Below are positions 1 to 64,000 of a stretch of DNA of 64,000 nt, one piece after another. Every line of letters starts with the position of its first letter. The stretch's first letter is position 1. The translations under genes and the position numbers were made by a program. This DNA comes from Actinoallomurus soli (lineage in GTDB: Bacteria; Actinomycetota; Actinomycetes; Streptosporangiales; Streptosporangiaceae), in contig NZ_JAMXMV010000017.1 in the NCBI RefSeq assembly GCF_024055715.1, positions 1 through 64,000 on the forward strand. The letters are read 5' to 3'. A model generated the notes under the pieces. It saw nothing but the letters and a program-made list of their open reading frames with translations, searched no databases and was not told the DNA's origin.

Positions 1-336
1 GCCGGTGGCGAAGGCGGCGGCGGCGTTCGCCAGGGCGTCGGGAGCGAGGCGGACGTCGTCGTCGGGGAAGGCGACGATGTCGTAGTCGGGGTCGAGTGCG
101 GCCAGTCCGGTGTTGCGGCCCAGCGAGAGGCCGCGGTCGGAGGTGATGCGGCGGAGGGGGAGTCGGTCGCGGTAGGTGTCGATGACGGTGGCGGTGTCGG
201 TGGTGTGGCTTTGGTCGACGACGATGACCTGGGTGGGGGGCTGGGTTTGGTCGGCCAGTGAGCGCAGGAGGGTGTCCAGGTGGACGGGGCGGCCGATGGT
301 GGCGATCACGCACGCCACGTGTAGCTGTGCGGACAT
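1..336 (-). CDS. GT2 family glycosyltransferase, N-terminal part
   Basis: The reverse strand reads an uninterrupted 112-codon frame from an ATG at 336 off the left edge, so only the N-terminus is present. It opens with a beta strand and nucleotide-binding pattern (VACVIATIGRP), continues with VIVVDQS and RGLSLGRNTG, and reaches the DxD-type motif FPDDDVRL near residue 92. This order is that of the GT-A fold of family 2 glycosyltransferases, which transfer a sugar from an NDP donor. It lies at the end of the leftward exopolysaccharide gene group, so a role in polysaccharide assembly is inferred. Acceptor and donor cannot be read. Confidence 0.85.
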   Translation of the reverse strand, partial: MSAQLHVACVIATIGRPVHLDTLLRSLADQTQPPTQVIVVDQSHTTDTATVIDTYRDRLPLRRITSDRGLSLGRNTGLAALDPDYDIVAFPDDDVRLAPDALANAAAAFATG

Positions 337-480
337 GGCTTGATCATCGCCGTACGGTCTCGCGTGGCGTCGCCGCCTCGACGGCGGCAGGGGCTCTCCG
401 GTGCGAACGGTTACCCGCCCATTGCCGCCTCGTGCGCCGGGTGAGCGGCCGGACGCCCGTCCGCCGTCGGCGCGCCGTGG

Positions 481-897
481 TCAGCCGTTCCCGCGCGTGG
501 CGAAGACCCAGCCTCGGTTGATGACGTAGCTCGACGGAGGGCTCACCAGGATGAGCAGCGCTTGCGCGACCATGACGGGAATCCCGGCGAGCTCGACGAG
601 GAGCGGCAGGCCGACGAGCGACGTCGCGAGGAATCCGAGGCCGACCGCGTAGAACCGCAGAAATCCCGGCAGCCACGTCCGGCCGGTGACCGGGAAGACG
701 ACCCGCCGGTACACCGGATAGACGAGCAGCGCGGTGACGAGATGACTGAACACCGCCAGCAGAAGGTACGGCATGGCCGCACCGAAAACCAGCAGGCCGA
801 TCCCGAGGAGGCCGTAGTACACACCGGCCGTGCCGGCGCCCGCCAGCAGATAGGCGACGCGCTGCCCGTGCCGCGTCGCGGGCGTCCCCCGCCGCAT
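481..897 (-). CDS. GtrA-like small membrane protein
   Basis: A 138-residue protein with four predicted hydrophobic helices (around residues 14-35, 42-62, 80-103 and 106-125) and the C-terminal pattern SYVINRGWVF, typical of the GtrA/DPMS family (PF04138). Members are thought to help flip or position polyprenyl-phosphate-linked sugars made by a GtrB-type partner. Such a partner (1685-2659) lies two genes upstream on the same strand. The ATG at 897 gives the usual family length; longer reading frames here are artefacts of an upstream open frame. The ribosome site is weak. Confidence 0.85.
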   Translation of the reverse strand: MRRGTPATRHGQRVAYLLAGAGTAGVYYGLLGIGLLVFGAAMPYLLLAVFSHLVTALLVYPVYRRVVFPVTGRTWLPGFLRFYAVGLGFLATSLVGLPLLVELAGIPVMVAQALLILVSPPSSYVINRGWVFATRGNG

Positions 898-950
898 GAC
901 TGCGGTCCGCGGTGTACGACGGGGTCGCGTCGCGCGCCCGTTCGGTCCGC

Positions 951-1643
951 TCACCGAACGACGTGTTTCAGGTACCGGGCAGCGGCCGGGCCCGTGTTGA
1001 CGATCAGGTCGAGGATCGTGACCTGGTGGTCGAACGGCGGATGGAGCTGGGAGTACTCCGGATAGCCGGAGTAGTCGAACCACCGGACCTCGATGCCCGC
1101 GTCCTGGAAGAGCTCCTCGTTCAGATAGGCGCGGGCCGCCGGACCGGTCACGTACTCGTCGGCGCCGGCCTTCCGGCACAGGTCGAGCACCCGCTCGGTC
1201 CTGGATCCCGCCGGGGCGTAGTCCTCGGCGCGGCTCAGATTCGCCCGGATGCCGAGCAGCGCGCAGATCCCTTCGAGGAAATGCCGGTTTATCGCCGACA
1301 GCCTGCCGGACGCGCACGTGCGGTACAGCTCCTCGATGGCCGGCGCCATCTCGCCGAAGCAGGGGGCCTTGCGGTATGCCTGGGTGAGGATCCGCCAGTG
1401 CCTCACGTGCCAGTCCGGGTCGCTCACCGTGACCTCGTTGATGAGTCTGCTCAACGGGCCCCGGCTGATCGGGATCGACAGCCACCTCGCGCCCGCCTCC
1501 GTCTTGATGCGATTGCGGTTGCGCCAGTTCCCTGCGGTGTACTGCACGTTGTCGAGCAGGATGAACTCGTCGACGTAGGCGATCAGATCGAAGTATCCCT
1601 TCCACGGGACATAGTTGGACTGCAGGATGGCGACTCGCTTCAT
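951..1643 (-). CDS. WbqC-like family protein
   Basis: A 230-residue protein starting MKRVAILQSNYVPWKGYFD, the signature opening of the WbqC-like family (PF08889), followed by the conserved DNVQY, NRNRI and GARWLSIPI blocks. The family is found in O-antigen and capsule loci and is associated with acylation or modification of 4-amino sugars; its exact chemistry is not settled as far as I know. The ATG at 1643 fits the family start. Presence next to rmlA, rmlB and a WecE-type aminotransferase in the same locus suggests it acts on the resulting 4-amino-4,6-dideoxyhexose. That link is inference. Confidence 0.85.
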   Translation of the reverse strand: MKRVAILQSNYVPWKGYFDLIAYVDEFILLDNVQYTAGNWRNRNRIKTEAGARWLSIPISRGPLSRLINEVTVSDPDWHVRHWRILTQAYRKAPCFGEMAPAIEELYRTCASGRLSAINRHFLEGICALLGIRANLSRAEDYAPAGSRTERVLDLCRKAGADEYVTGPAARAYLNEELFQDAGIEVRWFDYSGYPEYSQLHPPFDHQVTILDLIVNTGPAAARYLKHVVR

Positions 1644-1684
1644 GCGCTGTCTCTCTCTCGCGGAAGCCGACGGCTCCGGGCGGC

Positions 1685-2659
1685 TCAAGGCCGCTGGGAC
1701 AGGACACCGGGAGGACACGCCGGCTCGCCGGCCGGGTCGGACCGGTTCGCCTCCGCGCGCACCACATAGGTGGGGCGGCCCATCCCGCCGGAGTGGAGCC
1801 GGCCCAGGTACTCGCCGAGGATCCCGATCGCGAGCATCTGCGCGCTGGAGAACAGCGCCACCATCGACGCCACGCTCGTGAAGCCGGCGACGGTCGTTCT
1901 CCCGGCGAAGTAGTTCCACAGCAGGACGGTGAGAAGGCAGACCCCGAAACCGCCCACCAGCAATCCGAGGTAACTCACGCATCTCAGCGGGGTCGAGCTG
2001 TAGCCGACGACCACGTTGACGGCCTGGCGCAGCAGCGCCCGCAGGGTATAGCCGGAGCGCCCCTCGGTCCGCTGATCCATGTGCACGTCGACCTCTTCGA
2101 TCCGGGTGGTGCACCACGACAACGCGATGTCGAGGCACACGTACGGACCGGTCACCCCGTCCAGGCCGCCGCGCAGGAACGCCCGGAAGGCGCGGAAGGC
2201 GCTGATGGACCGCGCGCTCCGTACGCCCAGCGGACCCGACAAAGCGATCTTCAGCAGGTGCGACGAGAGGTTCCGCGCCATCCCGTGCTCGTCCTCCCGG
2301 GGGCGGCCGTAGACGAGGTCGACGTCGCCGGTGAGCGCGGCGAGCAGGCGCGGGATCTCCTCCGGCGGATGCTGCAGGTCGTCGTCCATCGTCACGATGA
2401 CCTCGTGGACGGCCGCACGGACGCCGGCGATCGTGGCGTGGTGCTGGCCGTAATTGCGGGCCAGCCGGATGGCGCGGACCTCGGGACGGCGCCGGGCGAG
2501 GTCCGCGGCGACCTCCCAGGTACGGTCCGGGCTGCCGTCGACCACCAGCACGACCTCGTAGCCGGCCGTCGCCTCGGGCAGGACGGCGGCGAGCCGGTCG
2601 ACGAGAGACGGCAAGGTACGCGCCGATCGGTAGCATGGGACAACTACTGAAACGAACAT
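1685..2659 (-). CDS. GtrB/DPM1-type GT2 glycosyltransferase with two C-terminal membrane helices
   Basis: A 324-residue protein. Residues 1-225 form a GT-A domain (MFVSVVVPCYRS, then VLVVDGSPD, then the catalytic region VTMDDDLQHPPE). Two membrane helices follow (LGLLVGGFGVCLLTVLLW and VALFSSAQMLAIGILG) and a terminal GEYLGR motif. This is the layout of polyprenyl-phosphate glycosyltransferases such as GtrB, ArnC and Dpm1, which load a hexose onto undecaprenyl phosphate. I chose the ATG at 2659 because the domain begins at once and GAGG sits just upstream. It is paired functionally with the GtrA-like gene at 481-897. Confidence 0.88.
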   Translation of the reverse strand: MFVSVVVPCYRSARTLPSLVDRLAAVLPEATAGYEVVLVVDGSPDRTWEVAADLARRRPEVRAIRLARNYGQHHATIAGVRAAVHEVIVTMDDDLQHPPEEIPRLLAALTGDVDLVYGRPREDEHGMARNLSSHLLKIALSGPLGVRSARSISAFRAFRAFLRGGLDGVTGPYVCLDIALSWCTTRIEEVDVHMDQRTEGRSGYTLRALLRQAVNVVVGYSSTPLRCVSYLGLLVGGFGVCLLTVLLWNYFAGRTTVAGFTSVASMVALFSSAQMLAIGILGEYLGRLHSGGMGRPTYVVRAEANRSDPAGEPACPPGVLSQRP

Positions 2660-2825
2660 CGATACCTCGCAGAACGCCCTCGCAGTTCTCCGCCGTCGAT
2701 GTCGATTATCTCGATCACGGGTCCGCGGATCACTCGCCCGGCAAGGCGGTTTGCCGACTCCGGAGGCTATACGGACCGTTCGCATTCCCGCGAGGGCGTC
2801 TCATGGCGAGACGAACCCGCATCCC

Positions 2826-3446
2826 TTACGCCAGCCGCACGACGATCGTGAAATCGTAGCCGTTGTAGTCATGCAGGAGCGCGACGTTCTTCGAGTAATG
2901 CCGCTTGCAATGATCAAAGTAGAACAGCGGGTCGCCGTAGTAGAGATCGTCGCGCATGCGTTCCGGGTCGGAGTAGGACGTGAGCAGGTTGAAAGCGAAT
3001 CCCCGAGTGCTCACCTCGGCCATCTGCGCGACCTCTTCGAGCACATACCGCTGCCATTGCACCGGATCGAAGCCCAGTTTCATGTTGAAGGTGCCACTGG
3101 CGACGGTGTAGTCGGCCGGGATCAGGTCGGCGCGGTCGCCGACGAAGCGGACCCGGGCGTCACCGCCGTACAGTGCCTCACCCTGCGATCGCATCGCCTC
3201 GGAGATGTCGAATCCGCAGTAGGTGAACTCGCTCCAGCGGGCCGCCAGGAACTCCGCCAGCGCCCCGTAGCCGCTCCCGTAATCGTTGACCGAGAACGGC
3301 TCGGCCCCGTCGATCACCTTGACGAGCTGCTCGAACCGGACCGTCTGCGCGGCCGGCGTGGCGAAGTCCACGCCCGCGTGCGTGGCGCCGTGCTCCTTGA
3401 CCTTGTTCGCGAAGTAGGCCTCGACGTCGCGCAGCATCTCCTTCAT
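2826..3446 (-). CDS. class I SAM-dependent methyltransferase
   Basis: A 206-residue protein with the motif I region NDYGSGYGALAEFL (about residues 54-67), then FDISEAM as the acidic end of strand beta2. This is the Rossmann-like fold of class I methyltransferases. The ATG at 3446 overlaps the end of the upstream gene by 4 bases (ATGA), so the two are probably translated together. The substrate is not readable; position in the polysaccharide locus suggests methylation of a glycan or a sugar nucleotide. Confidence 0.8.
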   Translation of the reverse strand: MKEMLRDVEAYFANKVKEHGATHAGVDFATPAAQTVRFEQLVKVIDGAEPFSVNDYGSGYGALAEFLAARWSEFTYCGFDISEAMRSQGEALYGGDARVRFVGDRADLIPADYTVASGTFNMKLGFDPVQWQRYVLEEVAQMAEVSTRGFAFNLLTSYSDPERMRDDLYYGDPLFYFDHCKRHYSKNVALLHDYNGYDFTIVVRLA

Positions 3447-4270
3447 CGGGTCTTCGCTCCCCGGGAGGACGGGACCTTCGCCGCGGCGATCCGTGCGGAG
3501 ACCCGCTGGGCCGTCAGCGAGGCCGCCCGTTTCCACGCGTTCTTGACGCCCCCGGCCCGGAGAGGAGCCCCCTCGGCGTGTTCGAGGAAGGAGTACCAGG
3601 GGAGGACATCGGAGAAGTCGGTGGCGCGGTTCGCGCCGATCCACCATTCGTCGCCGAACCTGCGGCCGCTGCGGAACGCCGGCCACGCACTCTGGTAGTG
3701 GATCCGCCACGCGTCGTGGAGGATCACGTAGCCGTGCCGTCCGATCAGGTCGGCCGCCTGGAGCACGCATCGGCGGCGCTTGCGGCCGTCGACGATGGCC
3801 AGGTCGCAGGCGAAGCCGAGCCGCGCGGGCAGCGAGATGTAGTCGTCCAGCGGCGCGAGGCGGTCCTTCTCGCGCCCGGGCACCCAGGGCAGGAGCTCCC
3901 CGAAGTCGTAGCCGACCGCCAGGATCCCGCCGTCGCTGAAGAACTTGCCGGTGTCGGCCTCCGCGAGCTTTTCGGCATGGGTCACGACGGCGCGATGCCG
4001 GGCGGCCAGCTCCGGTGCGACCGACGAATCGAAGTACTCCCGATGATGCTCGATCGCGAGCCACTGGTAGGGCACGCCGAGATGATCGAGGAACCTCGTG
4101 TACCAAAGGGTGCTGCGTCCTGTTCCCCATTCGACGACGCGTACCGGCTCGCCGTCGCGGAGGGACGCGAGCCGGTGCAGGAGCTCTTCGTAGAGGTCGG
4201 CGTCACGAACGCTCATCCACGCCTTGGGACTCTCCGTTTCGCTCCACCATGTGGTACCGGGATTCATCAT
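3443..4270 (-). CDS. class I methyltransferase-like protein
   Basis: A 275-residue protein with a degenerate SAM-binding motif, VVEWGTGRSTLWY (about residues 43-55), then WLAIEHHREY as strand beta2 with a Glu, DLAIVDGRKRR and YVILHDAW. This spacing resembles the Methyltransf_24 family. The first of two adjacent ATGs (4270) is preceded by AAGGA with 7 bases spacing, which decides the start; a longer upstream frame has no such site. It is the first gene of the leftward group ending at the window edge. Its target is unknown; it may modify a sugar. Confidence 0.7.
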   Translation of the reverse strand: MMNPGTTWWSETESPKAWMSVRDADLYEELLHRLASLRDGEPVRVVEWGTGRSTLWYTRFLDHLGVPYQWLAIEHHREYFDSSVAPELAARHRAVVTHAEKLAEADTGKFFSDGGILAVGYDFGELLPWVPGREKDRLAPLDDYISLPARLGFACDLAIVDGRKRRRCVLQAADLIGRHGYVILHDAWRIHYQSAWPAFRSGRRFGDEWWIGANRATDFSDVLPWYSFLEHAEGAPLRAGGVKNAWKRAASLTAQRVSARIAAAKVPSSRGAKTR

Positions 4271-4294
4271 GAGGGAGTCCTTTCCGTCGTGCTC

Positions 4295-4310
4295 GGAACG
4301 GTACCGTTCC
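4295..4310. promoter_or_regulatory. 16-bp perfect palindrome in divergent promoter region
   Basis: GGAACGGTACCGTTCC is a perfect palindrome 24 bases upstream of the leftward methyltransferase-like gene. It sits in the 314-base gap (4271-4584) between the leftward group and the rightward methyltransferase-rmlA-rmlB group. Nothing else in the gap looks coding. It is a candidate operator for a dimeric repressor; which regulator is unknown, and the assignment rests on symmetry and position only. Confidence 0.45.
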
Positions 4311-4584
4311 CCTCGCGGCGCCTCCGTATGGTGACCGCTTGCCGCCTGTATGCGCGTGTCGTTCACTGGTACGTCCACGGCGAAAGCCGAAGGTCGCGGC
4401 CCCCCTTCTGAAATCGACAGTCTCCGGCGAATCGGGTCGCATATCGTCATTCGCGGCTCTCGGCCGGCGCGCAAATGGCTCATGCATTCTCCGGTAGTGA
4501 TCGGTAAAGGCGCCCACGCGACGGTTCGGTGCCCGGGCGCCGCGTGGAATGGTGTATCGCAGCGGACCGCCGGAGGGGGAGGTT

Positions 4585-5319
4585 GTGGACGCTTCTGCCA
4601 TACGCACCACCACGGCTCTGGAAGACCGTCACTGGTGGTACCTCGAACGGCGCAGGCTCATCGCCCGCGAGGTACGGAGGCTCGGCGCCCCCGGGAAGGC
4701 GCTCGACATCGGCGCCGCCGGCGGCGGGAACACGCGGGTCCTGCGCAGCTGCGGATGGCAGGCGCTCGCCGTCGACTACAGCGAGACCGGCGTGGAGATC
4801 GCCCGCCGACGCGGGGTGGACGCGATCCGCGCCGACGCGCGGGACCTGCCCATGGCCGACGGAAGCCACGACCTCGTCCTGGCCTTCGACGTCCTGGAGC
4901 ACATCGAGGAGGACCACCTCGCGGCCGCCGAGATCGCCCGGGTGCTCCGCCCCGGAGGCACGACGCTGATCGCGGTACCCTGCGACATGACGCTCTGGTC
5001 CGCGCACGACGAGGCCAGCGGCCATTTCCGGCGCTACGACCGGGAGACCCTCACCGATCTCATCACCGGATCGGGACTCGTGATCGACAGCATGTGGAGT
5101 TGGAACGTTCTGCTGCGTCCGGTCGTCGCGTGGCGACGGCGCTCCTCGACCGGAGGCGACGTGTTCCGGTTGCCCGCGCTCGTCAACCTGGGCCTCACGG
5201 CCGTCATCACCGCGGAACGCTATCTGCCGGTGCGGAGGCTGCCGGGGGTGTCGCTGATGCTGCGAGCGCATCGCCCTCCGGCCTTCTCCCGCGGACTCGA
5301 CGGGCGCGGCCGTACGTGA
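4585..5319 (+). CDS. class I SAM-dependent methyltransferase (Methyltransf_11 type)
   Basis: A 244-residue protein with motif I LDIGAAGGGNTR (about residues 37-48), post-I VDYSETG, a DARDLPMADGSHDLVLAFDVLEHI block and VLRPGG, the classic order of small-molecule methyltransferases. An in-frame ATG exists at 4549, but the GTG at 4585 is preceded by a strong GGAGGGGGAGG site with suitable spacing, so I prefer it. It leads the rightward group with rmlA and rmlB and may methylate the sugar nucleotide or the lipid-linked glycan. That role is inference. Confidence 0.82.
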   Translation: MDASAIRTTTALEDRHWWYLERRRLIAREVRRLGAPGKALDIGAAGGGNTRVLRSCGWQALAVDYSETGVEIARRRGVDAIRADARDLPMADGSHDLVLAFDVLEHIEEDHLAAAEIARVLRPGGTTLIAVPCDMTLWSAHDEASGHFRRYDRETLTDLITGSGLVIDSMWSWNVLLRPVVAWRRRSSTGGDVFRLPALVNLGLTAVITAERYLPVRRLPGVSLMLRAHRPPAFSRGLDGRGRT

Positions 5320-5375
5320 CGCGCGGACGGCACCGCGCGTCACATGGTCGTCCAGCCGCCAACGAGGTGAACTCC

Positions 5376-6443
5376 ATGAAGGCATTGGTCCTGGCCGGGG
5401 GGCGTGGCACACGCCTGCGTCCGCTCACTCACACGTCGGCGAAGCAACTCGTGCCGGTCGCGAACCGGCCGGTGCTCTTCTACGGCCTGGACGCGATCAG
5501 AGAGGCGGGGATCACCGAGACCGCCATCGTCGTCGGGGACACGGGCAAGGAGGTACGGGCGGCGGTCGGTGACGGGACCGAGTTCGGACTGAAGGTGTCC
5601 TACATCCAGCAGGAGGCGCCGCTGGGCCTGGCGCACTGCGTCCTGATCGCCCGGGACTTCCTCGGTGAGGACGACTTCGTCATGTACCTCGGCGACAACC
5701 TGCTCATCGGCGGGATAGCGGACCTGGTGGCGGCCTTCCGATCCGGCACGTACGCCGCGCAACTGCTCCTCAGCCGGGTCGCCGAGCCGCAGTTCTACGG
5801 AGTGGCGGAGCTCGACCCCACCGGTGCCATCCGCAGCCTGCAGGAGAAGCCCGACGTGCCGAGGAGCGATCTGGCCATCGTCGGCGTGTACATGTTCTCC
5901 TCCGCGGTGCACGAGGCGGTGCGCGCGATCACCCCGTCGGCCCGCGGCGAGTTGGAGATCACCGATGCGGTCCAGTGGCTGATCAACCATGACCATCCGG
6001 TGCACTCCTACCTGGTCAGCGGCTACTGGAAGGACACCGGCCGCCTGCGGGACATCCTCGAGTGCAACCGCATCGTGCTGGAACGGGTCGAGGCCCGCAC
6101 CGAGGGGACCATCGGCGGGCGCACGGAGATCGAAGGACGGGTCGTCGTCCAGCCGGGCGCCGTGGTCGAGGACTCGGTGCTGCGCGGGCCGATCGTCATC
6201 GGGTCCGGAACGAAGGTGGTCCGCTCCTACGTCGGACCGTTCACGTCCATCGCGGAGGACTGTGTGATCGAGGACGCGGAGCTCGAATATTCGATCGTCC
6301 TCGGGAGTTCGACGATCCGGGGGGTTCCCCGGATCGAGCATTCACTGATCGGCCGGGACGTCGAGGTGACCGGTGCCTCGCGTGTTCCCAACGCCCACCG
6401 GCTCATGGTGGGCGATCACAGCAAGGTGCAACTACGGGCATGA
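5376..6443 (+). CDS. rmlA: glucose-1-phosphate thymidylyltransferase, long form
   Basis: A 355-residue nucleotidyltransferase beginning MKALVLAGGRGTRLRPLT, the sugar-nucleotide pyrophosphorylase signature, with YLGDNL (metal-binding Asp) and the EKP motif near residue 155. After about residue 240 it carries a left-handed beta-helix tail of hexapeptide-like repeats (IGGRTEIEGRVVV, VLRGPIVIGSG). That gives the long StrD-like form rather than the 290-residue RmlA of E. coli. It would convert glucose-1-phosphate and dTTP to dTDP-glucose. GAGGTGA precedes the ATG. Its stop overlaps the rmlB start (ATGA), so the two are translationally coupled. Confidence 0.9.
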   Translation: MKALVLAGGRGTRLRPLTHTSAKQLVPVANRPVLFYGLDAIREAGITETAIVVGDTGKEVRAAVGDGTEFGLKVSYIQQEAPLGLAHCVLIARDFLGEDDFVMYLGDNLLIGGIADLVAAFRSGTYAAQLLLSRVAEPQFYGVAELDPTGAIRSLQEKPDVPRSDLAIVGVYMFSSAVHEAVRAITPSARGELEITDAVQWLINHDHPVHSYLVSGYWKDTGRLRDILECNRIVLERVEARTEGTIGGRTEIEGRVVVQPGAVVEDSVLRGPIVIGSGTKVVRSYVGPFTSIAEDCVIEDAELEYSIVLGSSTIRGVPRIEHSLIGRDVEVTGASRVPNAHRLMVGDHSKVQLRA

Positions 6444-7429
6444 GATTCCTCGTCACCGGCGGAGCCGGGTTCATCGGATCGAACTACGTTCACGCGCTGC
6501 TGAGCGGGGCCTACCCCGGCTTCGAGGACGTGACCGTCACCGTGCTGGACAAGCTGACCTACGCCGGCCGGGCGGCCAACCTGGCGTTCGCGGCGCATGA
6601 TCCGGCGTTCACGTTCGTGCGCGGGGACATCACGGACGGCGACCTGTTGCGGCGGCTGCTCCCCGGGCACGACGTCGTCGTCAACTTCGCCGCGGAGTCC
6701 CACGTCGACCGGTCGATACACGATGCCGCCGGCTTCGTGCACACCAATGTGGCGGGGACGCAGCGGCTGCTCCAGGCGGCCGTCGAGGCGGAGGTCCGGA
6801 CATTCCTGCAGGTCTCCACGGACGAGGTGTACGGCTCGATCGAGGAGGGATCGTGGCCCGAGACCGATCCCCTGCTGCCCAACTCGCCGTACTCCGCGTC
6901 GAAGGCGGGCGCGGACCTCCTCTGCCACGCGTACCACCGCACCTACGGGCTGGACGTGCGCGTCACGCGCTGTGCGAACAACTACGGGCCGCGGCAGTTT
7001 CCCGAGAAGGTCATTCCGCGGTTCATCACCAACCTGCTCGACGGGCGCAGGATCCCGCTGTACGGCGACGGCGGGAACGTCCGCGAATGGCTGCACGTGG
7101 ACGACCACTGCCGCGCGATCCAGCTCGTCCTGCAGAAGGGCGGCGCGGGCGAGACGTACAACGTCGGCGGTGGCGCCGAGATGACGAACCTGGAGCTCGC
7201 CGAGAGACTGCTCGCCGCGCACGGTGCCGGGTGTGACATGGTCGAGTACGTCGACGACCGCCCCGGCCACGATCGCCGCTACGCGCTGGACACGACCAAG
7301 CTCCGCGGACTCGGCTACCGGCCCGAGGTGGACTTCGACGAGGGGATCGCGGCGACCGTGCGCTGGTACGCCGACAACGAGGCCTGGTGGCGGCCGTTGA
7401 TCGCACGCCGGCGGAATGGGCCCGTCTAG
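6440..7429 (+). CDS. rmlB: dTDP-glucose 4,6-dehydratase
   Basis: A 329-residue extended SDR enzyme: NAD-binding TGGAGFIGSNYV at the N-terminus, FAAESHVDRSI, the dehydratase-specific STDEVYG, and the catalytic YSASKAG (Tyr-x3-Lys). It turns dTDP-glucose into dTDP-4-keto-6-deoxyglucose, the branch point for many deoxysugars. No RmlC or RmlD is seen nearby, so the product probably feeds the WecE-type aminotransferase at 9821-11026 instead of making rhamnose. It starts inside the rmlA stop and its end overlaps the convergent gene at 7426 by 4 bases. Confidence 0.93.
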   Translation: MRFLVTGGAGFIGSNYVHALLSGAYPGFEDVTVTVLDKLTYAGRAANLAFAAHDPAFTFVRGDITDGDLLRRLLPGHDVVVNFAAESHVDRSIHDAAGFVHTNVAGTQRLLQAAVEAEVRTFLQVSTDEVYGSIEEGSWPETDPLLPNSPYSASKAGADLLCHAYHRTYGLDVRVTRCANNYGPRQFPEKVIPRFITNLLDGRRIPLYGDGGNVREWLHVDDHCRAIQLVLQKGGAGETYNVGGGAEMTNLELAERLLAAHGAGCDMVEYVDDRPGHDRRYALDTTKLRGLGYRPEVDFDEGIAATVRWYADNEAWWRPLIARRRNGPV

Positions 7430-9837
7430 ATTTCGTAGACGGACCAGTCTCCGGCCGTGAACCGCAGCCGCGCGAGATGCGCGAGCGCGGGGGCGGGGCC
7501 GTCGTGGCGCCGGTCGACGAAGAGCCAGCGGACGCCGTACCGATCGCGAAGCCGTCGTACGGTGACGGGCGAGGGACGATGGAACGCCGCGTCGTTGTCC
7601 GCCAGCCGGCCACGGTCCCAGAACGGCACGGCGGCGTCCTTCACGTGCGTCTTCGCGGCCTCCTCCGGGGTCCTCGCCTCGTAGGACCAGCCTTCCACCA
7701 GGACGCGGCGCTCGGTGTACGCGGCCACCGAGAAGTGCTGAGCGTCGCAACGTCCGGGGTTCGGCGTGGTACAGATCGAGTTGGTCGCCACCACGTCGCC
7801 GGGGCGGGAATGGTCGCGCAGCCAGCGTCCCGCCGCGATGGTGCCCGGGGTGATGACGGTCGTCGGTGACGTCCGCACGACGCCGCGCCAGGTGTCCCGC
7901 ACGTGAGCGGCGGTCGTCGGCAGCACGAGCCCCATGACGAACGCGGCGGCGATCGCCGGCGATGCCGGTCGCAGGGAGAGGTGCCGGCGGCCGGCCACGG
8001 CCAGCGCCGCCAGGAGGACCGCGACGGCGCAGACGAGGACGAGGAATGGGCCGAGGACGCGCTGCACGGGTACGCCCGCGCCCGGCCTCGGCCCGTCGTT
8101 CAGCCGGCGGATCGTCAGGATCAGAGCCACGCCACCGCCCATGGCGGCGAGCAGCGCGCGCCGGAATCTCGCGTCCTCCCGCGGTGGGAGCACGGCCACC
8201 AGACCGTGCACCGCGACCAGACAGAGGTACGGCGCCGCGCCGTACAGGAACTGGCGCTGGGAACTACCGGGGAAACGCAGAATCAGACCTGCCGCGGCTC
8301 CGGAGACGCCGACGCCGAGCAGCAGGAGCACGGGTGCGTCGAGCACGGCCCTCGGCCGGAAGGCGAGCATGATCAGGCCGACCCAGACGCAGCCCAGCCC
8401 GAACACGCAGATCAGGACCACGGCGACCTTGAGGGAGAGTGACGGGCCCGTCGTCGCGCCGACGTCTGCCGCGACCGTGCCGAAGATCGACAGCGGATGC
8501 ACGACCAGTCCGTCGGAGGTCCCACCGAAGATCGCTATCTGCGCGAACAGCAGAGCCGTCGTGACCATGACGGCGGCCACGGCGGCGGTTCGATGGAGTC
8601 GCCGCCGTACGAGCGCGGTCACGGCCAGCACACAGAGCAGGCCGCTGAGGAGGATCGGCAGGAAGACCGACTTGGAACCGAGCGTCGCGGCGAGCAGGAC
8701 GGCGAACAGGACCCACGGGCCACGGGCCGCCCTCGGCCGCCGGAGAAGATCGACGAGGAGGAGGACCAGGGCGGCGAACAGCATCGCGCCGAAGGCCTGG
8801 GTGGGACTCCACCACGGGACCTCGTCCCGCAGGATGATGTTCGCTCCGAGGCCCGGCGCCCAGGGGCACGGACTGGGGCAGCGGGCGAAGACGGCGAGCC
8901 CGAGCGCCGCCAGGCCCGGCCACCACCCGCCGGTGAGGCGTCGGGCGATCATCGCCGTCAGGACGATCGAGGCCGCCAGGACCGGCAGCAGGTAGAGGCG
9001 GTAGAGCAGGGCTTCGGGCTCGATTCCCGTGGCCCAGCTGGTGGCCGCCATGTCGGCGTAGACGAACCAGTGGTAATGCAGCGGCTCGCCGAGCACGAAG
9101 GGCGAGGCCGGCGGGACGTGGTGCTTCAGCTCGCCCAGCAGGCCGAGGTGGAAGGGCATGTCGATGTAGGGCGCCGCGTATCCGGGCCAGGCCAGCCGGT
9201 GATCACGGAAGAACGACGTACCGCTCGCCATCACGGCCAGCGCGACGAACGCCGCCAGACCCCAGGAGAACGCCGCGGGCGCCCGGCCGGCACGGCCGGC
9301 CCCTCTCCAGTACGGGCGGAGCGCCGGTATGGCCACGAAGGCGATGATCGTGGCGATCGGCCACGCCGGCACGAGCAGCGGCAGCCCGGCCCAGCGCTCG
9401 GGGAGGTAACCGAGCACGGTGATCGCGTGTCCGAGGGCGGTGCCGACCGCCGCGTCCTCGGCGAGATGCCGTGCGCCACCGCGGAGGGCACGGACGAGGA
9501 GCGTGCCGGGCAGGGTCACGGCGAGCACCGAGAACACCCCGAACACCGCCGTCTGCCGGTGATCGACGCCGTAATGGTGGAGTACCGCCACGGTGAGCGC
9601 CAGGACCGATCCGGCGGGCGGCCAGCCCGACGACAGGGCCTCGCGGACGGAGAGCCGGGACCTCGCCGTCCTGACCTGACCTGTCGCGTCGCGGGCCGTC
9701 TGAACCGGTGTCACTGGAACCCCATGTGATCTTCTCTCGGGACGAAGGCCGACCGCGGGTGCCGAACGGATCTCGTCTCCTGCCTGGGAAGGGCCGGAAG
9801 GCCCGGCCTCCCCGGGCGGGTCAGCCGGGGCCGTCAT
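7426..9837 (-). CDS. large multi-pass membrane protein, GT-C-like
   Basis: An 803-residue protein with a charged, Pro-rich N-terminal 60 residues, then a dozen or more hydrophobic helices between about residues 70 and 640. A soluble C-terminal domain follows (GRWLRDHSRPGDVVATNS, then YGVRWLFVDRRHDG). The layout resembles GT-C glycosyltransferases that use polyprenyl-linked donors on the outer membrane face, but I see no clear family signature. The start is uncertain; the ATG at 9837 overlaps the upstream aminotransferase gene by 17 bases. Its last four bases overlap convergent rmlB, so the two transcripts are antisense at their ends. Confidence 0.7.
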   Translation of the reverse strand: MTAPADPPGEAGPSGPSQAGDEIRSAPAVGLRPERRSHGVPVTPVQTARDATGQVRTARSRLSVREALSSGWPPAGSVLALTVAVLHHYGVDHRQTAVFGVFSVLAVTLPGTLLVRALRGGARHLAEDAAVGTALGHAITVLGYLPERWAGLPLLVPAWPIATIIAFVAIPALRPYWRGAGRAGRAPAAFSWGLAAFVALAVMASGTSFFRDHRLAWPGYAAPYIDMPFHLGLLGELKHHVPPASPFVLGEPLHYHWFVYADMAATSWATGIEPEALLYRLYLLPVLAASIVLTAMIARRLTGGWWPGLAALGLAVFARCPSPCPWAPGLGANIILRDEVPWWSPTQAFGAMLFAALVLLLVDLLRRPRAARGPWVLFAVLLAATLGSKSVFLPILLSGLLCVLAVTALVRRRLHRTAAVAAVMVTTALLFAQIAIFGGTSDGLVVHPLSIFGTVAADVGATTGPSLSLKVAVVLICVFGLGCVWVGLIMLAFRPRAVLDAPVLLLLGVGVSGAAAGLILRFPGSSQRQFLYGAAPYLCLVAVHGLVAVLPPREDARFRRALLAAMGGGVALILTIRRLNDGPRPGAGVPVQRVLGPFLVLVCAVAVLLAALAVAGRRHLSLRPASPAIAAAFVMGLVLPTTAAHVRDTWRGVVRTSPTTVITPGTIAAGRWLRDHSRPGDVVATNSICTTPNPGRCDAQHFSVAAYTERRVLVEGWSYEARTPEEAAKTHVKDAAVPFWDRGRLADNDAAFHRPSPVTVRRLRDRYGVRWLFVDRRHDGPAPALAHLARLRFTAGDWSVYEI

Positions 9838-11026
9838 ACGACAGGACGCTCTCCACGACGGTGTCCACCTCGGCGTCGGACATCGCCGCGAAGAGTGGGA
9901 GCCGGACTATTCGGTCGGCCATGTTCTCGGTGGTCGGGCAACCTCCCGGAGCGATGCGTCCGTACCGCAGTCCGCCGGGCGAGGTGTGCAGGGGCTGGTA
10001 ATGGAAGACCGCCTGCACCCCCCGATCGGCGAGGTGACGCAGGAACGACTGACGGCTCGCAAGGTCGGGCAGCAGCAGGTGGTAGAGGTGCGCCGGGTGC
10101 TCGCAGCCGACGGGGACGAGGGGCCGCCTGATCCCGCGTTCCTCGACCCGGTCCGCGAGCCGCCGGTCGTACGACGCCCAGATGCGGTGCCGTCGGCGCT
10201 GGATGTCCTCCATCGCCTCCAGCTGCGCCACGAGGAAGGCGGCCAGGAGCTCGGACGGCAGGTAGCTGGAGCCGTTCTCGACCCAGCGATACTTGTCCAC
10301 CATGCCGCGGAAGAACTGACTGCGATTCGTCCCCTTCTCACGAATGATCTCCGCGCGTTCGACCAGCCGCGGATCGTTGATGACCAGGGCTCCGCCTTCA
10401 CCGCACTGAACGTTCTTCGTGGCGTGGAAGCTCTGAGTGGCCAGCGCGCCGAAGGAGCCGAGCGGGCGGCCCTTGTAGCGGCCGCCGAACCCGTGCGCGT
10501 TGTCCTCGACGATCGTCAGGCCGTGCCGGTCGGCGATCGCCGTGATGGCGTCCATGTCACAGGCCACGCCCGCGTAGTGGACGACGACGATCGCCCGGGT
10601 GCGGGGGGTGATCGCCGCTTCGATCCGGCGCTCGTCCAGGTTCAGGGTGTCCGGGCGGCAGTCGGTGAACACCGGGACCGCACCCCGCAACGCCACCGCC
10701 GTGGCCGTCGACACGAAGGTGAACGACGGCATGATGACCTCATCGCCCGGCGCGAGGTCGAGCAGCAGCGCGCTCATCTCCAGCGCGTGCGTGCACGAGG
10801 TCGTCAGGAGCGCGGCGGGAGCGCCGATGACCTCGGCGATCAGGGAGTTCGCCCGCCTTGTGAACGGGCCGTCGCCCTCCAGGAGCCCGCTGGCGAGCAC
10901 CGCCGTCATGTGCTGCTGTTCCGCCCCCGTGACGTACGCGCGGTTGAAGGGCACGGCCGGTGTCCCGGTCGGAGTCGTCCGGTCCACCGTCCCGGTGGAG
11001 ATCGCCCGCTCCGTCGTCCTGCTCAC
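9821..11026 (-). CDS. DegT/DnrJ/EryC1-type sugar aminotransferase, WecE-like
   Basis: A 401-residue PLP enzyme. It shows GPFTRRAN, LLTTSCTHALEMSALLL (cofactor phosphate site), DEVIMPSFTFVST, VEDNAHGFGG and the Schiff-base lysine in SFHATKN. The SCTHALEM pattern and length match WecE/RffA-type dTDP-4-amino-4,6-dideoxygalactose transaminases. It would aminate the 4-keto product of RmlB at the expense of glutamate. A GTG at 11026 overlaps the stop of the upstream polymerase gene (GTGA), which fixes the start. Whether the product has the galacto or gluco configuration cannot be told. Confidence 0.88.
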   Translation of the reverse strand: MSRTTERAISTGTVDRTTPTGTPAVPFNRAYVTGAEQQHMTAVLASGLLEGDGPFTRRANSLIAEVIGAPAALLTTSCTHALEMSALLLDLAPGDEVIMPSFTFVSTATAVALRGAVPVFTDCRPDTLNLDERRIEAAITPRTRAIVVVHYAGVACDMDAITAIADRHGLTIVEDNAHGFGGRYKGRPLGSFGALATQSFHATKNVQCGEGGALVINDPRLVERAEIIREKGTNRSQFFRGMVDKYRWVENGSSYLPSELLAAFLVAQLEAMEDIQRRRHRIWASYDRRLADRVEERGIRRPLVPVGCEHPAHLYHLLLPDLASRQSFLRHLADRGVQAVFHYQPLHTSPGGLRYGRIAPGGCPTTENMADRIVRLPLFAAMSDAEVDTVVESVLSYDGPG

Positions 11027-12393
11027 GACTCGGCGCTCGATTCCGGCGTCCGGAGCGCCCGGCGCAGGTACCAGGAGACGGCGAGACCACCGATGATCAC
11101 CGGGAACGTCCGGCCCAGCCCCCAGTAGAAGATGCGTCCCATCTCGAGCAGCCCGATGTAGAGGACCGAGTAGAGGATCAGCCCGCCCACGTCGCCCGAG
11201 CGCAGTGCGCGGTAACAGATGCCGAGGGCGAGTCCGAGGACCGTCCACCAGATGAGCGCGCCGGCCAGGCCGTAGTCCGCGACCGCCAGAAGAAGGGATC
11301 CGTTGTTGACGAATTCGAGGTTGCCGTACTGCTGCAGGACCTTGGACCACTCGTCCAGGCTGATGCCGAGGACGCTGCGGGGGTCCAGCAGCGACCCGAG
11401 TACCGGGGCGCTCCAGATGAACGGAACCGTGAAGAACGGAGCCCTCGTGTAAGGCGCGAGGCGCGCGAGGAGAATGGCCGAGTTGTTGGACGCGGTGGCG
11501 TAGTACCCGCCGAGCCGGAGCATGATGAACTCGCCGAAACCCACATCCCCGTACTGGGGATGGCGATCGTTCCAGCTCCGGGTGAACTCGAAGACGGCGA
11601 AGACGACGGCCAGCGCCAGCGGAGCGAGTAAGGGGAGGGCGGCCCAGAACAGCTTGCGCCGGGACCGGCGCGTGGTCCCGGTCCGCGTGGCCGCGGCGAG
11701 CACCACCGCGGGGATCGCCATCTCGAACAGTGCGAGGCGCTCGGCGTTGATGAACACCCTGAGCAGCGTCAGGACCGCCAGCAGTGCCAGGGACCAGTGG
11801 TGTCGTCGGCCGCTGATCCGGCGGTCGAGCAGCAGGCACACGAGCGCCAGCGGCCCGAACTGGGTCAACGTCGTGACGCCGGGGGCGGTGGAGAAGTACA
11901 CCTGTTTGTCCACGATCAAGGCACCCTGATCCAGGTGCATGGCGCTGAGGACCTGCGCGATGCCGTATCCGCGCGACAGCGCGAGGAGCATCCAGACGGC
12001 GTACCCGGTGACGGTGAGAGCCAGGAAGACGTTGCCGGCCCGCCGGAGGATCCGCCGCTGCGCCGCGCTGGTGGTCAGCCGAGGGCCCCGGACCGGAACC
12101 CGGCCGTGGGCGAGGGACGGCACCATGGCTCCGGCCACGAAGGCGCCGAGGAGCAGCAGGCTGGTCAGGCCGGTCTCGGAGCCGAAGTACTTGGGGGTCC
12201 GCCACCACAGGAGGTAGTCCTCGCCGGGAGTCATCCAGGCGACGGCGAGGCACGGCAGCACGGTGAGGACCGCGGTCCAGGAGGGGTGCAGCCACCAGGC
12301 GCCATCGCGCACCCGGAGCTGACTCGGACTGGATGCCTCGGCTTCGGTCGCCCCCGGCCGGTCACCGAGGGCGGCGAATGTTCGAGTGGTCAC
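11023..12393 (-). CDS. O-antigen/exopolysaccharide polymerase-like membrane protein
   Basis: A 456-residue protein with about ten to twelve hydrophobic helices, and a long extracellular-type loop rich in charged and aromatic residues after residue 270 (FEFTRSWNDRHPQYGDV, then LRLGGYYATASNNSA). This is typical of Wzy/O-antigen polymerase families, which are poorly conserved. Position between the BY-kinase and sugar aminotransferase genes supports the call. I chose the GTG at 12393 with GGAG upstream. The first membrane segment starts near residue 40. Confidence 0.72.
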   Translation of the reverse strand: MTTRTFAALGDRPGATEAEASSPSQLRVRDGAWWLHPSWTAVLTVLPCLAVAWMTPGEDYLLWWRTPKYFGSETGLTSLLLLGAFVAGAMVPSLAHGRVPVRGPRLTTSAAQRRILRRAGNVFLALTVTGYAVWMLLALSRGYGIAQVLSAMHLDQGALIVDKQVYFSTAPGVTTLTQFGPLALVCLLLDRRISGRRHHWSLALLAVLTLLRVFINAERLALFEMAIPAVVLAAATRTGTTRRSRRKLFWAALPLLAPLALAVVFAVFEFTRSWNDRHPQYGDVGFGEFIMLRLGGYYATASNNSAILLARLAPYTRAPFFTVPFIWSAPVLGSLLDPRSVLGISLDEWSKVLQQYGNLEFVNNGSLLLAVADYGLAGALIWWTVLGLALGICYRALRSGDVGGLILYSVLYIGLLEMGRIFYWGLGRTFPVIIGGLAVSWYLRRALRTPESSAES

Positions 12394-12433
12394 GGACGCT
12401 CCAGCCTTGATCGTGTCTCGTGGAACCCCGACG

Positions 12434-12460
12434 CGGCGGCCTCCTCGGATGAGGCCGCCG
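12434..12460 (-). terminator. GC-rich hairpin between BY-kinase and polymerase genes
   Basis: A perfect 10-bp stem (CGGCGGCCTC / GAGGCCGCCG) with a 7-base loop lies 12 bases past the stop of the BY-kinase gene and 41 bases before the polymerase start. There is no T-run. It could terminate or attenuate transcription and so lower expression of the downstream polymerase, or stabilise the upstream message. Confidence 0.5.
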
Positions 12461-12471
12461 GGCACGGATGG

Positions 12472-13923
12472 TCAGGCGGTGGGCTCGTGCGTCGCCGCGC
12501 TCGGCACCGGCTCGCGGCCGTCGGGGCCCGGGGAGGGCGCCGTCCTCTCGGACTTCCCGGTCCCGGGGACCCGGCCCGGGGAGATGTAGCGGTAGTAGCG
12601 GTCGTTGCTGCTCGGCTTCGTCATGTTCACGACGACGCCGAGGGTCTCCGCGTTCACGGCGGCGAGGCTCTCCGCCGCGGACCGCAGTTCGTCGTACTTG
12701 GTCCGTCCCGCCCGTGCGACGAGGATGACCCCGTCACAGCCGGAGGCGACGACCGCGGCGTCGGCGACCGGGAGGAGCGGGGGAGAATCGACGATGACGT
12801 AGTCGGCGTGCTCCCGCAGTTCTTCCAGGACCTGCTGCATCCTCCGCGTGCCGAGCAGTTCGCTGGGGTTCGGCGGCACCGGACCGCTGGTGACGACCTT
12901 GATCGTCGATCGTCTCTTGGCCTGCTGGACGACATCGGCGATCTTCGCCTGACCCGCCAGCACGCTCGTGAGGCCGGCTCCTTCGACGAGCCCGAGAGAG
13001 GCGGCGATCGACGAGCGCCGCAGGTCGGCGTCCACGAGGACGACGCGGGCACCGTCATCGGCTAGGGAGAACGCGACGTTCAACGCGGTGCTCGACTTGC
13101 CGTCGCCCCGGTGCGGGCTGGAGATGACGATCGTCCGCGGGGGCCGGTCGACGCCGATGAACCGCAGGTTGGTCCGGAGCTTGCGGTACGCCTCGGCGCG
13201 CTTGCCGAAGCGGTCGGTGTCGTCGGCGAGGACGTGCCTGCGCGCGGCGAATTCGCGCGGGACCTCGCCGAGCACGGCGAGACCCTTGATCCGGCTCACG
13301 TCCGCGGCCTGGCCGATCCGGGTGTCGAGGGCGTCCTTCAGCGCGCCCGCGGCGATTCCGGCGATCACCCCGAGAACGAGGCCGATGATGATGTTGAGCG
13401 TCGGTTTCGGGCTGCTCGGCTCGGCCGGGACCGCGCCCGGGCGTACGACGTGGATCTGGATCGCCCAGGGCCGGCCCGCCTGGGGCCCTTCCAGGTCGGA
13501 GACCGCCTTGGCGAGATGCCGGGTCACGCTGTTGACGATGCGCGCGGCCATCACCGGGCTGGAGGCGGAGGCGCTGACGTTCAGCAGCGCGGTGTCCAGG
13601 GGCACCTCGACCGACAACCGCTTGGCGAGGGTGTCCGGCCGCATGCGCAGGCCCAGTTCCCTGAGGACCGGCTCGGTGACCGTCGGCGTGGTCACGATGT
13701 CGGCGTAGGAGCGGACCTTCTGCTGGCTGAGCAGTGTGCCCTGGTACGCCTGGTCGAGCCGGTCCGTCGTCTGGGAGAGGGAGAAGAAGACCGACGCCTT
13801 CGACTCGTACGTCGGTGACTGCAGCATGGTGATGAGCTGGGCGACGATGACGCCCAGCACCGGTGCGATCGCCAGCAGCACCAGGTGCCGGCGGAGCCCA
13901 CGTACCAAATCACTGATCGTCAC
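12472..13923 (-). CDS. polysaccharide chain-length determinant fused to BY-kinase
   Basis: A 483-residue protein. Residues 1-220 are a Wzz-type domain with an N-terminal helix (LVLLAIAPVLGVIVAQLI) and a second helix at about 190-210. A cytoplasmic kinase domain follows with Walker A (SPHRGDGKSSTALN), Walker A' (VVLVDADLRRS) and Walker B (DYVIVDSPPLLPV). The tail has a small Tyr cluster (NDRYYRYI), the probable autophosphorylation site. Such proteins set chain length and couple polymerisation to export. AGGAG just before the GTG at 13923 fixes the start. Confidence 0.9.
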   Translation of the reverse strand: MTISDLVRGLRRHLVLLAIAPVLGVIVAQLITMLQSPTYESKASVFFSLSQTTDRLDQAYQGTLLSQQKVRSYADIVTTPTVTEPVLRELGLRMRPDTLAKRLSVEVPLDTALLNVSASASSPVMAARIVNSVTRHLAKAVSDLEGPQAGRPWAIQIHVVRPGAVPAEPSSPKPTLNIIIGLVLGVIAGIAAGALKDALDTRIGQAADVSRIKGLAVLGEVPREFAARRHVLADDTDRFGKRAEAYRKLRTNLRFIGVDRPPRTIVISSPHRGDGKSSTALNVAFSLADDGARVVLVDADLRRSSIAASLGLVEGAGLTSVLAGQAKIADVVQQAKRRSTIKVVTSGPVPPNPSELLGTRRMQQVLEELREHADYVIVDSPPLLPVADAAVVASGCDGVILVARAGRTKYDELRSAAESLAAVNAETLGVVVNMTKPSSNDRYYRYISPGRVPGTGKSERTAPSPGPDGREPVPSAATHEPTA

Positions 13924-13990
13924 GCGATCTCCTCGTCGATGTCCACCGTCGACGGTGACGCGCCGACGTACCAATGAGCTCCGCGACCGA

Positions 13991-15175
13991 TCACGCCGCC
14001 GCTCCCGGGACGAGGCCGGCGAAGACCTCCAGATGTCTTCGGGCGCACTCGGCCCACGTGAACCGCCGCGCGTTGGCCTGACCCCGGGTCCGCAGGACCG
14101 CGGCGAGGGCGTCGTCGGCGAGGACGTCGCGCAGCGCCCCGGCGATGGAGCCCGGACCGAGGTCGGTGATGACGTGGGCGGCGTCTCCGGTCACCTCGGG
14201 CAGCGCGCCCCGGTCGGAGGTGACGACCGGTGTGCCGCAGGCCATCGCCTCGACCACCGGGAGTCCGAACCCCTCGTGGCTCGACGGCAGCGCGAACACG
14301 GCCGCGGCCCGCATCAGCGGCGCGACGAGCTCCGCCGGAACCTGGCCGAGGTACCGCACGTGGGGCGCGTCCGCCAGCAGGGCTTCGATCGGCGCGGACC
14401 CGCGGAACGATCCACCGGCGACGACCAGCGGGACCCCCAGCCGGCTGATCTCCGGGCGGCCGACGGCCTCGACGAGCGCCGGTAGGTTCTTGCGGGGATC
14501 GAGATTGCCGAGATACAGGACGAAGCGTTCCGCCAGGCGAAGAGGAGCGAGGAGCCTGCCGTCCGCGGAGCCGTCGGGATGGAAACGCCGCGTGTCGATG
14601 CCGTGCGGGATGACGTGCAGGCGGTCCGGCGGAACGCCGAACTCGGCCTCGATCTCCCGCGCGGAGTTGGCGGAGACGGTGATGACGGCGGCTGCGAGCC
14701 GGGTCAGGCGAGCCACGCGCATCCGCCACGTCCGCTCCCACAGCGCGCGGCGCAGGCCGGGGACGCGGACCGAGGGAACTCCGTGGACGGTCGCCACGAT
14801 CGGTATCCGGGCGGGGAGCAACGCCCCGGTGTCCCCGGGGTAGTGCAGCAGATCGGCCTGCCGGTGATCCACGCGCCCGGGCCAGGCGACGCCCTCCGCC
14901 GCGGCGTAGGCGAGCGCGCGTACGACACCCGTGCGCCCGTCACCCGGCGGCGTCATCACCTCGGCCGTCACCCCGAGGCGGGCCAGGTGGTGATAGAGCC
15001 ACTCGGTGTACGTGGTGTTGCCGCCGACGTTGCGGCTCAGGACCTTGCCGGTCAGCGCGACCCGGATACGCGGCGACGTGGCCCCGCCGGCGAGCGCGGC
15101 CCGCCGGACCGGCCTGACCGTACGGTCCGGCGCGAGTGCTGCGCGTGCGTCGCCGGCCGGTGGGACGTGGGTCAT
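13991..15175 (-). CDS. GT4 family glycosyltransferase
   Basis: A 394-residue GT-B enzyme. The N-terminal half has the acceptor-side glycine motif GGNTTYTEW and IPIVATVHGVPS. The C-terminal half has VLYLGNLDPRKNLPALVEA, the donor-binding FALPSSHEGFGLPVVEAMA (E-x7-E) and a final TWAECARRHLEVF. This is the GT4 mannosyltransferase/glucosyltransferase layout, retaining mechanism. Its ATG lies in the stop of the upstream GT4 gene (ATGA overlap). It probably adds one sugar of the exopolysaccharide repeat on undecaprenyl diphosphate. Confidence 0.87.
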   Translation of the reverse strand: MTHVPPAGDARAALAPDRTVRPVRRAALAGGATSPRIRVALTGKVLSRNVGGNTTYTEWLYHHLARLGVTAEVMTPPGDGRTGVVRALAYAAAEGVAWPGRVDHRQADLLHYPGDTGALLPARIPIVATVHGVPSVRVPGLRRALWERTWRMRVARLTRLAAAVITVSANSAREIEAEFGVPPDRLHVIPHGIDTRRFHPDGSADGRLLAPLRLAERFVLYLGNLDPRKNLPALVEAVGRPEISRLGVPLVVAGGSFRGSAPIEALLADAPHVRYLGQVPAELVAPLMRAAAVFALPSSHEGFGLPVVEAMACGTPVVTSDRGALPEVTGDAAHVITDLGPGSIAGALRDVLADDALAAVLRTRGQANARRFTWAECARRHLEVFAGLVPGAAA

Positions 15176-16380
15176 GCCGTCCGCACCTCCGCCGGCCCCC
15201 GGCTCAGCGCGGTGACGAAGTCCTTCATCTTGTCGATGAAGATCGCCTCGTCGAAACGGGCCGCGTGGTCCCGGAGGATCTCTGGTTCGAACCGCATCCC
15301 CTGGAAACGGCGCAGCGCGTCCTTGAGAGAGTCGACGGTCTGCCGGTCGAAGAACGTCCCCGTCAGCCCCTCGACGACGGTCTCCTGCAGACCGCCCCCG
15401 TTGAACGCGATGACCGGCCGTCCGCTCGCCATGCTCTCGAGCGGGATCAGGCCGAAGTCCTCTTCGGCGCAGTGGATCAGCGCTCTGGCCCGGCGGTAGT
15501 AGCCCGCCATCTCCGTGTCGCCGACCCAGCCGGTGAACCGGGTCTTCGGGCCGGCGATCGCCCGCAGCCGGGGCAGCTCGCTGCCCGTCCCGGCGACCAC
15601 CAGGGGCAGATCCAGGTCCCGGCAGGCGCGCACCGCCAGGTCGACTCGCTTGTAGGGGACCAGCCGCCCGGCGATGAGGAAGAAGTCGTCCGGCCCGTCG
15701 CCTGCGATCGAGAAACGCGACAGTTGAATGGGCGGGTGGATGACGACGGCGTTCCGGCGGTAGTACTTTTCTACCCTTTGCGCGACGAATGCCGAGTTGG
15801 CGATGAAGGCGTCGACGCGTGCGGTCGCGGCCAGATCCCACATCCTCATATGCCTGATGAAAGCGGGCATGGCCAATCGGATTACTGGGTTCAAGGGCCC
15901 GAAACCTGGATTCTTTGCATAGCGGTAGTGGTCGCTCCAATAATAACGGGTCGGCGTGTGGAGATAGCAGATGTGCGGCGTCTCGGGGCGTGTCACGATC
16001 CCTTTCGCCTCGGCCGAGCAGCTTGAGATGACGACGTCGTAGGAGCTGAAATCGAATGATTCAAAGGCGAATGTCCGCAGAACCGGGTAAAGCTGGTGCC
16101 GGGTGGCGGCGAGCGGCCATTTCTGCAAGAACGACGTCCGTACCTGGGCCTGCGCGAACTGCGGCAGCGCCCGGGGTGCGAAGACCGACGTGTAGATCGG
16201 TGCGTCCGGGAACGCCTTGTGCAGACTCCACAGGACGCGCTCGGCCCCGCCCTGGTTGGTGAGCCAGTCGTGGACCAGTGCGACCTTCAGGCCGCTTCCC
16301 TCGCCTCGCCCGCGCGGGGCGGGAATCGCCCCGGAGTCCGGCCGGCCGTCCGACCGGGCCTCCACTTCCATTCGTGTCAT
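15172..16380 (-). CDS. GT4 family glycosyltransferase, WbaZ-like
   Basis: A 402-residue GT-B protein with VALVHDWLTNQGGAERVLW near residue 33, a pattern seen in WbaZ-type mannosyltransferases. It also has CYLHTPTRYYWSDHYRY, ANSAFVAQRV, IAGRLVPYKRVDLAVRA and the E-x7-E donor site CAEEDFGLIPLESMASG. About 30 residues precede the first strand and may be disordered. It sits 4 bases after the priming transferase and overlaps the next GT4 gene by 4 bases, so it belongs to one transcription unit and probably adds the second or third sugar. Confidence 0.87.
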   Translation of the reverse strand: MTRMEVEARSDGRPDSGAIPAPRGRGEGSGLKVALVHDWLTNQGGAERVLWSLHKAFPDAPIYTSVFAPRALPQFAQAQVRTSFLQKWPLAATRHQLYPVLRTFAFESFDFSSYDVVISSCSAEAKGIVTRPETPHICYLHTPTRYYWSDHYRYAKNPGFGPLNPVIRLAMPAFIRHMRMWDLAATARVDAFIANSAFVAQRVEKYYRRNAVVIHPPIQLSRFSIAGDGPDDFFLIAGRLVPYKRVDLAVRACRDLDLPLVVAGTGSELPRLRAIAGPKTRFTGWVGDTEMAGYYRRARALIHCAEEDFGLIPLESMASGRPVIAFNGGGLQETVVEGLTGTFFDRQTVDSLKDALRRFQGMRFEPEILRDHAARFDEAIFIDKMKDFVTALSRGPAEVRTA

Positions 16381-16384
16381 CGGT

Positions 16385-17122
16385 TCACCCCGCTCCGCGA
16401 CCGGCCAGCACGGCGCTGAGGGTGCGGGCCAGGATCCGGGCGTCGAGCAGCAGCGACCAGTTGTTCACGTAGTGCAGATCAAGGTGGATCGCGTCCTTCC
16501 AGGACAGCCGGGACCTGCCGCTGACCTGCCACAACCCGGTGATGCCCGGTCGCACCCGCAGCCTGCCGTAGTCGTCCGGGTCGTAGAGGAGCACTTCGGC
16601 GTCGACCTGTGGACGCGGGCCGACGAGCGACATCTGGCCGAGTGCAACGTTCCACAACTGGGGCAGCTCGTCGAGGGACCACCGGCGCAGCCACCTGCCG
16701 AGCCGCGTGATGCGGGGATCGTCGGGAATCTTGAACAGCGGCTCGTCTCCTCGACTGTGAATGCGCAACAGTTCGGCGAGCTGCTCTGCGGCATTCACTC
16801 TCATCGAGCGGAATTTCCACATCCGAAATGGCCTGCCGTTCATGCCGATGCGTTCATGACCGAACAGCACCGGACCCGGACTGCTCAATAGCACCGCAAT
16901 GGCGATGGCCAACATCAGCGGGGAGAATGCGAGAAGCAGGAGAACGGCCAGCACCCGGTCGGCGGCGTGCTTGACGCGTCGTGCTCCGTCCCCGCTCAGC
17001 AGCCGTTTTCCGGGTGGATGGCCGGTAGCATGATAAGGCGCGTCGATGTCCGCAATGCGATCTTCGAGCCGGTCTGTCGGCGTGGCCTGACCCGGCTGTG
17101 CGCCCGGTGCGAATATGGACAT
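16385..17122 (-). CDS. priming sugar phosphotransferase (polyprenyl-phosphate, short WbaP/PglC type)
   Basis: A 245-residue bacterial sugar transferase (PF02397). One reentrant or membrane helix (residues 57-79) is followed by GPVLFGHERIGMNGRPFRMWKFRSMR, the acidic DEPLFKIPDDPRITRLGRWLR block, WSLDELPQLWNV and MSLVGPRP, then PGITGLWQVSGRS. It transfers a sugar-1-phosphate to undecaprenyl phosphate, starting repeat-unit synthesis. It lacks the four extra N-terminal helices and CoA-binding-like domain of long WbaP. It is the first gene of the leftward biosynthetic unit. Confidence 0.92.
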   Translation of the reverse strand: MSIFAPGAQPGQATPTDRLEDRIADIDAPYHATGHPPGKRLLSGDGARRVKHAADRVLAVLLLLAFSPLMLAIAIAVLLSSPGPVLFGHERIGMNGRPFRMWKFRSMRVNAAEQLAELLRIHSRGDEPLFKIPDDPRITRLGRWLRRWSLDELPQLWNVALGQMSLVGPRPQVDAEVLLYDPDDYGRLRVRPGITGLWQVSGRSRLSWKDAIHLDLHYVNNWSLLLDARILARTLSAVLAGRGAG

Positions 17123-17345
17123 TATTGTTCCCCGGCGTGAGTTGAAGAATCTCCACTCCCAGGTCCCAGGTATATCACCGCCTTGTGAATGGCCGCCCCA
17201 TCTCCAAGATCAACGCTTGGTCAGTCGCACGGAAATTGTTGATCGAGGCGGCTTCGGTGAGTTGTGGCTCCCGGGGCGGACGGTGCAATGCTCTGAACCC
17301 GGCATCTCGCGGTGCCGAAATTCCGAATGCCTATCGGGGGTGTAT
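17123..17345. promoter_or_regulatory. divergent intergenic region, priming transferase / asnB
   Basis: A 223-base gap, clearly richer in A and T than the flanking genes, separates two divergent starts, so it must hold the promoters of the leftward glycosyltransferase unit and of asnB. GGGGGT lies 5 bases before the asnB ATG. I could not pick out convincing -35/-10 pairs or a symmetrical operator. Confidence 0.5.
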
Positions 17346-19253
17346 ATGTGCGGCATAGCGGGCGTGGTGTCGGCGGATCGTCCCGACCCGTGCCTCGTCC
17401 GCCGTATGTGCGATGTTCTCGCCCACCGGGGGCCCGACGGCGAAGGCTTCCACGAGGATGCGCACGCCGCGCTCGGCATGCGGCGGCTCGCCATCGTCGA
17501 CGTCCCGGGGAGCGATCAGCCGGTCTACAACGAGGACCGGACCGTCGTGGCGGTCTTCAACGGGGAGATCTACAACTTCCCCGCGCTACGGCGCGAACTC
17601 CGCGACCGCGGTCACCGTCTCGCCACGAACGGCGACACCGAGTGCCTCGTGCACCTGTACGAGGAACTCGGGGACGAGCTGGTCCACCGGCTCCGGGGGA
17701 TGTTCGCGTTCGCCATCTGGGACGGCCGCAGACGGCGCCTCCTCCTCGCCCGCGACCGGGTGGGCAAGAAGCCGCTGTACTGGCGCACGGAGGGCGGGAC
17801 GCTCTGGTTCGCCTCGGAGCTCAAGGCGCTCACGCGTGACCCCGCGCTCCGTCGTGAGGTCGACCTGGTCGCGCTGCACCACTACCTGACCTATCAGTAC
17901 GTACCGGCACCCTGGTCGATCCTCCGGGGCGTGCACAAGCTGCCGCCCGGCCACCTGCTGTCCTGGCAGGACGGCGTCGCGGTGACGGCACGCTACTGGC
18001 GCGTCGACTGCACGCCCCGCGACGTCGCGTCCGAGGAGGAGGCCGCCGAAGAGGTCCGCGTCCGCCTGCTGGACGCGACACGGGTCCGCATGGTGAGCGA
18101 GCGGCCGCTCGGGGCCCTCCTGTCCGGCGGGATCGACTCCTCCGCGGTCGTCGCCGCGATGGCCCGGCACTCCGCGGGGCCCGTCAAGACGTTCAGCGTC
18201 GGCTTCGACGACGAGAGCCTGGACGAACGGCGCTACGCGCGGATGCTGGCCCGGCACTACGGCACCGACCATCACGAGATGGTCGTCACCTCCTCGGCCC
18301 TGGAGGTGCTGCCCGCGCTGTCCTGGCACTACAACGAGCCGTTCGCGGACTCCTCGTCGATCCCCACCTTCCACCTCGCGCGGATGACCGGTGAGCAGGT
18401 GACGGTCGTCCTCAACGGGGACGGCGGGGACGAGCTGTTCGGCGGTTACCTGCGCTATCTGCTCATGGCCCGCGCGGGTCGCGTCCCCGGCCTGACGTTC
18501 CTGCGGGCACCGCTCGACCGGGCCGGCTCCGCACTCGCCGCCCGCGGCGCCCCGCGCTCGGCGCTGCAGAGGGCCGGGCGGGCGATCGGGCTCCTCGGGC
18601 ACCCGGCGCCGCGGCGCTACGCGCGGCTGATGTCGTCCTTCACCTCCGAGCAGAAGACGGCGCTGTACTCCGGCCCGCTGCGGGCGAGCCTGACGGACGT
18701 CGACAGCCACGGCCTGCTCGACGACGCGTTCGCCGCCTCCCGCGCCGGCTCGGTCCTGGGCCGCGTCATGGACGTCGACCTGAACACGTACCTTCCCGGC
18801 GACCTCCTCGTGAAGATGGACACCGCCACGATGGCCAACTCACTGGAGGCGCGTTCCCCGTTCCTCGACCATCACCTGGTGGAGTGGGCCGCCGGGCTCC
18901 CGCCGCGGCTCAAGGTCCGCTCGGGAACGACGAAGTACCTGCTGAAGAAGGCCGTCGAGCCCTGGCTGCCGCCCGGGCTCGTGACCCGGCCGAAGATGGG
19001 GTTCGGCGTTCCGCTCGCGCGGTGGCTCCGCACCGATCTGGCCGACCTGGCGTGGGACGTCCTGACGGACCACACGGCGAGGTCACGGGGGCTGTTCCGG
19101 CCCGAGGCGGTACGGGGGCTGCTGCGACGCCACGCGGGCGGACACGACCACGCCGGGCGCATCTGGGCGCTGCTGCAGTTCGAACTCTGGTGCCGGGTCT
19201 TCCTCGACCCACCCGTACCGGGAATCGACCACGACCTCGCGTCCCGGCCGTGA
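17346..19253 (+). CDS. asnB: asparagine synthase (glutamine-hydrolysing)-like amidotransferase
   Basis: A 635-residue protein with the Ntn-type glutaminase domain beginning MCGIAGV (Cys2 nucleophile), AHRGPDG and NGEIYN. The synthetase domain has LSGGIDSSAVVA (PP-loop ATP site) and NGDGGDELFGGY. It would use glutamine nitrogen to amidate a carboxylate via an acyl-adenylate. Housekeeping asparagine synthesis is possible. Such genes also recur in O-antigen and capsule loci, where they are linked to uronamide formation, and this copy lies between the priming transferase and the flippase. The ATG at 17346 is set by the need for Cys at position 2. Confidence 0.9.
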   Translation: MCGIAGVVSADRPDPCLVRRMCDVLAHRGPDGEGFHEDAHAALGMRRLAIVDVPGSDQPVYNEDRTVVAVFNGEIYNFPALRRELRDRGHRLATNGDTECLVHLYEELGDELVHRLRGMFAFAIWDGRRRRLLLARDRVGKKPLYWRTEGGTLWFASELKALTRDPALRREVDLVALHHYLTYQYVPAPWSILRGVHKLPPGHLLSWQDGVAVTARYWRVDCTPRDVASEEEAAEEVRVRLLDATRVRMVSERPLGALLSGGIDSSAVVAAMARHSAGPVKTFSVGFDDESLDERRYARMLARHYGTDHHEMVVTSSALEVLPALSWHYNEPFADSSSIPTFHLARMTGEQVTVVLNGDGGDELFGGYLRYLLMARAGRVPGLTFLRAPLDRAGSALAARGAPRSALQRAGRAIGLLGHPAPRRYARLMSSFTSEQKTALYSGPLRASLTDVDSHGLLDDAFAASRAGSVLGRVMDVDLNTYLPGDLLVKMDTATMANSLEARSPFLDHHLVEWAAGLPPRLKVRSGTTKYLLKKAVEPWLPPGLVTRPKMGFGVPLARWLRTDLADLAWDVLTDHTARSRGLFRPEAVRGLLRRHAGGHDHAGRIWALLQFELWCRVFLDPPVPGIDHDLASRP

Positions 19254-19293
19254 ACCGGCGCGGCGCCGGCCGCCGGGCCCCCCGGACGGCGCG

Positions 19294-20811
19294 GTGAACG
19301 ACGCGGCCGGCCGGCGCACCCGCCCCCCGGACGGCCACGGCGCCCGCCCCCCGGACGGCCGGGCCACGCGGCTTCCGGGAGGCCCGGCCACCGGCGCCCC
19401 GGAGGACCGGGCGGCGCCGACCCCGGCCACCCACGCCCCAGAGGACCGGGCGGCGCCGACCCCGGCCACCCACGCCCCAGAGGACGGGGCGGCGCCGACC
19501 CCGGACGGCCGGGGCGTCCGGAGCCTCGGCGGGCTGGCCGCCCGGACCCTGGGCTCCTACGGCGTCAGGTTCGTTCTGGGCGCGCTGATGAGCGTGGTCG
19601 TGAACCGGTCGCTGGGGCCCGAGGGCCGGGGCGCGTACGCGGTGCTGATCGCCGTCGCGACGGTCGCGTTGCACCTCGGTCAACTGTCGGTCGAGGAGGC
19701 GCACGTCGCACTCTGGTCCCGGATCCGCGACGCCGCCACCGTCACCGCGAACAGCGTGCTGTTCGGCGCGGCACTCGGATGCGTCTGCGCGGTCGGCGCG
19801 GCGATCGTCGTGGTGGGGCTGGGGCCCGGCGTCGTCCCGGTGCCCGACCTCGGCCTCCTGGCCGTGGCGCTGGCCTGGATCCCCTGCGCCATGACCGAGA
19901 AGCTGCTGGCCCGCCTCATGGTGCTGAGGACGCGGATCGAGGTCAACAACCGGAGCGGACTGCTGAGCGTGGGCGTGCACTGCGCTTCGCTGGTCCTGCT
20001 GGCCGCACTGGGCGAGGTGACACTGGGGCGGGTGGTCGCGCTGTGGACCGTGTCCGCCGCGCTGCCCCTGGTGGTCCTCCTGCCCGCCGCCCGTCCGGCG
20101 TTGCGCCACTGCGACCTCGCGGTGGCGCGCCGGACGCTCCGCCTGGGCCTGCGCTACCACACCGGCCTGGTCTCGATGTTCCTGCTGCTGCGGGCGGACG
20201 TCCTGATCCTGGGCGCGATGACGACGACCGCCGAGGTGGGACTGTACGCCGTGGCCGTGACGCTGATGGAGCTGGGCCGGGTCCCGCCCGACGTCCTCGC
20301 GAACCTCGCCATGCCGCGGCAGCTCGAAGACGACGAGCGGGCGGCGGCCCTGTTCACCGTCCGGTCCACGAGGATCGCGGCGCTCGTCGCCGCGGGCTCC
20401 GTGGGACTGCTCTGCGCCGCCGCGCCGCTCCTGGTTCCGGCGGTGTACGGTCCGGTGTTCACGGGGGCGGTCGGTCCGCTGCTCGCGCTCGCGCCCGGCC
20501 TGTGGTCGATCGGAGCGAGCAGGCCGGTCGGCGCCTTCCTGCTCCGGCTCGACCGCCCGCTGTGGAACTCGATGACGGCGGTCGCGGCCCTCTCGGTCAA
20601 CGTCGCCGTGAACCTCGCGCTGATCCCGTCCTGCGGCGCCGTCGGCGCGGCGCTCGCCTCCAGCGTCGCCTACACCGTGCTGGCGGTGCTCCAGGTCCTC
20701 TGGTTCCTGCGGGTCACCCGGAGGCCGTGGAGCGACCTGCTCCCTCGGTGCTCCGACGTCCGCTTCCTGTGGGCGACGGCCTGTCGCGTCCCGTCCTGGA
20801 GGGCCGGCTGA
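19294..20811 (+). CDS. Wzx-type polysaccharide flippase
   Basis: A 505-residue protein with about 12-14 hydrophobic helices from residue 78 on and the early RFVLGALMSVVVNRSLGPEGRGAYAV pattern of the MATE-like/PST flippase superfamily. It would move the lipid-linked repeat unit across the membrane. The first 75 residues are a low-complexity Pro/Ala/Arg/Gly stretch containing a tandem repeat (see 19402-19504), which is unusual. No later in-frame start precedes the first helix, so I keep the GTG at 19294, although its ribosome site is poor. Confidence 0.82.
   Translation: MNDAAGRRTRPPDGHGARPPDGRATRLPGGPATGAPEDRAAPTPATHAPEDRAAPTPATHAPEDGAAPTPDGRGVRSLGGLAARTLGSYGVRFVLGALMSVVVNRSLGPEGRGAYAVLIAVATVALHLGQLSVEEAHVALWSRIRDAATVTANSVLFGAALGCVCAVGAAIVVVGLGPGVVPVPDLGLLAVALAWIPCAMTEKLLARLMVLRTRIEVNNRSGLLSVGVHCASLVLLAALGEVTLGRVVALWTVSAALPLVVLLPAARPALRHCDLAVARRTLRLGLRYHTGLVSMFLLLRADVLILGAMTTTAEVGLYAVAVTLMELGRVPPDVLANLAMPRQLEDDERAAALFTVRSTRIAALVAAGSVGLLCAAAPLLVPAVYGPVFTGAVGPLLALAPGLWSIGASRPVGAFLLRLDRPLWNSMTAVAALSVNVAVNLALIPSCGAVGAALASSVAYTVLAVLQVLWFLRVTRRPWSDLLPRCSDVRFLWATACRVPSWRAG
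19402..19504 (+). repeat. 39-bp tandem repeat, 2.6 copies, inside the flippase gene
   Basis: Two identical 39-base units (19402-19440 and 19441-19479) and a third partial unit to 19504 with one mismatch encode repeats of EDRAAPTPATHAP in the N-terminal tail. The unit is a multiple of three, so copy changes keep the frame. Perfect identity suggests recent slippage or recombination. Confidence 0.9.
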
Positions 20812-20831
20812 CGCGGTGGCGGGCCGCGCGC

Positions 20832-21845
20832 TCAGGTCCGCATCGCGACCGCGCGCGGCGCCGCCGGTCCGGAGCGCGCGGCCAGTTCGCGCCGCGCGTG
20901 GGCGATGGCGTCGGTGAGGATGTCGTCCAGGGAGCGTCGCGGCAGCCAGCCGGTGAGGATCCGCAGCTTGGTGGTGTCGGGGACCTTCCGCTGCATGTCC
21001 TCGAATCCCGACTCGTACGCCTGGTCGTACGGGACGAACTGGATCGCCGACGCGCTGCCGGTCCGCGTGACGATCGTCTCGGCGAGTTCCCGGATGCTGA
21101 TCTCGCGTGAGGAGCCGACGTTGTAGGTCTGCCCGACGGCGGCGGGCTCGTCCAGCAGCCGCAGCAGCGCGTCGACGACGTCGCTGACGTGAGTGAAGCA
21201 GCGCGTCTGCCGCCCGTCCCCGTACACGGTCAGCGGCTCGCCCCGCACGGCCTGCCGGACGAGCCGGGGAACGACCATGCCGTACGCGGGGCTCTGCCGC
21301 GGGCCGACCGTGTTGAACAGCCGGACCACGACCGTCGCCAGGTCACGCTCCCGGTGATAGCAGTTGGCGAGGATCTCGTCCACGGCCTTCGCCGTGCTGT
21401 ACGCCCAGCGCACGATGGACGGGGGCCCGAGGATCCGGTCCGCGGTCTCCCGCAGGGGACCCGAGGAGTTCTTCCCATAGATGTCCGACGTGCTGGTCAT
21501 CAGCACCTTGCGGCGGTACCGGTGCGCCGCCTCGATCACGATCTGCGAGCCTCGGATGTTGGTGATCAGTGACCGCAGGGGTTCCTCGACCACCAGCCGT
21601 ACGCCGACGGCCGCCGCCATGTGGACCACGGCGTCGCACTGGTTCATGAGTTCGTCGACGATCAGGTCGTCGAGGACCGACCCGTGGACGAAGCGGAAAC
21701 TCGCGTTCTTCGCCGCCTCGCCCAGGTTGGCGGGGCTTCCCGTCGCCAGGTTGTCGAGAGCGATGACGGAGTCGCCGCGGGCCAGCAGCGCGTCGACGAG
21801 GTGCGACCCGATGAAGCCCGCCCCGCCCGTCACCAGGTATGTCAT
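20832..21845 (-). CDS. NAD-dependent epimerase/dehydratase (extended SDR)
   Basis: A 337-residue enzyme with TYLVTGGAGFIGSHLVDALL at the N-terminus, HMAAAVGVRLVVEEP, the Ser/Thr pair in TSTSDIYG and the catalytic YSTAKAVDE (Tyr-x3-Lys), then YNVGSSREISI. It resembles UDP-glucuronate decarboxylase and UDP-glucose 4-epimerase relatives acting on NDP-sugars. The exact reaction cannot be fixed from sequence. I chose the ATG at 21845 because the NAD-binding strand begins right there. It converges on the flippase gene (20-base gap). Confidence 0.82.
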   Translation of the reverse strand: MTYLVTGGAGFIGSHLVDALLARGDSVIALDNLATGSPANLGEAAKNASFRFVHGSVLDDLIVDELMNQCDAVVHMAAAVGVRLVVEEPLRSLITNIRGSQIVIEAAHRYRRKVLMTSTSDIYGKNSSGPLRETADRILGPPSIVRWAYSTAKAVDEILANCYHRERDLATVVVRLFNTVGPRQSPAYGMVVPRLVRQAVRGEPLTVYGDGRQTRCFTHVSDVVDALLRLLDEPAAVGQTYNVGSSREISIRELAETIVTRTGSASAIQFVPYDQAYESGFEDMQRKVPDTTKLRILTGWLPRRSLDDILTDAIAHARRELAARSGPAAPRAVAMRT

Positions 21846-22013
21846 CCTGCAGCCTTCCGGCATGCCGCGCCTCCCGGGCTCCGTGAGCGTCGCCGCGGAT
21901 CGGATGGCCGAACCGCGAGCGGCCTGGGGTGGCGGGAAGTCCGTTCCCCGCCGCCCCAGGCCGGCCGATGACGGTGTGCCGTCACCGCTGCGGAAGACGG
22001 TCGAACACTCGCG

Positions 22014-22955
22014 TCAGGAGCAGCCCGGCACGCTGCCGACCGGGCTGCAGTTGTTGGGAGCGTTCCTGATGACCAGGCTGTCGTCGAGCAGCACCGGACC
22101 GGCCTCCTGGTCGCGGAAGATGCCGCCGCCGTCGCTCGCGCGGTTGTCCTCGACGAGGGTGCGCACGAGCCTGGCGCGCCCGCCGACGCCGTTCAGCAGG
22201 CCGCCACCATGAATCTTGGCGGTGTTCTCGTCGAGCGTCGTACGGAAGAAGGTCGCCGTTCCGCCCAGTTCGTTGTAGACGCCACCGCCGCTGCTGTTGG
22301 CGCTGTTGCGGCTCAGCCGGCTGAACTCCACGGCGAGACGGCCGTCGCTGTAAATCCCGGCGCCGCCGCCGCCAGAACCGTTCGGATGAACGGTCGTATT
22401 GTCGGTGATCAGGGTGTAGGAGACCACCGCCGTGCCGCTGTCGTTGCTGAGTCCCGCCCCGTTGTCCGCCGTGTTGTTCCGCAAGGTGACCTGGAACAGG
22501 TGAAGGGTGCCGCGTGCGCTGAGGATGCCTCCGCCGGTAAAGACCCCGGAGTCGCCGCCCTCGACGAAGATCCCCCTGATCGTCAGCCGGGCGCCGGTGA
22601 AGACCTCGAACAGGCGGAACCGCGGGCCTCCGGTACGCCGGATGTGCGTGGACGGCCCACCGACGATGGTGATGTCCCCTCTGATGATCGGCAGGGCGTC
22701 ACCGCCGCGTGTCCCCGTCTCCGCCGGGGCGGTGAAGTCGTAGTTGCAGCTCGCGGCGAGCCGGATCGTGCCGTGGCCCGCCGCGTTGACGTCCTTGATC
22801 GCATCCACCAGGCCTGACGCCCCGCCCGTAGGTCCGCTGCACGGCACCGTCACGACGGGCTGTGCGTAGGCCGAGGGCGGCGATGCCGCCGCTACTCCCG
22901 CCCCCATCAGCGTGGCAGCCGCTATGCTGCCAGCCGTTCTAGCGAATGAACCCAT
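22014..22955 (-). CDS. secreted right-handed beta-helix protein
   Basis: A 313-residue protein with a signal peptide (MGSFARTAGSIAAATLMGAGVAAA, cleavage near SAYAQP). Repeating GGG-I/V-short-strand units follow (GGGILSARGTLHL, GAGIYSDGRLAVEF, GGGVYNELGGTATF, GGGLLNGVGGRARL, GGGIFRDQEAG). This pattern is that of polymorphic-outer-membrane-like or pectate-lyase-type parallel beta-helices. Two Cys pairs may form disulphides. No catalytic residues are recognised; a wall or polysaccharide-binding role is possible. The ATG at 22955 has GGGGGGAG 4 bases upstream. Confidence 0.75.
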   Translation of the reverse strand: MGSFARTAGSIAAATLMGAGVAAASPPSAYAQPVVTVPCSGPTGGASGLVDAIKDVNAAGHGTIRLAASCNYDFTAPAETGTRGGDALPIIRGDITIVGGPSTHIRRTGGPRFRLFEVFTGARLTIRGIFVEGGDSGVFTGGGILSARGTLHLFQVTLRNNTADNGAGLSNDSGTAVVSYTLITDNTTVHPNGSGGGGAGIYSDGRLAVEFSRLSRNSANSSGGGVYNELGGTATFFRTTLDENTAKIHGGGLLNGVGGRARLVRTLVEDNRASDGGGIFRDQEAGPVLLDDSLVIRNAPNNCSPVGSVPGCS

Positions 22956-23214
22956 GAGGCTCCCCCCGAACAGAATGGACATTCCTCTTGTCGGTGATGA
23001 ATTGTCCTCGCGGCACCGCCGACATCGGATAGAGAAACATTGCGCAGGCCATCACACCGCGTCGGGGCATCGCCGATTTCCGGTTCTTTGCCGCCGCGGA
23101 CCACTTTTTAAGTGGCCCTTGATTCGGCGGCCGGAGGGATAGCGCCCTGAATACGCGGAAAACGTATGAGTGGCCGGGGACCCGGGTGACGATCCGGCGG
23201 GGACCCCGGACAGC
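22956..23214. other. intergenic region upstream of the beta-helix gene
   Basis: There is no gene here. The stretch to about 23120 is AT-richer than its surroundings and should contain the leftward promoter of the beta-helix gene. I could not define promoter boxes with confidence. Confidence 0.4.
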
Positions 23215-23250
23215 GGTCCGCCGGGGACCCCGAAGGGTCCCCGGCGGACC
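23215..23250 (-). terminator. perfect 16-bp hairpin with CGAA tetraloop
   Basis: GGTCCGCCGGGGACCC (23215-23230) pairs perfectly with 23235-23250 around the loop CGAA. It lies 30 bases past the stop of the M1 peptidase gene, read leftward. No T-tract follows, which is common for actinobacterial terminators. A further partial copy of the arm is seen near 23195. Confidence 0.8.
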
Positions 23251-23279
23251 GGAGTGGAACGTCAGCCCTGCGGAAGGGG

Positions 23280-24725
23280 TCAGCCCTGCGGGAGGGCCGG
23301 CTTGCCGGGAGACCAGAGCCAGGTCTTGAAGAACCCGCTCAGGTCCTGCTTGGAGATCTTCTGGGCGAGCGCGGTGAACTGCTCGGTGGTGGCGTTGCCG
23401 TGGCGGTGCTGGGCCGCCCAGGTGCGCAGCAGGGTGAAGAAGGCGTCGTCGCCGATCTTCTCCCGGAGGAACTCCAGCACCATGCCGCCGCCGCTGTAGA
23501 CCCGGTCGTGGAACATGGTGTCCCGCTTCGGGTCGGCGATCACGACGTTCCACCAGCTGTCCGTCGCAGAGTGGCCGTTGTAGGTGGCGAGGGCCTGGTC
23601 GTGCACCGTCCGGCCGCCGTGCTTCTCGGCCCAGTACCACTGCGAGAACGTCGCGAAGCTCTCGTTCAGCCAGACGTTGTTCCAGGTCTGCACCGAGACG
23701 CTGTCACCGAACCACTGGTGCGCCAGCTCGTGCGCGATGGTGTTCGTGCTGCGCACGTCGGAGTACAGCGGCCGGGTCTGGGTCTCCAGCGAGAAGCCGA
23801 TCGCCTGCCCGTTGTACGTCGCCAGGTCGGCGATCGCGCCGGTCGAGTCGAACGGGAACTTCCCGTACAGCTGGTCCCACAGGTCCGTGGCCTCGGCGGT
23901 GGTGTCCCAGAAGAACGTCATCGGGTCCGGGTGGTTCGGGTCGCGGCCCACGAGCTTCGGGTCGACGGCGACCGTCTCGGGGATGCCGAGCGGGGTCTTG
24001 CCGTTCTTGAAGGTCCACTTGCCGATGTCGGCGGTGGCGAGGTAGGTCGCCATCGGGTTCTTCTCGTCCCAGACGAAGGTGCTCTGATCGCCCTTCGTGC
24101 GCTGGGACACGAGCCGTCCGTTCGCGATCACGCCGAGGTCCTTGGGCACCGTCACCTTGAAGGTGAAGGCGGCCTTGTCGGACGGGTGGTCGTTGCTCGG
24201 GAACCACGTCGACGCGGCATTGGGCTCGTCGCCCATGAACGCCCCGTCGTCGGTGTGGACGAAGCCGTACGGGGAGCCGAACACGACCGGCGAGCCCACG
24301 ATCGTCTGCGGCACGCCGCCGTACGTCACGGTGACGGTGAAGCGCCGGTTCTGCCGCAGGCCGCTCTTCGGCGTGATCACCAGTTCCTGGCCGTCGCGGG
24401 TGAACTCCGCCTTGTGGCCGTTCACCGTGACCTTGGAGACCGTCAGCTGCTGCAGGTCCAGGTCGAAGCGGGACAGGTCCTGGGTGGCGCGCGCCGTCAT
24501 GGTGACGACGCCGTCGAGCCGCTTGGTCGAGGGGTCGTACTTCAGGTCGAGGCCGTAGTGCAGGGCGTCGTACCCGCCGTTGCCCTCCAGCGGGAAGTAC
24601 GGGTCGCCGATGCCCGGAGCGCCGGGGGAGAAGTGAGGCCGTGCCGCGGCGGACGCGGCGGGGGAGATGGCCGCCACGGAGACGAGGGTCGCGCCGACGG
24701 CCACCAGCCGGGATGTTCTGCGCAT
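23280..24725 (-). CDS. secreted M1 family metallopeptidase
   Basis: A 481-residue protein with a signal peptide (LVAVGATLVSVAAISPAASA). An N-terminal beta domain is followed by a thermolysin-like domain with the zinc motif HELAHQWFGD and the distal ligand in WLNESFATF. The usual GAMEN exopeptidase motif is not evident; the aligned region reads IGFSLETQT, so the N-terminal amine recognition of classical M1 aminopeptidases may be altered. The C-terminal helical domain of 800-residue members is missing, as in other short actinobacterial secreted M1 enzymes. It likely acts outside the cell on peptides. Confidence 0.88.
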   Translation of the reverse strand: MRRTSRLVAVGATLVSVAAISPAASAAARPHFSPGAPGIGDPYFPLEGNGGYDALHYGLDLKYDPSTKRLDGVVTMTARATQDLSRFDLDLQQLTVSKVTVNGHKAEFTRDGQELVITPKSGLRQNRRFTVTVTYGGVPQTIVGSPVVFGSPYGFVHTDDGAFMGDEPNAASTWFPSNDHPSDKAAFTFKVTVPKDLGVIANGRLVSQRTKGDQSTFVWDEKNPMATYLATADIGKWTFKNGKTPLGIPETVAVDPKLVGRDPNHPDPMTFFWDTTAEATDLWDQLYGKFPFDSTGAIADLATYNGQAIGFSLETQTRPLYSDVRSTNTIAHELAHQWFGDSVSVQTWNNVWLNESFATFSQWYWAEKHGGRTVHDQALATYNGHSATDSWWNVVIADPKRDTMFHDRVYSGGGMVLEFLREKIGDDAFFTLLRTWAAQHRHGNATTEQFTALAQKISKQDLSGFFKTWLWSPGKPALPQG

Positions 24726-24873
24726 GTGGGGGGTTTCCTTGTGCAGAAATCGAGTGGACCTTGCGACTCTGGCGTAAGCGCCGCGGGATTGTCCAGACTT
24801 TCAGCACCGAAACTGGCAGACGGTCGTGATCTCGCAGTTCGGGGGAGCAAACCCCGGAGTTCGGAAGCGGACA

Positions 24874-24908
24874 CGCGGTGGCCCCCGGAGTCACCGGGGG
24901 CCACCGCG
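24874..24908 (-). terminator. perfect 15-bp hairpin downstream of aceA
   Basis: CGCGGTGGCCCCCGG (24874-24888) pairs with 24894-24908 around the loop AGTCA, 18 bases after the isocitrate lyase stop in the leftward direction. There is no T-run. It isolates aceA from the M1 peptidase gene. Confidence 0.82.
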
Positions 24909-24926
24909 CCGGGCCGGGGGCGGTTC

Positions 24927-26222
24927 TCAGTGAGCGGCGGCGAACTGCTCCTCTTCGGTGGACCCCTTGAGCGCCACCGTCGAGGAGTCCGGCGAGACCG
25001 CCGTGCTGACCAGGTCGAAGTACCCGGTGCCGACCTCGCGCTGGTGCTTGGTGGCGGTGTAGCCGTCCCTCTCCGCGGCGAACTCCGCCTCCTGCAGCTC
25101 CACGTAGGACGTCATGCCGTCCTCCGCGTAGCCCTTGGCGAGGTGGAACATCGAGTAGTTGAGCGAGTGGAAGCCGGCCAGGGTGATGAACTGGAACTTG
25201 TACCCCATGTGCCCGAGCTCGCGCTGGAACTTGGCGATCGTGGAGTCGTCCAGGTGCTTCTTCCAGTTGAACGACGGAGAGCAGTTGTAGGCCAGCATCT
25301 GGTCGGGGTACTCCGCCTTGATCGCCTCGGCGAAGCGCCGCGCCACGTCCAAGTCGGGCGTGCCGGTCTCCATCCACAGCAGATCCGAGTGCGGGGAGTA
25401 CGCCAGACCACGGGCGATGCACGCCTCGATGCCGTTCCGCACGCGGTAGAACCCCTCCGCGGTGCGGTCGCCGGTGGTGAACCGCCGGTCGCGCTCGTCC
25501 ACGTCGCTCGTCAGCAGCGTCGCGGCCTGGGCGTCGGTCCGCGCGATGATCAGGGACGGGACGCCGGCGACGTCCGCGGCGAGGCGGGCGGCGTTCAGCG
25601 TCTTGATGTGCTGGCCGGTCGGGATGAGCACCTTCCCGCCGAGGTGACCGCACTTCTTCTCCGACGCGAGCTGGTCCTCCCAGTGCACCCCCGCGGCGCC
25701 GGCGGCGATCATGGCCTTCATCAGCTCATAGGCGTTCAGCACCCCGCCGAAGCCGGCTTCGGCGTCGGCGACGATCGGCGCGAGCCAGTGCGGAGCGGAC
25801 TCGTCGCCCTCGGCCCAGGTGATCTGGTCGGCGCGCAGGAGCGCGTTGTTGATGCGGCGCACGACGGAGGGGACGGAGTTGGCCGGGTAGAGGCTCTGGT
25901 CGGGGTACGTGTGCCCGCTGAGGTTCGCGTCCGCCGCCACCTGCCAGCCGGACAGGTAGATCGCCTTCAGGCCCGCCCGCACCTGCTGGACGGCCTGGTT
26001 TCCGGTCAGCGCGCCGAGCGCGTTGACGTACTCGCCCTGGTGGAGCAGTGTCCACAGACGCTCCGCGCCGAGGCGGGCGAGCGTGTGCTCCTCCTGCACC
26101 GAGCCGCGAAGGCGGATGACGTCCTCGGCCGTGTAGGTCCGCTCGACGCCGGCCCACCGCGGGTCGGTCTTCCACTGACGCTGCAGCTCTTCGGCTGCTC
26201 CCTTGAGGCGACGGTCGCTCAT
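24927..26222 (-). CDS. aceA: isocitrate lyase
   Basis: A 431-residue enzyme with the catalytic KKCGHLGGK loop (Cys base) near residue 190, [17 protein letters not shown] and [11 protein letters not shown], all diagnostic of isocitrate lyase. It splits isocitrate into glyoxylate and succinate, allowing growth on acetate or fatty acids. The length matches the short prokaryotic class (about 430). AGGAGGG lies 8 bases before the ATG. The divergent ramB-type gene is the likely regulator, as known for aceA in corynebacteria and mycobacteria. No malate synthase is in the window. Confidence 0.96.
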
Positions 26223-26305
26223 GGATACTGCCCTCCTCTGTCGTCCCCTGGGTGCTTGTGTCCTACTCTCTGGCTTCGGAGGCGGATAGTGAACCGGCCA
26301 GTAAC

Positions 26306-26368
26306 AAGAAGAAGCGCATAAATTTCGCTACGATGAACCTGTGACGGGCTTTCAAAAAGAAGAAGCGC
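26306..26368. promoter_or_regulatory. 12-bp direct repeat pair in the aceA/ramB region
   Basis: AAGAAGAAGCGC occurs at 26306-26317 and again at 26357-26368, 51 bases apart (about five helical turns), in an AT-richer patch between the divergent aceA and ramB-like genes. The second copy lies within the ramB frame if translation begins at 26341, but upstream of it if the GTG at 26395 is used. This is a candidate operator for RamB autoregulation or aceA control. It does not match the corynebacterial RamB box that I remember. Confidence 0.4.
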
Positions 26369-27810
26369 TGAACTTGACGAATGGTCTAGACCTCGTGACG
26401 TTCGGCCAGCGGCTTCGGCACCTCCGCCGCGCACGGGGCTACACCCTCTCTGAGCTGGGAGAACGCGTGGGCCGTGCGCCATCCCAGCTGTCCCTCCTGG
26501 AGAACGGCCGGCGCGAGCCGAAGCTGTCACTGCTCCAGGCGCTCGCCTCGGCGCTCGAGGTCCCCGTCGAGGAACTCCTCCGCAAACAGCCGCCGAACCG
26601 GCGCGCCCAGCTCGAGATCGCCCTGGAGGAGGCCCAGCGCGACCCCGTCTACCGCGCGCTCGGCCTGCCGCACCTGAAGGTCGGCAAGCGGGTGCCCAAC
26701 GACGTCCTGGAGCACGTGCTCGCGCTGTACGACGAGGTGAAGCGGAGCCGTACGAAGCCGACCGCCAGCCCCGAGGACGCCCGCAAGGCCAACGCCGAAC
26801 TGCGCCGCCAGATGCACGAGCGGGGCAACTACTTCGGCGAGATCGAGCGGGTCGCGGCCAAGTCCCTGGAGGCCGCCGGCTACCGCGGCGGCGCGCTGTC
26901 CCAGGGCATGCTGCTGTCGCTCGTCACCCACTTCGGTTTCACCCTGCGATACGTCCAGGACCTGCCGCGCTCGGTCCGGTCCGTCACCGACCTGCGCAAC
27001 CGCCGCATCTACCTGGAGCGCGAGCAGCTCGGCATGCACACGCCGCGCACGATCCTGCTGCAGACGCTCGGCCACATCGCGCTCGAGCACGCCGTGCCGA
27101 GGGACTTCGCCGACTTCCTCCGGCAGCGGGTCGAGGCCAACTACTACGCCGCCGCCACCCTGCTGCCGGAACGCACGGTCGTGCCGTACCTCCAGGAGGC
27201 CAAGGCCGACCGTGAGCTGTCGATCGAGGACCTGTGCGACGTGTTCTCCGTCTCCTACGAGATGGCCGCGCACCGGTTCACCAACCTGGCGACCCACCAT
27301 CTCGATCTGCCGGTGCACTTCACGAAGAACGACGAGAGCGGCACGATCTACAAGGCGTACGCCAACGATGGGCTGATCTTCCCCGCCGACGAGCACGGCG
27401 CGATCGAGGGCCAGCGGATGTGCCGTCAGTGGGCCGGGCGGCGGGTCTTCGGCGCCGACGACCGGTTCTCGGTCTACTACCAGTACACCGACACGCCCAC
27501 CGGCACGTACTGGTGCCTGTCGCACATCGACCCCAGCCACGAGCGGGACTTCGCGATCACGCTCGGCGTCCCGTTCGAGCACTCCCGGTGGTTCCGCGGC
27601 CGGGACACCAACCGTCGCGTCAGGTCCGCCTGCCCGGACGGCGACTGCTGCCAGCGGCCCCCGGCCGAGCTGGCCCGCCGCTGGCAGGGGCACGCCTGGC
27701 CCTCGGCGCGCGCCCACTCCCACGTCCTCGCCGTCCTGCCGCCCGGCGCGTTCCCCGGCGTGGACGAGGCGGACGTCTACGCGTTCCTGGAGCAGCACGG
27801 CGAGACGTGA
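26341..27810 (+). CDS. ramB: RamB-type transcriptional regulator (XRE HTH + ImmA/IrrE-like)
   Basis: A 489-residue protein. An N-terminal HTH (FGQRLRHLRRARGYTLSELGERVGRAPSQLSLLENGRR) is followed by an ImmA/IrrE-like region with LGHIALEH (about residue 240) and a C-terminal domain with a Cys cluster (SACPDGDCCQ). This is the layout of RamB, a regulator of acetate and glyoxylate metabolism genes. It is divergent from aceA with a 118-base gap, which supports direct control. The start is uncertain: GTG 26341 gives a short tail before the HTH, GTG 26395 would begin just before it, and neither has a good ribosome site. Confidence 0.87.
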   Translation: MTGFQKEEALNLTNGLDLVTFGQRLRHLRRARGYTLSELGERVGRAPSQLSLLENGRREPKLSLLQALASALEVPVEELLRKQPPNRRAQLEIALEEAQRDPVYRALGLPHLKVGKRVPNDVLEHVLALYDEVKRSRTKPTASPEDARKANAELRRQMHERGNYFGEIERVAAKSLEAAGYRGGALSQGMLLSLVTHFGFTLRYVQDLPRSVRSVTDLRNRRIYLEREQLGMHTPRTILLQTLGHIALEHAVPRDFADFLRQRVEANYYAAATLLPERTVVPYLQEAKADRELSIEDLCDVFSVSYEMAAHRFTNLATHHLDLPVHFTKNDESGTIYKAYANDGLIFPADEHGAIEGQRMCRQWAGRRVFGADDRFSVYYQYTDTPTGTYWCLSHIDPSHERDFAITLGVPFEHSRWFRGRDTNRRVRSACPDGDCCQRPPAELARRWQGHAWPSARAHSHVLAVLPPGAFPGVDEADVYAFLEQHGET

Positions 27811-27954
27811 CGCTCCGGTGCTAGGAGCGCCGGGCGACGCGAAGGGCGCGCCGCTCGCCAGGTTTCCCCTCGCTGTGATGCCGGCGAAACGAGGGTGAAA
27901 CGCTGGCGGGTGTCAATGGGCCCGGAGTGCTGACGCAGGAGAGGGGACGATGAG

Positions 27955-28920
27955 GTGCTGCCCCAGGTACAGGCGTGGCTGCGCAACCGCATGAGCTCCG
28001 CGGCGGACTGGCCGGTGGACCGGCTCCTGGCCGCCAAGGGCGAGACGACGGTGAGCGTCGTGCTGCCCGCCCGGAACGAACGCGCGACGGTCGGCGAGAT
28101 CGTCGCGACGATACGGCGGGACCTCGTCGAGCGAGCCCCGCTCGTCGACGAGATCCTCGTCATCGACTCCCGGTCCGTCGACGACACCGCCGAGGTCGCG
28201 GCGGCCGCGGGCGCGCGCGTCGTCGCCCAGGACGCCGTGCTGCCGGAGCTGCCCCCGCTGTCCGGCAAGGGGGAGGCGCTGTGGAAGTCGCTGCACGCCG
28301 CGCGCGGCGACGTCCTGGTCTTCGTCGACGCGGACCTGCGGAACTTCTCGTCCTCGTTCGTCACCGGGCTGCTCGGCCCGCTGCTCACCGACCCGTCCGT
28401 GGCCTACGTCAAGGCCTGCTACGACCGCCCGCTGAACACCGGCGGCGTGTCCGTCCCGGGCGGCGGCGGCCGGGTGACCGAGCTGGTCGCCCGCCCGCTG
28501 ATCAACATGCACTGGCCGCTGCTGGCCGGGTTCGTCCAGCCGCTGGGCGGTGAGTACGCCGGACGGCGGACCCTTCTCGAACGCGTTCCGTTCGTCACCG
28601 GGTACGGCGTCGAGCTCGGCCTGCTCATCGACGTGCTGGAGGCCGTCGGCCTGGACGCGATGGCCCAGGTCGACCTCGGCACCCGCGAGCACAGCCATCA
28701 GTCGTCCGAGGCGCTCGGCGGCATGGCGGGCCAGATCATGCAGACCGCGTGGTCCCGGCTCGACCGGCAGGGCCGGATCGTGCCGCTCGAACCGCCGTCG
28801 ACGGTGCTGACGCAGTTCCGCCGCGACGGCGACGGTCACCAGGTGCAAATCCGCGACGTCTCGGTCGGCGAACGCCCGCCGATGGCCGAGATCCGTTCCT
28901 ACAGCGACTCGGCCGCCTGA
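27955..28920 (+). CDS. gpgS: glucosyl-3-phosphoglycerate synthase
   Basis: A 321-residue GT-A protein with TTVSVVLPARNERATVGEIV, EILVIDSRSVDDT, LSGKGEALWKSL and the metal-binding VFVDADLRNF, then VTGYGVELGLLIDV and the conserved REHSHQSSEALGGMA. These are hallmarks of GpgS (GT81), which joins glucose from NDP-glucose to 3-phosphoglycerate, the first step toward glucosylglycerate or methylglucose lipopolysaccharides in actinomycetes. GAGGGGACGATGAG precedes the GTG start. It stands alone, convergent with the lanthipeptide genes. Confidence 0.92.
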   Translation: MLPQVQAWLRNRMSSAADWPVDRLLAAKGETTVSVVLPARNERATVGEIVATIRRDLVERAPLVDEILVIDSRSVDDTAEVAAAAGARVVAQDAVLPELPPLSGKGEALWKSLHAARGDVLVFVDADLRNFSSSFVTGLLGPLLTDPSVAYVKACYDRPLNTGGVSVPGGGGRVTELVARPLINMHWPLLAGFVQPLGGEYAGRRTLLERVPFVTGYGVELGLLIDVLEAVGLDAMAQVDLGTREHSHQSSEALGGMAGQIMQTAWSRLDRQGRIVPLEPPSTVLTQFRRDGDGHQVQIRDVSVGERPPMAEIRSYSDSAA

Positions 28921-28942
28921 GAGCCGTGCTCGGACGGGCGGT

Positions 28943-28982
28943 GGCCCCGCCGGGCACGGATGTCATCGTGCCCGGCGGGGCC
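28943..28982. terminator. perfect 16-bp hairpin between gpgS and the lanthipeptide genes
   Basis: GGCCCCGCCGGGCACG (28943-28958) pairs with 28967-28982 around an 8-base loop. It lies 22 bases past the gpgS stop and 6 bases past the precursor stop, so it probably ends both convergent transcripts. Confidence 0.82.
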
Positions 28983-28988
28983 GTGGGG

Positions 28989-29087
28989 TCAGAGGCAGAT
29001 GCTGCCCTTGCTGCTCATCGTGAGCACACCGCAGGCCAGCTCCTCCTGGACCGCCGCCTCACTCTGCAAACGCAGGACCTCTTCCAC
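28989..29087 (-). CDS. class III lanthipeptide precursor peptide (LanA)
   Basis: A 32-codon frame directly after the LanKC gene on the same strand. GTG at 29087 is preceded by AAGGAG with 8 bases spacing. The leader reads MEEVLRLQSEAAVQEE and carries the VLRLQ element that matches the (I/L)-x-L-Q leader motif recognised by class III synthetases (compare ILELQ of labyrinthopeptin). The core ends in T23-M-S-S26-K-G-S-I-C31-L. T23-x2-S26-x4-C31 fits the Ser/Thr-x2-Ser-x3-5-Cys motif for a (methyl)labionin ring, and another Cys sits at 19. Its first 29 bases overlap the LanKC 3' end in another frame. It is too short for routine gene finding. Confidence 0.82.
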   Translation of the reverse strand: MEEVLRLQSEAAVQEELACGVLTMSSKGSICL

Positions 29088-31758
29088 GCCGACCACTCCT
29101 TTCCATCGATGCGGGGACAACGGCGACCCTCGACCCGGCCGAGTGCCCGTCGAGGGTGTCAAGGGGAGCCGGCGCGGGATCCGTCAGGCGGCACAGGGCG
29201 AGCAGGATCCCGGCGGACCCGGACCACAGGTCGGCGGACAGCCGCTGTCCCGGCTCACCGAGCCAGCCGACGCCGTCCTCACGTGGGACCGCGGACCGGA
29301 ACAGGCCACGGGCGCTGGTGAGCGCGGCGTCCATCAGCTCGGGCCGGCCCAGCCGCCGTCCCGCGTCCGCCAGCGTCACGGCGAGACCCGCCAGACCCGG
29401 GAACAGCCCGGGGAACACGGCGAAGCGGGCCGTGCACGCGCGCAGGCAGCGTTCCAGCGCGTCCGCCGCGCCGAGATCTCCGTCGCCGATCACGTCGAAC
29501 TCCGCGTCCGGACGGCACGCCAGGTAGCGGGACAGCACCGCGGCGTATCCCGCGCTGCCGCCGAAGAGGTACGGATAGACGCGGCGGTCGTCGTGGGAGA
29601 GCCTGAAGCCGAGGCCGTCCACCGGGATCGGCTCGGCATAGGCCAGTTCCTCCCGGAGCAGTCGCATGCCGCGGGCGAACGGCCGCGAGTCCCCGGTACG
29701 GCGGTACAGGGCGTACAGGGCCAGCGCCACGCCGGTGCGCCCGCCGACGAGCCCGGACCGGTTGGTCCGGCTCAACCGGAAGGTGAGCTCGTCGCCGTCG
29801 GGAACGCGTTCGAGCAGCCGCTGGGCGAGGTCCAGCCACCGTTGCTCGCCGGTGCGGCCGTGGTGGACCAGCAGGCCGAGCGCGGTACCGGCCGCGCCGG
29901 CGCCGAGGGTCGCGACCGTGTCGTTCAGCGGATGGGCCGCCGCGGTGGCGAGCAGTGAGCCGGCCGCCTCGGACTCCCCGAGCCCGGCGAGCACACAGGC
30001 GATGCCCGCCGTGCCGTACAGCAGTCCGGGAGCGCCGGTCTCCGCAGCGGCCATCGTTTCGTCCCGGAGCCGGCGGACCACCCGGGGGTCGCAGGAACGA
30101 CCGGCGCGGTGCAGCGCGTACAGCACACCGGCGGTCCCGGCGGCCACGGCGCGGGTGCCGGTCTGATGCCCCATCGGGTTCGTCGGATAGACCCGTACCG
30201 GGTGATCCGGTTGAGCCGCCGCCTCCAGCGCGTCCGCGGTCCGGTCGGCCAGCCGGCGCAGCGCGGCGACGGTGTCCTCGCGCACGGCCCGCGGCGTGGG
30301 CAGGCCGGGGCCCTGGCGTACGCTCCCGGGCGCCGGCGGGGGAGGGGCCTCGGATCGGTCGTGGCAGTGGGTGGCCCACTGCCACAGCCTCGGGGGGACC
30401 GGTGCGAGCTCGGTGAGGTCGGCGTACAGGTGGTCGAGGGCCCGCGGGTGCCGTTCGGCCACCTCGTGCAGGGGGAACAGGAGCAGCAGCGCCAGGGCGG
30501 CCAGCCCGAAGCGGTCGAGTTCGCGCGGATCGCGCTCCACCGCGGACCGCGGATCCGGATGCAGGTAGCCGGGGGTGCCCATGATCCTCCGGACGTCCCC
30601 GGCGCGTTGCACCGCCTCGAAGTCGACCAGCCGTACCTGATCCTCGTCGTCGACGAGCACATTGGTCGGGCTGAGGTCGACGAAGACGTAGCCCAGTTCA
30701 TGCAGGCGTTCCAGCTGCGCGTCGAGCCGGTCGAGCAGGGCCAGGCAACGGCGGTGATACTCGGCGAACGCCGCGGCGTCCGGCCCGATGCGCACCGCGG
30801 GGTTGTTCAGCACCATCCACCGGTACAGCGGAACACCGGGCGTGAACTCGGTGACCAGGTAGCTGTGCTCCCAGTGGTGGAACAGCTCGACGGGCCGCGG
30901 GCACAGACCGGGCCGGCGGCCGTGGATCGCGCGCAGGGTCAGGTACTCGGCGTTCAGCCGTGTCTTCGCGTCGGCGCCGTCCGGGGTGTACCCGTTGTGC
31001 GCCCGCGCCTCCTTCACGAAGACCTGTTCGCCGGCCGGGGAGCGGAAGCGGTAGGCACCACCGGCGTTGCCGTGGCGGATCACCGCCTCGAAGCTGTAGC
31101 CGTGCAGCGTGACCGGGCCGGTCGCGGCCTCGGGGGCGGCCGTACGGAACGGGTCGGCGACGCCGGGCGGCAGATGGAACGCCGGCCGGCGCTCGTCATC
31201 GATCTCCCGGCCGTCCGGTCCGGCCATGGTGGGGACCTGATTGCCGTCCGCGTCGACCCGCAGACGGCCGCGGAACGCCCCGTAACGGTAGGAGACGCAC
31301 TCGCTCGCGCCGAAACGGCGATCGGAGAGCACGAAAGGCCCGCTGATCCCGCTCAGATCCCCGGCCAGCCGCGTTAAGAGGGACCGCGCGCACTGCTCGG
31401 TGGGCGGGTAGAGGGTGCAGAACTTGCCGCTCTGCACGCGGTTCGCGTGCTTGCCGTGCGCGTGCAGGAACATCTCGCGTCCGGCCAGGTGCTTGAAGGG
31501 GACTCCCGCCTCGGCGCAGGCCGTCGCCACCACCGTCAGCACCGACTGGGCGTTCGCCAGGGAGCTGGACACGTGGATCTTCCAGCCCTGATCGGGCAGG
31601 AGCAGACCGGCCGGCCCCCAGTGGGTCCACGCGCCCGAGTCCTGGCGCGTCCATCCGTCGGGCATGGGGCCGGCGTCATAGCGCGGACCGGGATCGGCGG
31701 TGTCCCAGGGTTCGTAGTGATCCTGATCGGCGATCAGGAAGGACATGTCCACTGCCAC
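29059..31758 (-). CDS. class III lanthipeptide synthetase (LanKC)
   Basis: An 899-residue three-domain protein. The N-terminal lyase-like domain (about residues 1-210) starts with the family pattern DHYEPWDT and contains WKIHVSSSLANAQSVL. The kinase domain (about 230-490) has VFVKEARAHNGY, the catalytic-loop-like YVFVDLSPTNVLVD and VDFEAV. The C-terminal LanC-like domain has GTAGVLYAL, GLLYGTAGIACVL and WSGSAGILLAL. The Cys/His zinc ligands of LanC and class IV cyclases are absent, so class III is favoured. It would phosphorylate, eliminate and cyclise Ser/Thr/Cys of the peptide encoded at 28989-29087. AGGAG 7 bases before the GTG at 31758 sets the start. Confidence 0.93.
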   Translation of the reverse strand: MAVDMSFLIADQDHYEPWDTADPGPRYDAGPMPDGWTRQDSGAWTHWGPAGLLLPDQGWKIHVSSSLANAQSVLTVVATACAEAGVPFKHLAGREMFLHAHGKHANRVQSGKFCTLYPPTEQCARSLLTRLAGDLSGISGPFVLSDRRFGASECVSYRYGAFRGRLRVDADGNQVPTMAGPDGREIDDERRPAFHLPPGVADPFRTAAPEAATGPVTLHGYSFEAVIRHGNAGGAYRFRSPAGEQVFVKEARAHNGYTPDGADAKTRLNAEYLTLRAIHGRRPGLCPRPVELFHHWEHSYLVTEFTPGVPLYRWMVLNNPAVRIGPDAAAFAEYHRRCLALLDRLDAQLERLHELGYVFVDLSPTNVLVDDEDQVRLVDFEAVQRAGDVRRIMGTPGYLHPDPRSAVERDPRELDRFGLAALALLLLFPLHEVAERHPRALDHLYADLTELAPVPPRLWQWATHCHDRSEAPPPPAPGSVRQGPGLPTPRAVREDTVAALRRLADRTADALEAAAQPDHPVRVYPTNPMGHQTGTRAVAAGTAGVLYALHRAGRSCDPRVVRRLRDETMAAAETGAPGLLYGTAGIACVLAGLGESEAAGSLLATAAAHPLNDTVATLGAGAAGTALGLLVHHGRTGEQRWLDLAQRLLERVPDGDELTFRLSRTNRSGLVGGRTGVALALYALYRRTGDSRPFARGMRLLREELAYAEPIPVDGLGFRLSHDDRRVYPYLFGGSAGYAAVLSRYLACRPDAEFDVIGDGDLGAADALERCLRACTARFAVFPGLFPGLAGLAVTLADAGRRLGRPELMDAALTSARGLFRSAVPREDGVGWLGEPGQRLSADLWSGSAGILLALCRLTDPAPAPLDTLDGHSAGSRVAVVPASMERSGRRGRGPAFAE

Positions 31759-31949
31759 CTGGCCACTCCTGACCGGTCGAGTCCGGACGGATCGAGGGCG
31801 ACGGCGCAGGTTCCCGTCAGGGCAGGCCAACGGGATGATTCACGCGCGTCTGACCGAGTATCACCCACCGATAGATGAAATCGACGGATGTGTCCGTCTC
31901 TGGCCGTGCTGCCGGGAATGAGGCTGGGGAGAGCGGCGGGGCGGGACGA

Positions 31950-33233
31950 TCAGCCCGGGGACGGAGGCGCCAGGATCCCGCCGAAGGTCGGGTCCGGGTT
32001 GGCGCTCGCCGCCGTGCCGGTCGTCTTCGTCCTCTTCGCCGCGGTGGGGGCGGAACCGCTGCCGTACGCGTCCGCCGGCGGCGGCACCACGTCGAAGTGC
32101 GTCGTGGCCTCCGTCAGCCCGGACAGGTCCAGCCCGATCTTGCTGAGCGGGGCGCCCAGCGCGTTCAGCGGCTTGAGCAGCGTCTCGCACTGCTTGGGCG
32201 GGGCGCCGAGGGAGTACGCCAGCGAGCACAGCCACATCGCGATGTTCTGCGACTGCATGAGGTTCAGCCGGGAGTGCAGCGTGCCGTCCTGGTAGTCGTA
32301 GACCGACATCGCGTTGGTGGCCGCGACCGGTGCCTTGTCGAGGAAGTTCTGCAGGGCCTGCTTCTCCTTGACGAGGATGCCGGTCACCTGGGCGAGTCCC
32401 TGGACGTTCGCCGCGATCTGCGTCTTGTTCTGCTTGACGAACGCCGAGACCTCCTGCAGCGCGACCGTCAGGCTCTTCAGCGCCGCCGTCAGCTCGGTAC
32501 GCTCCGCGTTCAGGGTGCCGGAGACGGTCGCGAGGTTCTCGGAGAAGGCCCGGATCTGCCGGTCGCTCGCGGCCATCGCCTGCGTGATCTTGGCGAGGTT
32601 GCGCACGGTCTGGCTGGCGTCGCTCCGGTTGTCGGCGAGGATCCGGCTGACCTCGGACAGGTCCTGCAGCGTCTGCTTGAAATCCTCGCCCTGCCCGTCG
32701 AGCGTCTGCGCGCTGGACTTCAGCAGCCGCGACAGCGCGCCGTTGGCGTTGGCGCCCTGAGGACCGAGCGCCTTGGCCAGGTCGTTGACCGACTGGTTCG
32801 CGTCGTCCAGCTCGACCGGCACGGCCGTGCTGGACAGCGGCAGCGTGGCGCCGTTCTTCAGGGCCGCCCCGCCGCGGTAGACCGGCGTGAACTGGATGTA
32901 GCGGTCGGCGACGAGGGACGGGACGATGATGACGGCCTGGGCGTTCGCCGGGATCTTGCGCTTGGCGTCGTACGCCATCCCGACCTCGACCATGTTGCCC
33001 TTGGGGATCACGCGGGTGACCTTGCCGACCTTCACGCCGAGCACGCGGACCTCGGTGCCGCGGTAGACGCCCGTGGCGCGCTCGAAGTAGGCGGTGACGT
33101 GGGTCTGCTCGCCGCCGGGCCAGAAGACGGCGACCAGGGCGGCGACGAGGACGACGGCCAGGACGGCCGCGCCGTAGGCCAGCACGCGGGTGGGGCGGGA
33201 ATCCCGACGGCGGGGGGAACCGGGCGAACCCAC
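31950..33233 (-). CDS. MCE (MlaD) family protein, solitary
   Basis: A 427-residue protein with an N-terminal membrane helix (VLAYGAAVLAVVLVAALVAVFW). An MCE domain follows (HVTAYFERATGVYRGTEVRVLGVKVGKVT, ending about residue 125), then a long heptad-rich helical region (residues 150-350) and a Pro/Ala/Thr-rich tail. MCE proteins form lipid-transfer tubes with YrbE permeases and an ATPase; in actinomycetes they usually come as operons of six. Here there is one copy and no YrbE or ATPase beside it, so it may serve a distant complex. GGGAG lies 6 bases before the GTG at 33233. Confidence 0.88.
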   Translation of the reverse strand: MGSPGSPRRRDSRPTRVLAYGAAVLAVVLVAALVAVFWPGGEQTHVTAYFERATGVYRGTEVRVLGVKVGKVTRVIPKGNMVEVGMAYDAKRKIPANAQAVIIVPSLVADRYIQFTPVYRGGAALKNGATLPLSSTAVPVELDDANQSVNDLAKALGPQGANANGALSRLLKSSAQTLDGQGEDFKQTLQDLSEVSRILADNRSDASQTVRNLAKITQAMAASDRQIRAFSENLATVSGTLNAERTELTAALKSLTVALQEVSAFVKQNKTQIAANVQGLAQVTGILVKEKQALQNFLDKAPVAATNAMSVYDYQDGTLHSRLNLMQSQNIAMWLCSLAYSLGAPPKQCETLLKPLNALGAPLSKIGLDLSGLTEATTHFDVVPPPADAYGSGSAPTAAKRTKTTGTAASANPDPTFGGILAPPSPG

Positions 33234-33486
33234 ACAGACTCCCGTTCTTCCGGGGCGATCAGGACACGAGGCGCGGATCGCGAAATAAGTTACCTCTTAC
33301 CTCGCCGGGAGCGTACCGCTCGTTACAGCCTCGTGACTCTCATCGCACCAAGTCAACCTTCTCTGGGCCGTATTGTGACACTGACCACCCTGTTACCGGC
33401 GGTAGCACCTCGCCCGCTAGGGTGAAAGCAGACAACGGGTCCAATAGCGTGCCCGCCGCCCGTGGCCGGCCGTGAACGGAGGAAAC

Positions 33487-34716
33487 ATGTCGGACGACGG
33501 CACCCCGGCCTTCTCGCTGGAGCTCAACGAGGACGTCCGGGCGGTCCAGGAGTGGGTCCATGAGTTCGCCAAGGACGTCATCCGCCCCGCGGGTCAGGAA
33601 TGGGACGAGCGTGAGGAGACGCCCTGGCCCATCCTCCAGGAGGCCGCCAAGATCGGGCTGTACTCGCTCGACTTCTTCGCCGGCCAGTGGATGGAGCCGT
33701 CCGGGCTCGGCATCCCGGTGGCGTTCGAGGAGCTGTTCTGGGGTGACGCCGGCATCGGCCTGTCACTCGTCGGCTCCGGCCTCGCGGCCGTCTCCGTCGC
33801 CGCGACCGGCACGCACGAGCAGATCGGCGAGTGGGTGCCGCAGATGTTCGGCACCGCCGACGACATCAAGCTCGGCGCGTTCTGCGCCTCCGAGCCCGAC
33901 GCCGGATCCGACGTCGGCTCCATCCGCACCCGCGCGGAGTACGACGAGGCCAAGGACGAGTGGGTGATCAACGGCACCAAGACGTGGGCGACGAACGGCG
34001 GCATCGCCAACGTCCACGTGGTCGTGGCCTCCGTCGACCCCGAACTCGGCACCCGCGGCCAGGCCAGCTTCATCGTGCCGCCCGGCACCGCCGGCCTGTC
34101 CCAGGGGCAGAAGTTCAAGAAGCACGGCATCCGCGCCTCCCACACCGCCGAGGTCATCCTCGACAACGTCCGGGTCCCCGGCTCCTGCCTCGTCGGCGGC
34201 AAGGAGAAGCTCGACGAGCGGCTCGCCCGTGTCCGCGAGGGCAAGCGCGCCGCCGGCCAGGCCGCCCTGCGCACCTTCGAGGCGTCCCGCCCGACCGTCG
34301 GCGCCATGGCCGTCGGCATCGCCCGCGCCGCGTACGAATACGCCCTGGACTACGCCCGCGAGCGCGAGCAGTTCGGCAAGAAGATCGGTGACTTCCAGGC
34401 CATCGCCTTCAAGCTCGCCGACATGAAGACCCAGGTCGACGCGTCCCGCCTCCTGGTCTGGCGCGCCGCGTGGATGGCCCGCAACGGCAAGGAGTTCTCC
34501 AGCGCCGAGGGCTCGATGGCCAAACTGCACGCCGGCGAGACCGCCGTCCGGGTGACGGAGGACGCCATCCAGATCCTCGGCGGCAACGGCTACACCCGCG
34601 ACTACCCGGTCGAGCGCTGGCACCGCGACAGCAAGATCTTCACGATCTTCGAGGGCACGTCGGAGATCCAGCGCCTCGTCATCGGCCGCACGATCACAGG
34701 ACTGCCGGTCCGCTAG
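33487..34716 (+). CDS. acyl-CoA dehydrogenase
   Basis: A 409-residue flavoprotein with the three ACAD regions: helical N-terminus, GAFCASEPDAGSDVGS / WVINGTKTWATNGG in the beta domain, and the C-terminal REREQFGKKIGDFQAIAFKLADM, ILGGNGYTRDYPVERWHRD and the catalytic Glu in FEGTSEIQR. It would oxidise an acyl-CoA to the enoyl-CoA using FAD. The substrate length is not readable. I chose the ATG at 33487 with GGAGG just upstream over the earlier GTG at 33472. No electron-transfer flavoprotein genes are nearby. Confidence 0.93.
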   Translation: MSDDGTPAFSLELNEDVRAVQEWVHEFAKDVIRPAGQEWDEREETPWPILQEAAKIGLYSLDFFAGQWMEPSGLGIPVAFEELFWGDAGIGLSLVGSGLAAVSVAATGTHEQIGEWVPQMFGTADDIKLGAFCASEPDAGSDVGSIRTRAEYDEAKDEWVINGTKTWATNGGIANVHVVVASVDPELGTRGQASFIVPPGTAGLSQGQKFKKHGIRASHTAEVILDNVRVPGSCLVGGKEKLDERLARVREGKRAAGQAALRTFEASRPTVGAMAVGIARAAYEYALDYAREREQFGKKIGDFQAIAFKLADMKTQVDASRLLVWRAAWMARNGKEFSSAEGSMAKLHAGETAVRVTEDAIQILGGNGYTRDYPVERWHRDSKIFTIFEGTSEIQRLVIGRTITGLPVR

Positions 34717-34909
34717 CGTTTTTACAGGTCAGACGGACTGTCCGTGGCCGTCCGTGTGGGGTTCGATCAAGCTGCACGCCGATCAGCGATTGCCCGTCAG
34801 ACCCCATCGTTTTCTGTCGGTTCCCAACGCCGTGCTGACTTGGTGCTGACCCCTAACCGCTAGGTACGTCGTAACCGGGTGGGGGCCAGCACGTCCGCAG
34901 TGGCTCGCC

Positions 34910-35262
34910 GTCTGGAACTCAGCGGTGGTCGGGCACACCATATTCAGGCGAGGGAATGGCAGCAGTTCCAGTCCGACCAGCGTGGCGCCGGTCAGGTCCA
35001 GGTCCATCACGCCCCAGAAGCGGGAGCCGCTGGCCGGTGGATTCGTCCGGTCATCGCGTAGGTGCTTGATCAAGACGCGCTGGGCGGTGAGACGGACCTG
35101 GTGCTCGCCCTGCTGGTCGGCGGGGATGGGCTGGGCGGTGTTCTGAACGGCGCGACGGCGGCCACGGGCGGCCGCGGCGTTCGGGGGAAGCCGGGGCAGG
35201 CTGTAGGGCAGGCGCAGGTAGGCGCAGAGGACATCGACGATCGTCTGCCGCAGCTCGGCGTG
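34910..35262 (-). pseudogene. remnant of a pentapeptide-repeat protein
   Basis: The reverse strand carries RQTIVDVLCAYLRLPY, then EHQVRLTAQRVLIKHLR and FWGVMDLDLTGATLVGLEL. This series precedes the pentapeptide repeats in a widespread actinobacterial membrane-associated family. The repeat domain itself degenerates after about 34960, and upstream of 35262 the frame runs into antisense of an unrelated SpoIIE-type remnant. Both ends are therefore missing. It is a non-functional fragment, not a gene. Confidence 0.65.
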
Positions 35263-35269
35263 GTTCTGG

Positions 35270-36198
35270 CCGACGACAACGCCCGCCATTACACCCGCGA
35301 ACACCCGACCGCCCTGGCGTTGCAGCGCAGCCTGCTCCCGCACACCCTCCCCGACCAGAACGCCGTCGAGGTGACCTGCCGCTACCTGCCGGCCCGGTCA
35401 GCCGTAGGCGGCGACTGGTTCGACGTCATTCCCCTGTCGGGCCCGCGAGTCGCCCTGGGCGTCGGCGATGTGGTCGGTCACGGCCTCCAGGCATCGGCCA
35501 CCATGGGACGGCTGCGCACACGCGGGCCACCCGGCGCCGGCTGTCGTCTTCCCCGACGGCACTGTCGACTACCTCGAGGTACCCGCTGGGCCGTCACTCG
35601 GGCTGGGCGGCTTGCCGTTCGAGACACTCGACATCCGTCTTCCCGAAGAAGCCAGCTGATCCTCTATACCGACGGCCTCATCGAACGCCGGAATCGCGAC
35701 ATCGGGACCGGGCTGACCGAATGTGGCGACTTCTCAGCAGAACCCACGGATTGCCCAGTGAGACGTGCCGAGCCCTGGTCGATGCGCTGGTGCCTGCTCA
35801 GCGTAGCGATGACATTGCTCTGCTCGTCAGTCGGACGCGGTCCCTGGACGACCGGTACATCGCGCACTGGAACTACCCGGCGAACCCACTGCCGTATCCC
35901 ACCTGCGTCAGGAAGCCGCTCGCCAGCTTCCGAATGGCACCTTGAGGAGCTGGGCTTCACCACGGAACTGATCGTCAGTGAATTGGCGACCAATGCGTTC
36001 CGGTACGCGGCGCAGCCGAGTGAGCTGCGGCTGATCTTTGATCGCGCTCTCCTACGCGAAGTTTCTGACTGCAGCAGCACGTCCCCGCGTTTGCGGCGGG
36101 CCAAGAGCACGGATGAGGGCAGGCGAGGTCTGTTCCTGGTCGCCCGGCTCGCCCAACGTTGGGGAACGCGGTATACCGTGAACGGAAATGTTATTTGA
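35270..36198 (+). pseudogene. SpoIIE-type PP2C phosphatase with C-terminal ATPase domain, decayed
   Basis: The pieces of one protein appear in order but in changing frames. DNARHYTREHPTALALQRSLLPHTLPDQ and GGDWFDVIPL to MGRLRT are in frame 1 (to about 35520). AHAGHPAPAVVFPDGTVDYLEVPAG is in frame 2 (about 35515-35655). LILYTDGLIERR is in frame 1 (about 35655), SETCRALVDALVPAQRSDDIALLV is in frame 3 (35750-35840), and ELGFTTELIVSELATNAFRYA to RGLFLVARLAQRWGTRY is in frame 1 (about 35945-36180). About 60 residues seem to be deleted near 35520. Intact relatives are GAF/SpoIIE phosphatases fused to an HATPase_c_2 domain and act in sigma-factor regulation. Confidence 0.8.
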
Positions 36199-36389
36199 AT
36201 GGAATAGTCTCTTCCTGCTGCCATCCTGCGAGCGCGGCTCTAATGACCAGGAGTCGTGCACGAGATGCGCAATTCGACGCTGAGCGGCCGACAGGCGCGT
36301 CGACCCATGCTGAACTGGCCGCCCCCGTCGGAAAATGAGACGCAGTCTCGCCGGCCTTGACATGGAGTCCCGTGCCTGACGGCTACTCT

Positions 36390-36801
36390 CTCGGTTCATC
36401 GTCGTCCACCCCGGCCCGTCCGGCCTGGGCTGAGATCGCAAGCAGTCGTCAGGGGTGGTCGCGCTGAGCGCCACGTCCACGCGTCGGCCGAGTGGACCCT
36501 GGCGTACCCGGACCTCCAGGGCCAGCAGTTCGACGATGGAGAGTCCTCGACCGTGTTCGTCGTGGCCGGGCCGGGACGCCGGAGTCCGTCACCGAGATCC
36601 ACAGGACTCCCTCGCGCCGGGACAGGCGGACGGTCATGTCGTGACGGCCGTGCTCGGCGGCGTTCGCGGCGAGCTCACCGACGATGAGCTCGGCGGGCTC
36701 CCGATCGGCGGACGGGCATCGCCACTGGGTCAGGACGGCGACGACGCAGCGGCGGGCCACCGGAACCCAGCGGACCTCCGCCGGCAGAGCCAGGAGGGCC
36801 T
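36390..36801 (-). pseudogene. ATP-binding (anti-sigma regulatory type) protein, frameshifted
   Basis: On the reverse strand, LPAEVRWVPVARRCVVAVLTQW and ELIVGELAANAAEHGRHDMTVRL through LWISVTDSG (36801 to about 36580) match the HATPase_c_2 N-box region. The expected G-box part, HGRGLSIVELLALEV, follows in another frame (about 36560-36510). One frameshift thus splits the gene, and no clear start codon precedes the first part. Such proteins are common serine-kinase-like regulators in streptomycetes. It lies beside a second decayed regulator of the same superfamily. Confidence 0.65.
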
Positions 36802-37128
36802 GGTGCCGGGGGAGTGTCCTGGCGTCGAGGGGGCGGCGGGCGTCATCCCCCGGTCACGGCAGACGATCGGCTGAGCGGCGGGCCGGTGTTCCTCGACGGA
36901 TCCGGCGGGCGGCCTTGTCGCCTCTCTGAGGGTTGTGGTGAACATGATCGGCCCCGAATCTGGCGGAAGAGGGGACGTTGCGGGCGGGTCCTCTCGGCGG
37001 TAGGTCAGCTCGGGCCCCTATAGGTGGAACCGCTGATCACCAGGCCGCTTCAGACGCTACGCGGCTGTTCGGCGCGATGTAGCTGGGCGACGGGGTGCAT
37101 CCACCCTGTCCGGCAGGGGTGGGACGTC
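36802..37128. other. intergenic, no gene recognised
   Basis: Neither strand has a frame with recognisable domains or a good start. It lies between the decayed ATP-binding gene and the hairpin ending the aldehyde dehydrogenase unit, and I see nothing else in it. Confidence 0.4.
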
Positions 37129-37160
37129 GCGGGGCCGGACACGTGGGTGTCCGGCCCCGC
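37129..37160 (-). terminator. perfect 14-bp hairpin downstream of the DUF779 gene
   Basis: GCGGGGCCGGACAC (37129-37142) pairs with 37147-37160 around GTGG. It lies about 60 bases past the DUF779 stop, read leftward, and probably ends the aldehyde dehydrogenase-DUF779 transcript. Confidence 0.75.
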
Positions 37161-37222
37161 TGTCGCCACCGCCTGCGTCGGCGCGGTGGTCGTCGGGTGT
37201 CCCCGTTCCCGGCGTCGACGGG

Positions 37223-37626
37223 TCAGCCGTCGGTGTCCGCCCCGGTCGGCAGGGGCGGTTCCGCGGCGAGGCGTTTCCACTCCTCGTCGGTGAGGACCCG
37301 GGAGCGGAGCAGGAAGCGCACGCCCTCGGGCGCTTCGAGGGAGAAGCCGCTGCCCCGGCCAGGGACCACGTCGACGGTGAGGTGGGTGTGCCGCCAGTAC
37401 GCGTACTGGTCGGCGCTCATCCAGAAGGGGACGTCCCCTGCGACGTGGCCGAGGAGGACGTCCGAGGCTCCGACCCGGAACTCACCGCGGGGGTAGCACA
37501 TGGGCGCGCTGCCGTCGCAGCAGCCACCGGACTGGTGGAACATCAGCGGCCCGTGTGTCGCGGTGAGCCGCCGCACGAGGTCCTCTGCGGCCGGTGTCAG
37601 CTCGACGCGCCCGGTGCGGGCGGCCA

Positions 37627-37627
<1 letters not shown>
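37223..37627 (-). CDS. DUF779 domain protein
   Basis: A 134-residue protein with the Cys-rich signature FHQSGGCCDGSAPMC and the conserved HTHLTVDVVPGRGSGFSLE of DUF779 (PF05610). The family is regularly coupled to acetaldehyde-type aldehyde dehydrogenases but its function is not known to me. The three Cys suggest metal or redox chemistry. Its ATG shares one base with the stop of the upstream aldehyde dehydrogenase (TGATG), so the two are translated together. Confidence 0.9.
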
Positions 37628-39144
<1,517 letters not shown>

Positions 39145-39256
39145 GGCGGCTCTCCTCGGGGGATGGTGAGTGCGGTACGACGGCCCACGCCGTCGTGATG
39201 CGGTGCACTATGAGCCCCCGAGGTTGGCGGGAGGTTGGTGCCCTGGGGGCGAGGCG

Positions 39257-40495
39257 TCAGTCGCGCAGGGCCGCGCCGAGGCGGCCGGCCGCGATGGCGC
39301 GACGGGTGTCCCGCGGGCCGAGCAGGCTGAGAGCGTGCTCGTGCACCCCCACGTCGTACGGGGCTCGTTCGCCGTACCGCAGCGCGTGCTCCGGACGGGC
39401 GCTGGCGAGCACCGCCTCGCGCACCGCCACCTCGAGGTGGGTGCGCCACTCCGCGATGCCTGGCGCCTCGGACCAGGGCAGCAGCGGGCCCCGGTACAAC
39501 CGCAGGGCGGTGTCCGCGTCCCCCTTCTCCAGCGCCCGCAGCACATCGGCGGCGTCGCAGGACACAGGTGTGGTCAGCGCGTAGCGACGGGTGGCGACAC
39601 CGCCATCGAGGGCGCGCCGCAGATGGGAGATCTCCGCCTTGAACGTGGACGCCGTCACCGGCCGGTCGCCGTACACGGCCTCACGGAGGCGTTCGGGGGA
39701 ATATCCGTCCGGTTCCAGCGCGAGCAGTGTCAGGATCTCCAGCTGCCGGGGCCGCAGGGGGAGGGGAACGCCCTTGCGTACGGCTTGTCCGGGACCGAGG
39801 CAGGTGAGGTTCACAGGGTCGGTGTTACCGCAGGGGCGCAAGGGGGGCTCTGATCGGAGCCGGGCCTCGACTGCGGCGACCAGCGAGCGCACCGTGGACA
39901 TCGCCAGAGGGTTGGAGCGGTCCCAGGTGGTGGACATGTCCAGCACGCCGAGGACGCGTCCGTCCGGGCCGTGCACGGGAGCGCAGTAGCAGACCCAGTC
40001 GTGCAGGGCCGTCACCAAGTGCTCGGCCGAGAAGACGGAAGTGGGGCGGCCGGTGCGCAGCGCGAGGGACAACGCGTTGGTGCCCATGGCCTGCTCGTCC
40101 CAGCGACCGCCCGGCGCGAAGTTGACACGCTCGGCGCGACGGCGCATGGTCCGCCCGCCGCACGTCCACAGAATCGTGCCGGACTCGTCGGTGAGCGCGG
40201 TGACGAACCCGGCGTCCTCCGCGATGCTGCGCAACTCGTCGGCGAGGCCGTCGACCGGCCGGCGCAGCGGCGAGCCGCTCCAGCGGTGCCGCACAGCGCC
40301 CCCGTCGGTGACCGGGGCGCCGTCCCGGCCCGGATCCACGCTACTCAGCGAGCGAACCCACGATTCGGTCACGTCGTCGCGCACCGCTTCCAGACCGCTC
40401 GGTTTCGATCCGGCGGTCCTCATCTCCGGCACCAGGCGGGACCACTCGCTCTCCAGCGCGGCTCTGCGCCGCCGGAGGTCACTGCGTTGTGACAT
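39257..40495 (-). CDS. GAF-domain transcriptional regulator (AcoR-like sensor part with C-terminal winged helix)
   Basis: A 412-residue protein. The N-terminal part (SWVRSL, then a GAF domain with LTDESGTILW, FAPGGRWDEQAMGTNALSLAL and HDWVCYCAPVHGPDGRVLGVLDMS) is like the sensor of AcoR-type activators. In place of the AAA+ sigma-54 module it has a winged-helix region (LPLRPRQLEILTLLALEPDGYSPERLREAVYGD). Such truncated AcoR relatives regulate aldehyde dehydrogenase genes in actinobacteria. It sits between the ALDH unit and the divergent ADH gene and is the obvious local regulator. The ATG at 40495 fits. Confidence 0.85.
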   Translation of the reverse strand: MSQRSDLRRRRAALESEWSRLVPEMRTAGSKPSGLEAVRDDVTESWVRSLSSVDPGRDGAPVTDGGAVRHRWSGSPLRRPVDGLADELRSIAEDAGFVTALTDESGTILWTCGGRTMRRRAERVNFAPGGRWDEQAMGTNALSLALRTGRPTSVFSAEHLVTALHDWVCYCAPVHGPDGRVLGVLDMSTTWDRSNPLAMSTVRSLVAAVEARLRSEPPLRPCGNTDPVNLTCLGPGQAVRKGVPLPLRPRQLEILTLLALEPDGYSPERLREAVYGDRPVTASTFKAEISHLRRALDGGVATRRYALTTPVSCDAADVLRALEKGDADTALRLYRGPLLPWSEAPGIAEWRTHLEVAVREAVLASARPEHALRYGERAPYDVGVHEHALSLLGPRDTRRAIAAGRLGAALRD

Positions 40496-40558
40496 GTGCT
40501 TTCCCCTGTCATCGAACGGGGACGACCGATTATTGTCCGCAGGGACCGCGCCGGCGCA

Positions 40559-40597
40559 CCTGTCCGAGCGGTCCGCGCCCCTGTCCGATCGGACAGG
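40559..40597. promoter_or_regulatory. repeated CCTGTCCGA operator candidate
   Basis: CCTGTCCGATCGGACAGG (40580-40597) is a perfect 18-bp palindrome. A second copy of the half site, CCTGTCCGA, starts at 40559, exactly 21 bases earlier, followed by an imperfect CGGTCCG arm. Two sites on the same helix face, in the 223-base gap between the GAF regulator and the alcohol dehydrogenase, suggest cooperative binding of that regulator. Confidence 0.6.
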
Positions 40598-40718
40598 CGC
40601 CGTACCCCGGCGCGCGTGCCTAGCGTGGTCTTCAGTTAGACGACAGTGTTATCGACCAACTCGGCCGTAAAATCAAGGTTGCATGTGGGTTGCGGGCTTC
40701 CCGCCCTTTGGAGGTCGC

Positions 40719-41992
40719 ATGTCGCTCGCATCTCACGCCATGGTGGCGGACGGTGACGATTCGAGTTCGGACTGGAGTCGCGACGAGAGCCACTGCGAGC
40801 TTCTGGGACCGCAGCGCACGAGCACGGAGGCCGTGCGGCAGTCCGCCCGGCTGGCCAAGTTCCATGTGCCCGAGGTCGTGTTCGGGCCGCGTTCGCTCAC
40901 GGAGCTCGGGCACTGCGCGCTGCGCCTCGGCGGTCGCCGGCCTTTCCTGGTCACCGATGCCGGGCTGATGGAGGCAGGCTGGGTGGACGAGGCGGTCGGC
41001 CATCTGCGCAGGGCCGGTCTGCGGCCGGTCGTGTGGTGCGAAGTGACGCCCAACCCCAAGGACCATGAGGTGCAGGCTGGCTTCCAGCGGTACGCCGCCA
41101 GCGGCTGCGACGTGATCGTGGGGGGCGGCGGCGGCTCGGTCATCGACGCGGCCAGGGGCGTGGCGATTCTGTCGAGCAACGGCGGGCACATCCTCGACTA
41201 CGAGGGTGTGGACCAGGTAGTGCAGCCCATCCCTCCGACCGTGATGGTGCCCTCCACGTCGGGCACCGGGGCGGACGTCTCCTAGTTCGCCGTGATCACC
41301 GACACCCCGAGCACGTCAAGCTCACCATTGTGAGCCGCACGCTGGTGCCTGAGATCTCGGTGATCGACCTGCGGCTGCTGACCACCATGCCGGACTGGCT
41401 CAACGCGGCCACCGGCCTGGACGCACTGACGCACGCCATCGAGGCGTTCGTCTCCCGGGCGCACAATCCGCTGACGAACAACCACGCCCTGCACGCGGTC
41501 GAGCTGATCACCGCGAACCTGGTGCGCACCCAGGTCGACCCCAGGGACTTCGAAGCGCGGCTCGCCATGGCCCAGGCCGCGCTGGAGGCCGGCATGGCCT
41601 TTACCAACGCCATCCTCGGCGCGACGCACGCCATGAGCCACCAGGTCGGCGGTCTGCTGGACGCCCCGCACGGCGTGGTCAACGGCGTCCTCCTGCCGCA
41701 CGTCATCCGGTTCAACGCCGAGGCGTGGCCGGAGCGCTTCGTCGCGCTGGGCGCGGCGGCTGGCCTTCCGGTCTCCGGTGTGCCGGCACAGGAGGTGGCC
41801 GAACAGCTCGCGGATCTGGTGCGCGCACTGGCGGACGACGTCGGCGTGCCGAAGGGACTGGCGAGCCTCGGGGTCGCGGAGCGCGACGTGCCGGTCCTGG
41901 CCCCCACGACACTCAAAGACGCGTGTATGGCCACCAACCCCGGGGAAGTCGACGTGCGGGACGTGGAGACACTGTTCCGCAAGGCACTGTGA
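40719..41992 (+). pseudogene. iron-containing alcohol dehydrogenase, broken
   Basis: Two halves of one Fe-ADH are visible. Part 1 (40719-41282) has FHVPEVVFGPRSL, GGGGGSVIDAARGVA and VPSTSGTGADVS, then a TAG at 41283-41285 where relatives have Gln. The frame continues FAVITDT and then loses one base near 41307. Part 2 resumes in the next frame as EHVKLTIVSRTLVPEISVID (from about 41309) through NAATGLDALTHAIEAF and GATHAMSHQVGGLLDAPHG to the stop at 41992, keeping the metal ligands. A nonsense codon and a frameshift 25 bases apart make an active product unlikely. GGAGG precedes the ATG. The divergent ALDH, DUF779 and regulator genes are intact. Confidence 0.88.
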
Positions 41993-42048
41993 GGCGATCC
42001 CGGTGAGCACTCCCGAACGCACGAACCGGACCCCCGACCTGGGAGTCC

Positions 42049-42307
42049 TCACCGGGCTGCATCGCAGGAGCGTCTGCGGGGTGATGAACAGGTGGTGCCG
42101 GCGGTGTCGCGGGAGCAGCCGCGCGAGCGCGGAGATGATCGCCCGGTCCGCCCACGATGGCCGGGGAGCGGCGACCTGGCGGCGGAGCACCGCGAGCTGA
42201 TGCCGCAGTACCAAGATCTCTGCGTCTTTCGACGCCTGTGATCGGGCGAGCAGCGCGATCCACCCGAACACCCGTAAGACGATCAAGTACAACAACCGCA
42301 GAGCCAT
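42049..42307 (-). pseudogene. N-terminal fragment of an integrase-type transposase
   Basis: About 86 codons from the ATG at 42307 (MALRLLYLIVLRVFGWIALL, then DAEILVLRHQLAVLRRQV, WADRAIISALARLLP and TPQTLLR) match the N-terminus of a common actinobacterial integrase-core transposase family. The similarity stops at about 42049, just beyond the alcohol dehydrogenase end, and the DDE core is absent. It is a truncated mobile-element remnant at the left border of the catabolic island. Confidence 0.75.
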
Positions 42308-42478
42308 CCTGCGATCCTGCCGGAGCCGAGCTACCGACCACAGCGAAACCCCAGATCAGCCCCTGCGACACGATATTCGGCACCCACAGGCGTCAGGTGA
42401 TCGATCACGAGTGTTCCTCACTGCAGCCGTTGCAGGGTTCCGGGACTGTGCCGCTGTCACCACTCGTAGAGGGGCGGG

Positions 42479-44143
42479 TCAGGAAGCGGCCGTGGAGAGG
42501 CGAAGATCCGTGTTGCGACTTCCGGCCAGGGTGCGGAACAGCCCGTCCACGTCCGAGGGGGCGGCGTCCCCGCTCCATCCGACATACATATCGGGGCGCA
42601 CCAGGATGAGTCCGCGTGGTTCGTCGGGCAGTGTCGGCTCGTCGAGGTCGAGCACGGTCAGCGGGATGCCCAGACGAGTCGCGGCGTCGGTGAAGGCTGC
42701 GGTGTCTCCGTGCACGTGGACCAGGGTGAAGTCGCGCCCGAGCAGGTCGAACACCGAACGCCCGTCGGGCAGCCAGGTGTGTGGGAACCGGGAGCCGGCG
42801 GTGACGCTCGGCTGGTACCGGTCGATGCGTTCGATCGGCGGGCGACCCTGGGCATGGTCGGCGACAATCCCCGGGGAGCCGGCGTAGCGAGAGCCGAACT
42901 GGACGCCCTGACTGTGCCATTGCTGCCGGTCGACCTTTGCGATCAGCGCACCGACCTCGGCGCGCAGCCGGGCGCCCTCGGCGTCGTCCACGTGCAGTGC
43001 GGGATCGCGGGCGATCGAGGCCATGTCGCGGTCGATCTTCAGCGCGGCGCGGGAGGTGGCCTCGCCGACCGACCGGCGTTCGGTCTCGTACGCCGTGAGC
43101 AGCTCGGGGCCGCCCCAGCCGGCGAGGAGTGCGGCCAGCCGCCAGCCGAGCCCGACGGCGTCGGCGATGCCGGTGTTCATGCCGAATCCGCCGAGCGGCA
43201 GCCAGAGGTGCGCGGCGTCGCCCGCCAGCATGATCCGCCCGTCGACGAACCGGTCGGCGACGAGCCGACGCGGTGTCCATCGCACCACCTGAAGCTTCTC
43301 CAGCTCCATCTCGCGGCCCAGTGCGGCGCGCAGCACCTCGTCCTCGTCGAGGTCTTCTGGGGCGGTGCCCTCGGGGACCCGGGCGTGGCAGAGGTAGAGC
43401 CCTGCGCCGTCGAGCTGCACGAACGAGCCCTTCAGCCGAGGGCCGTACCACCAGTACATCCAGCCCGGCCGCTCCGACGCGGCGAACTCGCGGGCCAGCT
43501 CCGCGGAGCGGAAGTAGACCGAGAGCCGGTTCTCCGCGGCGCGGGCGTCGCCCTCCAGCCTGGCGCCGATCGCGCGGCGGGTGGTGCTGGTTCCGCCGTC
43601 GCAGCCGACGACATAGTCCGCGGTCAGCACGGTTTCGAACCCGTCTGTCTCGACCCGGACCTCGACGATCTCGCCGCGCTGAGCGACGCTGGTGACGCGG
43701 TGTCCGCGTGTGATCTCGACGGAGGGATAGGCGCGCACGTGCGCTTCGAGGATCGGCTCCAGGAAGATCTGTGAAATCCGGTGCTGGGGTTCGGGCGTGG
43801 GCCATTCCTCCAGCTCGGGGGCGGTTCCGTCGAGGATCTGCTGCGCCGAGGAGAACGGGAAGCGGTTCAGCTCCCAGCCGGTCAGCGTCGTGCAGTAGAC
43901 GACGTCCGTGGCGTGGTCGAGCGGTAGGCCGGCCCGGCGGATCGGGTCTGCGACGCCGAGTCGGCGGAAGTACTCCATCGACCGGGCGTTGGTGGTGTTG
44001 CAGCGCGGGTTGTCCGTGGTGGTGTGGCTCTGCTCGAGCACAAGCGTGTCGACACCTCGGGTGCCGAGCTCGGCAGCGAGCGTCATGCCGACCGGGCCCG
44101 CGCCGACGACGATCACGGAGCGGTGGCCGGAGGGAGTGGGCAT
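42479..44143 (-). CDS. FAD-dependent aromatic hydroxylase, MhpA-like
   Basis: A 554-residue flavoprotein monooxygenase with the FAD Rossmann motif VIVVGAGPVGMTLAAELG at residues 9-26, DYVVGCDGGTSTTRR (DG motif) and GRIMLAGDAAHLWLPLGGFGMNTGIAD. A C-terminal thioredoxin-like extension is present. This is the p-hydroxybenzoate hydroxylase superfamily, closest in layout to MhpA, 3-(3-hydroxyphenyl)propionate 2-hydroxylase. It would ortho-hydroxylate a phenol to the catechol cleaved by the dioxygenase at 47485. It is the last gene of the leftward lysR unit; its ATG shares one base with the amidohydrolase stop (TGATG). Confidence 0.88.
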   Translation of the reverse strand: MPTPSGHRSVIVVGAGPVGMTLAAELGTRGVDTLVLEQSHTTTDNPRCNTTNARSMEYFRRLGVADPIRRAGLPLDHATDVVYCTTLTGWELNRFPFSSAQQILDGTAPELEEWPTPEPQHRISQIFLEPILEAHVRAYPSVEITRGHRVTSVAQRGEIVEVRVETDGFETVLTADYVVGCDGGTSTTRRAIGARLEGDARAAENRLSVYFRSAELAREFAASERPGWMYWWYGPRLKGSFVQLDGAGLYLCHARVPEGTAPEDLDEDEVLRAALGREMELEKLQVVRWTPRRLVADRFVDGRIMLAGDAAHLWLPLGGFGMNTGIADAVGLGWRLAALLAGWGGPELLTAYETERRSVGEATSRAALKIDRDMASIARDPALHVDDAEGARLRAEVGALIAKVDRQQWHSQGVQFGSRYAGSPGIVADHAQGRPPIERIDRYQPSVTAGSRFPHTWLPDGRSVFDLLGRDFTLVHVHGDTAAFTDAATRLGIPLTVLDLDEPTLPDEPRGLILVRPDMYVGWSGDAAPSDVDGLFRTLAGSRNTDLRLSTAAS

Positions 44144-45009
44144 CAGTGGATCTCCTTGGGTGTGTCGAGCGCATTCAGCGCTTTGCCCGCTAGGGGAAAG
44201 ACCCGGCAGAAGGTGCGCCAGAAGATGTTCTCCAGGTGCCCGGCGTCCATCTCGGAGGCGAGCAGCTCCTCCATGACGGCGGGCACGTTGTAGCTGACGG
44301 GGTCGGCGTAGGAGTCCGTGCCGAACAACAGCCGCTCGGAGCCGAACCGGGTGACGAAGGCTTCGAGCGGACGGAGCAGCGGGAAGCAGATGGCGGTGTC
44401 GAACAGGATGTTGTCGAACCTGTCAGCGAGGTCCATGACGTACTGGATCTGGGTCGACGCGGAGAAACCGTCGAGTGCGACGATGGTCGCGTCGGGGTGG
44501 TTGCGGGCGAGGTCGGCGAACATCCACGGTGCCTCGAGGTTGGACTCGGCGAACATGTGGATATAGCAGGGCAGTCCACGGGCGGCCGCCTCGTCGACTA
44601 GGTCGTGTATACGCCGGTCGGACACTGCGACGCCCTGGTAGCGGGTGTGCCAGACGACTCCGTCGAGCGCCAACTCCGCGACCATCCGGTCCATCTCCTC
44701 GCCGCAGAGTGCGGTCCCGTGCAGCGGCTCCACGGTCCCGAGCGCCGCGAGGAAACGCGGCGAGGCGTCCCGGTACGCCGCGATGGCGTCGTTGACCTCG
44801 CGGGTGTTCACGATCCCGTGGGGCCGCTCGTACTGCAGCCCGGGCATGACGGCGCAGGCCGTCATGCCGAAGCGGTCGAGCATCGCGTGATGGGTCTCGA
44901 CGGGATCGCGGACCTCCTTCGCCGCGGACCGTTCGCCTGGCGCACCGATGGAGAGGCGGCCGACGTGGTGATGGGTGTCGACGACATGCCGGACCGTTCG
45001 CCTGCTCAC
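44143..45009 (-). CDS. amidohydrolase-2 family (TIM-barrel metal-dependent hydrolase/decarboxylase)
   Basis: A 288-residue protein with HVVDTHHHVGR near the N-terminus (metal-binding HxH), YIHMFAES, ALDGFSASTQI and the late RLLFGTDSYADP (Asp ligand), as in the ACMSD/gamma-resorcylate decarboxylase and PF04909 group. The reaction is uncertain. Within an aromatic catabolic operon it could decarboxylate a hydroxybenzoate-type intermediate, or hydrolyse an ester or lactone. GTG at 45009 overlaps the transporter stop (GTGA), which sets the start. Confidence 0.82.
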   Translation of the reverse strand: MSRRTVRHVVDTHHHVGRLSIGAPGERSAAKEVRDPVETHHAMLDRFGMTACAVMPGLQYERPHGIVNTREVNDAIAAYRDASPRFLAALGTVEPLHGTALCGEEMDRMVAELALDGVVWHTRYQGVAVSDRRIHDLVDEAAARGLPCYIHMFAESNLEAPWMFADLARNHPDATIVALDGFSASTQIQYVMDLADRFDNILFDTAICFPLLRPLEAFVTRFGSERLLFGTDSYADPVSYNVPAVMEELLASEMDAGHLENIFWRTFCRVFPLAGKALNALDTPKEIH

Positions 45010-46373
45010 GCGAGATCCTCGCGTCCCGCGTCGTTCGCACGTCGGCGCAGTGCTGTGATGGAGAGCAGGCTGATCATGCCGAGCGCCGTCATGTAGGCGG
45101 CGACGGACCAGCTGGCCTTCGTGGCGTCGAGCAGTGCGGCGGTGATGAGCGGAGCGAGCCCACCGCCGAAGATTGATCCGACCTGGTAGCCGAGCGACGC
45201 GCCGGAGAAGCGGACGTCGGTGCTGAACAGCTCGGAGTAGAGCGCCACCTGCGGCCCGAACATCAGCGAGTGGACGGTGAAGCAGACGAAGATCGCGACG
45301 AAGACCAACCACAGGTTGGCGGTGTCGATCATCGCGAACATCGGCCACGCCCAGACCGCCACGCAGACCGCCCCGATGATGAAGAGTTTCGGCCGGCCCA
45401 CGCGGTCGGACAGGTGTGCGAAGTACGGCAGGAAGAACAGCGGCGCGACGCAGGCCGCCAGGATGACACCGAGCAACGGAGCCTTCGCCAGGTGCAACGA
45501 GCGGACGCCGTAGTCGAGGACCCCGGACACGATGATGAACGCGACGGCGTTCGGCAGCACAAAGGCACCGCCGGCCAGCAGGATCGTCCGCCGGTGCTCA
45601 CGGACCACCTTCGTCAGCGGCGGCTGCTCCGGCATGTCCGGCTCCGGCCGGCTGGCCTGCAGCTCCTTGAACTTGGGCGTGTCCTCGACCGCGCGGTGGA
45701 TGTAGAGCCCTATGCCGATCATGACCAGACCGGACAAGAACGGGATCCGCCACCCCCAGGCTGACATCTGCGCGTCGGAGAAGACGAATGAGAGCAGCAG
45801 GAAGGCGCTGATCCCGGCCATCAGCCCCAGTTGCGCGCCGACTTGCACGAAACTGCCGAGGAAGCCGCGACGCCCGGTCGGGGCGCTCTCGGTGAGCAGC
45901 AGGGATGCACCGCCCCACTGTCCGCCCAGGGCGAAACCCTGCAGGAGCCGCAGGAGCACCAAGAGCGTCGGGGCAACCCAGCCGATGGTCGCTGCGGTGG
46001 GCAGCAGGCCCATCAGAAAGGTGGCGACACCCATGATCGCGGTCGACGCCGCCAGGACCGGCTTGCGGCCATGGCGGTCGCCGTAGTGACCGGCGACCGC
46101 ACCACCGAGTGGGCGGGCGACGAACCCGACGGCGAGGGTCAGGAAGGACGCCAGAGTCGCAGCAGTGCCCCCCAGCCCGGAGAAGAACAGCGGGCCGAGA
46201 TAGATCGCGGCGGCGGTGGCGTAGACGAAGAAGTCGAAGTACTCCACGGCCTGAGACAGGACGGCAACGGTCACGAGTTGGCGCAGCCCACGCGGCGCCG
46301 CCGCGGCGGCGCCCGGCTGGGCGGCGCCCGGCGGGGCGGCGGCGGCCGGCACTGGGGGTGTGAGGTCGGTCAT
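45006..46373 (-). CDS. MHS family MFS transporter (aromatic acid or dicarboxylate uptake)
   Basis: A 455-residue protein with 12 predicted helices. An Ala/Pro-rich N-terminal tail is followed by VEYFDFFVYATAAAIYLGPLFF, the MFS loop motif GHYGDRHGRKPVL and LQGFALGGQWGGASLL. This matches the metabolite:H+ symporter family (ShiA, KgtP and aromatic acid relatives). Co-transcription with hydroxylase and ring-cleavage genes suggests it imports the pathway substrate. A short LysR-like half-palindrome lies 28 bases upstream of the start (46401-46410). Confidence 0.9.
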   Translation of the reverse strand: MTDLTPPVPAAAAPPGAAQPGAAAAAPRGLRQLVTVAVLSQAVEYFDFFVYATAAAIYLGPLFFSGLGGTAATLASFLTLAVGFVARPLGGAVAGHYGDRHGRKPVLAASTAIMGVATFLMGLLPTAATIGWVAPTLLVLLRLLQGFALGGQWGGASLLLTESAPTGRRGFLGSFVQVGAQLGLMAGISAFLLLSFVFSDAQMSAWGWRIPFLSGLVMIGIGLYIHRAVEDTPKFKELQASRPEPDMPEQPPLTKVVREHRRTILLAGGAFVLPNAVAFIIVSGVLDYGVRSLHLAKAPLLGVILAACVAPLFFLPYFAHLSDRVGRPKLFIIGAVCVAVWAWPMFAMIDTANLWLVFVAIFVCFTVHSLMFGPQVALYSELFSTDVRFSGASLGYQVGSIFGGGLAPLITAALLDATKASWSVAAYMTALGMISLLSITALRRRANDAGREDLA

Positions 46374-46400
46374 GCAGGAAAAGCTAGGCCCGCCACTCGG

Positions 46401-46410
46401 ATAGGACTAT
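46401..46410. promoter_or_regulatory. ATAG-N2-CTAT site before the transporter gene
   Basis: ATAGGACTAT lies across the 3' end of lysR, 28 bases upstream of the transporter start. It shares the ATAG-N2-CTAT core of the perfect palindrome at 47419-47436, so the same LysR protein may bind here and drive an internal promoter. The outer arms do not match. Confidence 0.35.
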
Positions 46411-47387
46411 GACGAATTCTCCCCGCTCGACTGAGCCATATGGCTATCGATCCGGTCGAGTCGGGCCCGGATGCCGTCGCGGAGGACGCTCGTCAAGGTG
46501 GACTGGAACGCCGTGAGTCGCTTGCCGCGGCGCTGCACGAGGTACAACTTGTCGCGCAGGTCGTGTCCAGTGATCCGCACCTCGCGCAACAGGCCTTCCT
46601 GCAGCTCGCGGCGCACGGACTCACGCCAGAGCAGGGCCACCCCCAGCCCGCCCTGCACCGCCACCTTCATCGACTCGGCGCTGCCGAGCTCGATTTCCAC
46701 CCGCCGATCGACGACCCCGATGGCGGCCAGCGCCGAGTCCTGGCTGCGCCGGATGGCCATCCCAGCAGGCGGGCAGACGAAAGGCAGGCCGGTCAGTTCG
46801 GCGGCGGACGCCGAGTCGCCGACCCGGTCGTCGTCGATCGCGGCGACCAGGCAGAACGGTGGCCTGGCGATGAGCTCCGCCTCGAAGGCGTTGGTGTCGA
46901 GGACGGCGTCCGTGGCGAGCACCGAGAAGTCGTAGCGGCCTGCGAGCGTGCGCTCGAGGGCGATTTCGACGTTCGACTGGTGGAGCGCGATCGACGCGTG
47001 CGGATGGCGGCGACGGAAGTCCACGAGGATCGGGGGAAGGACGTAGTTGCCGACGGACATGCTCGACCCGATCAATGCTCGCCCGGCCGCGCCCCGGGCG
47101 ATGTCTCGCAGGCTGTGGTCGAGCTCGGTGCGTCCTCGTAGCACCTCGGTGGCCCACAGGTGTACCTCGGCCCCCGCTTCCGTGAGCTCCAGGCCTCGGC
47201 CCTCGCGCCGGAACAGCTTTACCCCCAGTCGTTCCTCCAGGGAGCGCAGGTGCGCGCTGATGACCGGTTGGGAGACGAAGAGGTCCTCGGCGGCGAACCG
47301 GACGCCGCCGCGCTCTACCACGCGGCAGAAGACCTCGAGCTTGTGCAGAGAGATCCGGTTGTCCGGCGCCAGTGACGGAGAATCCAT
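46407..47387 (-). CDS. LysR-type transcriptional regulator of the catabolic cluster
   Basis: A 326-residue protein. The N-terminal winged HTH (LHKLEVFCRVVERGGVRFAAEDLFVSQPVISAHLRSLEERLG) is followed by the LysR effector domain (RALIGSSMSVGNYVLPPILVDF, then FSVLATD and QGGLGVALLWRESV). The ATG at 47387 fits the family start. It heads the leftward operon and is divergent from the dioxygenase operon with a 97-base gap that holds an 18-bp palindrome, the classic LysR arrangement. The inducer is presumably the aromatic substrate or a pathway intermediate. Confidence 0.92.
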   Translation of the reverse strand: MDSPSLAPDNRISLHKLEVFCRVVERGGVRFAAEDLFVSQPVISAHLRSLEERLGVKLFRREGRGLELTEAGAEVHLWATEVLRGRTELDHSLRDIARGAAGRALIGSSMSVGNYVLPPILVDFRRRHPHASIALHQSNVEIALERTLAGRYDFSVLATDAVLDTNAFEAELIARPPFCLVAAIDDDRVGDSASAAELTGLPFVCPPAGMAIRRSQDSALAAIGVVDRRVEIELGSAESMKVAVQGGLGVALLWRESVRRELQEGLLREVRITGHDLRDKLYLVQRRGKRLTAFQSTLTSVLRDGIRARLDRIDSHMAQSSGENSS

Positions 47388-47418
47388 AGCCAAAATCCTA
47401 ACTTCTGCCGTCGAACTT

Positions 47419-47436
47419 TCACATAGACCTATGTGA
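47419..47436. promoter_or_regulatory. 18-bp LysR-type operator palindrome
   Basis: TCACATAGACCTATGTGA consists of perfect 8-base arms around AC, midway in the 97-base gap between lysR and the dioxygenase operon. It contains a T-N11-A arrangement expected for LysR binding. It is the probable regulatory binding site for both directions. Confidence 0.75.
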
Positions 47437-47484
47437 TCGGTGGGCATAGCGTTGGATCGTCCCCACCCCGCTGAGGAGGTCAGG

Positions 47485-48429
47485 ATGCCGCTCGCTGCGA
47501 TCACGGCGTCTCACACGCCGCTGATGCACACTGTCGCGCCACGAGGTGACACCCGGGCCGCGGTCGACGCGGCCTTCGCGCAGGCCCGTGCCTTCGCCGC
47601 GGACTTCCGACCCGACCTGGTCGTTGTCGTCGCACCCGATCACTACAACGGCATGTTCTATGACCTGATGCCGCCGTTCTGCGTGGGTACCGCGGCAGAG
47701 GCTGTCGGCGACTACGGGACGGGCGCGGGGCCGTTGGCCGTCGACCGCGACGCCGCACGCCATGTCGTCCGCGAGCTGCTCGCAGCCGAGATCGACCTGG
47801 CGATGTCCGAGCGGATGGTCGTCGACCACGGATTCGCGCAGCCCCTAGAGCTTCTGTTCGGCGCGATCGAGGCTGTCCCGACGGTGCCCGTCTTCATCAA
47901 CTCGGTGGCGCTGCCCTTCGGCCCGCTCCGGCGGACGCGGCTGCTCGGCGAGGCATTGGGCCACGCGCTGCTGGCGCTCGATCGTCGGGTGCTGCTGCTC
48001 GGCTCGGGCGGGCTCTCCCACGATCCGCCGCTCCCCGCCCTGGAGGGGGCGCCTCCTGAGGTCGCCGCCCGACTCGTTGCCGGCCGGAATCCGACACCAG
48101 AGGAGCGGGCGGCCCGGGAGAACCGAGTTCGCGACGCCGGGCTGGCCGTGGTGGCGGGGGATCCCGGGCCGCGGCTGAACCCGGACTGGGACCAGGCCTT
48201 TCTCGACCTGCTGGCCCAGGGACGTCTCGCGGCCACCGACACCTGGACCAACGACTGGATCACCGCCGAGGCGGGCAACTCCGCACACGAGGTCCGCACC
48301 TGGCTGGCCTGCTACGCGGCGCTGTCCTCCGCAGGCCCATACGCCGTGCGCAGCCGCTTCTACCGCCCGATCCCGGAGTGGATCGCCGGCTTCGGAATTA
48401 CCACCGCAGAGACCCGGAGGATCCCGTGA
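47485..48429 (+). CDS. mhpB: 2,3-dihydroxyphenylpropionate 1,2-dioxygenase-type extradiol dioxygenase
   Basis: A 314-residue LigB-superfamily (class III) extradiol dioxygenase: AITASHTPLM (metal His), VVVAPDHYNGMFYDLMPPFCVG, VDHGFAQPLELLFG and LLLGSGGLSHDPP. It matches MhpB in length and motif order. It would open a 3-substituted catechol next to a hydroxyl, giving a 2-hydroxy-6-oxo-dienoate. GAGGAGG lies 5 bases before the ATG at 47485. It is the first gene of the rightward operon, with GTGA overlap to the hydrolase. Confidence 0.9.
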   Translation: MPLAAITASHTPLMHTVAPRGDTRAAVDAAFAQARAFAADFRPDLVVVVAPDHYNGMFYDLMPPFCVGTAAEAVGDYGTGAGPLAVDRDAARHVVRELLAAEIDLAMSERMVVDHGFAQPLELLFGAIEAVPTVPVFINSVALPFGPLRRTRLLGEALGHALLALDRRVLLLGSGGLSHDPPLPALEGAPPEVAARLVAGRNPTPEERAARENRVRDAGLAVVAGDPGPRLNPDWDQAFLDLLAQGRLAATDTWTNDWITAEAGNSAHEVRTWLACYAALSSAGPYAVRSRFYRPIPEWIAGFGITTAETRRIP

Positions 48430-49328
48430 CCGTCCCCGCCCCCGTCACCGACGACCCGAGCATCTGGACCGCCCTGCTGGGCCAGGACCTGAGCATCCGA
48501 CACGTGCAGGTCGGCGAGTGGAGCACCCGCGTGCTGGAGGCGGGCTCCGGGCCGGAGACCGTGGTGCTGCTGCATGGTGTCGGTGGACACCTGGAGGCGT
48601 ACGCGCGCAACATTCCGGCCTTCGCCGAGCACTATCGTGTAATCGCCTACGACTACCCGGGCCACGGCCTGACCACCTCGGCGACCCGGCCGCTCGAGCT
48701 GCCGGACTACGTCGCGCACCTGCTCGGCCTGCTCGACGCCCTCGGCGTGGAGCGCGCCCACCTGAACGGTGAATCGCTCGGCGGGTGGATCGCCGTCAAG
48801 ACCGCGTACGCGCACCCCGAGCGGGTGGGCCGGATCGTGCTCAATACCCCCGGGGGTGCGCTGTCCGATCCAGCGGTGCGCGAGCGCATCCGCAGCCTGT
48901 CCCAGGGTGCCGCCGACGACCCCAGTGACGAGCGCATCCGCGCCCGGGTGAGCTGGCTGATGGCCGACCCGGCGAGCGTGACCCAGGAGCTGGTCGACGT
49001 CCGGCGCACGATCTACGCGCAGCCGCCTTTCGCCGAGTCCATGCGCAACATCATGTGCTTGCAGGATGGAGACGTCCGGGCCCGCAACATGATCACGGAC
49101 GAGGAGCTGGCGGGGATCATCGCGCCTGCCCTCGTCGTCTGGACCAGCGACGACCCTTCGGGTCCCGCCGCCGTCGGACTGCGGATGGCGGAGCGACTCC
49201 CGAACGGACGGTTCGAGCTGGTCGAGGGTGCGGGACACTGGCCGCAGTGGGAGCAGCACCGCCGCTTCAACGAGCTGGCGCTCGGCTTCCTGTCCGAGGA
49301 CGCCCGCATTGGGGCTGACGCGGGATGA
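48426..49328 (+). CDS. mhpC: alpha/beta hydrolase for meta-cleavage product, MhpC-like
   Basis: A 300-residue alpha/beta hydrolase with oxyanion-hole VVLLHGVGGH, nucleophile elbow NGESLGGW (Ser about 119), and the terminal His in GAGHWPQWE. It fits the C-C bond hydrolases that split 2-hydroxy-6-oxo-nona-2,4-dienedioate into a 2-hydroxypentadienoate and a carboxylic acid (succinate for the propionate side chain). The GTG at 48426 overlaps the dioxygenase stop. Confidence 0.88.
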   Translation: MTVPAPVTDDPSIWTALLGQDLSIRHVQVGEWSTRVLEAGSGPETVVLLHGVGGHLEAYARNIPAFAEHYRVIAYDYPGHGLTTSATRPLELPDYVAHLLGLLDALGVERAHLNGESLGGWIAVKTAYAHPERVGRIVLNTPGGALSDPAVRERIRSLSQGAADDPSDERIRARVSWLMADPASVTQELVDVRRTIYAQPPFAESMRNIMCLQDGDVRARNMITDEELAGIIAPALVVWTSDDPSGPAAVGLRMAERLPNGRFELVEGAGHWPQWEQHRRFNELALGFLSEDARIGADAG

Positions 49329-49392
49329 CACTCGACACGCGCTCACGTGCGTGGCGCACTGACAGCTCGACACCTGCAGAGGGAGCCTTCCA

Positions 49393-50898
49393 GTGACCGG
49401 GACCCGGCCTTCGAACAGCTACGACCTCGACTCCGTGACGACCGCCGACGACGAGGTCCTGCCGGTGCGGAACCCACGCACCGGGTGCGTGGACCACTGG
49501 ATCCACCCGCCCCGGGAGGCGGAGCTCGCCGAGCTCTGCGCCGACCTCCGGAGTGCCCAGGTCGCGTGGAACGAGGCAGGGGTCGGTCATCGGGTGGGGG
49601 TCATGCGTCGCTGGGCGGACGCGGTGGAGGCGAACGCCGACGCGATCGGAGACGCGGAGACCGTCGACACCGGGCGCAGCCGGGTGTCCCATGAGGTGCC
49701 GCACATGGTCGTCGCGGCCATCCGCGGATGGTGCGACGCGGCCCCCGCCATCCTTGAGCGGGCTCGCCTCCACGGTGTGTCGAGCACGTCCGACACCGTG
49801 AGCTACGACACCGAGCTCGACCCGTACGCCCTGCTCGGCGTGATCAGTCCGTGGAACCATCCGTTCCTGCTCTCGACGCTCGACGCGGTGCCCGCGCTGC
49901 TCGCGGGCTGCGCAGTGATCATCAAGCCGAGCGAGGTGACGCCCCGCTTCGTCGAGCCCGTCGCCGCGAGCATCGCCGAGGTACCCGAACTGGCCGCCGT
50001 GCTGCGGTACGTCGTCGGGGGATCGAAGACCGGGCAGGCGATCGTCGACCAGGTGGACGCCCTGTGCTTCACCGGCAGCGTGCCCACCGGCCGCGCCCTC
50101 GCCGAGACGTGCGCCCGCCGATTCATCCCGGCGTTCCTCGAGCTCGGCGGCAAGGACGCGGCGATCGTGACTGCCTCGGCCGACCTGCGCCAGGCCGCTG
50201 CCGCGGTCCTCAAAGGGGCCGTGCACAACACCGGCCAGGTGTGCTTCGCGACCGAGCGCGTCTACGTCGACAGGAGCGTGCACGACGAGTTCGTCGAGGA
50301 GCTGACCGCCCAGGCCCGCCGGCTCGAGTTGAACCACCCGGACGTCGACCGCGGGCACCTCGGCCCGTTCATCCTCGGCCGCCAGGCCGACGTCGTGGAC
50401 GCCCACCTAGCCGACGCCGTGGCCCGCGGTGCCACGATACGCTGCGGTGGCCCGAGCGAGACGCTCGACGGGGGCCGCTACATGCGGGCCACAGTGCTGA
50501 CTGGGGTCGACCACACCATGACGATCATGCGTGAGGAGACGTTCGGTCCCGTGGTCCCGGTGCAGGCCTTCGACGATGTCGACGAGGCGGTCCGGCTCGC
50601 TAACGACAGCGACTACGGGCTCTCCGCCGCAGTGATCGCCGGCGACGAGCAGGAGGCCCGAGCTATCGGTCGGCGCATCAATGCCGGGGCCGTGAGCCTG
50701 ATGGACACGTCATTGACGATCACCATCATGCGCGACGTCGAGAAGACCTCGTATGGCGCGTCCGGACTGGGTGGCTCCCGCATGGGGCCCAACGGGATGC
50801 TGCGCTTCCTGCGCCGCAAGGCCCTCATCACCCGTTCCGGGCCGGTGCCCGACATGGACGCGCTTCGCGAAGACGCCGCCGCGCCCGCGCGAGCCTGA
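49393..50898 (+). CDS. aldehyde dehydrogenase family protein
   Basis: A 501-residue ALDH with LLGVISPWNHPFLLS, IIKPSEVTP, CFTGSVPTG, FLELGGKDAAIV (general base), the catalytic Cys in NTGQVCFATERVY and EETFGPVVPV. It resembles benzaldehyde/betaine aldehyde-type dehydrogenases. It is distinct from the acylating MhpF enzyme of the same operon, so it likely handles an aryl aldehyde formed by side-chain shortening. It begins at a GTG 64 bases after the hydrolase gene with GAGGGAG upstream. Confidence 0.88.
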   Translation: MTGTRPSNSYDLDSVTTADDEVLPVRNPRTGCVDHWIHPPREAELAELCADLRSAQVAWNEAGVGHRVGVMRRWADAVEANADAIGDAETVDTGRSRVSHEVPHMVVAAIRGWCDAAPAILERARLHGVSSTSDTVSYDTELDPYALLGVISPWNHPFLLSTLDAVPALLAGCAVIIKPSEVTPRFVEPVAASIAEVPELAAVLRYVVGGSKTGQAIVDQVDALCFTGSVPTGRALAETCARRFIPAFLELGGKDAAIVTASADLRQAAAAVLKGAVHNTGQVCFATERVYVDRSVHDEFVEELTAQARRLELNHPDVDRGHLGPFILGRQADVVDAHLADAVARGATIRCGGPSETLDGGRYMRATVLTGVDHTMTIMREETFGPVVPVQAFDDVDEAVRLANDSDYGLSAAVIAGDEQEARAIGRRINAGAVSLMDTSLTITIMRDVEKTSYGASGLGGSRMGPNGMLRFLRRKALITRSGPVPDMDALREDAAAPARA

Positions 50899-50989
50899 CC
50901 GGCCGGGCCGGTCGATCGACGCGCGCGGCCGGCCCGCCTCACAGCACAACCGTCAGCACGACACCCAGACACAGACACGGAGGTCTGCC

Positions 50990-51949
50990 ATGCCCGTAGA
51001 CGGGAGCGACGAGCCGGTCGGCCTGCTCGGCGCCGGAACGATCGGTGGCGGCTGGGCCGCCACCTACCTGGTCCGACGGCGACCGGTACTCGTGGTCGAT
51101 CCGGCAGCCTCCGCGCTCGAAAGGGTCACGGCCTACCTCGAGACGGTCTGGCCATCGGTCCGCCGGACCGTGCCCGAGGCGCCCGCCTCGGTCCCCCTGG
51201 ATCTGCTCCGGCTCGTCCCGGTCGAGGATCTCGGCGAAGCCGCCCTGGTACACGAGAACGTTCCCGAGTCCCTCGAAGCCAAGCAGGATGCGTACCGGTG
51301 CATCGAGGCCGCGGTCGCGCCGCACATCCCGATCCTGTCGAGCAGCGGCGGCCTGATGCCGTCGGAGCTCCAGGCGCGCATGGAGCACCCCGAGCGGCTG
51401 GTCGTCGCCCATCCGCAGAGCCCCGTGTACGCGCTGGCCCTCGTCGAGATCCTGGCGGGCAAGGCGACCTCTCCCGATGTCGTCGCCGCCGTGCTCTCGC
51501 ACCTCACCGCGCTCGGCAAACGCCCGGTGCTGCTGCACCGCGAGATGGCGGGCTATCTCACCAACCGGCTGACGTTCGCGATGCTCCGTGAGGCCGTGCA
51601 CCTGCTCGCCGAGGGGGTCGTGGACGCCCGTGGGATCGAGGAGGCGGTGGTGTACGGCATCACCCCGCGCTTCCTGGTCGGTGGTCCGCTCACCTCGCTC
51701 GCCCTGGCCGGCGGTCCCGACGGGATGCGGGGCGCGATGCGCTCGTTCGCGCCGACCATCGAGAAGTGGTGGTCCGACCTCGGCGCCCCTCACCTGGACG
51801 AGGACGTCCGTGACCGGCTCGTCGCGGCGGCGGACGAGATCCTCGACGGACGACCGATCGCCGAGGTCCTCGCCGCCAGGGACGCCGCGGTGGTCGATGC
51901 GCTGCCGCTGCACCGTGCCGGCGAGCGCACCGGGGATACGGGGGCATGA
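50990..51949 (+). CDS. 3-hydroxyacyl-CoA dehydrogenase-family protein, L-carnitine dehydrogenase-like
   Basis: A 319-residue protein. The NAD-binding domain opens with VGLLGAGTIGGGWAATYL. LVHENVPESLEAK and the diagnostic HPQSPVYALALVEILAG follow, then MAGYLTNRL and a helical C-terminal domain. The pattern is closer to L-carnitine dehydrogenase and lambda-crystallin-type enzymes, which oxidise free 3-hydroxy acids, than to fatty-acid HADs. GGAGG precedes the ATG. The stop overlaps the ligase start. It may oxidise an aryl 3-hydroxypropionate or its CoA ester. Confidence 0.82.
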   Translation: MPVDGSDEPVGLLGAGTIGGGWAATYLVRRRPVLVVDPAASALERVTAYLETVWPSVRRTVPEAPASVPLDLLRLVPVEDLGEAALVHENVPESLEAKQDAYRCIEAAVAPHIPILSSSGGLMPSELQARMEHPERLVVAHPQSPVYALALVEILAGKATSPDVVAAVLSHLTALGKRPVLLHREMAGYLTNRLTFAMLREAVHLLAEGVVDARGIEEAVVYGITPRFLVGGPLTSLALAGGPDGMRGAMRSFAPTIEKWWSDLGAPHLDEDVRDRLVAAADEILDGRPIAEVLAARDAAVVDALPLHRAGERTGDTGA

Positions 51950-53673
51950 CGATGTTGTTCACGACGCCCTCGGTCGACTGCCGCCGCGAGCCCGACGGCT
52001 CACTCGTGCTGCGCTCCCGCACCCCGGCAGGCCAGGCTGCACCCACGATCCTGCATTGGCTGCACCGGTTCGCTGTCGAGTCACCCGACACCGCACTGCT
52101 CACGGTCGCCGCCGACGCTGGCCGGAGGAGCTGGACCTACGCCGAGGCCTGGGAGGACGTGACGCGAGTGGCCGCCGCGCTCGCCGAGCGGGGGCTGCGC
52201 CAGGGGGATCGAGTCATGGTGCTGGGCGCGAACTCGGTCGAACACCTCACGATCGGGCTCGCCACAATGCTGGCCGGGGGAGTGGCCGTCCCGCTCGCAC
52301 CGCAGTACGCGGGCCCGGACGCAGAACGCGACAAGCTCGCCGGGCTGCTCGAGATGCTCAAGCCCGCAGTGGTCTGGGCGGAGACCGCCGAGCAGGCCGC
52401 CGTCGTGACCGCCGCCTCAGCCGCCCACGCGACGCAGGTCCTCGTCGGACGCGCGGCCGTGACTGACCTCGCGCGGGCCGTCGATGACACCACCGCGCGT
52501 CCGCGCCCGGAGGACCTCGACCCCACCGCCCCGGCGAAGATCCTCCTGACCTCCGGCTCCACCGGCAGGCCCAAGCCGGTGGCCTACACCCAAACCATGA
52601 TGACGACGAACGTCCGCATAACGATCGACGTCTGGCCCTTCCTGGACGACCACCCGCCGATCCTCGTCGACTGGCTGCCGTGGAACCACGCCTTCGGCGG
52701 CAACGCCAACCTCAACCTCGTGTTGTCCCGAGGCGGAACCTTGCACGTCGACGAGGCGGCGGGCCGACCGGAGCGGCTCAAGAAGACGATCGAAAACCTC
52801 CGCCGCTTCCGCCCGACCTTCCACGGAACCGTCCCGGCGGGATTCGCGGCGCTCCTCCCAGCGCTCGAGGCCGACGAAGGCTTTCGCTCTGCGTTCTTCG
52901 ACCGGCTCGACGTCCTGTTCAGCGCGGGCGCAGCCATGGACCCGAACGTCTTCCACCGGTTGTCCACGCTCTCGGCGACCGTGCGCGGAGCCCCCGTCCC
53001 CATCGTCACCGGATGGGGATCGACCGAGGCGGGCCCGGGCGCGACCATGGTGCATGCGCACGGGGTCGACCCAGACTGCATCGGCACCCCGCTCCCGGGC
53101 GTCGAGATCGCCCTGCGCTCGGTGGCCGGGAAGCATGAGCTCCTGGTCCGCGGGCCGTGCGTCGCGACTGGGTACTGGCAGCACCCCGAGCAGACCCGGG
53201 CCGCATTCACCCCGGACGGGTGGTACCGCTCGGGCGACGCGGGAGAGCTCATCGATCCCTCCGCCCCGGAACGCGGCCTGCGCTTCGCCGGTCGCATCGC
53301 GGACGACTTCAAGCTGGCGAACGGCACCTGGGTCGACAGCACCGGAATCCGCGCAGCCCTCCTGTCCCGCAGCGGGGGGCGCCTGCGCGACGTCCTCGTG
53401 GTCGGCGCCGACCGACCCGCGCTATGCGTGCTGGTCTGGCCGGACAGCCGTGTCACCGAACCCTTCGAGGAGGAAGACCTGCGCGTGCTGCTGAGTGACC
53501 ACAATCGCGCACAGCCCCGGCCGAGCACCCGGCTGCTCGACGGGGCGCTGCTGGACCCCGAGCCGCATCCAGACGAGGTCAGCAGCAAGGGGCAGCTCAT
53601 CCCCGCCGCGGTGCTCCGGCGACGCGCACCGCTCATCGAGAAGCTCTACACCCGACAGGGAATGGCACTGTGA
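51946..53673 (+). CDS. feruloyl-CoA synthase-like AMP-binding acyl-CoA ligase
   Basis: A 575-residue ANL-family enzyme: P-loop-like LLTSGSTGRPKPV, DWLPWNHAFGGNANLNLVL (the WLPWNH block typical of feruloyl-CoA synthases), TGWGSTEAGPGATM, DGWYRSGDAGE and a C-terminal lysine region SSKGQLIP. It would activate an aryl-propenoic or related acid to the CoA thioester with ATP. It overlaps its neighbours by 4 bases on both sides. Substrate identity is inference; a phenylpropanoid acid fits the downstream mhp genes. Confidence 0.88.
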   Translation: MTMLFTTPSVDCRREPDGSLVLRSRTPAGQAAPTILHWLHRFAVESPDTALLTVAADAGRRSWTYAEAWEDVTRVAAALAERGLRQGDRVMVLGANSVEHLTIGLATMLAGGVAVPLAPQYAGPDAERDKLAGLLEMLKPAVVWAETAEQAAVVTAASAAHATQVLVGRAAVTDLARAVDDTTARPRPEDLDPTAPAKILLTSGSTGRPKPVAYTQTMMTTNVRITIDVWPFLDDHPPILVDWLPWNHAFGGNANLNLVLSRGGTLHVDEAAGRPERLKKTIENLRRFRPTFHGTVPAGFAALLPALEADEGFRSAFFDRLDVLFSAGAAMDPNVFHRLSTLSATVRGAPVPIVTGWGSTEAGPGATMVHAHGVDPDCIGTPLPGVEIALRSVAGKHELLVRGPCVATGYWQHPEQTRAAFTPDGWYRSGDAGELIDPSAPERGLRFAGRIADDFKLANGTWVDSTGIRAALLSRSGGRLRDVLVVGADRPALCVLVWPDSRVTEPFEEEDLRVLLSDHNRAQPRPSTRLLDGALLDPEPHPDEVSSKGQLIPAAVLRRRAPLIEKLYTRQGMAL

Positions 53674-54155
53674 AGCTCAGCGACCCAACGGCATCACTGG
53701 TCGTCGACCGCGCTTCCGAGCTCCGCGCGCACGTCGGCAACGAGATCGGGATCAGCGGATGGACCGCTTTGGAGGAGGCCGACGTTCTCTCGTTCGCCGA
53801 GCTGACCCGGGACCGGCATTGGATCCACACCGATCCCGCCCGCGCTCGTACCGAGGCAGGCCTAGACGGAATCCTCGCCCACGGGTTCCTCGTACTCTCG
53901 CTGATCACGGCGCTCGGCGACCAGTGCTACACCGTCCGCAGGGCGCGGCGGTGGACCAATTACGGCCTCGAACGGATCCGCTTCACCGCGCCGGTGTTCC
54001 CTGGTGACGAGTTCCGCCTGCGGGTGACGCTGGATGCGGTGGCACCAGGGCCCGCCGGAACCACCCGCCTCGATCTCGGATGCCGGCTGGAGCGGAGGGA
54101 CGGCGATCGGCCGGCTCTGGTCGCGACCTGGATCGTGCTGGTGGAGGAGGCGTGA
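53670..54155 (+). CDS. MaoC-like (R)-specific enoyl-CoA hydratase
   Basis: A 161-residue single hot-dog domain protein with the catalytic FAELTRDRHWIHTDPARA (Asp and His of the hydratase motif) and GILAHGFLVLSLIT. This is the MaoC dehydratase signature. It would hydrate the enoyl-CoA made after activation by the ligase upstream. GTG at 53670 lies in the ligase stop; the thioesterase gene starts in its own stop. Confidence 0.87.
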   Translation: MKLSDPTASLVVDRASELRAHVGNEIGISGWTALEEADVLSFAELTRDRHWIHTDPARARTEAGLDGILAHGFLVLSLITALGDQCYTVRRARRWTNYGLERIRFTAPVFPGDEFRLRVTLDAVAPGPAGTTRLDLGCRLERRDGDRPALVATWIVLVEEA

Positions 54156-54592
54156 CGGAGACCCGGATTCCCGAGGACTATGTCCCCATCGACCAGGGGG
54201 GCACCTTCCTTGGACATGTCGGCGGGCTGACCTGGAGGCGCGGTCCGGACCGGACCGACACCTGCGTGCTGCTAGCCCCCCACCACTTGAACCCCAACGG
54301 CACCGCGCACGGCGGGCTGCTGCTGACTCTGCTCGACATCACCCTCGGCGCGACAGTCGAGTCGTTCCTCGGCGTGGACGCCGAGCGCCATCCGGTCACA
54401 CTCCAACTGTCGTGCTCGATGCTCGCACCGGCGCGTGGTGGCGAGTTGTTGTTCGGCGAGGCCACGGTCGATCGAGCGACGCGAACCGTGACGTTCGTGT
54501 CGGCGCGCCTGCACAGCCGGGGGCAGACAGTCCTCACCGCGAGCGCGGTGTTCCGGAACCCGCCGTCTTCGACCATCACGGACCGCACATGA
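54152..54592 (+). CDS. PaaI-type hot-dog thioesterase
   Basis: A 146-residue protein with LAPHHLNPNGTAHGGLLLTLLDITLG, the HGG and Asp pattern of the PaaI/YbgC-like thioesterases. It would release CoA from an aryl acyl-CoA, perhaps the 3-hydroxy- or 3-oxo-ester, or rescue stalled CoA. GTGA overlaps on the left and ATGA on the right show tight coupling within the operon. Confidence 0.85.
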   Translation: MTETRIPEDYVPIDQGGTFLGHVGGLTWRRGPDRTDTCVLLAPHHLNPNGTAHGGLLLTLLDITLGATVESFLGVDAERHPVTLQLSCSMLAPARGGELLFGEATVDRATRTVTFVSARLHSRGQTVLTASAVFRNPPSSTITDRT

Positions 54593-55455
54593 CGAACACC
54601 TTGCCCCCTACCGCTCTGGCGACCGTCCCGCCAGAGGTGCGGGCAGCGGCGTCGGCGTTGCTAGGCGCCGCCCGTACCAGCAGCCCGTGCCCGCCGGTAC
54701 GCGACGGCCTCACGACCGAGGCCTCCGCCGACAGCGTGGCGACCGGGTACGCCGTGCAGAACCTGCTTACCCAGGCCCGCCTCGAGGACGGGCACCGGAT
54801 CGTCGGCCGCAAGATCGGGCTGACCTCGCCCGCCGTCCAAGAGCAACTCGGGGTCGACCAGCCGGACTTCGGCGTCCTGTTCGACGACATGGACCTCAGC
54901 CACACCCCGACCATCCCTCTTCAACGGCTGCTGCAACCCAAGATCGAGGCCGAGGTCGCCTTCGTCCTCGGCGCCGACCTCGACACCCCAGACCCGTCCC
55001 AAGCCAAGGCCCGCGCTGCAATCGCCCAGGTCGTCGCCGCGTTGGAGATCGTCGACAGCCGCATCGCCGGCTGGGACATCACCATCGTCGACACCATCGC
55101 CGACAACGCCTCCAGTGGCCTGTTCGTCCTCGGCGCCGGCGCGCGCCCGCTGGGCGACGACGAGGACCTAGGGCAGGTCACCATGGAGCTGATTGACCAG
55201 GACGGCAGGGTGCTGAGCCACGGGACCGGGGCCGCCTGCCTCGGCGACCCGATCAACGCGCTTGTGTGGCTTGCCCGCATCACACACCGCCTTGGCGCCC
55301 CGCTGCGCGCCGGTGAGATCGTGCTCTCCGGCGCACTCGGCCCGATGGTGCCAGTCACCCCGGGCACTACCTACACGGCGTCATTCACCGGACTCGGCAA
55401 CGTCCAGGCGCATTTCGGTGACGCACCCGACCCACTGCGCAAACGAGGAGCCTGA
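54589..55455 (+). CDS. mhpD: 2-keto-4-pentenoate hydratase
   Basis: A 288-residue member of the fumarylacetoacetase C-terminal/hydratase family: [17 protein letters not shown], then [16 protein letters not shown] (metal Glu), ALEIVDSRI and [12 protein letters not shown]. MhpD adds water to 2-hydroxypenta-2,4-dienoate to give 4-hydroxy-2-oxovalerate. The length is 20-30 residues above the E. coli enzyme owing to an N-terminal extension. It starts in the stop of the thioesterase gene. Confidence 0.92.
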
Positions 55456-55456
55456 C

Positions 55457-56440
55457 ATGACCTCCAGCAGCGATACCGGCCAATCCGGCACCGGCCGCCC
55501 TGCCCGCACCAAAGCGGCGATCATCGGGTCGGGCAACATCGGCTCCGACCTCATGTTCAAGATCATCCGATTGTCGGAGACCTTCGAGATGGGGGCGATG
55601 GTCGGCATCGACCCCACCTCCGACGGGCTCGCCCGCGCGAAGCGACTCGGCTACGCCACGACCGCCGAGGGTGTGCAAGGCCTACTCGAGTTGCCCGAGT
55701 TCGACGAGATCGGCGTGGTCTTCGACGCCACCTCAGCGAAGGCGCACATCGCCAACGCCGCAATGCTCGAGCCGCACGGCAAGCTCCTCGTCGACCTCAC
55801 TCCCGCCGCGATCGGCCCGTTCGTGGTGCCCGCGGTCAACCTCGACGAGCACCAGACCGCATGGAATGTGAACATGGTGACCTGCGGCGGACAGGCCACC
55901 ATCCCCGTAGTCGCCGCAGTCTCCCGCGTGACCGACGTCCCCTACGCCGAGATCGTCGCCTCGATCGCCTCCAAGTCCGCCGGCCCCGGGACCCGCGCCA
56001 ACATCGACGAGTTCACCGAGACCACCGCCAAGGCGATCGAGGTCGTCGGTGGCGCACAGCGGGGAAAGGCCATCATCGTGCTCAACCCCGCCGAACCCCC
56101 GATGATCATGCGGGACACCGTGCTCTGCCTCGCCGCCGGCGGCGACGCGGACGAAATCAAGGACTCCGTCGCCCGAATGCACGCCGAGGTTGCCCGCTAC
56201 GTGCCCGGCTACCGGCTGAAGCAGCAGGTGCAGGTCGATCCTGTCCCCGACGACGAGCCCCTCCACACCCTGATCGGGGACGCCCCCCGGCCGCGCTGGC
56301 GGGTCTCGGTATTCCTCGAGGTCGAGGGCGCGGCCCACTATCTGCCCTCATACGCCGGGAACCTCGACATCATGACCTCGGCTGCTCTGCGGACCGCGGA
56401 GCAGTTGGTCGCCGCGAAGCAGCTGGAGGTGACCCGGTGA
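55457..56440 (+). CDS. mhpF: acetaldehyde dehydrogenase (acylating)
   Basis: A 327-residue protein with the NAD-binding [32 protein letters not shown], the catalytic Cys in [14 protein letters not shown] and the late [23 protein letters not shown]. This is the MhpF/DmpF family, which converts acetaldehyde to acetyl-CoA and normally forms a channelling complex with the aldolase encoded next. GAGGAGCC lies before the ATG at 55457. It overlaps the aldolase by 4 bases. Confidence 0.95.
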
Positions 56441-57468
56441 ACGACGTCCCCACGCTCTACATCCAGGACGTGACGCTTCGGGACGGCATGCACGCCGTCC
56501 GGCACCGCATGTCTCCCGATCAGGTCCGGGCGATCGCCTCGGCCGTCGACAAGGCCGGCGTCGCCGCGATCGAGGTCGCGCACGGCGACGGTCTCGCTGG
56601 CGCCAGCCTCACCTACGGACCAGGCAGCAACACTGACTGGGAGTGGATCACCGCGGCGGCCGAGGTAGTCGAGAACGCGGTGCTCACCACGCTGCTGCTG
56701 CCCGGGATCGGCACGATCGAGGAGCTCGAGGAGGCCTACGACCGCGGCGTGCGGTCGGTCCGTGTGGCCACCCACGCGACCGAGGCCGACATCGCGATCC
56801 AGCACATCGAGAAGGCCCGCGAGCTCGGCATGGACGTCTCCGGCTTCCTGATGATGTCCCACATGGCGCCCGCCGCGGATCTGGCCGCCCAGGCAAAGAT
56901 CATGGAAAAGGCCGGCGCACACTGCGTCTACGTCACCGACTCCGGCGGCAGGCTTACCATGCGCGACGTGCGCGACCGCATCCGCGCCTACCAGGACGTG
57001 CTCGAGCCGACCACCCAGATCGGCATCCACGCCCACGAGAACCTCTCGCTGTCGGTCGCCAACTCGGTCGTCGCCATCGAGGAGGGCGTGACCCGTGTCG
57101 ACGCCTCCCTGGCCGGACAAGGCGCCGGTGCCGGGAACTGCCCCATAGAGGCGTTCATCGCCGTCGCCGACCTGCACGGCTGGAAACACGGCTGCGACCT
57201 CTTCGCCCTGCAGGACGCCGCCGACGACATCGTGCGCCCACTGCAGGACCGACCCGTCCGCGTCGACCGGGAAACCCTTACCCTCGGCTACGCAGGCGTC
57301 TACTCCAGCTTCCTCCGCCACGCTGAACGCGCGGCCGCACAGTACGGCCTCGACACCCGCGAGATCATTATCGAGGTCGGACGCCGCGCTATGGTCGGCG
57401 GCCAGGAAGACATGATCGTCGACATTGCCCTCGACCTCGCCGCGACGCGGCAGCAGGCGCGACCCTGA
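56437..57468 (+). CDS. mhpE: 4-hydroxy-2-oxovalerate aldolase
   Basis: A 343-residue DRE-TIM aldolase: [12 protein letters not shown] (metal Asp and catalytic His), [24 protein letters not shown] and [15 protein letters not shown] (metal HxH). It cleaves 4-hydroxy-2-oxovalerate to pyruvate and acetaldehyde and passes the latter to MhpF. It is the last gene of the rightward operon; its GTG start lies in the mhpF stop. No clear hairpin follows within 100 bases. Confidence 0.95.
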
Positions 57469-58010
57469 GCGCTTCCGGCGGTATGACCACACGCCCGCGT
57501 CGTTGGTTATCAGCGACTGGAAGCAGGAGCAGCCAGGTAGCCGCGGCATTGGGGAGTGTCTAATCAACGGCTCTGGCTCACTTCCGGTGGTGACTGACCG
57601 TAAGCGCCCGTGACCTTGGCCCTTCCCGGCCAGCGAGGTCCTCTGGCAGAGTCGGGCAGCTGCCGTCTTTGTACGGCAGGTCGCCGGACTGAACCCCGGA
57701 CATGCTTCCTGACCGGCTCAGATGTCGTCGGCATTCCGGATAAGCGTCCACCGGGTCCGTTCCATACGGAGCGTTACCACCGGAAGTGAGCCAGGGCCGA
57801 AAGAGCGACAGAGCCGTTAACTAACTGGATAGACCCGCGGCGCCAGCCTGACTCTGCCCGGGAGAGGAGTTACCGTCGCGAGGGCTGGCGCGACCGCCGA
57901 AGGCAGGTCAGGCCGGGGACACCTCAAGCCCGGCGGTCTATGAAGGTCGGGCTGTTCACCGCCATGTAGGGGAGCGCGCCGCCGGCTGCTCTTCGCGCGT
58001 TGCGCAGTGT
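57469..58010. other. intergenic region with IS debris
   Basis: There is no gene in these 540 bases. Base composition is more mixed than in the neighbouring operons. It holds an inverted-repeat element (57566-57818), and otherwise I see nothing recognisable. Confidence 0.5.
57566..57818. mobile_element. IS-end or MITE-like remnant with inverted repeats
   Basis: GGCTCTGGCTCACTTCCGGT and three more bases (57569-57591) recur inverted at 57776-57798 with one mismatch in 23. Beyond the right copy, the complement of AACGGCTCT (57566-57574) appears at 57810-57818, implying that the left end lost about 17 bases. No transposase is encoded in the 180 bases between. This looks like an internally deleted insertion element whose family I cannot name. 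Confidence 0.6.
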
Positions 58011-58148
58011 TCAGCCGATTCCGGTGACCTGTAGCGCGGTGGTCCAGTTGTTCTTGATAGCGCTTCGGGCGGCAGAGAGCGTAATGGTGCCAGCGCAGAC
58101 GGCGTTCTTGAGCTTCGTTTCGATGCCGTCTTTGGTGTAGGCGGTCTT
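58011..58148 (-). pseudogene. C-terminal remnant of a disrupted gene
   Basis: Ending at the TGA at 58011-58013, 45 codons read KTAYTKDGIETKLKNAVCAG then TITLSAARSAIKNNWTTAL. This resembles the C-terminal tail of actinobacterial secreted HNH-type proteins (KDxxE-x-L-x5-VC-x-G...AxxAIxxNW). The frame has no start and is cut at its upstream side by the IS5-like element, and the 5' part is not found beyond the element. Base use is less GC-rich than its neighbours. Confidence 0.5.
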
Positions 58149-58167
58149 AGAGGTCCTAACAGAAAGA

Positions 58168-58982
58168 TCAGCGGACGAGGCGTCGCCAGTAGATGATGGC
58201 TGCGGCCAGGGTCATGAACGCCTCATGGATGTCATCGCGGATCTCCCAGCGGATGCGCAGGCGGCGGAACCAGTGCAGCAGGCCGATCGTGCGTTCCACG
58301 ACGTAGCGGTGGACGCCCAGTCCTGAGCCGTGGGCGGTGCCGCGTCGGGCGATCAGGGGTTTGATGCCCTTCTTCCAGACCTTGCGCCGGTATTTGTCGT
58401 GGTCATAGCCGCGGTCGGCGTACAGGCTGTCGGGCCGCCGCCGGGGTCGGCCGACCCGCCCGCGGACCGGTGGGATCGCCTGGATCAGTGGCATGAGCTG
58501 GGTGACGTCGTTGCGGTTGCCGCCGGTCAGGCTGAGGGCGAGGGGGATTCCGTGCGCTTCGGTGATGACGTGGTGTTTCGAGCCCGTTCGTGCGCGGTCG
58601 ACCGGGCTCGGCCCGGTTTTGGGCCGCCCTTGAGCGCCCGCACGTGCGAACTGTCGATCACCGCCCGGGACCAGTCCAGCTTCCCGGCCGCGTGCAGCTC
58701 GGCCAGCAGCACCTGATGCAGTTGCTCCCACACCCCGGCCTCATGCCATTCCTTCAGCCGGCGCCAGCAGGTCATCCCCGACCCGAACCCCAGCTCCTGC
58801 GGCAGGAACTCCCACGCGATCCCGGTGTGCAGCACGAACAAGATGCCGCACAACACCTTGCGGTCATCCAGCCGCTTGCGGCCCGGGTGGCGCGTGCGGC
58901 GCTCCACCTTCGGCAACAGCGGCTCGATCCGCTCCCACAGGCTGTCCCGCACGATCCACGGCGGCTGCTCGCCCTTCTTCAC
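58168..58982 (-). CDS. IS5-family transposase made by -1 frameshifting (orfA/orfB)
   Basis: OrfA (58982 to 58527) starts MKKGEQPPWIVRDSLWERIE and has the DUF4096-like domain and VIDSSHVRA, the first catalytic Asp. OrfB continues in the -1 frame from about 58617 with TGSKHHVITEAHGIPL, SLYADRGYDHDKY (second Asp) and RYVVERTIGLLHWFRRLR (Glu), ending at 58168. The joined DDE enzyme would be about 270 residues. A slippery CCCAAAA lies where the two frames meet, so the split is probably programmed rather than damage. Confidence 0.88.
58617..58623 (-). other. -1 ribosomal frameshift heptamer C_CCA_AAA
   Basis: Reading the transposase strand, the orfA frame passes GGC CCA AAA CCG, which contains the canonical X_XXY_YYZ heptamer C CCA AAA. 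Slipping back one base gives CCC AAA ACC, exactly the orfB frame. Confidence 0.75.
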
Positions 58983-59045
58983 GGAAGATGATCAAAGCTG
59001 CCCGGCAGCCACCGTGGGACCGAAGTGATCATTTTGTTAGGACCT

Positions 59046-60452
59046 CTAAGAGGCCGCGGGCAGGGCAATCTCGCGGTCGAGGCCGAGTTCGTCCCGTACC
59101 CGGATCAGCGAGGCCGCCCGGATTGAGGCGTACAGCTCGTACGGATCGTGCAGCGGCCGGCCCAGCACGTCGGCCAGCGCGCCGGCGCCGAAGTCCGCGC
59201 CCGCCCGGGTCGCGTCCTTGGACCCGTCGGAGGTCAGGTTCGACTGGAAGATCCCGGCGGCCGAGCGGGGCAGGAAGTCCTCGTACACGATCGGCCGCGC
59301 AGTGACCCAGCCCTCCGCGAGGAGGCCGGCGAGGTCGGCCGGGGGAGCGGACGCGGGCCGCGCGCCCGTGGTGTGAAAGGTGAAGTAGGCGAGGTCGCCG
59401 GTCACCAGCTCGGCCTCCGTGGACGGAACCCGGCCCTCCCACAGCTTGGCCGCGACGGCGCCCCGCTCCTCGGCGGTCACCCGCTGCCCCGCGAGCGCGG
59501 CGTCCAGCGCCGCGGACAGCTCGTCGTACAGCGCGCGTCCCGCCGGCGTCACGGCGATGCCCCGCGCCTCGACCTCGCCGAAGCGCACCCGCAGGTCGTC
59601 CTCCACGACGCGGCCGTCGTCCTCCCGGAACACCCGGGGCTCGGCCAGCGCGCGGAAGGACGTCTGGCGCAGCAGCAGGTCGGGACCGTTCCAACGTGGC
59701 GGCCCCTGGATCGCGTCGATCATCGTGATGCCGCGCTCGCTCATCCGCGTGTAGAGGGCGTCGATGTCGAGGACGCGCGGGGTCAGGTGGTTGACGTGCG
59801 TGCTCGGCACCCCGCCGATGTCGGCGGCGACGGAGGAGACCCGCTCCAGCTCGGTGTACCAGCTGCGGGAGACCGGCTCGCGGGACAGCTCGAACGCCTG
59901 CGTCGCGAGGGTGAGGAACTCCTCGGCCTCCCGGTCGTCCAGGCCGCCCTCGGCCTCGGCCCGGTCGGCCAGCTCCAGCAGCCGCGGCGGGAAGAGCCGG
60001 CGTGCCCCGAGGAACTCGCCGAGCCTGCGCTCCAGGTCCTCGTCGAAGAACCGCCGGTCGCCCGTCACCAGCATCGAGGTGAACACCCGGAAGGGGTTGG
60101 CGGCCAGCTCCGTCTCGTCGACGGGACGGAACGCCGTGGAGACGACCGGCACCGAGCTGCTCGCGGCCTCGCGCAGGTCGTAGTAGCCGACGGGGTACAT
60201 GCCCATCGCGCCGAAGATACGGGCGACCTGCGCCATCTCGGCGGGCGTGCCCACGCGGATCGCGCCGTGCCGCTCGGCGGTCACGCGGTCGATGGAGCCG
60301 AGCCGTTCCGCGTCAGCGCCCATCCGCTCCAGCACCTCGCGGTTGACCTCCTGCGCGACGTCGACCAGCGTGTTGTACGCGGGCACCTCCGTGCCGTACA
60401 TCGCTGACAGCCGTCGGGCGAAAGCCGCCCGGAGTGCGGTCGAGTCGACCAT
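59046..60452 (-). CDS. hglS: 2-oxoadipate dioxygenase/decarboxylase, D-2-hydroxyglutarate synthase (DUF1338)
   Basis: A 468-residue VOC-superfamily DUF1338 protein with HGAIRVGTPAEMAQVARIFG near the N-terminus, FRVFTSMLVTGDRRFF, THVNHLTPRVLDIDALY (metal His), FLPRSAAGIFQSNL and ELYASIRAASL. HglS converts 2-oxoadipate to D-2-hydroxyglutarate with O2 and loss of CO2 in lysine catabolism of Pseudomonas and in plants. The ATG at 60452 has AAGGAGAGGGG upstream. It is divergent from an FAD/FeS dehydrogenase that fits the next step. Its last bases abut the IS5 right end, but the stop is intact. Confidence 0.88.
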   Translation of the reverse strand: MVDSTALRAAFARRLSAMYGTEVPAYNTLVDVAQEVNREVLERMGADAERLGSIDRVTAERHGAIRVGTPAEMAQVARIFGAMGMYPVGYYDLREAASSSVPVVSTAFRPVDETELAANPFRVFTSMLVTGDRRFFDEDLERRLGEFLGARRLFPPRLLELADRAEAEGGLDDREAEEFLTLATQAFELSREPVSRSWYTELERVSSVAADIGGVPSTHVNHLTPRVLDIDALYTRMSERGITMIDAIQGPPRWNGPDLLLRQTSFRALAEPRVFREDDGRVVEDDLRVRFGEVEARGIAVTPAGRALYDELSAALDAALAGQRVTAEERGAVAAKLWEGRVPSTEAELVTGDLAYFTFHTTGARPASAPPADLAGLLAEGWVTARPIVYEDFLPRSAAGIFQSNLTSDGSKDATRAGADFGAGALADVLGRPLHDPYELYASIRAASLIRVRDELGLDREIALPAAS

Positions 60453-60529
60453 CTGCCCCTCTCCTTGCCGCCGGATCGTCGCTTGTGTCACGGAAGGGTA
60501 CGGAGAATGTGGGCGGAGCGCCAGGGGTC

Positions 60530-60542
60530 GCATGTAACATGC
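60530..60542. promoter_or_regulatory. 13-base palindrome in the hglS/dehydrogenase gap
   Basis: GCATGTAACATGC has perfect 6-base arms around a central A. It lies just before the dehydrogenase start in the 95-base divergent gap and overlaps an alternative in-frame ATG at 60539. The form resembles operators of GntR-family regulators. The downstream LysR gene is another possible binder. Confidence 0.4.
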
Positions 60543-60547
60543 TACTC

Positions 60548-63391
60548 ATGGACCGGGCTGCCGACCTCGCCAACGACCTGCGCCGACGCGGAGTCACCGA
60601 CCTGCTGACCGACTCGATGTCGCGGTCGTTGTTCTCCTCCGACGCCTCCCTGTACCGGGTGCCGCCCCTCCTCGTGGCGCGCCCCCGTTCCGCCGAGGAC
60701 GTGGCCGCCGCGGTCGAGCTGTGCGCGCGCCACGAGATCCCGCTCACCGCGCGCGGCGCCGGCACGTCGGTCGCCGGGAACGCGGTCGGCCCCGGGCTCG
60801 TCCTCGACTTCAGCCGACACATGCGGAAGGTCGTGAAGGTCGATCCCGAGACCCGGACCGCGGTGGTCCAGCCCGGCGTCGTCCAGGCCGAGCTGCAGCG
60901 GGCGGCGGCCCCGCACGGGCTGAGGTTCGGCCCCGACCCGTCCACGCACACGCGCTGCACGATCGGCGGCATGATCGGGAACAACGCGTGCGGCTCCCGG
61001 ACGCTCGGCTACGGCCGTACCAGCGACAACGTAGCCGGCCTCAAGGCCGTCACCGGCAACGGCACCGCGCTGGACCTGACCTCCCCGCTCGGCGCGCCGG
61101 CGCCCGGCGGCCCCGCCGAGGTGGCCGCGCTGCACGAGCTCGCCGCCGCGAACCTCGCTCCGATCAGGACGGAGTTCGCCCGGTTCGGGCGGCAGGTGTC
61201 CGGATACGCGCTGGAGCACCTGCTGCCGGAGCGCCGGTTCGACGTCGTCCGCCTGCTGGTCGGCAGCGAGGGCACCCTCGCCGTGCTGACCGAGGCGACG
61301 GTGAACCTGGTCACCGACCCGGCGCACCGGGTCCTGATCGTGCTCGGCTACGAGGACATCGCGGCGGCCGGGGACGCCGCGCCCGCCCTGCTGGAGCACC
61401 TGCCCACCGCCTGCGAGGGCATCGATGCGCGCATCGTCGACGTGGTGCGCACGCGGAAGGGCCCCGACGCGGTGCCGCCGCTGCCGAGCGGGGCGGCGTG
61501 GCTGTTCGTCGAGGTCGCCGGGGACGACGAGACCGAGGTCCTCGACCGGGCCCGGCGGGTCGCCGACGGCTGCGAGGACGCGCTGATCGTCGCCGACCCG
61601 GCGCAGGCGGCGCCGCTGTGGCGCATCCGCGAGGACGGCGCGGGCCTGGCCGGCCGCAGCCCCGCCGGGCTGCCCGCCCACGGCGGCTGGGAGGACGCCG
61701 CGGTGCCCCCGGCGATGCTGGGCCGCTACCTGCGCGACTTCGAGGCGCTGCTGGGCGAGTTCGACCTGACCGGCCTGCCGTACGGGCACTTCGGCGACGG
61801 CTGCCTGCACATCCGGATCGACTGGCCGCTGGACCGTCCCGGCGGGACGCAGCGGTTCCGCTCCTTCCTGGAGTCCGCGGCCACGCTGGTCGCCGGCTAC
61901 GGCGGCTCGCTGTCCGGCGAGCACGGTGACGGCCGGGCCCGCAGTGAGCTGCTGCCGCGGATGTACTCCGAGTCGGCGATCGGCCTGTTCGAGCAGGTCA
62001 AGGGCATCTTCGATCCGAATGACGTGCTCAACCCCGGGGTGCTGGTGCGGCCCCGCCCGGTCGACGCCGACCTGCGGGTCCCGGCCGCCCGGCCGGTGCG
62101 CAAGAGCCTCGCGCTGGCGTACCGCCACGACGGCGGCGACTTCAACCAGTCCGTGCACCGCTGCACCGGCGTGGGCAAGTGCCGCGCCGACAACACCGGG
62201 TCCGGCGGCGTGATGTGCCCCTCCTACCTGGCCACCCGCGAGGAGAAGGACTCCACCCGAGGACGGGCCCGGGTCCTGCAGGAGATGGTCAACGGCTCCC
62301 TCGTCTCCGGCGGATGGCGCTCGCCCGAGGTCCACGAGGCCCTCGACCTGTGCCTCTCCTGCAAGGGCTGCGCCTCGGACTGCCCGACGGGGATCGACAT
62401 GGCCGCGTACAAGGCCGAGGTGCTCCACCAGAGCTACCGGGGGCGGCTTCGCCCCGCCGCGCACTACTCGCTCGGCCGGCTGCCGCTGTGGGCGCGGCTG
62501 GCCGGCCGCATGCCGCGCCTCGTCAACGCGACCCTGCGGGTGCCCGGGCTGCGGCGGGCGGCGCTGGCGGTCGCCGGAGTCGACCGGCGGCGGAACCTCC
62601 CGGAGTTCGCGCCGCGGACGTTCCGCGAGTGGTTCGAGCGGACCCGCGACGAGCGCCCGGCGGAGGGCCGTCCGGTCATGTTGTTCGTCGACACCTTCAC
62701 CGACCACTTCGCGCCCGAGGTCGGCCGGGCGACGGTGGCCGTGCTGGAGGCCGCGGGCTACCGGCCACAGATCAGCGAGCGCCGCCAGTGCTGCGCGCTG
62801 ACGTGGATCTCCACCGGCCAGCTCGACGCGGCCAAGAAGATCCTCGGCCGTACGGTCGCCGAGCTGGCCGAGGCCGCCGAGGCGGGCGTGCCGATCGTGG
62901 GCATGGAGCCGTCCTGCACGGCGGTCCTGCGTTCGGACGCGCTGGAGCTGCTGGACGAGGAGGTCGCGGCGCCGGTGGCGGCGCGGACCCGCACACTGGC
63001 CGAGCTGCTGGCCGAGACCCCGGACTGGCGGCCGCCCTCGTTCGAGGGCACGACGGTGGTGGCCCAGCCGCACTGCCACCACCACGCCGTCATGGGCTGG
63101 GGCAAGGACGCCGAGATGCTGAAGCAGGCGGGCGCGGACGTCCAGCGGCTGGGCGGCTGCTGCGGCCTGGCGGGCAACTTCGGCGTGGAGAAGGGGCACT
63201 ACGACGTGTCCGTCGCCATCGCCGAGCACCAGCTGCTGCCCGCGCTGCGCGGGGCGGACGCGGAGACCGTCGTCCTCGCCGACGGCTTCTCGTGCCGCAC
63301 GCAGATCGCCGATCTGTCGCCCCGCCAGGGCGTCCACCTGGCCCAGCTCCTCGCCGAGCGGCTCGACCCGGCCGAGCGGCTCGACCCGTAA
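60548..63391 (+). CDS. FAD-linked oxidase with 4Fe-4S domain, D-2-hydroxyglutarate dehydrogenase type (YdiJ-like)
   Basis: A 947-residue fused enzyme. The PCMH-type FAD domain (about residues 35-230) has TARGAGTSVAGNAVGPG, GPDPSTHTRCTIGGMIGNNACG and VGSEGTLAVLTEA. The oxidase C-terminal domain has YGHFGDGCLHIR and SGEHGDGRARSELL. Fe-S motifs CTGVGKC and CLSCKGCASDCPTG follow, and CCG-type motifs (RRQCC, LGGCCGLAGNFG) close it. This is the YdiJ layout, known to oxidise D-2-hydroxyglutarate to 2-oxoglutarate; D-lactate dehydrogenase is the alternative. Divergent hglS supports the first. An ATG at 60539 is also possible. Confidence 0.88.
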   Translation: MDRAADLANDLRRRGVTDLLTDSMSRSLFSSDASLYRVPPLLVARPRSAEDVAAAVELCARHEIPLTARGAGTSVAGNAVGPGLVLDFSRHMRKVVKVDPETRTAVVQPGVVQAELQRAAAPHGLRFGPDPSTHTRCTIGGMIGNNACGSRTLGYGRTSDNVAGLKAVTGNGTALDLTSPLGAPAPGGPAEVAALHELAAANLAPIRTEFARFGRQVSGYALEHLLPERRFDVVRLLVGSEGTLAVLTEATVNLVTDPAHRVLIVLGYEDIAAAGDAAPALLEHLPTACEGIDARIVDVVRTRKGPDAVPPLPSGAAWLFVEVAGDDETEVLDRARRVADGCEDALIVADPAQAAPLWRIREDGAGLAGRSPAGLPAHGGWEDAAVPPAMLGRYLRDFEALLGEFDLTGLPYGHFGDGCLHIRIDWPLDRPGGTQRFRSFLESAATLVAGYGGSLSGEHGDGRARSELLPRMYSESAIGLFEQVKGIFDPNDVLNPGVLVRPRPVDADLRVPAARPVRKSLALAYRHDGGDFNQSVHRCTGVGKCRADNTGSGGVMCPSYLATREEKDSTRGRARVLQEMVNGSLVSGGWRSPEVHEALDLCLSCKGCASDCPTGIDMAAYKAEVLHQSYRGRLRPAAHYSLGRLPLWARLAGRMPRLVNATLRVPGLRRAALAVAGVDRRRNLPEFAPRTFREWFERTRDERPAEGRPVMLFVDTFTDHFAPEVGRATVAVLEAAGYRPQISERRQCCALTWISTGQLDAAKKILGRTVAELAEAAEAGVPIVGMEPSCTAVLRSDALELLDEEVAAPVAARTRTLAELLAETPDWRPPSFEGTTVVAQPHCHHHAVMGWGKDAEMLKQAGADVQRLGGCCGLAGNFGVEKGHYDVSVAIAEHQLLPALRGADAETVVLADGFSCRTQIADLSPRQGVHLAQLLAERLDPAERLDP

Positions 63392-63398
63392 GCCCGGA

Positions 63399-64000
63399 AT
63401 GCTCAACCCGGTCCACCTGAGGACACTGACCGCCGTCGTGAACGCCGGGTCGTTCGCCGACGCGGCGAGGCGGCTCGGCTACACCGCCTCGGCGGTCTCC
63501 CAGCAGGTCGCGGCGCTGGAGCGGGCGGTACGGATGCCGCTGTTCGAGCGCGGCGCCCACGCGATCAGGCCCACCCCGGCCGCGCTCTACCTCGTACGGC
63601 GGGCCGCCGACGCGCTCTCCGCGCTGGACGCCCTCGAAGAGGACGCCCGCGGCATGGCGGAGGGCCGGATCGGCCGGCTGCGGCTCGGCAGCTTCCCCAC
63701 GGCCAGCCAGCGGCTCCTGCCGATCGGCCTGGCCTCCTACGCGCGGGCGTACCCGTCGGTGGAGATCCTCCTCGACGAGGGTGAGCCGGACGAGCTCATC
63801 CCGCTCGTACGTGCCGGGGAGCTCGACCTCGCGCTCGTCTACCGGTACGACCTGGTGCCACGGGCCTGGCCGGGCGACCTGGGGGAGACCCCGTTGCTGG
63901 CGGAGGATCTGCTGCTCCTGCTGCCCGAACGCCACCCGCTCGCCATCGCCGGGGCGGTCGCGCCCGGCGACCTCGGCCACGAGACGTGGGTGGCCCCTCG
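63399..64000 (+). CDS. LysR-type transcriptional regulator, partial at window end
   Basis: The frame starts at the ATG at 63399, 7 bases after the dehydrogenase stop, and runs off the right edge (about 200 residues seen). The HTH reads LRTLTAVVNAGSFADAARRLGYTASAVSQQVAALERAV and is followed by RLGSFPTASQRLLP and LDLALVYRYD of the effector domain. It probably regulates the hglS/dehydrogenase pair or is co-transcribed with it. Confidence 0.9.
   Translation, partial: MLNPVHLRTLTAVVNAGSFADAARRLGYTASAVSQQVAALERAVRMPLFERGAHAIRPTPAALYLVRRAADALSALDALEEDARGMAEGRIGRLRLGSFPTASQRLLPIGLASYARAYPSVEILLDEGEPDELIPLVRAGELDLALVYRYDLVPRAWPGDLGETPLLAEDLLLLLPERHPLAIAGAVAPGDLGHETWVAP

Follow-up and report, generated by a model that had tools for sequence, protein, structure and literature searches.

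A compact, putative class III lanthipeptide precursor conserved behind one clade of LanKC synthetases in two bacterial orders

The window, that is, the whole stretch of 64,000 nucleotides from Actinoallomurus soli that was analysed, carries on its minus strand a gene for a class III lanthionine synthetase (lanKC) and, at the 3' end of that gene, a short frame designated lanA (Table 1). An earlier note, made from the DNA letters, had described a GTG-started frame of 32 residues with AAGGAG at 8 bases; this was found as stated, on the minus strand, where the frame translates from its GTG to VEEVLRLQSEAAVQEELACGVLTMSSKGSICL and a stop. A plus-strand reading of positions 28989-29087 was discarded, as the plus strand gives different letters. 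Both the VLRLQ leader and the Thr-first, labionin-like core T-x2-S-x4-C proposed in the same note are present in the translation (T23-x2-S26-x4-C31), together with an additional cysteine, C19. The leader would span approximately residues 1-18, and the core probably starts at Cys19 or just ahead of it. A loose precursor screen was applied to both strands of the window, retaining frames of 25-60 aa with LxLQ within the first 14 residues and [ST]xx[ST]x2-5C near the end. The lanA frame was its sole match, and the mean over 30 mononucleotide-shuffled windows was 0.17. A better precursor elsewhere near LanKC, one of the outcomes that had been named as fatal to the proposal, was thus rejected for the 64-kb window.

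Table 1. Coordinates of the features at the lanKC-lanA locus, in window positions
Feature	Position	Strand	Description
lanKC	31746..29059	-	Class III lanthionine synthetase, 895 aa; NF038151 match; start codon inferred
lanA ribosome binding site	29101..29096	-	AAGGAG, 8 bases ahead of GTG
lanA	28989..29087	-	Putative class III lanthipeptide precursor, 32 aa; GTG start, TGA stop; from translation and 12-member alignment
Overlap of lanKC 3' end and lanA 5' end	29059..29087	-	29 bases; LanKC stop at 29061..29059
GC-rich hairpin	28943..28982	-	16-bp stem, 8-base loop, 6 bases past lanA stop

The synthetase comprises a RamC_N part, a kinase-like part and a LanC-like part. It passes the cut-offs of NF038151 (700.8 bits, cut-off 575), PF25816 (RamC_N, 212 bits) and PF05147 (LANC_like, 50.4 bits), while its 30 bits with the PF00069 kinase model fall just below the cut-off of 31.7. 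Its best solved relative is 8sap, itself a LanKC. The kinase activation segment reads VRLVDFEAV, with DFE aligned to the DFE of 8sap; a passage of PMC10604976 gives DFE as conserved among LanKCs shown to make labionin. In the LanC-like part, which in a labionin-forming LanKC would be expected to lack zinc ligands, the alignment sets FPG against the FDG of 8sap.

The 29-base overlap with the 3' end of LanKC, also part of the earlier description, was confirmed at this locus. The LanKC stop falls within the codons of leader residues 9 and 10 (agTGAg), so that the leader codons seem to produce the overlap incidentally. Across the 12 loci introduced below, the same overlap occurs in eight; LanKC ends 5 bases before the peptide gene in three and 51 bases before it in one, and neither the length nor the sequence of the LanKC tail is constant. 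The overlap is not fixed, and fairly ordinary. Together with the shortness of lanA, it could conceal the frame from gene callers.

At -42.3 kcal/mol, the hairpin behind lanA has a z of -5.8 against 200 mononucleotide shuffles. A hairpin begins at most about 15 bases past the stop in all 12 loci, with a sequence that differs between lineages; z ranged from -1.8 to -7.4, being below -3 in nine loci and between -1.8 and -2.7 in three, the G763 stretch in this comparison being apparently poor sequence. It is possibly the place where transcription of lanA ends, lying here between lanA and the convergent gpgS. This gene, for glucosyl-3-phosphoglycerate synthase, is the downstream neighbour, and a gene for an Mce protein lies upstream; both are unremarkable surroundings. 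A neighbour screen, limited to frames of at least 120 aa passing composition filters and hence able to miss a gene, and covering only 7,635 bases on the short ThermoMAG contig, found no gene common to the loci of both orders besides lanKC-lanA, and no conserved transporter, protease or glycosylation gene beside lanA. We take lanKC-lanA, on this showing, for a cassette of two genes, closed by the hairpin, that has travelled from one genomic context to another.

Three further features of the window were recorded. An M1 metallopeptidase gene (23280-24725, minus strand; PF01433 and PF17900), its product secreted-looking by eye, is one of nine M1 matches in the genome. It is a candidate for the leader protease, since AplP belongs to family M1 (a passage of PMC10885120), although no counterpart of the window's gene came up at other loci in the neighbour screen. 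A RamB-like regulator is encoded at 26341-27810 (plus strand; Pfam HTH and Peptidase_M78, with an NCBIfam match far below its cut-off), adjoining the isocitrate lyase gene (24927-26222, minus strand). At about 19396-19503 (plus strand), in-frame repeats, APEDRAAPTPATH, lie near the N-terminus of an ORF that is flippase-like by Pfam and whose start is uncertain.

The distribution of the peptide was investigated at several taxonomic depths. Among 60 genomes (that of the window and relatives), LanKCs at least 75% identical to that of the window were found in its own genome, A. iriomotensis, A. purpureus, Actinomadura sp. DC4 and one MAG, in which LanKC is split across two contigs. All five have the peptide behind them; the 25 further LanKC loci fetched from relatives (L006 to L030) yielded no such peptide. 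A scan of named contigs for the peptide returned five loci, namely four of these five and a Saccharothrix MAG; in the family of the latter, 7 of 390 genomes carry it, that MAG counted. Within the genus of the window its presence is sporadic (4/8 genomes). In the family of the window, 8 of 341 genomes matched at E ≤ 0.05, of which five were clear; the three weak matches (E 0.016-0.049) were taken as chance and left out. Among 394 genomes sampled in the class, only the own genome matched; 336 sampled in the phylum gave the own genome and one weak match (E = 0.0055), likewise treated as chance. A search of 72,556 plasmid records was negative.

A control was carried out starting from LanKC instead of the peptide. 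The LanKC cyclase part was searched in 386 genomes of the Saccharothrix family (E ≤ 1e-15) and was found in 17: seven at 71-78% identity, five at 53-58% and five at 44-48%. The seven genomes of the first set are the same seven that the peptide search in 390 genomes had found, and the peptide was not found at the ten next LanKCs (44-58% identical). A tree built from 29 LanKCs places those 12 that have the peptide (five from the 60-genome search and seven from the 386-genome search) in one group with support 100/100, and every LanKC of this clade has the peptide behind it. The clade comprises Actinoallomurus and its kin (Streptosporangiales) and members of the Saccharothrix family (Pseudonocardiales). 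Its five Streptosporangiales rows are nested within the Saccharothrix-family rows, which suggests that lanKC-lanA was transferred horizontally between the orders. The earlier note had advised looking for conservation downstream of related LanKC genes and had held that its lack would count against the frame; with the peptide kept at 12 of 12 loci in two orders, that objection falls.

The next LanKCs of the Saccharothrix family mostly have precursors of their own. By eye, eight of the ten have a different short peptide, with an LxLQ or ELQ leader and a core containing Cys, located at the 3' end or beyond it; no precursor candidate was seen within 800 bases of LanKC at L105 and L106. These peptides (MNSVLRLQ...ISTYSLSQC..., MNEVLKLQ...STLSLGC..., MSDINELQ...KSTASIVC) resemble lanA in being short, in lying at or after LanKC and in having an LxLQ or ELQ leader followed by an SxxSx2-3C core; they differ from it in having Ser first and one Cys, and in lacking T-x-S-S-x-G-S-x-C. 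The sister LanKCs L107 and L108 are each followed by two copies of precursors of the form VLRLQ...DAPIST..S...C, one of them with EHHC, which recalls the SxxSxHHC motif given in a passage of PMC11251773. At the more distant L110-L114, Cys-ended INELQ...KST.S.VC precursors lie at or just after LanKC, in more than one copy in four of the five loci. The 3' end of a second LanKC of A. purpureus is overlapped by a precursor-like frame, MRTVEQILALQEMQEDTVSVPSNCVSWTSSNTAF (L032:1486-1590, G007:C4). The own genome holds further LanKC-like genes, about 34% identical, at G000:C59:25105-27495 and G000:C6:196786-198135.

The 12 peptides are 32-34 residues long and start with ATG in ten cases and GTG in two, behind an AGGAGT ribosome site in all. 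Common to all of them are MEE.L.L..E, one Cys and T-x-S-S-x-G-S-x-C, that is, M1 (as start), E2, E3, L5, L7, E10, C19, T23, S25, S26, G28, S29 and C31, so that every candidate ring residue (T23, S25, S26, S29, C31 and C19) is invariant. The stretch from T23 to C31 has a fixed length, with the x2 and x4 spacing kept, while the gap between C19 and T23 is of three residues in eight members, four in three and five in one. The second Cys is last but one in all 12, followed by L, Q, V or A. All 12 have a same-strand LanKC neighbour, at whose 3' end they lie, and 11 carry an L-x-L-Q leader, A. purpureus having LRLH.

At the DNA level, identity among four loci of Actinoallomurus type is 80-85% within the peptide gene but falls to 33-54% (ungapped) over the 90 bases past the stop. 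Over the 32 codons of these four sequences, variable places number 13 at third, 9 at first and 6 at second positions. Of the 66 possible sequence pairs, pN/pS was computed for 12 and lay below 1 in each (0.06-0.92), the highest value, near 1, being that of the pair DC4 and A. purpureus. Judged by these substitution patterns, the peptide is under purifying selection. That the core is invariant in both orders points to a conserved function and away from an arms race.

We next consider how the family relates to known precursors. With NF038160 (lanthi_III_c), a profile of length 33 aligned over residues 2-31, the lanA peptide scores 13.2 bits for a cut-off of 27, which places it outside that model's cut-off. 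NF038160 and NF038159 (lanthi_III_b) each match one of the 12 members (best E 0.08 and 0.018), so that NCBI class III precursor models matched 2/12 at E ≤ 10, and no member has a credible Pfam match. Searched through the genome with NF038160, the lanA place was not listed at E ≤ 1, and none of 60 relatives gave a match above the cut-off. At E ≤ 1 this profile also matched 8 of 14 control genomes, and its weak matches are therefore mostly at chance level; two of them, L031 and L032, did adjoin LanKCs.

SapB/RamS, and AmfS, have a leader of the L-x-L-Q type, and RamS exceeds lanA in length and has two rings, its operon also including an ABC transporter pair. RamC-RamS shares with lanKC-lanA the order in which LanKC comes first and the precursor directly after; lanA differs in its 32 aa, its Thr in first place and the lack of a conserved transporter in our screen. 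The order ramCSAB is given in a passage of PMC13380574. With the eight other LanKCs described above, it makes a position behind the synthetase common, where the earlier note had thought it unusual. Labyrinthopeptins and NAI-112, which are labionin and methyllabionin peptides, resemble lanA at the level of the motif, a labionin-type Ser/Thr-x2-Ser-xn-Cys core, and differ in that no conserved glycosylation or protease gene was found beside lanA. Lipolanthines, which contain avionin, have a C-terminal Cys and a decarboxylase in the cluster. An avionin-type (AviCys) C-terminus was rejected for lanA, as the Cys is last but one in every member; nor do the loci of the two orders share a further gene. 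Six core strings were absent from the open PMC texts searched, and a literature search on such precursors in Pseudonocardia found nothing. An overlooked short precursor behind a LanKC is an ordinary sort of find. As far as these searches reach, the lanA family is a new set of precursors for a kind of cyclised peptide that is already known, though its members may already figure in a published precursor collection.

By its conservation, its linkage to one LanKC clade and its invariant ring residues, lanA is very probably the real substrate of the adjoining LanKC. By known class III chemistry, its leader MEEVLRLQ would dock as a helix on the LanKC kinase lobe, as an LELQL-bearing leader helix does with ThurKC in a passage of PMC10604976. 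Thr23, Ser25, Ser26 and Ser29 would be phosphorylated and the phosphates eliminated; addition of the Cys31 thiol to Dha26 would produce an enolate that attacks Dhb23, forming a Thr-first methyllabionin. Cys19 would probably react with one of the Dha residues left over to make another thioether, or else remain free; since its distance from T23 varies, a ring between those two residues is doubtful. A protease encoded away from the locus, such as an AplP-like M1 peptidase, would take off the leader; passages of PMC10885120 and PMC8960859 describe AplP-like and other proteases outside clusters. The four invariant core hydroxyls allow up to four waters to be lost, one more than the one to three that had been foreseen. 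For the core CGVLTMSSKGSICL, the computed [M+H]+ is 1398.679 unmodified, 1344.647 after loss of three H2O and 1326.637 after loss of four.

The labionin motif published as SxxSx(2-5)C (passages of PMC11251773 and PMC8960859) is matched by lanA in its spacing in 12/12 members, with Thr in place of the first Ser in all. If cyclised labionin-style, TxxSx4C would give methyllabionin, a residue already known: it is named in parts of PMC7296275 and PMC10206099, the former crediting the class III form to Meindl 2010 and Iorio 2014, and threonine variants of the class III motif are noted as predictions in a passage of PMC11251773. We regard a Thr-first methyllabionin with a second ring from Cys19 as an evenly balanced proposal.

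Other readings of the locus can be weighed against this one. That the frame is no gene, its similarity reflecting constraint on the 3' end of LanKC, would fit the overlap seen in eight loci; yet LanKC reaches no further than base 29 of the peptide gene, it stops ahead of the peptide in four loci, its tails are variable, and the T-to-C core, which lies entirely beyond LanKC, ranks with the best conserved parts. We find this reading barely credible, and as far as sequence can show it is already refuted; a functionless frame is likewise rejected by conservation behind all 12 LanKCs of the clade. If the frame is a precursor, its invariant cysteines might instead form a Cys19-Cys31 disulphide, the Ser and Thr residues being merely dehydrated and no thioether made. 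The paenithopeptins are known to have a labionin enclosed by a disulphide ring (a passage of PMC8960859), but lanA has two Cys only, so that the disulphide and a labionin at Cys31 are mutually exclusive and their combination was rejected; moreover, the LanC-like part of LanKC scores above its Pfam cut-off. A product with the disulphide and no thioether is very improbable. Of the two fates suggested earlier for Cys19, the further thioether ring thus stays plausible, while the disulphide would come at the cost of the labionin.

More weight attaches to the reading in which the same precursor receives only (methyl)lanthionines, with Cys31 bridged to a single partner, Ser26 or Thr23, and a different Dha taken by Cys19. 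The sequence is equally compatible with a plain lanthionine at C31, a Thr in first place would presumably require carbon attack on Dhb, and, according to a passage of PMC7268733, the outcome of Sx2Sx3C differs among class III peptides, being sometimes lanthionine and sometimes labionin. The DFE motif of LanKC speaks against it, as does the T23-x2-S26 spacing fixed in all 12 members, which a single lanthionine would not itself require. We give this reading appreciable but limited credence.

Taken further, the methyllabionin proposal would make lanKC-lanA a mobile two-gene cassette without transporter or protease of its own, yielding a peptide of 14-16 residues with a T23-S26-C31 methyllabionin and a Cys19 thioether, which would rely on host peptidases and export and do the same job in two orders; we offer this whole as a speculative and rather unlikely picture. 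We know of no description of a methyllabionin of this pattern locked with an N-terminal Cys thioether. By analogy with SapB-type peptides, our guess would be a surface-active or developmental peptide. With the lanA family, the class III lanthipeptides gain a group of compact precursors paired with a separate LanKC clade, a group easily overlooked at 32-34 aa, with a synthetase overlap in eight of 12 loci and scores below the NF038160 cut-off. Such a two-gene system could reveal whether a LanKC builds labionin from Thr, and what role a second, N-terminal Cys plays.
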